Virus record (IMG/VR): IMGVR_UViG_3300030104_005078
Location: 1 to 20,259 of that record
Length of the DNA stretch: 20,259 nucleotides
Reading direction: 5' to 3' (one strand)
Origin: a virus
Shown: positions 1 through 20,259 of the stretch, piece by piece
Numbering within the stretch: position 1 is the stretch's first letter
Layout of the letters: every line of letters starts with the position of its first letter
Translations under genes and position numbers: made by a program
Notes under the pieces: generated by a model
Seen by the model: only the letters and a program-made list of their open reading frames with translations
Database searches by the model: none
What the model was told of the DNA's origin: nothing

Positions 1-300
1 CTTTTGTTTTATTCAAAAATAAAAAAAGTATGTGTTAAAGATTTAAATGAATCGTTACATAAACAAAATCATTCTTCATTAAGTAGACTTGCTTCATCAC
101 TTGAAAAAAAAGGATTAATTAATAAAGAGAGAAATGGTCAAAACGTGTATTTAACTTTATCTCAAAAAGGATTAGATTATTTAAACAAATTATATTATTC
201 ATATAATATGCAAAATATAGATGATACAAAATTTAATACTACAGCTAATGAAGAAATAGTTAAAATTTTAGAGAGATACCATGATAAAAAGGTAGCGTAA
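1..300 (+). CDS. Winged-helix (MarR-like) DNA-binding protein, 5' partial
   Basis: The frame is open from the first base of the window, so the true start lies upstream; a TTG at position 4 is in frame but is probably just an internal Leu codon. The pattern SSLSRLASSLEKKGLI, then a basic turn (NKERNGQN), then VYLTLSQKGLDYL is the recognition helix, beta wing and following helix of a MarR-type winged helix, at about residues 24-60 of the visible part. The C-terminal third is polar and unassigned. The stop is followed directly by the ATG of the next gene, so it sits at the head of the visible early operon. It is probably a transcriptional regulator of phage or host genes. The fold call is from motif reading only, and the target is unknown. 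Confidence 0.6.
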   Translation, partial: LLFYSKIKKVCVKDLNESLHKQNHSSLSRLASSLEKKGLINKERNGQNVYLTLSQKGLDYLNKLYYSYNMQNIDDTKFNTTANEEIVKILERYHDKKVA

Positions 301-459
301 ATGAAAGTTGGGGATATAGTAAAACATAAAGAGCAAGATATAGAGGGTAAAATAATTGAAGATTATGGTCATACAGTTGTTATTATTGATGAAACTTTAG
401 AAATTACTGATAATAGATTGGAATTTAGAAAATCAGATTTAGAAGAGGTAAAAAAATGA
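301..459 (+). CDS. 52-residue hypothetical protein, SH3/KOW-like
   Basis: The ATG abuts the TAA of the upstream gene, and the TGA overlaps the next ATG (ATGA), so it is translationally coupled on both sides. The protein begins MKVGDIVKHKEQDIEGKIIE, followed by short alternating beta-like stretches (HTVVIID, EFRKSDLEEV). The pattern 'VGDxVxxK...GxI...' resembles small SH3/KOW-type barrels, which often bind nucleic acid or protein. That similarity is weak and is an inference. The gene is below the usual ORF length cutoff but is well supported by its packing and codon use. Confidence 0.6.
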   Translation: MKVGDIVKHKEQDIEGKIIEDYGHTVVIIDETLEITDNRLEFRKSDLEEVKK

Positions 460-1175
460 TTAAGGGGAGTGCAGAATTAAGAAAATATACTACTATCTAT
501 CCTAAAACAGTATATACTATAAATTCAATAGAGGATTATGGGGCTTATGGTAGTAAACTATTAAAACAATCTAATAATACAAAACTTGGTAAAGTTGTTG
601 CTAGAGGTAAATTTGTTAAAAAGCCTCTTTATTCTTTAAGTTTAGTTGAGCGTGAGATGGGTTGCCCTAAAAGTTGTCATCATTGGCATAGTTGCTATGG
701 CAATAATATGCCTTTTGCTCATAGGTTTAGAACTGATGATGATTTAATTTTTACTTTAATATTAAGGAATGAAATATTTGCTTTACTTAAAAAACATAAA
801 TTTGGTATTCATATAAGACTTCATGTACTAGGGGATTTTTTTAGTAAAGAATATGTTAATTTTTGGTATATAATATTAAAGTTATATCCTAAAGTTAGCA
901 TTTATGGTTATACAGCCCATAGTCCAAAAAGTATGTTAGGTAAAAAAATAAAAAATGTCATTAATAAAATTGGTTTTGATAGATTTGCTATTAGGTTTTC
1001 TAATGCTAACGTAGAATTGTCAGCTAACAGCACTGAATATAAACCTAGACTTTTAAAAAATGTCAGTCTAAACCCCACTATATGCCCTGAACAGGAAGAC
1101 AAGGTTGCTAACTGTGTTTCCTGTGGTCTTTGTTGGAATTCTAATGCTAAACAAATTTTATTTAAAACACACTAA
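456..1175 (+). CDS. GP88-like cysteine-rich phage protein
   Basis: The 239-residue protein has seven cysteines in two groups: Cys70, Cys74 and Cys80 (CPKSCHHWHSCYG) and Cys210, Cys220, Cys223 and Cys226 (CPEQ...CVSCGLCW). Between them lie HIRLHVLGDFFS (about 119-130) and the strand/loop IYGYTAHSP (149-157). This layout, with a CxxxC...CYG head, an HVxGDFFS core and a CPEQ...CxxCGxCW tail, matches the phage 'gene product 88' family, which is found in many actinophages and marine phages and has no established function. The cysteine sets look able to hold an Fe-S cluster or zinc, so a redox or radical-type enzyme is possible, but this is inference. It starts in an ATGA overlap with the 52-residue gene and is followed by a hypothetical and the DUF932 gene. 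Confidence 0.7.
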   Translation: MIKGSAELRKYTTIYPKTVYTINSIEDYGAYGSKLLKQSNNTKLGKVVARGKFVKKPLYSLSLVEREMGCPKSCHHWHSCYGNNMPFAHRFRTDDDLIFTLILRNEIFALLKKHKFGIHIRLHVLGDFFSKEYVNFWYIILKLYPKVSIYGYTAHSPKSMLGKKIKNVINKIGFDRFAIRFSNANVELSANSTEYKPRLLKNVSLNPTICPEQEDKVANCVSCGLCWNSNAKQILFKTH

Positions 1176-1180
1176 AAAAT

Positions 1181-1435
1181 ATGATAAAAAATAGCAAGCT
1201 ACAATTTACTATATCTACTAAAGATTTAATAAAATATGGATATGGACTACAGGATAATATTATTAGATTTACAATTCCTACAGTAAATCCAAATATACAA
1301 GCAGAATTAAGAATAGAAATTGAAAGTATAAATACATTTAAAATAAAAAATATGTTTGTATCTAATATAATTTCTGATAAAGAGAATTTATTGCAATTCA
1401 GCAATAAAACAAATCGCATTAAACAAGGGAGTTAA
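1181..1435 (+). CDS. 84-residue hypothetical protein
   Basis: This gene lies five bases after the GP88-like stop and one base before the DUF932 start. The first half is hydrophobic and beta-like (LQFTISTKDLIKYGYGLQDN, then IIRFTIPTVNPNIQAEL); the C-terminal 25 residues are polar and lysine/asparagine-rich. No domain is recognised. No clear Shine-Dalgarno sequence precedes the ATG, so translation may depend on coupling to the upstream gene. A reverse-strand ORF over the same bases is the shadow; the forward one fits the operon direction and spacing. Confidence 0.55.
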   Translation: MIKNSKLQFTISTKDLIKYGYGLQDNIIRFTIPTVNPNIQAELRIEIESINTFKIKNMFVSNIISDKENLLQFSNKTNRIKQGS

Positions 1436-1436
1436 A

Positions 1437-2447
1437 ATGCATATACAACATAATAATTTATTGGATGTTTCAGCTTTTGATATGCCAATAAAAAGTATTA
1501 CTAACCCAGAAATAATTTTAAAAGATATTAATGGAGTAGAACAAAAAACAACTATGGATGACCAAGTCGTAGTTTATAGACCAGACACTATGGATATTTT
1601 AGGGCGTTCACGTTCTAAAAAATACAAAATAGTTGAGCCTACAGAATTATATTCAGCTCATGCAAAAAAACTACTAGAACAAAAAGATTTACCTCTATCT
1701 GATGTAATAGTTGATGATTATGTATATGAGGGAGGGCGTAAACAAAAAAGAACTGTTACTTTTCCAAGTTTAACAAAAAGAATTGAAAATAGTGAAGTAG
1801 CTATGAGAAGTGACATTTTTAATTCAGTTGATATGTCTTGGATGTATCAAGCTTTTGCAGGGGCTTATAGGGACTTATGCAGAAATTCCCTTGTTTTTGG
1901 TGGTCAACGTATGTATCATATTAAACAAAAACATACTACAGGCTTAAATGTGTTATCTACGCTAAAATCAGTTGGAAATACTTTTCAATTATTTAATGAA
2001 AATTCAGAACTTATGGATAAGATGTTAAAGCAGGAAATAAGCCTAAAAACTATGGCTCATATTTTAGCTAATAATATCTGTAAGAAAAAAGAGAATAGCA
2101 AAAAATTATTAGATGACACAAGTATTTCTGTTAATTATAAATTACTAGATTATTTTATTGACAAGATAGAGCAAGAATCTGGAAATTTAGGTTATACTGT
2201 CTGGAATTTATATAATGCTCTTACTCATTGGAGTACACACATTGATGATACTTTTGAACGCCTAGATGATAAGGGAGTAGCAAAAGAAATTAAAATGAGT
2301 AGAGCAGGTTCAAAAGAGCATACAGCACGTACTAAAAGAGAAGATAAAGTACGTGAATTTATGAATGGTGAAGATTGGGCTAATTTATTAAATAATACCT
2401 ATATTTTCACTAGCCTTCATCCTAATATACAAGAACGATTAAACTAA
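1437..2447 (+). CDS. DUF932 phage/plasmid-like protein
   Basis: The protein has 336 residues. The opening carries VVYRPDTMDILGRSRSKKYK, the familiar 'R.D.g..lGvvs..Y..vq..e' start of DUF932 (phage/plasmid-like protein) proteins, followed by EPTELYSAHAKKLLEQ. The middle has a QAFAGAYRDLCRNSLVFG stretch (about 138-155), corresponding to the family's '...R.vCtNg.v.g' segment. The end (LGYTVWNLYNALTHWSTHID) matches the family's usual C-terminal 'n.w.lyna.T.y' motif. Length is typical. The function of DUF932 proteins is not settled; they occur in phages and plasmids next to replication or recombination genes. The start is supported by an AAGGGAG ribosome-binding site about 6 bases upstream. Confidence 0.8.
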   Translation: MHIQHNNLLDVSAFDMPIKSITNPEIILKDINGVEQKTTMDDQVVVYRPDTMDILGRSRSKKYKIVEPTELYSAHAKKLLEQKDLPLSDVIVDDYVYEGGRKQKRTVTFPSLTKRIENSEVAMRSDIFNSVDMSWMYQAFAGAYRDLCRNSLVFGGQRMYHIKQKHTTGLNVLSTLKSVGNTFQLFNENSELMDKMLKQEISLKTMAHILANNICKKKENSKKLLDDTSISVNYKLLDYFIDKIEQESGNLGYTVWNLYNALTHWSTHIDDTFERLDDKGVAKEIKMSRAGSKEHTARTKREDKVREFMNGEDWANLLNNTYIFTSLHPNIQERLN

Positions 2448-2492
2448 AAATAATGTCAGTAGAATTAATCAAAATGTATATAGGGGGTAAAT

Positions 2493-2570
2493 ATGGGGGA
2501 TTTTATATTAATATTAGGTAGGATATTTTTAGTAATATTAGTTTTTCTTTTACTTACCTTAATTCTTTAA
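2493..2570 (+). CDS. 25-residue single-pass membrane peptide
   Basis: The ATG follows a strong AGGGGG ribosome-binding site at 2482-2487. The product is MGDFILILGRIFLVILVFLL plus five more hydrophobic residues, almost all of which form one transmembrane helix with Asp3 and Arg10 as the only charges. It is the last reading frame before the terminator at 2579-2609. Small membrane peptides of this kind in phages include holins, lysis accessory peptides and superinfection-exclusion factors, but nothing here chooses between them. A similar 24-residue peptide closes the next operon (3330-3404). Confidence 0.5.
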   Translation: MGDFILILGRIFLVILVFLLLTLIL

Positions 2571-2578
2571 ATTTAAAT

Positions 2579-2609
2579 AAAAGCCTACTTTAAAAAGTGG
2601 GCTTTTTTT
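2579..2609 (+). terminator. Rho-independent terminator of first early operon
   Basis: AAGCCTACTT (2581-2590) pairs with AAGTGGGCTT (2595-2604) as ten base pairs including one T-G pair, around a four-base loop. The pairing can be extended by two A-T pairs outside, and a run of seven Ts (2603-2609) follows. It sits 10 bases after the membrane-peptide stop and before the next operon. Confidence 0.9.
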
Positions 2610-2711
2610 ATTTCTTTTTTTCTTGTATAAATCTTAATAAATATGGTAGGAATATTAAAAATTTCAATAATGGTTATTGAAAACAATATTTATAAAAAGG
2701 GAGTTATCAAA

Positions 2712-2888
2712 ATGACTACTAAAAAAGAACTGATAGAAAGAGTAGAGAACTTGGAAATACTTGTTTTTATTCTTATGTACAAAGATAGACCAATACGCCT
2801 AAAGAACGGGCGTGTTATTAATCCACCTGTTAAACAAATTGAAACACCAAAACAATTAAGCTTTTTATTTGGGGGCAATAATGCCTAA
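2712..2888 (+). CDS. 58-residue hypothetical protein
   Basis: I chose the ATG at 2712 (MTTKKELIERVENLEILVFI) because an AAAGGGAG ribosome-binding site lies 8 bases upstream. An in-frame ATG at 2643 would add 23 residues but has no such site. The N-terminal half is a predicted amphipathic or coiled-coil helix (about 3-22); the rest is polar with a short RPIRLKNGRVINPP strand/turn segment. The C-terminal end overlaps the start of the next gene by 8 bases. No family is recognised. It is the first gene of the second early operon. Confidence 0.55.
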   Translation: MTTKKELIERVENLEILVFILMYKDRPIRLKNGRVINPPVKQIETPKQLSFLFGGNNA

Positions 2889-3117
2889 TACACCTTATAT
2901 GACTAAAAAACATTTTACAGTATTGGCTGATGAGTTAGGGCATGATAAATTTTATTATAACAGTAAAATTGCTTATCATGAGAAGCTTACTAGATTAACG
3001 ACTTATTGTGTTAAAACTAATATAAGATTTGATATAGATACTTTTAATAAACGTATCGAACATACTTATAATAGAGTTAAATCAGTAGCAGAAAAGCAGA
3101 TTGGAGGAACTATATGA
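2881..3117 (+). CDS. 78-residue hypothetical protein
   Basis: The ATG at 2881 (MPNTPYMTKKHFTVLADELG) is preceded by GGGGG at 2871-2875, a good ribosome-binding site. An upstream in-frame TTG at 2869 is less likely. The protein is helical and basic (for example NKRIEHTYNRVKSVAEKQIG at the C-terminus) with no recognisable domain. Its content (helix, D/E-rich turn, helix, R/K-rich helix) would fit a small DNA- or protein-binding accessory factor, but this is only a description. It overlaps both neighbours, 8 bases upstream and ATGA downstream. Confidence 0.55.
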   Translation: MPNTPYMTKKHFTVLADELGHDKFYYNSKIAYHEKLTRLTTYCVKTNIRFDIDTFNKRIEHTYNRVKSVAEKQIGGTI

Positions 3118-3329
3118 AAGTAGGGCAATTAATAGATATATTAAATGGTATTCCTAACGATTTAGAAGTATATTTAGATACTGCTGATAGCCCATTTAAT
3201 AAAAGCCTTGGTTCAGTAGCTAAAGAACGTATCACTGGTTATGTAGATGTATTTGATAATGCTGAAATAAAAACAAAGACTATATGTGTTTTACGACAAT
3301 CACAGTTTGAAGCTACTGGGGGGGATTAA
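3114..3329 (+). CDS. 71-residue hypothetical protein
   Basis: It starts in an ATGA overlap with the upstream gene, with GGAGG 6-10 bases upstream. The opening MKVGQLIDILNGIPNDLEVY resembles small phage proteins starting 'MKV.dLi..L...p.d.eV', a helix followed by a first beta strand with a conserved Asp. The rest alternates beta-like and polar segments (ITGYVDVFD, TKTICVLRQS). Function is unknown in that group as well. The stop is directly followed by the ATG of the membrane peptide. Confidence 0.6.
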   Translation: MKVGQLIDILNGIPNDLEVYLDTADSPFNKSLGSVAKERITGYVDVFDNAEIKTKTICVLRQSQFEATGGD

Positions 3330-3404
3330 ATGGTTGATACTTTCATCCTCTATATGCTTTGTATCTGTTTAGGCTTTTTTGTACTTGCTATGTTTTGGAA
3401 ATAA
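3330..3404 (+). CDS. 24-residue single-pass membrane peptide
   Basis: The product is MVDTFILYMLCICLGFFVLA followed by MFWK: an acidic Asp3, one hydrophobic helix containing two Cys, and a C-terminal Lys. A run of seven Gs (3318-3324) gives a strong ribosome-binding site five bases before the ATG, and the ATG directly follows the TAA of the previous gene. It is the last substantial frame of the second operon. Its length, MxDxFIL-type opening and operon-terminal place mirror the peptide at 2493-2570. A role in the host membrane is likely; which role is not visible. Confidence 0.5.
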   Translation: MVDTFILYMLCICLGFFVLAMFWK

Positions 3405-3427
3405 TGCTTATATTTAACTTAATAAAT

Positions 3428-3454
3428 AAAGGAGTGTACAAAATGAACCCATAA
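3428..3454 (+). other. Three-codon mini-ORF with strong ribosome-binding site
   Basis: AAAGGAG (3428-3434) is followed eight bases later by ATG-AAC-CCA and then TAA at 3452-3454. The ribosome-binding site is among the best in the window, yet the frame ends after Met-Asn-Pro. It lies between the membrane-peptide gene and the terminator at 3482-3513. It may be a leader or ribosome-parking element, or a gene start left behind after a deletion. Confidence 0.4.
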
Positions 3455-3481
3455 AATAGACTATTACCTTTCTTATTATAG

Positions 3482-3513
3482 AGCCTCACGCTTGAAGCTG
3501 TGGGGCTTTTTTT
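3482..3513 (+). terminator. Rho-independent terminator of second early operon
   Basis: AGCCTCAC (3482-3489) pairs with GTGGGGCT (3500-3507) with one T-G pair, and an inner GCT/AGC pairing extends the stem to about eleven pairs with a small loop. Seven Ts (3507-3513) follow. It marks the end of the rightward early genes. Read leftward there is no T-run, so it should not stop leftward transcription. Confidence 0.9.
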
Positions 3514-3680
3514 ATTGCTTCTTATTGATATTCTGGGGCTAGTTTACAAGCCTATTGAATTAGCTTTTAAATGACTAGTTATAAGGCTTTTAGAGGTTCA
3601 TATTGTTCGCTAGGGGTATATCAAACAAGCCTTTAAAATTTCGTTAACTAGTCTATAAAATGTCGGCCAAGTTTCCCATG

Positions 3681-3737
3681 CGTGTGGGCGTGCGATTGCC
3701 CCTAATAATAATCGGGTACACCCGAAATATACCCACG
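3681..3737. repeat. GC-rich inverted-repeat block with alternative pairings
   Basis: GTGGG (3684-3688) can pair with CCCAC (3732-3736), enclosing a perfect hairpin TCGGGT-AC-ACCCGA (3712-3725). The same GGG at 3686-3688 can instead pair within GGGC (3686-3689) and GCCC (3698-3701). The two pairings exclude each other. The block is far more GC-rich than its surroundings. It could be a structured RNA, a protein-binding site or part of an origin. Confidence 0.45.
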
Positions 3738-3812
3738 TTAAAACCTAAAATTCTTTGGATTTTCTATTGAAAGTCTTTTTGAGGAATACCCTAAATTTCC
3801 CTATGCGATAAG

Positions 3813-3888
3813 TGTAATTATCGTACATGATAATTGTAATTATCGTACGTTAACTGTAATTATCGTTAGTAATATCCGTAATTAGTCA
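3813..3888. repeat. Phased TGTAATTATCGT repeat array (iteron- or operator-like)
   Basis: TGTAATTATCGTAC occurs at 3813-3826 and again at 3835-3848. TGTAATTATCGT recurs at 3855-3866, and a degenerate copy (GTAATTA core) begins at 3877. Start-to-start spacings are 22, 20 and 22 bases, about two helical turns, which puts all copies on one face of the helix. Two palindromes are built in: CGATAA/TTATCG (3806-3811 and 3818-3823), and GTAC..GATAATT (3823-3835) against AATTATCGTAC (3838-3848). Such arrays bind replication initiators or repressors. Confidence 0.65.
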
Positions 3889-3933
3889 TCTAGCTAGTAT
3901 TTAGTAAGTTATTGAAATATATATATTTTTAGG

Positions 3934-3957
3934 GGGTCACTAGGGTCACCCGGGGTG
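3934..3957. repeat. Tandem GGGTCAC repeat with CACCC/GGGTG dyad
   Basis: GGGTCAC occurs at 3934-3940 and 3943-3949, nine bases apart. The second copy runs into CACCCGGGGTG (3947-3957), an inverted repeat. It lies in the gene-free region in front of the leftward promoter. It could be a binding site or a stem in a leftward transcript. Confidence 0.4.
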
Positions 3958-4062
3958 GTATGGTAATCTGTATACAAAGTGAATAGAATTTTACCAGAAA
4001 TAGGCCATAAACTAGTTGGGTAATCGCTTGATTTAAGGGGTAACCTTATAAATAGATGTAAG

Positions 4063-4077
4063 CCCCCGGGTAGGGGG
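4063..4077 (-). other. G/C hairpin at the predicted 5' end of a leftward transcript
   Basis: CCCCC (4063-4067) and GGGGG (4073-4077) flank a five-base loop. The predicted leftward start site is at about 4079, so this hairpin would form within the first few nucleotides of that RNA. A 5'-terminal hairpin often protects small RNAs from decay. That role here is inference. Confidence 0.4.
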
Positions 4078-4085
4078 TACTTCCT

Positions 4086-4113
4086 ATTATACACCTGTGT
4101 ACCAATTTGTCAA
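4086..4113 (-). promoter_or_regulatory. Leftward consensus sigma70-type promoter
   Basis: On the minus strand TTGACA (4113-4108) is followed by 16 bases ending in GTG and then TATAAT (4091-4086). Both hexamers are perfect, and the spacer length and GTG ending match the two rightward promoters. Predicted start is at about 4079. No coding frame follows: the only long minus-strand frame begins at 4094, upstream of the start site. It is arranged back to back with the rightward promoter; the two -35 elements form an inverted repeat CTTGACAA (4107-4114 and 4143-4150) across a 28-base A/T-rich spacer. Confidence 0.75.
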
Positions 4114-4143
4114 GTAAAAAATAATTTTTTTAATAGAAAAAGC

Positions 4144-4171
4144 TTGACAACTAGTAAATACCGTGTATAAT
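4144..4171 (+). promoter_or_regulatory. Rightward consensus promoter for the late operon
   Basis: TTGACA (4144-4149), a 16-base spacer ending in GTG, and TATAAT (4166-4171). The predicted start is near 4178, within AAAGGGAG (4177-4184), a stretch also found after the promoter at 16421-16448. The A/T-rich block upstream (4115-4142) could act as an UP element for this and the divergent leftward promoter. The first gene starts at 4280, leaving a leader of about 100 bases. Confidence 0.9.
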
Positions 4172-4227
4172 ATAATAAAGGGAGTACAAAACAAGCACAT
4201 ACTTCATCACTTTAATTAGTAGAACAA

Positions 4228-4279
4228 AAAGGGAGATATGGTGCAGTCTGTACTAAGTAATCTCTAGAGGAGAAAATTA
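4228..4279 (+). promoter_or_regulatory. Late-operon leader: hairpin with a nine-codon mini-ORF
   Basis: AAAAGGGAG (4227-4235) precedes ATG 4238 and an in-frame GTG 4241. The frame MVQSVLSNL ends with TAG at 4265-4267, inside the ribosome-binding site AGAGGAG (4266-4272) of the first late gene. GGAGAT (4232-4237) pairs with ATCTCT (4260-4265), and GTGCA with TGTAC inside the loop, so the mini-ORF start lies in a hairpin. The arrangement fits a translational leader coupling to the gene at 4280. Expression of the mini-ORF is not proven. Confidence 0.4.
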
Positions 4280-4534
4280 ATGAATAAAGATAAGATAAAA
4301 AAACTTGTTTCAAGTTTACAAGGTGGAACTGGAGGTAGAACTGTATCTGCTCAAGATATAGCAGCTGCATTCAAGTTTGCATCAGGTAAGGGTAAAAGTC
4401 TATCTGATAAAGATTTTAAAGAAGCTCTTAGAAAGATGATGGGTAAACCAGTACAAAAAAAAGGTAGTCCCCATTTAAAAAAAGGTGGAAAAGCTAAAAA
4501 AATGAAAACCTATAAAAAAGGTGGAAAAGCCTAG
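4280..4534 (+). CDS. 84-residue basic protein with C-terminal GGK motifs
   Basis: First gene of the late operon, with AGAGGAG seven bases before the ATG. The N-terminal 50 residues form helices with a Gly-rich turn (SLQGGTGGR, about 12-20). From residue 56 on the protein is Lys/Gly-rich and carries two KKGGKA copies (about 67-72 and 79-84), the second being the C-terminus. The last codons run GGTGGAAAAGCCTAGTG, where the stop overlaps the GTG start of the terminase small subunit, so the motif may also help ribosome loading for that gene. No family is recognised. The basic tail suggests nucleic-acid contact, and the position just before terminase suggests a packaging-related role; both are inference. 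Confidence 0.65.
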   Translation: MNKDKIKKLVSSLQGGTGGRTVSAQDIAAAFKFASGKGKSLSDKDFKEALRKMMGKPVQKKGSPHLKKGGKAKKMKTYKKGGKA

Positions 4535-4944
4535 TGCATTTACTTCCCCAAAAACAGAAATCTAAAAAAGAACTAACAGAAAAACAAGAAGTATTTGTTA
4601 GTTCCCTTATTGAGAACGGTGGAAGTATACCACAAGCTATGAAAAAAGCAGGGTATGAACCTACTTCACGTTCTTGGTTAGTAAATTCGGTTTCTAACGA
4701 AATAGTAGAACGAACACAGAACTACTTAGCAACCCACGGAATGAAAGCCGCACAGAATTTAATCAATGCATTAGATGAAGACGGAACAACGCCGAAGGGT
4801 GAACTGCGTTTAAAAGCAGCAGAAAGTTTATTAAATAGAATTGGCATAGGCTCTAGAGAGACAGTAGACCATAACGTAACAGCTATACATGGTGTAGTAT
4901 TGTTACCTAATAAAGAAAAAGAGATAATAGTAGAGGATGCCTAA
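4534..4944 (+). CDS. terS: Terminase small subunit (TerS)
   Basis: The 136-residue protein contains LTEKQEVFVSSLIENGGSIP followed by QAMKKAGY (about 14-41), the classic N-terminal helix-turn-helix of phage terminase small subunits ('LT.kQ..Fv..yl..g.n...A...AGY'). The middle (MKAAQNLINALDEDG..TPKGELRLKAAESLLNRIG) matches the family's oligomerisation helices. It recognises phage DNA at the packaging site and recruits the large subunit. It starts at a GTG in a TAGTG overlap and ends overlapping the next ATG by 8 bases. The large subunit lies 356 bases downstream, as expected. Length is at the short end for TerS but complete. Confidence 0.8.
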   Translation: MHLLPQKQKSKKELTEKQEVFVSSLIENGGSIPQAMKKAGYEPTSRSWLVNSVSNEIVERTQNYLATHGMKAAQNLINALDEDGTTPKGELRLKAAESLLNRIGIGSRETVDHNVTAIHGVVLLPNKEKEIIVEDA

Positions 4945-5128
4945 ACCCTTTATAACAACAAAAAGCCCACAATTTCATACTTGGATACGAGAAAAATTTA
5001 ATGAAGAACCATCAGAACTTAAACCCCAACAATTACATAACAAATTTATAGTTTATTTAGCATGGAGAAAAGCACAACCACCCAAGACACAAGAAAAACA
5101 TCAACAATACCATTCGGATATAAATTAG
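4937..5128 (+). CDS. 63-residue hypothetical protein between TerS and TerL
   Basis: The start at ATG 4937 overlaps the end of terS and follows AGAGG within it. The sequence contains TTKSPQFHTWIREKFNEEPS and LKPQQLHNKFIVYLAWRK (about 29-45), a helical, Trp-containing pattern typical of small conserved phage genes. The last 67 bases overlap the next frame. The C-terminal 15 residues (after PPKTQEK) look low in information, so the real product could continue into the next frame by a -1 shift; no classical slippery heptamer is seen. Function unknown. Confidence 0.55.
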   Translation: MPKPFITTKSPQFHTWIREKFNEEPSELKPQQLHNKFIVYLAWRKAQPPKTQEKHQQYHSDIN

Positions 5129-5307
5129 ATGAAAACAAAAAAACGTTATTACCCATCCCCAAAGAGCTTGAGGCTTATACAAAAGCAAAAGATTATCTTC
5201 AATCTTGCTCTTATAGGGAAGTTGCTAGTTGGCTCACTGCCACAACAGGTAGAAAAATATCAGCACAAGGGCTTAGAAAAAAAGTATTAGGAGAAAAAAG
5301 TGAATGA
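5062..5307 (+). CDS. Orphan serine-recombinase-domain-like DNA-binding protein
   Basis: The 81-residue frame contains IPFGYKLDENKKTLLPIPKE (about 16-35), then LEAYTKAKDYLQSCSYREVASWL and GRKISAQGLRKKV (63-75). This is the layout of the 'Recombinase' domain of large serine recombinases ('P.GY..d..g..l.pd..ea..v..if......S...Ia..LN..gi.t..G..w'), a DNA-binding module, here without any catalytic resolvase domain. The ATG at 5062 lies inside the upstream gene and lacks a good ribosome-binding site, so the true start may differ or the two frames may be joined. Placed between TerS and TerL, it may help recognise the packaging site. TerL starts 8 bases before its stop. Confidence 0.55.
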   Translation: MEKSTTTQDTRKTSTIPFGYKLDENKKTLLPIPKELEAYTKAKDYLQSCSYREVASWLTATTGRKISAQGLRKKVLGEKSE

Positions 5308-6958
5308 AGTACCTCCTCCAAAGCCTAAAAGACAATATAACTACAGTATTGCAACAAAGGCACGTATGGCAGCTCAAAAAAAGCTTCGACAAGCTAAAAG
5401 AACTGCTGAAAATAAGAAAAAACAAGTAAAAGCACAAAGAGATAAGATTCGACACATAGAATCTGGTCTAAAAAAGATAGAAGGAACTTTAAATGGTAAA
5501 AATCCTTCTGTTTTAACAGAAAATGACTTAAAAATAGCACCAAAAGCTGTAAAAGAACAAATAAATCAAGAAAATGTTATTTTTAAGCCAAACGAAGGCC
5601 CACAAACAGACTTTTTAGCATCTCCAGAACGTGATGTTCTATATGGAGGAGCAGCAGGCGGTGGAAAATCATATGCTCTACTAGCTGATTTACTTAGATA
5701 TGCTCATTTACCCGACCATAGGGCTTTGTTAATTAGAAGAACACTCGATGAATTAACAGAGTTGATTGACAAAAGCAAGCAATTATATCCAAAAGCATTT
5801 CCGGGAGCTGTATTTAAGGAATCTAAATCCATGTGGATATTTCCTAGTGGAGCAACCGCTTGGTTTTCTTACCTAGATAGAGATAAAGATGTTACTAGAT
5901 ACCAAGGACAAGCTTTTAACTGGATAGGTATAGATGAAATAACACATTATCCTACACCTTTTGTGTGGGAATACTTACGTTCTCGTTTAAGAACAACCAA
6001 CCAAGAAATAAAACCTTATATGAGGTGTACAGCCAATCCCGGTGGTCTCGGTGGATGGTGGGTTAAAAAAATGTATATTGACCCTGCACCACCACATGAA
6101 ACATTTGCAGCTAGGGATATTGATTCTGGCGAAATATATAAATGGCCAGAGCGTCATGAAAAAGCAGGACAACCTTTATTTCAACGAAAGTTTATTCCTG
6201 CACGATTAACTGATAATCCTTACTTAATGCAAGATGGTCAGTATGAAGCAATGCTTCGTTCTTTACCAGAAGTAGAAAGAAAAAGATTATTAGAAGGAGA
6301 TTGGGAAGTTGCAGAAGGAGCAGCTTTTCCAGAATTTTCTAGAAGTCTACATGTTATCGAACCATTTGAAATTCCTATAGGATGGCAACGAATGCGTTCT
6401 GGTGACTATGGTTATGCTTCACCTTCCTGTATTTTATGGGGATGTATAGATTTTGATGGTAATATTTATATTTACCGTGAATTATACGGCTCTGGATATA
6501 CAGGCGATGTACTAGCTAGACTAATATTAGAAATGGAAAGAAATGACCCAACAATGATGATGTCTATACTAGATACAAGTTGTTGGAATAAAGTTGGATT
6601 AGGCCCAAGTATAGCAGAAACAATGATACGAAATGGAGTACGTTGGATTCCTGCAGATAGAGATAGAGTTTCCGGTAAAGTAGAAGTTCATCGAAGATTA
6701 GCTTTAAATGAACGAACAGTTGAACCTAGATTAAAAGTTTTTAGTACGTGTACTAATCTTATTCGTACATTAGCGAGTATACCTACATCAAAAACAAATC
6801 CAGAAGATGTAGATACAAAAGCTGATGACCATGCTTATGATGCATTACGTTATATGATTATGACTAGACAATCAAATCAACCAACACTTAATACAGCATT
6901 AAGAAGAATTAAAGATAGAGTACAATATGAACCAAGTGATGCAACTTTTGGATATTAA
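5300..6958 (+). CDS. terL: Terminase large subunit (TerL), packaging ATPase and nuclease
   Basis: The 552-residue protein powers DNA packaging into the prohead and cuts the concatemer. The ATPase domain has Walker A GGAAGGGKS (about 116-124), Walker B WIGIDEITHY (208-217, with Asp212 and Glu213) and the coupling motif CTANPGG (243-249). The nuclease domain has conserved acidic residues in RSGDYGYASPS (Asp369), SILDTSCW (Asp425) and DDHAYDALRYM (Asp510 and Asp514). The first 90 residues are Lys/Gln-rich helix, a basic extension ahead of the core. The GTG start has AGGAG seven bases upstream and overlaps the preceding gene by 8 bases. All catalytic motifs are intact. Confidence 0.95.
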   Translation: MNEVPPPKPKRQYNYSIATKARMAAQKKLRQAKRTAENKKKQVKAQRDKIRHIESGLKKIEGTLNGKNPSVLTENDLKIAPKAVKEQINQENVIFKPNEGPQTDFLASPERDVLYGGAAGGGKSYALLADLLRYAHLPDHRALLIRRTLDELTELIDKSKQLYPKAFPGAVFKESKSMWIFPSGATAWFSYLDRDKDVTRYQGQAFNWIGIDEITHYPTPFVWEYLRSRLRTTNQEIKPYMRCTANPGGLGGWWVKKMYIDPAPPHETFAARDIDSGEIYKWPERHEKAGQPLFQRKFIPARLTDNPYLMQDGQYEAMLRSLPEVERKRLLEGDWEVAEGAAFPEFSRSLHVIEPFEIPIGWQRMRSGDYGYASPSCILWGCIDFDGNIYIYRELYGSGYTGDVLARLILEMERNDPTMMMSILDTSCWNKVGLGPSIAETMIRNGVRWIPADRDRVSGKVEVHRRLALNERTVEPRLKVFSTCTNLIRTLASIPTSKTNPEDVDTKADDHAYDALRYMIMTRQSNQPTLNTALRRIKDRVQYEPSDATFGY

Positions 6959-6960
6959 AA

Positions 6961-7929
6961 ATGACAGACGAAGAATTTAGAATATTACAGTTTAAAACAA
7001 GTAAACTTATTACTAATACATTTAATAAATCAACTTTAAAAAGAACTATAACAAGTAAGGCAGCAAAAGCTCATCTTAATATTTTTAATAAGCAAATAGA
7101 AAAATTATTAGCAACTCCTAATTTAACAAAAAGTCAATATCTTGATTTACATAATCAAATTGAATCACAGAAATCACAATATAGAAATAAAGTTATTAAA
7201 AAGGACAAAATAACAACACAAGAAAAAGATAAAATATTTAGAAAAAATATAAAAAAACAATTAATTAAAAAACAAGAAGTAGCTCCTATATCAAGAGCTT
7301 TAAGAAAAATACCTATAACATCTACAAATGTAACAAATAATTTAATAAATAGTTTAGGTGGGTTTGTAGAAGGAAAAAATAAAGTATCTACTGGAACAGC
7401 AGTAACACCTTATGATGCAATAAAAGTACAAAGTAATAAAGTAAATTTTAATCTAAAAGGATTTTCTTTATTTGAAAATGCTGCTTATAATTCTAAAATT
7501 CACGGAATATCAAATACTATTCAAGAATTAGATGAAGGTGTAAAAAATAAAAAAATTAGTCTATCTGAAGCAAATAAAATAAAAAGTACACTTCAAGATG
7601 ATACAGTAAATCATAAATTACATCAATTAGGTACAAGTGACCAAGTAAAACAATTTAATAGACCAGAGTATCAAAAATCTTTTAAAATTTTTTTAAAAGG
7701 AGCTTTTAATAAGTATATGAAAGTTATTCCTGTTGTTGGCCCTATATTTCAAATGCTAGATATGAAAAAAGAATATGAGCAAATACAAAGTGGTGACCAT
7801 CCAATGTTTCCTAGTCCTGAAAAAGTCAGTGCACAGGTATATAAAAGAGGCGGTAAAGTAAAGCCTAAACCTTACGCTATGGGAGGTAAAGTCTATAGTA
7901 ATTCAGTACGTAAACCTAAATTTAAATAG
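6961..7929 (+). CDS. 322-residue hypothetical protein with C-terminal GGK motifs
   Basis: It starts two bases after the TerL stop. Residues 1-115 are Lys/Asn/Gln-rich and helical, likely coiled coil; the middle is polar. A short hydrophobic segment KVIPVVGPIFQML (about 254-266) could touch a membrane or pack against another protein. The end carries KRGGKV (295-300) and AMGGKV (306-311), followed by a basic tail. Between terminase and portal, and with the same GG-K motif as other proteins in the module, it is probably a virion or assembly protein. I do not recognise a family. Codon use is even more AT-rich than that of the terminase and capsid genes, suggesting relaxed or recently acquired sequence. 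Confidence 0.6.
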   Translation: MTDEEFRILQFKTSKLITNTFNKSTLKRTITSKAAKAHLNIFNKQIEKLLATPNLTKSQYLDLHNQIESQKSQYRNKVIKKDKITTQEKDKIFRKNIKKQLIKKQEVAPISRALRKIPITSTNVTNNLINSLGGFVEGKNKVSTGTAVTPYDAIKVQSNKVNFNLKGFSLFENAAYNSKIHGISNTIQELDEGVKNKKISLSEANKIKSTLQDDTVNHKLHQLGTSDQVKQFNRPEYQKSFKIFLKGAFNKYMKVIPVVGPIFQMLDMKKEYEQIQSGDHPMFPSPEKVSAQVYKRGGKVKPKPYAMGGKVYSNSVRKPKFK

Positions 7930-7940
7930 AGGAGAAAAAA

Positions 7941-8159
7941 ATGCCAGATAATAAATATAATTATGGTAAAGATTACATAATGAAAGCAGATAAAGAAAGT
8001 GCATTCAGAAAAGATGCTCCGTTGACTAGAATGAAACCGGATTTCAAAGAAGAAATTCCAGAAGGAAATGAAAATCCAATTATTCAAGCTACGCCAACAG
8101 CTAAATCTGCACCATTAAGTAAATCAGTTTTAAACGCAGATAAAGAAAAAGCAGTATAA
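7941..8159 (+). CDS. 72-residue hypothetical protein upstream of portal
   Basis: AGAGGAG stands seven bases before the ATG. The protein is polar and largely disordered in appearance (DNKYNYGKDYIMKADKESAF at the start, a Pro/Ala/Ser-rich middle, KSVLNADKEKAV at the end). No cysteine, membrane segment or domain is seen. It sits 12 bases before the portal gene in the same direction. It may be a small head-assembly factor; its function cannot be read from sequence. Confidence 0.6.
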   Translation: MPDNKYNYGKDYIMKADKESAFRKDAPLTRMKPDFKEEIPEGNENPIIQATPTAKSAPLSKSVLNADKEKAV

Positions 8160-8171
8160 CAAGGAATAATT

Positions 8172-10265
8172 ATGGCTAATAATAAGCAAGGTACAGACCA
8201 AGCTTCAACTATGCCATCAGAAGAATTACCCGGAATTATTGGGTATGTAACTTCTAAGTATACTGAATCAAAAGCTTCTCGTCAAACACATGAAGCTAGA
8301 TGGTTACGTGCTTATAAGAATTACAGAGGTGTTTACGATAGCACCACTCAATTTAGGGATAGTGAAAAAAGTAAAGTCTTTGTTAAAATAACAAAAACAA
8401 AAACACTGGCCGCCTATGGGCAGATTGTTGACGTTTTATTTGCTAATAAAAAATTTCCGATAACAGTTGAACCAACACCTGTACCAGAAGGTATAGCAGA
8501 GCATATGCATCAAGCAGTGCCGGGAGAAGACCAATTACAATCACCATTTGGATATAATGGTGATGGTAGAGAATTACCACCGGGTGCTACTGAAGCATCT
8601 GAGCCTATGGATAAATTAGGTGGTTTAAAAGGTAAATATGAAGGTGCTACGCTTTTAGAAGGAGCAGGAAGATTACCAAATCAACCACAAATATCTCCGG
8701 CAAAAGAAACTGCATTAAAAATGGAAAAGGTTATACATGACCAATTATTAGATAATAATGCAGTAAATACTTTACGACATTCTATATTTGAATCTGTTTT
8801 ATTAGGTACGGGAATTTTAAAAGGCCCATTAAATTATAATAAAACTGTTCATAAATGGACAGAAGATAAAACATATGTTCCTTATGATAAGTTAATACCT
8901 AAAATAGAAGCAGTATCTTGTTGGGATTTTTTTCCTGACCCTGCAGCTACAAGTCTAGGTGATTGTGATTATGTAATACAAAGACATAAGTTTACACGTT
9001 CACAAATGCGTGATTTAAAAAATATGCCATTCTTTAATGAAGAAGCAATTGAATCATGTTTAGATATGGGTGGAAATTATTCAACTGAGTATTATGAAGA
9101 TATTATTCAAACATATGATAAACAGAATTATGGTGAAGGAACAACTTCTGATAGATATGAAGTTTTAGAATTTTGGGGAACTTTAGATAAAAGTTTATTA
9201 GAACAAGTTGGTGCTGATATACCAGAATCATTAAGTCATTTAGATGAACTACAAGTTAATGTTTGGGTAGGTAATGCTCATGTTTTACGTGTAGCTATAA
9301 ATCCATTTACACCACAACGTATACCTTACTGTGCTTTACCCTATGAAATAAATCCTTATCAACTATTTGGTGTAGGTGTTCCAGAAAACATGGAAGATGC
9401 ACAATTACTTATGAATGGTCATGTTCGTATGGCAATAGACAATTTAGCATTAGCAGGTAATTTAGTTTTTGATGTTGATGAAGCATCATTAGTTCCGGGA
9501 CAAAATATGGATATATTCCCCGGAAAAATCTTTAGACGACAATCTGGTGTCACTGGAACCGCAATTAATGGCTTAAAATTTCCAAATACTGCACCAGAAA
9601 ATCTACAGATGTATTTACAAGCTAGACAACTAGCAGATGAAGAAACAGGAATACCATCAGTTATGCATGGTCAAACAGGAGTTTCAGGAACAGGAAGAAC
9701 ATCATCAGGTCTTTCTATGTTATTAAGTGGAGCAAATTTATCTATAAAAACAGTAATGAAAAATATAGATGATTACTTGTTAAAACCACTTGGTGAAGCT
9801 ATGTTTCAATGGAATATGCAATTTAACACAGAAAATCCAGAAATAATTGGTGATTTAGAAATTAAACCTAGAGGAGTGGCTAGTGTAATGCAAAAAGAAG
9901 TTAGGTCACAACGACTAACAGCATTATTACAAACTGTTGCTAACCCTATGTTAGCACCATTCATTAAGATACCTAATCTAATAAGAGAATTAGCTATCGC
10001 ACAGGATATAGACCCTGAAACATTAGTGAATGATATGAACGATGCAGCAATATTTGCTGAAATGTTAAAAGGATTAAATGCAGCACAACAGCAAGAAACT
10101 ATTGGAGAAGCTCAAGTCCCTAGTCAACAGCAACCAATGGGAGGCTCTCAAGGAGCACCTACAAATGGAGCAGGACAAGACCCATCAGGCGTTGGTAATG
10201 GCACAATCGGAACAGGAAATGTTCCGCAATCAGGGGAAAGCAATTTTACTGGGTCAACTCCTTAG
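8172..10265 (+). CDS. Portal protein (P22-like, podovirus type)
   Basis: The 697-residue protein forms the dodecameric ring at one capsid vertex through which DNA is packaged and ejected. Diagnostic stretches are SCWDFFPDPAATSLGDCDYV (about 249-268, the 'd.f.DP.A...' motif of podovirus portals), ALPYEINPYQLFGVGVPENM (388-407), and EETGIPSVMHGQTGVSGTGR (490-509) followed by a stem-like helix TVMKNIDDYLLKPLGEAMFQ. The C-terminal 60 residues are Gln/Gly/Asn-rich and low in complexity, as in the barrel or tail region of related portals. A loop at about 100-180 is Gly/Pro-rich and looks like an insertion. The start has AAGGA eight bases upstream. The last 101 bases overlap a possible second frame. 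Confidence 0.85.
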   Translation: MANNKQGTDQASTMPSEELPGIIGYVTSKYTESKASRQTHEARWLRAYKNYRGVYDSTTQFRDSEKSKVFVKITKTKTLAAYGQIVDVLFANKKFPITVEPTPVPEGIAEHMHQAVPGEDQLQSPFGYNGDGRELPPGATEASEPMDKLGGLKGKYEGATLLEGAGRLPNQPQISPAKETALKMEKVIHDQLLDNNAVNTLRHSIFESVLLGTGILKGPLNYNKTVHKWTEDKTYVPYDKLIPKIEAVSCWDFFPDPAATSLGDCDYVIQRHKFTRSQMRDLKNMPFFNEEAIESCLDMGGNYSTEYYEDIIQTYDKQNYGEGTTSDRYEVLEFWGTLDKSLLEQVGADIPESLSHLDELQVNVWVGNAHVLRVAINPFTPQRIPYCALPYEINPYQLFGVGVPENMEDAQLLMNGHVRMAIDNLALAGNLVFDVDEASLVPGQNMDIFPGKIFRRQSGVTGTAINGLKFPNTAPENLQMYLQARQLADEETGIPSVMHGQTGVSGTGRTSSGLSMLLSGANLSIKTVMKNIDDYLLKPLGEAMFQWNMQFNTENPEIIGDLEIKPRGVASVMQKEVRSQRLTALLQTVANPMLAPFIKIPNLIRELAIAQDIDPETLVNDMNDAAIFAEMLKGLNAAQQQETIGEAQVPSQQQPMGGSQGAPTNGAGQDPSGVGNGTIGTGNVPQSGESNFTGSTP

Positions 10266-10311
10266 ATTAAGAGATGATGTTAATGCAATAGAAAAAGAAA
10301 CAAGGGAGTAA
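10165..10311 (+). CDS. Possible 48-residue ORF overlapping the portal 3' end
   Basis: The +1 frame relative to the portal stays open to 10311, 46 bases past the portal stop and one base before the next ATG. The part beyond the portal stop (LRLRDDVNAIEKETRE) is ordered, helical and charged, unlike chance sequence. ATG 10165 has AGGAG about ten bases upstream; ATG 10219 would give a 30-residue product, and ATG 10078 a 77-residue one. AAGGGAG near its end serves the next gene. It may be a small overlapping gene or a frameshifted portal extension. Confidence 0.4.
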   Translation: MEQDKTHQALVMAQSEQEMFRNQGKAILLGQLLRLRDDVNAIEKETRE

Positions 10312-10312
10312 A

Positions 10313-12643
10313 ATGGCATTACCAAACGAAGAACAAACTTTTTTAAACCAACCAATATATAATATTGACAGTAAAACTGGTGATATTGAATTAGAGTTAG
10401 GTGACAAAGATGAAAATGAAGATAAAGAACCTATAAGAGCACCTGCTTTTACGCCGGTAACAGGTTCCAGTGTATACGATGCTAGTGCAGTTGATACTCA
10501 GTTACAAAATCTTATGAGGTATGATGCAACTACAGGAGAACCTTATATTGATAATTTCAATATGGCTGCTGATATATATAGAGGCATAACAACGGATATA
10601 CAAAATCGTAGAGGAAGCTATTCAGCTAATAATACAACAACGCATTTTTCTAATGTAAATGAACAGAATAACAATCCTTTCTATAAAGATTTAGGTGATA
10701 AAACTATTAGTGGAATAACAACAGCCGCTGATATTTATGGTAAACCATTTGGTGGTGGCCCACTTGGAGCATTTGCTTCTGGAATGGTTGGAACTATTTT
10801 AGGAGGTGGATTTCCTATGGCTACTGCAATATCATTGGTTGGGTATGGTCTTCAACAAGAAAAAGATAAAAATAATTTTATAAAAAAATTAAAAGGAGGA
10901 ATGAATAACCTTTTAAATTTAGATTCAGATTATAAAAGTCAAGTACCTAGTGAAGCCGGCTCTATGGCGTTTCCATACGCAGGTAAATCAGATATGACTA
11001 CTAAACAATATATGAATCATATATTATTTAATAGTAATAATCCCGGTTATCATTTAAAAAAATATGCTCAGTATGGTGACACACCAAAAACTGCTTTAGC
11101 AAATTTTATGAATGAAGGTGTTGATAACGGTGTATTTAAACAAGAGGATATACTTAAAATGGGTTCTTCTCGACATGAATTACAGCCGGGGAGTGATGCC
11201 TACATGAAAGCTTGGTCAGCAGAACAAGCTCTAATAGATAAAGGATACGAAGTTAAAGGTAGAGTTGCTATAGCACCAGATGGAACACAATATTTAGATG
11301 GAAAAGTTTGGACAAGAAGTGATTTAAGTGGAACAATTGATAAATCTAAAGATGAATCTAGTAATGAACCAATAGTAAATGTAACTCCGAAACCAAAACC
11401 AAAACCAGACCCAAAACCGGATACTGGCCCAATAGGTAATCCTATGGGAGGACAACGAGATAGTGGTAGTGGAAGTGGTAGTGGGTCTAAACCGGGAGGA
11501 CATCCGGGAAGAGAGACAAAATCTTCAAGTCCTCCAAGTGGCCCTAATTTAACTAATAGACAAGAAGGTGGCCCAATAGGTAATCCTATGGGTGAACAGC
11601 AACCTCAAATGCCTATGCAGGATGCAGGAAATCTTGAAATGGTTAATGAACCTAATAAAGATATGAGTGGTGTTGCTGATGATGTACCTAGAGAATTAAA
11701 TGAAGGTGATTTTGTAATTAATGCACCGGCTGTAGAAATGGCAGGAAGAGGTGATATAGAAAGAATGGTTACAAAAGCAATTACTGAATTACAACGTAAA
11801 GGTATAAAACTTGATTTTGGTCAATCAGCAGAAGATGTTGATTCTATTGTTAAAGCTTTAGTTAGTAATAAAGAAATGATTATTCCTAAAGTAATAGCAG
11901 AACAAATAGGTTATGACCGATTAGAAAAAATAAATAATCGAGGAAAAGAAAGAGTTAATGAAATAGAAGAAGAACAACAAGCTAAACAGCAGCAAATACA
12001 AGGTAATCCACAGGCTCAAGGTATGATGGGTGTACAAATGGGTGGACAAATTGCTTTAGATGAAAATAAAAATCAACCTATAGCTGTACCTAGAGAAAGT
12101 TTTGCAGGACAAAGTTCAGTAGGAAGAAAATTACTTTCTCCTTTATCACCAGAATCACAAAACGATGAAAAAGAATTACAAGAAAAATCACAAAGCTTTG
12201 AAGGATTTTTAAAACCTATTAAATTATCAGAAGGTGATATAGTAACAAGAGCAGATAGAAATAATAATCCACTTAATATTGTTGCTAATGATAATACTAC
12301 CTCATTTTTTGGTGTTGTAGGTGTAGATAGTCTAGGAGACCAACCAGAAACTTATTTAACATTTGATAATGATGATAATGGTTTAAGAGCAGGTGCTTAT
12401 ATTTTAAGAAAACAATATAATAATATGACTGCTGATGAAATAATAAATAAATTTACAAGAACTGATAAATCATCATATTCACAAGCAATAAAAAATAAAT
12501 TTGGTAATAATAAAATAAATACTTTAGATGATAAATCATTATTAGAATTATTAAGAATAATGACTAATCAAGAAGGAACACAAAAAACATTTAGTGATGA
12601 ACAAATACTAAATGCAATTAAAGAATCAAAAATAGAAAAATAA
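10313..12643 (+). CDS. Ejection-type virion protein with C-terminal muralytic-like domain
   Basis: 776 residues. A Gly-rich hydrophobic segment (about 145-180, FGGGPLGAFASGMVGTILGG onward) could insert in a membrane. A Pro/Lys and Gly/Ser linker (about 355-440) carries GPIGNPMG twice (372-379 and 420-427). DDVPRELNEGDFVINAPAVE (456-475) is a motif common in marine phage virion proteins. A Gln-rich coil spans about 545-570. The final 130 residues from RADRNNNPLNI (646) include GLRAGAYILRKQYN and ADEIINKFTRTD, resembling P5-like virion muramidase/transglycosylase domains ('RNNNPGNI...F..f..G.rA....l..Y.....i..ii...'); I cannot place its catalytic residue. Placed after the portal, it likely enters the cell with DNA and opens peptidoglycan. 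AAGGGAG precedes the ATG. Confidence 0.65.
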   Translation: MALPNEEQTFLNQPIYNIDSKTGDIELELGDKDENEDKEPIRAPAFTPVTGSSVYDASAVDTQLQNLMRYDATTGEPYIDNFNMAADIYRGITTDIQNRRGSYSANNTTTHFSNVNEQNNNPFYKDLGDKTISGITTAADIYGKPFGGGPLGAFASGMVGTILGGGFPMATAISLVGYGLQQEKDKNNFIKKLKGGMNNLLNLDSDYKSQVPSEAGSMAFPYAGKSDMTTKQYMNHILFNSNNPGYHLKKYAQYGDTPKTALANFMNEGVDNGVFKQEDILKMGSSRHELQPGSDAYMKAWSAEQALIDKGYEVKGRVAIAPDGTQYLDGKVWTRSDLSGTIDKSKDESSNEPIVNVTPKPKPKPDPKPDTGPIGNPMGGQRDSGSGSGSGSKPGGHPGRETKSSSPPSGPNLTNRQEGGPIGNPMGEQQPQMPMQDAGNLEMVNEPNKDMSGVADDVPRELNEGDFVINAPAVEMAGRGDIERMVTKAITELQRKGIKLDFGQSAEDVDSIVKALVSNKEMIIPKVIAEQIGYDRLEKINNRGKERVNEIEEEQQAKQQQIQGNPQAQGMMGVQMGGQIALDENKNQPIAVPRESFAGQSSVGRKLLSPLSPESQNDEKELQEKSQSFEGFLKPIKLSEGDIVTRADRNNNPLNIVANDNTTSFFGVVGVDSLGDQPETYLTFDNDDNGLRAGAYILRKQYNNMTADEIINKFTRTDKSSYSQAIKNKFGNNKINTLDDKSLLELLRIMTNQEGTQKTFSDEQILNAIKESKIEK

Positions 12644-12648
12644 AAGTT

Positions 12649-12749
12649 TCCTAACGTAAGACTTAGGATTAGTGTAAGGCTACTTATACATTCGGTATAA
12701 CCCCTACTACACTTAACAACCAAAAACGGCTACTCACATTTATATGTGA
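12649..12749 (+). other. Run of three or four hairpins before the scaffold gene
   Basis: The 122-base gap between the ejection and scaffold genes holds TCCTAA/TTAGGA (12649-12654 and 12663-12668), AGTGTA/TACACT (12671-12676 and 12708-12713) enclosing TTATAC/GTATAA with a five-base loop, and TCACAT/ATGTGA (12734-12739 and 12744-12749). All are perfect six-base stems. No T-run follows, so this is not a standard terminator, and no TTGACA/TATAAT promoter is seen. It may be an mRNA processing or stabilising element ahead of the highly expressed scaffold and capsid genes. Confidence 0.5.
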
Positions 12750-12765
12750 CCCCGAAGGAGGAAAT

Positions 12766-13647
12766 ATGGCTAAAGCGAAAGCTAAAGAAGCTGAAATAGA
12801 AAGTAAAGAAAACGTGGTTGAAGAAGATGCGGCTACTCCCTACAAAAATCCTTATCAAAAAGATTTAGATAAAGAAGTAGAAGACCCCCGTCAAACTGCA
12901 GAGGACACTCAAGAAGCTACTCCTCAAAATGCAGGTTTTATAAATAAAACTGAAACACAACCAAACCATGATTATAAAAAAAGATATGATGACCTTAAAG
13001 CTCATTATGATAGAAAGCAAAACGAAAGTAAGCAGAAAACTGAAGAGTTAGAAGCTAAACTTAGAATTGCTGAAAAAAATCAAGCAATGGCAAATTATTC
13101 ACCACCAAAAACTGATGATGAATTAAAAAAATTTAAGGAAAAATATCCAGACGTATATGACGTGGTAGAGACAATATCTCAAAAGCAAGCTGTAAGACAA
13201 GTTGAAACTTTACAAGATGAGGTAAAAACTCTTCGTAAACGTGAAGAAGATTTAGTTGTACAAAGTGCTTATAGAGAATTGTTGACAGCTCATCCAGATT
13301 TTAATGAGTTAAAAGATATACCAGAATTTTTAGAATGGTTAGATGGACAACCTCCATCAATATCAGATGGTGTAACTAAAAACAATAAAGATTCTAAATG
13401 GGCAATTCGAGTTCTTGACTTATACAAAGCGGACAAGGGTTTAAGCAAAAGCAAACCAAAATCAAATATTAGTGCAGCAAGAAGTGTGACAAAGACTGCG
13501 GCCAAGTCTGTAAATGTTTCTGGCAACTCTGATAAGAGAATTTGGAAGGCATCTGAGATTCAAAAAATGAATCCAAATGTCTATGAAAAGTTCGAGAAGG
13601 AGATTGATATCGCCTTTAAAGAAGGGCGTGTTGATACTCGAGCTTAA
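12766..13647 (+). CDS. Capsid scaffolding protein
   Basis: The 293-residue protein is highly charged and helical. It has an acidic/polar N-terminus (residues 1-60), a long coiled coil from DYKKRYDDLKAHYDRKQNES to about residue 115 (KTEELEAKLRIAEKNQ), a second helix EVKTLRKREEDLVVQSAYRE, and a basic C-terminal region (about 225-290) ending in FEKEIDIAFKEGRVDTRA. This arrangement directly before the major capsid gene is the standard scaffold layout, where a basic C-terminal helix contacts the coat protein. It directs prohead assembly and leaves or is degraded on maturation. GAAGGAGG lies four bases before the ATG. No protease motif is visible. Confidence 0.8.
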   Translation: MAKAKAKEAEIESKENVVEEDAATPYKNPYQKDLDKEVEDPRQTAEDTQEATPQNAGFINKTETQPNHDYKKRYDDLKAHYDRKQNESKQKTEELEAKLRIAEKNQAMANYSPPKTDDELKKFKEKYPDVYDVVETISQKQAVRQVETLQDEVKTLRKREEDLVVQSAYRELLTAHPDFNELKDIPEFLEWLDGQPPSISDGVTKNNKDSKWAIRVLDLYKADKGLSKSKPKSNISAARSVTKTAAKSVNVSGNSDKRIWKASEIQKMNPNVYEKFEKEIDIAFKEGRVDTRA

Positions 13648-13671
13648 ACTTAACCTTATAGGAGAATAATT

Positions 13672-14580
13672 ATGGCGATTACAGCATCTGCCGGTTATGA
13701 CAATTTACCTTCGGGCAATTGGTTACCGAGCATTTACTCGCAGAAAGTTCTCAAATATTTCCGTAGAAGCTCTGTTGTTGAGGGTATCACTAACACTGAT
13801 TATGCGGGAGAGATTGAGAATTATGGCGATACCGTTAGAATTATAAAAGAACCAACGATTTCAGTTAGTTCTTACACGAAAGGTTCTCAAACTAATCTAC
13901 AAAATCTTGCAGATGACCAAACTACTCTTGTAGTTGACACTGCAAATTATTTTGCTTTCAAAGTAGATGATATTGAAGAAAGACAATCCCATGTAAACTG
14001 GGAATCTCTAGCTACTTCTTCTGGAGCTTATGCTCTTAAAAGAAAATACGATAGAGATGTTCTTGAAGCTATTTCTACTACTTCTGGAATCAATGCAGGT
14101 TCAGCAGTAACTGCTAACACAGGTGACTTAGCTCATAGTGTTATCGCAGAATCTGCTAGACTTCTTGATGACAACGAAGTACCGGAAGAAAATAGATGGT
14201 TTGTAGCACCTCCAATTTTTTACGAGCAACTAGGTGCAGCCGGCTCAAAAGTTATGGATATGTCCGTAATGGGTGGCAGTGGCGAATCCCCGCTTCGTAA
14301 TGGATTGGTATCAGAAGTTACAATTGCAGGTATGAAATTGTACAAATCAACAGCGTTAAATAGGTCTGGAACAGATATTATTACAGTATCTGGTACATCT
14401 AATGCATATTTTTGCATGGGTGGACATATGTCTGCTGCTGCAACAGCTTCGCATATTGCGAAAACTGAAGTAGTTAGAGACCCAGATTCGTTTTCTGACG
14501 TTGTTAGAGGATTGCACGTTTATGGTAGTAAAGTTCTTAGAGCTGAAGCTATCACTAGAACTGCAGTTGTCTTAACATAA
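13672..14580 (+). CDS. Major capsid protein
   Basis: The 302-residue protein has ENYGDTVRIIKEPTISVSSY (about 49-68), the typical E-loop/P-domain strand pattern of coat proteins ('..GDTV.I...p.itv..Y..g'), followed by AFKVDDIEERQSHVNW. It ends with GLHVYGSKVLRAEAITRTAV, the usual '...G..V..p.ai....v' capsid ending. Codon use is richer in G and C at third positions than its neighbours, consistent with high expression. The gene follows the scaffold by 24 bases with TAGGAG ahead of the ATG. It forms the icosahedral shell in the HK97-like fold; the fold is inferred from family knowledge. Confidence 0.85.
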   Translation: MAITASAGYDNLPSGNWLPSIYSQKVLKYFRRSSVVEGITNTDYAGEIENYGDTVRIIKEPTISVSSYTKGSQTNLQNLADDQTTLVVDTANYFAFKVDDIEERQSHVNWESLATSSGAYALKRKYDRDVLEAISTTSGINAGSAVTANTGDLAHSVIAESARLLDDNEVPEENRWFVAPPIFYEQLGAAGSKVMDMSVMGGSGESPLRNGLVSEVTIAGMKLYKSTALNRSGTDIITVSGTSNAYFCMGGHMSAAATASHIAKTEVVRDPDSFSDVVRGLHVYGSKVLRAEAITRTAVVLT

Positions 14581-14592
14581 TAGGAGGAATAA

Positions 14593-15048
14593 ATGGCAAC
14601 AGTTGATAAAACTACTGGTGGAACAGCAGGACATCCTTCTACCAGAAGAAAACCATATTACGTTGAAAATACAGTTGATAACTCATTGTTTGACCCGTCA
14701 GCAGGAGACATTATACAATGTCTAAATGTTCCGGCAGAAACATTAGTTATGGCATCCGGATTAGAAGTTTTAACAGCTTCTTCTACTTCCGTAACTTTTG
14801 ACTTAGGTATTACAGGTTCAACAGCAGGTCATCATGACCCTGATTGTTGGGTTGATGCCTTTGACGCAACTGGTACAGGTCACGCTCCAGTCGATGCTAC
14901 AGATGCAGCAGCAATGCTTATTTGTAAAACGGCTGATACTATTGATATTTTAACTGCAGGTGCAGCAGACACCGCAGGTAAAGTTCGAGTATGGGCAGTA
15001 CTTTGTGATATTAGTGGTTCAGATGAAACTGCTTCTAACTCATCGTAA
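14593..15048 (+). CDS. Probable head decoration or fibre protein
   Basis: The 151-residue protein follows the capsid gene by 12 bases with a strong TAGGAGG site. It is beta-rich and dominated by Thr, Ala, Asp and Gly (for example TSVTFDLGITGSTAGHHDPD, at about 65-84, and ADTIDILTAGAADTAGKVRV near the C-terminus). The pattern SVTFDLGI...DxWVD...TAADTIDI is common in small marine phage virion proteins encoded right after the capsid gene. Position and composition suggest a capsid decoration or head-fibre protein. No enzyme motif is seen. A hairpin follows the stop at 15061. Confidence 0.6.
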   Translation: MATVDKTTGGTAGHPSTRRKPYYVENTVDNSLFDPSAGDIIQCLNVPAETLVMASGLEVLTASSTSVTFDLGITGSTAGHHDPDCWVDAFDATGTGHAPVDATDAAAMLICKTADTIDILTAGAADTAGKVRVWAVLCDISGSDETASNSS

Positions 15049-15060
15049 TTGATAATATTG

Positions 15061-15083
15061 AGGGGGCTTTTTAGCCCCCTTAT
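15061..15083 (+). terminator. Strong hairpin after the capsid/decoration genes (partial terminator)
   Basis: AGGGGGCT (15061-15068) pairs perfectly with AGCCCCCT (15073-15080) around a TTTT loop, followed by TTATACTTA. The stem is very stable, but the T-run after it is short, so it may terminate only partly or protect the capsid mRNA 3' end. The downstream small genes have no obvious promoter of their own, which favours read-through. Confidence 0.65.
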
Positions 15084-15127
15084 ACTTAATGGGAGAATAT
15101 TTTTAAAGTAAACAATTAGGAGGCTAA

Positions 15128-15307
15128 ATGACTCAGTGGGATATGACAAAAAAACAAGTAACCCTAGATGGAAAAGTAATAGCTACAGGAGAAAAAATTA
15201 CCCCATTATATGATGATACATCTGAATTAAAAGAAAAAGTATCACAACTAGAAATTAAATTAAATAAAATATTAGATTTATTAAATAGTAGTAAAGGAAA
15301 AATATAA
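15128..15307 (+). CDS. 59-residue hypothetical protein with C-terminal coiled coil
   Basis: TTAGGAGG precedes the ATG. The sequence runs MTQWDMTKKQVTLDGKVIAT, then an acidic turn, then a leucine-heptad helix (SELKEKVSQLEIKLNKILDL, about residues 32-51). The stop overlaps the next ATG by one base (TAATG). It looks like a small oligomerising virion or assembly factor. No family is recognised. Confidence 0.6.
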   Translation: MTQWDMTKKQVTLDGKVIATGEKITPLYDDTSELKEKVSQLEIKLNKILDLLNSSKGKI

Positions 15308-15477
15308 TGAAAGCAACTAAAGAATTAAATTGTATTGGATACCCCCATGATGACCCTTATGGATTATCTGCAGCATTTTGGAAAATATTTACTAAACCTA
15401 AAGTAGAGAAAAAAAAAGAACAACCTAAAAAAATTTCAGGTAAAGTAAAAAAACAAAGTGCAAAGGATTTTTATTAA
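15307..15477 (+). CDS. 56-residue basic hypothetical protein
   Basis: It starts in a TAATG overlap. The first half reads MKATKELNCIGYPHDDPYGL then SAAFWKIFTKP; the second half is Lys-rich (KVEKKKEQPKKISGKVKKQS). There is one cysteine and no domain. The stop again overlaps the next ATG by one base. The basic tail resembles the other small late proteins in this cluster. Confidence 0.55.
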   Translation: MKATKELNCIGYPHDDPYGLSAAFWKIFTKPKVEKKKEQPKKISGKVKKQSAKDFY

Positions 15478-15557
15478 TGCCGGAATGCTGTCCTATATGT
15501 GGTTGTGATAAAGATAAATGCGTCTGTGAAGATGGATGTGATTCTTGTGGGGCTTAG
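15477..15557 (+). CDS. 26-residue eight-cysteine microprotein
   Basis: The frame begins MPECCPICGCDKDKCVCEDG and ends CDSCGA: eight cysteines in 26 residues spaced C-C-x2-C-x-C-x4-C-x-C-x4-C-x2-C. AAGGA lies about ten bases before the ATG; both ends are 1-base overlaps with neighbours (TAATG and TAGTG), as in the rest of the chain. The density of CxC and CxxC pairs suggests binding of zinc or another soft metal, in the manner of a metallothionein or zinc knuckle. It is too short for a standard zinc-finger family assignment. Function unknown. Confidence 0.6.
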   Translation: MPECCPICGCDKDKCVCEDGCDSCGA

Positions 15558-15985
15558 TGCCTTTTAAATCAGAAAAACAACGAAAATATCTCTTTTCTAA
15601 AAAACCTAAAATAGCTAGAGAGTGGTCTAAAAAATATAATACAGGAGGAAAAATGGCAAAGCCGGGACTATATGCAAATATAAATAAACGAAAAAAATCA
15701 GGTACTAGTAGAACTAAATCTAAATCTACAATATCACCAGAAGCTTATGCTAATATGAAAGCAGGATTTCCTAAAAAGAAAATGTATGGTGGGACAATGA
15801 AAAAGAAAAAAATGCTAATGGGTGGACAAGCTAAGTTAGATGTAGCAAAACCTAAAGGTAAACTAACTGCTGCTGATTTTAAAAAGTTAGGAAATAAAGG
15901 TAAAATGTATGGTGGTAAAATGAAAAAAACTACTAAAAAAATGTATGGTGGTAAAATGCATATGAATAGAAAGAAAGGTAAGTAA
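15557..15985 (+). CDS. 142-residue Lys-rich protein with repeated Gly-Gly motifs
   Basis: The GTG start overlaps the previous TAG; an upstream TTG at 15545 is less likely. The N-terminal 27 residues (VPFKSEKQRKYLFSKKPKIA...) match a small motif widespread in phages ('MPFKSEKQRRYLWAN.PEIAR.W...'). Residues 34-70 (AKPGLYANINKRKKSGTSR..., then STISPEAYANMKAGFPKKK) match a second common one ('MAK.GLYANIhaKRkRI...'). The join is NTGGKM, and AGGAGG nine bases before the internal ATG 15653 could start a 110-residue form. The tail carries MYGGTM, LMGGQA, MYGGKM and MYGGKM. It looks like two small proteins fused, plus a repeat tail. Probably a basic virion or DNA-associated factor. Confidence 0.6.
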   Translation: MPFKSEKQRKYLFSKKPKIAREWSKKYNTGGKMAKPGLYANINKRKKSGTSRTKSKSTISPEAYANMKAGFPKKKMYGGTMKKKKMLMGGQAKLDVAKPKGKLTAADFKKLGNKGKMYGGKMKKTTKKMYGGKMHMNRKKGK

Positions 15986-16152
15986 TGAAAGGTGTACCTC
16001 ATTATACGAAAGATGGTAAGGAGTGGAAAGGTGGTATGCACAAAATGAAAAATGGAACTTTACATACAGGTAAAAATCATACAAAAAATAGTAAAGTATT
16101 AGTTCATTTTAAAGACTTATCAAAAAAAGCTAAGAAAGTAGCGAGAACATAA
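15985..16152 (+). CDS. 55-residue basic hypothetical protein
   Basis: TAATG overlaps at both ends. The sequence VPHYTKDGKEWKGGMHKMKN, followed by GTLHTGKNHTKNSKVLVHF, resembles a small protein found in marine phages ('YTKdGk.y.G..HkmpnG..hTGktHT..Sk.v.hf.els...'). It has a GGM motif at residues 16-18 and many His and Lys. The end (FKDLSKKAKKVART) is a basic helix. Function unknown. A short, well-packed member of the late small-gene chain. Confidence 0.6.
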   Translation: MKGVPHYTKDGKEWKGGMHKMKNGTLHTGKNHTKNSKVLVHFKDLSKKAKKVART

Positions 16153-16424
16153 TGGTAGCAAAAAAATATCAAAATCCTAAAGGTGGATTAAACGAAGCAG
16201 GCCGTAAACATTTTGAAAGAAAAGATGGTGGTAATTTAAAAGCACCAGTGCCTAAAGGAACAAATCCCCGAAGAATATCTTTTGCTGCAAGATTTGCAGG
16301 TATGAAAGGCCCAATGAAAGATTCAAAGGGCAGACCTACAAGAAAAGCATTAGCACTTAAAGCTTGGGGTTTTGGAAGCGTTAGTGCGGCATCTAAATTC
16401 TGCCAAACTCATAAAAAATCTTGA
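16152..16424 (+). CDS. DUF6321-like 90-residue protein
   Basis: Contains GGLNEAGRKHFERKDGGNLK (about 11-30), AARFAGMKGPMKDSKGRPTR (46-65) and KALALKAWGFGS (66-77). This is the conserved core of the small family I know as DUF6321 ('GGLn.kGR...n...G.nLk.PV......PRR.SFaaRf.gm.GPm.d..GkPTR.alALkaWgfgs...A..F'), seen in phages and prophages beside head and tail genes. Function is not established. It starts in a TAATG overlap, and its stop codon lies inside the -35 element of the promoter at 16421. Confidence 0.75.
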   Translation: MVAKKYQNPKGGLNEAGRKHFERKDGGNLKAPVPKGTNPRRISFAARFAGMKGPMKDSKGRPTRKALALKAWGFGSVSAASKFCQTHKKS

Positions 16425-16448
16425 CAAAACAACGATTTAGTGTATAAT
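16421..16448 (+). promoter_or_regulatory. Second consensus late promoter (neck, tail and fibre genes)
   Basis: TTGACA (16421-16426), 16 bases ending in GTG, TATAAT (16443-16448), then AT-AT-AAAGGGAG. Both hexamers, spacer length, the GTG and the AAAGGGAG block repeat the promoter at 4144-4171. The predicted start is near 16455, only about eight bases before the ATG at 16463. The -35 overlaps the stop of the upstream gene. It would boost the neck, tail-hub and fibre genes independently of the main late transcript. Confidence 0.9.
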
Positions 16449-16462
16449 ATATAAAGGGAGAC

Positions 16463-17593
16463 ATGGCAACAACTTATTTAACTTTAACAAATAACGTATT
16501 AAACGAACTTAACGAATCAGAATTAACATCTTCTACTTTTTCAAGTAGCAGAGGTATTCAAACATCTGTTAAAAAGTTTGTTTTAAAAGCCATGCATGAA
16601 GTATATAATGGTTTATCAGAGATACCAGATTTATATTTATCAACTACTCAAGATACAAATGCAGGACAAAGAACATATAGCTTACCTTCATCTGCATCTC
16701 CCCAAAGTACAGATAAAGCATACAGAAAAATAGATTGGCAGACATTTCGATTAGTTCCTAAAGAATTAGTTACTAATGGAGAGTTTACTAGTAATATAAA
16801 TAGTTGGACTACTATAGCAGGTTCAGGCAGTGCTGCTTATAATAGTGGTGGTAATGGTAGAGCTAGATTAAATGATTATGCTATCTACCAAGCTATATCT
16901 ACTGTAGTAAATAAAGATTATAAATTACAAATTAGAGCATTTGATTCTCATAGTGCAGGACAAGCATTAAAAGTTCAAGTAGGAACTTCAGCAGAAGATA
17001 CAACAAATTTAAGTACAACACTAACTGTAGAAGATTTTGGAGCAGGTGCAGTTTTAGATACATCATTTACTGCAACAGCACAAACAACTTATATAACATT
17101 AAATAATACTGTAACATCAACAAATTTAGATATAGATTATGTTCGTATATCTGAAAATATTCCAGTTCGTAAATTAAAATACTTAACGTATGATGACTGG
17201 AATAGAAAATATTTAGAAACTGATTTAACAAATGATTCTGATTCTTATGGAACACCAAGTATGGTTTATCCAACACAGGATAAAAAATTTGGTTTATCAC
17301 CGGTTCCAGATGCAAGTAATTATACAATACAATACGAATATTGGAAAGTACATACAGATTTATCAGCACATGATGATACTATGGATTTAGATGATAGATT
17401 TAAAGGTGTAATAATAAATAGAGCTAAATATTATGCTCACATTTTACGTTCAGATTTACAATCTGCACAATTAGCAGATAGAGAGTTTAAAGAAGCAATG
17501 AAATCATTACGTGTTGAATACGTTAATAATGCATCATACATGACAGACCATAGAGTTAATCATGGAGGTAGAGTAGGTTCAGGAGTATTTTAA
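16463..17593 (+). CDS. Neck / head-completion (gp4-like) protein with beta-sandwich insertion
   Basis: 376 residues. The N-terminal part (MATTYLTLTNNVLNELNESE, then SVKKFVLKAMHEVYNGLSEI) and the C-terminal part (LKYLTYDDWNRKYLETD, then FGLSPVPDASNYTIQYEYWK and DDRFKGVIINRAKYYAHILR) match podovirus head-to-tail adaptor proteins of P22 gp4 type. Between them, at about 102-231, lies a Thr/Ser/Gly/Asn-rich stretch: it begins LVTNGEFTSNINSWTTIAGS, has YKLQIRAFDS and TTYITLNNTVTSTNLDIDYVR, and reads like a CBM4/9-type carbohydrate-binding jelly roll ('N..F......W.........a......l.l...y.l.f......i.iDdv.l'). If right, the neck carries a surface sugar-binding domain. The stop overlaps the next ATG by one base. 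Confidence 0.7.
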   Translation: MATTYLTLTNNVLNELNESELTSSTFSSSRGIQTSVKKFVLKAMHEVYNGLSEIPDLYLSTTQDTNAGQRTYSLPSSASPQSTDKAYRKIDWQTFRLVPKELVTNGEFTSNINSWTTIAGSGSAAYNSGGNGRARLNDYAIYQAISTVVNKDYKLQIRAFDSHSAGQALKVQVGTSAEDTTNLSTTLTVEDFGAGAVLDTSFTATAQTTYITLNNTVTSTNLDIDYVRISENIPVRKLKYLTYDDWNRKYLETDLTNDSDSYGTPSMVYPTQDKKFGLSPVPDASNYTIQYEYWKVHTDLSAHDDTMDLDDRFKGVIINRAKYYAHILRSDLQSAQLADREFKEAMKSLRVEYVNNASYMTDHRVNHGGRVGSGVF

Positions 17594-19131
17594 TGCCTTA
17601 TACCGGATTACAAAAACCTATGGTTGTGAGTTGTGCGGGAGGCTTAGTATTAAATAAAGATGTTTTTGCTATGCATCCGGGTGAAGCTTTACAACTTCAA
17701 AATTTTGAACCTAGTATTGAAGGTGGATATAGACGAATAAATGGAACAACAAAATATAATTCTACTATAGTTCCTCAAGTTTCTGCTTCTACAGAAAGAA
17801 TACAAATGTCTGCTATATTTAATGATATTATTGTAGTAGCAAGAGGTGGAACTATATCAACAGGAACTACTTCTGGAAGTTGGACTTCAAGAGCTACAAG
17901 TAAAGGTACAACTTATACTTATGATTTTGATAGATTTAATTTTGATGGTAATGATAAAATAATTATTGCTACAGGAGAAGCAGCAGCTTTTACATTAAAT
18001 ACAAGTTATTCAGAAGACATAATAAATGCTACTGGTGGTGGAACTGCACCAACTAATCCTAAATTTGTAAAATCATTTGCAAATCATATGTTTTATGGTG
18101 GTATGTCTAATGCAACATCTACTTTGCAGTTTTCTGGCCCTTATACAGAAGATGATTTTGATACTGGTGGTGGCACAATAATTATGGGCGATGTTATTAC
18201 TGGAATGAAAGTTTTTCGTGATGAATTATTTGTATTTTGTGAAAGTAGTATATATAAAATAACAGGAACAAGTTCAAGTAATTTTGCTAAAGCCGAGGTA
18301 GCTAAAGGTATAGGTACATTAGCACATCATTCAATACAGGAAATTGGTGGTGATATTATATTTTTAGCAGCAGATGGTATTCGTACTATTGCCGGTACAG
18401 CAAGAATTGGTGACGTAGAATTAGGTACAGTTTCTAAACAAGTACAAGATAGAATAAATGATATTGGTTATGACAATGTAACTTCATTAGTTATAAGAAA
18501 TAAATCTCAATACCGTTTATTTTATCCTCAAACAAATGGTGGTGAATCAAGTTCAAAAGGTTTAATAGCAGTAATAAAACAAAATCCTAATACTCAAGCT
18601 ATGGGTTTTGAATACTCTGATATTAAAGGATTAAAAGTTTCTTGTTGTGATTCAGCTTTAATTAGTAATACAGAAACAACAGTTTCTGGGGGATATGATG
18701 GATATATCTATAAACAAGATGATGGTAATGTATGGACACGAGCAAGTGATACTTACTCAATGGAAGCTACATATAGGTCTCCGGATATGACAATGGGTGA
18801 CCCCGGCGTTAGAAAAAATATGCAGAGAGTAAATGTAAACTGGAATCCAGAAGGTGAAGTTGATGCCAGTATGTTTGTACGTTACAATTATGATGATAGT
18901 GATACACCACAGCCAAATGTTTTTTCATTACAAACATCAGGTAGTGGTGCAATATTTGGAAGTGGAAAATATGGAACAGCCGTTTTTGGACAAGGAGATT
19001 TACCTATAACAAGACAAGGAGTAGAAGGCTCTGGATTTGCAGTTGCATTAAAAATAACAGATACAAGCACAAAAAATCCTTGGGCACTACGAGGATATGA
19101 ATTAGAATTTACACCGGGAGGAAGAAGATAA
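17593..19131 (+). CDS. Tail hub / DNA-stabilisation (gp10-like) protein
   Basis: The 512-residue protein opens with MVVSCAGGLVLNKDVFAMHP then GEALQLQNFEPSIEGGYRRI. This is the standard start ('..GGl....d...l..geA....N.ep...Gg.rrR.Gy..y') of podovirus tail tube B or P22 gp10-like proteins. The body consists of repeated beta segments of about 40-60 residues (MKVFRDELFVFCESSIYKIT; IGGDIIFLAADGIRTIAGTA; GYDGYIYKQDDGNVWTRASD), consistent with a beta-propeller. It follows the neck gene with a TAATG overlap. It plugs the portal/neck after packaging and forms the tail base to which the fibre attaches. The role rests on family knowledge and position. Confidence 0.75.
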   Translation: MPYTGLQKPMVVSCAGGLVLNKDVFAMHPGEALQLQNFEPSIEGGYRRINGTTKYNSTIVPQVSASTERIQMSAIFNDIIVVARGGTISTGTTSGSWTSRATSKGTTYTYDFDRFNFDGNDKIIIATGEAAAFTLNTSYSEDIINATGGGTAPTNPKFVKSFANHMFYGGMSNATSTLQFSGPYTEDDFDTGGGTIIMGDVITGMKVFRDELFVFCESSIYKITGTSSSNFAKAEVAKGIGTLAHHSIQEIGGDIIFLAADGIRTIAGTARIGDVELGTVSKQVQDRINDIGYDNVTSLVIRNKSQYRLFYPQTNGGESSSKGLIAVIKQNPNTQAMGFEYSDIKGLKVSCCDSALISNTETTVSGGYDGYIYKQDDGNVWTRASDTYSMEATYRSPDMTMGDPGVRKNMQRVNVNWNPEGEVDASMFVRYNYDDSDTPQPNVFSLQTSGSGAIFGSGKYGTAVFGQGDLPITRQGVEGSGFAVALKITDTSTKNPWALRGYELEFTPGGRR

Positions 19132-20259
19132 ATGGGAGCAACATACACAAGACAAAGCTCTAGTAATATCGTTGATGGAAACGTCATTGAGGCTGCTGAT
19201 TTAAATAATGAATTTAATCAGATATTAGCAGCATTTGCTGTTAGCACAGGACATACTCACGATGGTACTGCAGCAGAAGGTGGGCCAATTACTAAGTTAC
19301 TTGGTAACACATTAACATTTGGAGCAGGTACAGCAGGAACAGATATTACAATAACATTTGATGGTGAAACATCCGATGGTGTTTTATATTGGATGGAAGA
19401 TGAAGACCACTTTAAATTTGCTGATGATGTTGTAATTGATAGTAGTAAAAAATTATATCTTTATGACGAAGGTGGAGAATATATAAGTGGTGATGGAACT
19501 GATTTAACAATAACTTCTGGTGGAGATGTAACAATTGATGCAGGAGATGATATTGTTTTTGATGCAGATGGTGCTAATGTAACTATTAAAGATGGTGGCA
19601 CAACTACTTTAGATATTGTATCAAATGGAGCTACAGATGTAACTTTAGATGCACCGGGTGATATTAAACTTGATGCAGATGGTGGAGATATATTTTTTGT
19701 AGATGGTGGTACTACTTTTGGTAGTGCAACAAATACTTCTGGAAATTTAATAATTAAATCTGGTACTACTACAGCAGTAACGTTTAGTGGTGCTAATGCA
19801 ACAGTTGCAGGTAACTTATCTGTAGGTGGAGATTTTGATGTTACAGGAAGTTTAGATTTTAGTGATGCAGATATTACAAATATAGGCTCTTTACAATTAG
19901 ATTCAATTGCAGGTGATGGTGATACTAATACATCAATTACTTTTAGTGGTTCAGATGTAATAACTATTGCAGCAGGTGGAGATAATCAATTTACATTTAA
20001 TAATGGTTCTATTTTACCTGTAACCGATAATGATATAGATTTAGGTTCTGGTTCATATGAATTTAAAGATGCATATTTTGATGGTACAGTTACTACAGAT
20101 GCATTAGTTGCTGATACTGCTAATATAGATGGTGGTAGTATTGATGGTGCAACATTAGGTACAAACAGTGCAATAACTCAAGCAGTTATTGATAATATTA
20201 ATATTAATGGTACAACTATAGGGCATACATCTGATACAGATTTATTAACTTTAACTAGT
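19132..20259 (+). CDS. Tail fibre protein, 3' partial
   Basis: The ATG directly follows the previous TAA and GGGAGGAAG lies upstream. The frame stays open for all 376 codons to the window edge. MGATYTRQSSSNIVDGNVIE and LNNEFNQILAAFAVSTGHTH-DG (residues 40-45 GHTHDG) form the virion-anchoring start seen in many marine phage fibres. Then come short beta repeats with Asp-Gly turns (GDVTIDAGDDIVFDADGANV; APGDIKLDADGGDIFFVDGG) and a section ending with PVTDNDIDLGSGSYEFKDAY, a common fibre block ('i.p....yDLGs....wk..y..g.v...'). It binds the host surface. The receptor-binding tip and any chaperone lie beyond the window. Confidence 0.85.
   Translation, partial: MGATYTRQSSSNIVDGNVIEAADLNNEFNQILAAFAVSTGHTHDGTAAEGGPITKLLGNTLTFGAGTAGTDITITFDGETSDGVLYWMEDEDHFKFADDVVIDSSKKLYLYDEGGEYISGDGTDLTITSGGDVTIDAGDDIVFDADGANVTIKDGGTTTLDIVSNGATDVTLDAPGDIKLDADGGDIFFVDGGTTFGSATNTSGNLIIKSGTTTAVTFSGANATVAGNLSVGGDFDVTGSLDFSDADITNIGSLQLDSIAGDGDTNTSITFSGSDVITIAAGGDNQFTFNNGSILPVTDNDIDLGSGSYEFKDAYFDGTVTTDALVADTANIDGGSIDGATLGTNSAITQAVIDNININGTTIGHTSDTDLLTLTS

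Follow-up and report, generated by a model that had tools for sequence, protein, structure and literature searches.

The window (here the whole stretch of viral DNA that was analysed, 20,259 nt) derives, judging from the proteins it encodes, from an HMO-2011-type marine podovirus. Homologous TerL, capsid and portal proteins are present together with the conserved modules of that group; TerL is 47-57% identical to the proteins of HMO-2011-type isolates over most of its length, with module types shared, and the closest isolate by TerL is Pelagibacter phage HTVC115P (52% identity). A host link to Winogradskyella was discarded, the sole match being an unusable 60-aa TerL fragment on a short MAG contig. 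G001, a near-identical relative with 100% identity over the region, is apparently complete (56,949 nt on record, flanked by 99-nt end repeats), and its leftward gene block lies ~7.6 kb to the left of the region, the intervening genes being rightward. The leftward promoter described below thus faces convergent genes. The features of the region, in window coordinates, are as follows.

3480..3509, plus strand: intrinsic terminator at the end of the rightward genes on the left.
3806..3884, no strand assigned: degenerate array of CGATAATTACAGTTATCG-like dyads, whose copy number differs among close relatives.
3909..4094, minus strand: leftward ORF of 61 aa, rejected as a gene.
3915..4011, minus strand: E2, a single-copy conserved element of the ATTGCATAC..GTAT..CCCCCC.GTG.CCC type; relatives have it beyond their terminator or cargo genes.
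3960..4080, minus strand: predicted untranslated leftward RNA, its first 121 nt, which give no fold signal apart from the 5' hairpin.
4063..4077, minus strand: hairpin CCCCC-UACCC-GGGGG at the 5' end of the predicted leftward RNA; it does not vary within the close clade and has no compensatory changes.
4086..4113, minus strand: leftward sigma-70 promoter, TTGACA-16-TATAAT, a 12/12 match conserved across the group.
4114..4143, no strand assigned: A/T-rich spacer separating the -35 boxes, by its composition a possible shared UP element.
4144..4171, plus strand: rightward (late) sigma-70 promoter, TTGACA-16-TATAAT, perfect and conserved together with the leftward promoter.
4178..4254, plus strand: long hairpin in the 5' leader of the late transcript, in which 4183-4188 would pair with 4249-4254 and 4195-4198 with 4241-4244, with inner stems to 4235.
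4280..4534, plus strand: first late ORF, 84 aa, with no assigned function.
4534..4944, plus strand: terminase small subunit (phrog_51).

Left of these features, the plus-strand sequence at 3426-3450, AATAAAGGAGTGTACAAAATG, is similar to the start of the late leader, AATAAAGGGAGTACAAAA (4174-4191), and is followed by a 3-codon ORF and a terminator.

The perfect minus-strand promoter of the original prediction is indeed present, and the pattern TTGACA-N16-18-TATAAT occurs three times in the window vs 0.01 expected, a count that 0/100 shuffles reach. The third copy lies at 16421-16448 (+) in the late region, just before a 376-aa ORF, and is also found in L001 and L024. The back-to-back layout with the late promoter, which had been read as a sign of joint control, likewise stands; the inverted CTTGACAA repeat formed by the two -35 boxes is no separate evidence for such control, since any two back-to-back -35 boxes yield it.

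To lessen selection bias, 70 distinct relatives were recruited through the neighbouring conserved element E2 rather than through the promoter itself. With at most one mismatch allowed, the leftward promoter was found in 62 of them (44 perfect) vs 0/70 shuffles, a figure somewhat favoured and not fully independent, because loci with the promoter had served as seeds for the E2 model. L329 and L304, both counted among the failures, do have the promoter, which inserted genes push beyond the scanned distance. Across the group the hexamers of the divergent pair are intact while the spacer sequences are unrelated, and the cultured pelagiphages HTVC115P, HTVC104P and HTVC033P carry the pair as well. 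Retention in 62/70 relatives vs 0/70 shuffles argues that the leftward promoter is under selection and functional, and it very likely drives synthesis of a minus-strand RNA. A recurrent CTAGTTTAC / CTAGTTAAC motif, a possible operator, is scattered over 3530-4160 of the window and in relatives, both between the genes and within the spacer of the late promoter.

Left of the promoter, the repeat array that had been described from the window was recovered, as were the GGGTCAC repeats, at 3934-3940 and 3943-3949. E2 combines a small inverted repeat, a run of C (or G) and GTGACCC repeats ~9-10 bp apart, and it occurs once per genome wherever the whole record was searched. It is probably a protein-binding DNA site, whether origin, pac or regulatory.

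Transcription from the leftward promoter would be expected to start at ~4078-4080. The sole leftward ORF there, of 61 aa, starts upstream of that site, is broken by stops or frameshifts in 11/11 close relatives and has no family match; its rejection leaves the window clade free of leftward genes, as the original prediction had held for the window. The original prediction had also foreseen a CCCCC/GGGGG hairpin, which is present, and no clear leftward terminator. Indeed, none was found within 300 nt in the window or its closest relatives, bar weak ones in L013 and L016. An oop-like small RNA would have its own promoter, which the window provides, and an intrinsic terminator shortly downstream, which it does not. 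Because the genes on the left read rightward and nothing occupies the slot behind the promoter, the leftward promoter should yield only non-coding RNA in the window clade; as that clade is without a terminator, this may be a long antisense RNA.

The idea that this RNA is structured did not survive. Its first 121 nt fold like shuffled sequence (z -0.25), and an alignment of 12 close relatives showed no compensatory change and only four pairs, all invariant and within the 5' hairpin. When matched arms were compared with permuted ones across clade representatives, 5,032/20,000 permutations were as good for the long-range arms and 14,889/20,000 for the 5' hairpin. A near-start hairpin is common among relatives and enriched over shuffles, an enrichment that we trace to a run of pyrimidines preceding a run of purines. 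On the shuffles and the matched-arm test we reject a structured leftward RNA. A suggested antisense role to the early genes fared no better, complementarity to phage gene starts being not above shuffles. No Rfam family was matched at gathering score; a mir-1902 hit fell far below threshold. As a separate observation, a dyad centred on the expected leftward start, within the first ~16 nt after the -10, is seen in many relatives (L034, L065, L239, L329) with differing sequences (GGG-TAAT-CCC, AAAGG-TAAG-CCTTT, AAGAGT-TA-ACTCTT); it is enriched over shuffles (z 5.6), although the sequences compared are related.

What lies behind the leftward promoter varies by clade on the TerL tree: a terminator, small genes, or neither. 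Strong leftward intrinsic terminators were found in 14/58 non-redundant loci, all of them 77-111 nt after the -10, compared with 0/58 for the rightward leader, 0/58 for the opposite strand and 1/58 for shuffled sequence. The terminator-bearing loci form two deep clades, that of HTVC115P and that of L339, L350, L066 and L078, which differ in the sequence and the pairing register of the terminator hairpin; the linker from the 5' motif to the terminator varies in both length and sequence. The discrete leftward RNA envisaged at the outset is thus supported, as a short RNA, in two clades other than that of the window. In the HTVC115P clade a leftward operon begins ~505 nt from the leftward promoter; outside it the left neighbours are mostly rightward, several such cases falling in the L339/L350 clade.

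In one further TerL-tree clade small leftward genes sit between the promoter and E2, a distribution that takes two changes. These are pepA (a 40-aa basic peptide) and pepB (60 aa), and in L329/L330 a 2OG-Fe(II) oxygenase at 4152-4947 (-) (PF13640, 5e-15) stands in tandem with pepA behind the leftward promoter. L327 and L335 hold apparent remnants of such cargo genes. It had been allowed from the start that relatives might carry a leftward gene that is merely degraded in this genome; degraded genes do occur, in the sister clade only, and no trace of cargo genes was found in the window or its clade. The window clade and the L034/L239 clade have neither terminator nor cargo genes. Members of the cargo-gene clade (L038, L072, L327, L329) also show GTAATA-n-ATTAC dyads, in 1-3 copies, behind the leftward leader.

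The conserved structured RNA of the region is the rightward late leader, not the leftward RNA, as a strongly positive test shows. In the close clade conservation is high at the promoters and along 4175-4249, the untranslated rightward leader. In distant clades the leader folds into a single long hairpin, whose layout stays constant while its sequences are unrelated. An alignment-free measure of this helix, pairing nt 3-30 with nt 58-105 after the -10, gave a mean z of -2.38 over 48 loci, 29 of them below -2, whereas the controls stayed near zero (-0.04 for the leftward RNA, +0.19 for the next 110 nt, -0.11 for the reverse strand). Matched arms averaged -15.5 vs -10.0 kcal/mol for mismatched arms, and 0/20,000 permutations were as good; these figures leave out 10 HTVC115P-clade loci, in which a coding start lies close behind the promoter, a decision made after seeing the sequences. 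Compensatory changes were found both across clades and within one sub-clade, where their pair count exceeds shuffled and slid controls. A covariance model of that sub-clade retrieves L072 and L071, then L055, at the same position; it does not recognise the leader of the window or its clade on the plus strand. The window's own leader is only slightly more stable than shuffles (z -0.98), and in its clade the closing helix and the inner arms are invariant, so that it is assigned to the structured class by its closing helix and its position. The conserved ~80-nt hairpin is absent from Rfam.

Our preferred explanation, which we consider reasonably probable, is a divergent control region heading the late genes, in which the leftward promoter is kept for regional control and the rightward message carries a conserved hairpin. 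Two perfect host-type (sigma-70) promoters would fire back to back over a shared A/T-rich spacer, the rightward one giving a late mRNA that opens with the ~80-nt hairpin and the leftward one a leader RNA that is not translated and starts with a small hairpin. The leftward unit of relatives would stop at a terminator after ~70-105 nt or carry small cargo genes before E2; in the HTVC115P clade it would lie ~500 nt upstream of the leftward operon, and in the window it would be an empty cargo slot. Promoter conservation, terminators, cargo genes, layouts and rightward helix covariation were all seen directly, and it is from these that we infer the making of the RNAs, the position of the leftward 3' end in the window and every function proposed here. 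Most likely the leftward promoter is kept for control, as a leader or attenuated promoter or for transcription towards E2 beside the late promoter, rather than for a folded trans-acting RNA.

That last possibility, a true trans-acting small RNA of ~70-105 nt with regulatory or host-directed functions, as the terminator-bearing relatives might make, strikes us as unlikely. It would account for the narrow placing of the terminators in two deep clades despite their different hairpin sequences, for the frequent near-start 5' hairpin, and for the stand-alone look of the RNA in the L339/L350 clade, where several left neighbours point rightward. However, the leftward RNA shows neither compensatory change nor complementarity to phage gene starts above shuffles, the linker between 5' motif and terminator is variable, and the window clade has no terminator at all.

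We also doubt that the leftward promoter serves to make mRNA of moron-like cargo genes and has lost its gene in the window lineage. Such a history would explain why pepA, pepB and the oxygenase immediately follow the promoter in one clade and why sister loci hold decayed copies, but leftward genes are confined to that clade, the window clade shows no gene trace, and the promoter stays perfect in clades without genes, unlike a pure relic.

The late leader itself could stabilise the mRNA, regulate translation or act in antitermination; for the last there is no positive support, since no strong plus-strand terminator was seen inside the late genes of the window. A bolder version, which we regard as rather unlikely, makes the leader an undescribed class of cis-acting RNA controlling the whole late operon, for example by put-like antitermination or as a protein-sensing switch, with a decoy or leader RNA from the divergent leftward promoter as its partner. 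If true, a new late-operon cis-acting RNA would belong to a marine phage group that ranks among the most abundant.

Less plausible is a role in replication, in which the leftward RNA would prime synthesis or open an origin at E2 and the repeat array. The single-copy conserved E2 and the A/T-rich, repeat-bearing DNA that follows a strong promoter fit such a role, and the GC-skew minimum of HTVC115P adjoins the region. In G001, however, the minimum falls at the gene divergence ~7 kb away, so the skew follows gene strand, and in the terminator clades the leftward RNA ends before E2, which speaks against the primer that had been suggested. Least of all do we credit a genome end or packaging site (cos/pac) with an incidental promoter: the region lies directly upstream of the terminase genes and E2 has its spaced GTGACCC repeats, but contig ends do not cluster at E2 and the complete relative, a contig with 99-nt end repeats, reads straight through it, two facts that bear on cos and not on headful pac.

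HMO-2011-type phages are reported to be dominant and widespread in the ocean (PMC9038755), and the text of the genome survey of this group contains no occurrence of promoter, intergenic or non-coding (PMC9038755). A literature search, mostly without subscription papers, found no description of this control region or of HMO-2011-type gene control. The present analysis offers a map for that control, with divergent promoters, a clade-variable leftward unit, the conserved element E2 and a late leader fold that is not in Rfam. Moreover, the cultured phages HTVC115P and HTVC033P carry the promoter pair, which opens its transcription to direct testing.

Several well-known phage RNAs invite comparison. 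The pRNA of phi29 scaffolds the packaging motor of a phage that lacks TerS. It too is a phage RNA encoded near packaging functions and closed by a 5'/3' helix, but here there is an ordinary TerS/TerL pair and no Rfam match. The oop RNA of lambda is a short leftward RNA with its own sigma-70 promoter, directed against rightward genes in the immunity and origin region. The leftward RNA of some relatives likewise would end at an intrinsic terminator, at <110 nt, although no antisense target was found, the window clade is without the terminator, and the site precedes the terminase genes. The lambda pR' late leader, from which 6S RNA is made and on which Q antitermination acts, combines a strong promoter, a short transcript and an intrinsic terminator. 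The HTVC115P-clade terminator, placed between promoter and leftward operon, recalls this arrangement, but it belongs to the leftward unit and not to the late leader, and no antiterminator gene was identified. The put RNA of HK022, with two adjacent stem-loops, acts on RNA polymerase for terminator read-through, and ompA-type hairpins at the very 5' end stabilise mRNA. Unlike put, the rightward leader would form one long hairpin whose loop is large and A/U-rich; in its predicted fold it resembles put and the ompA-type hairpins as a folded RNA right at the 5' end, here of a long phage transcript.
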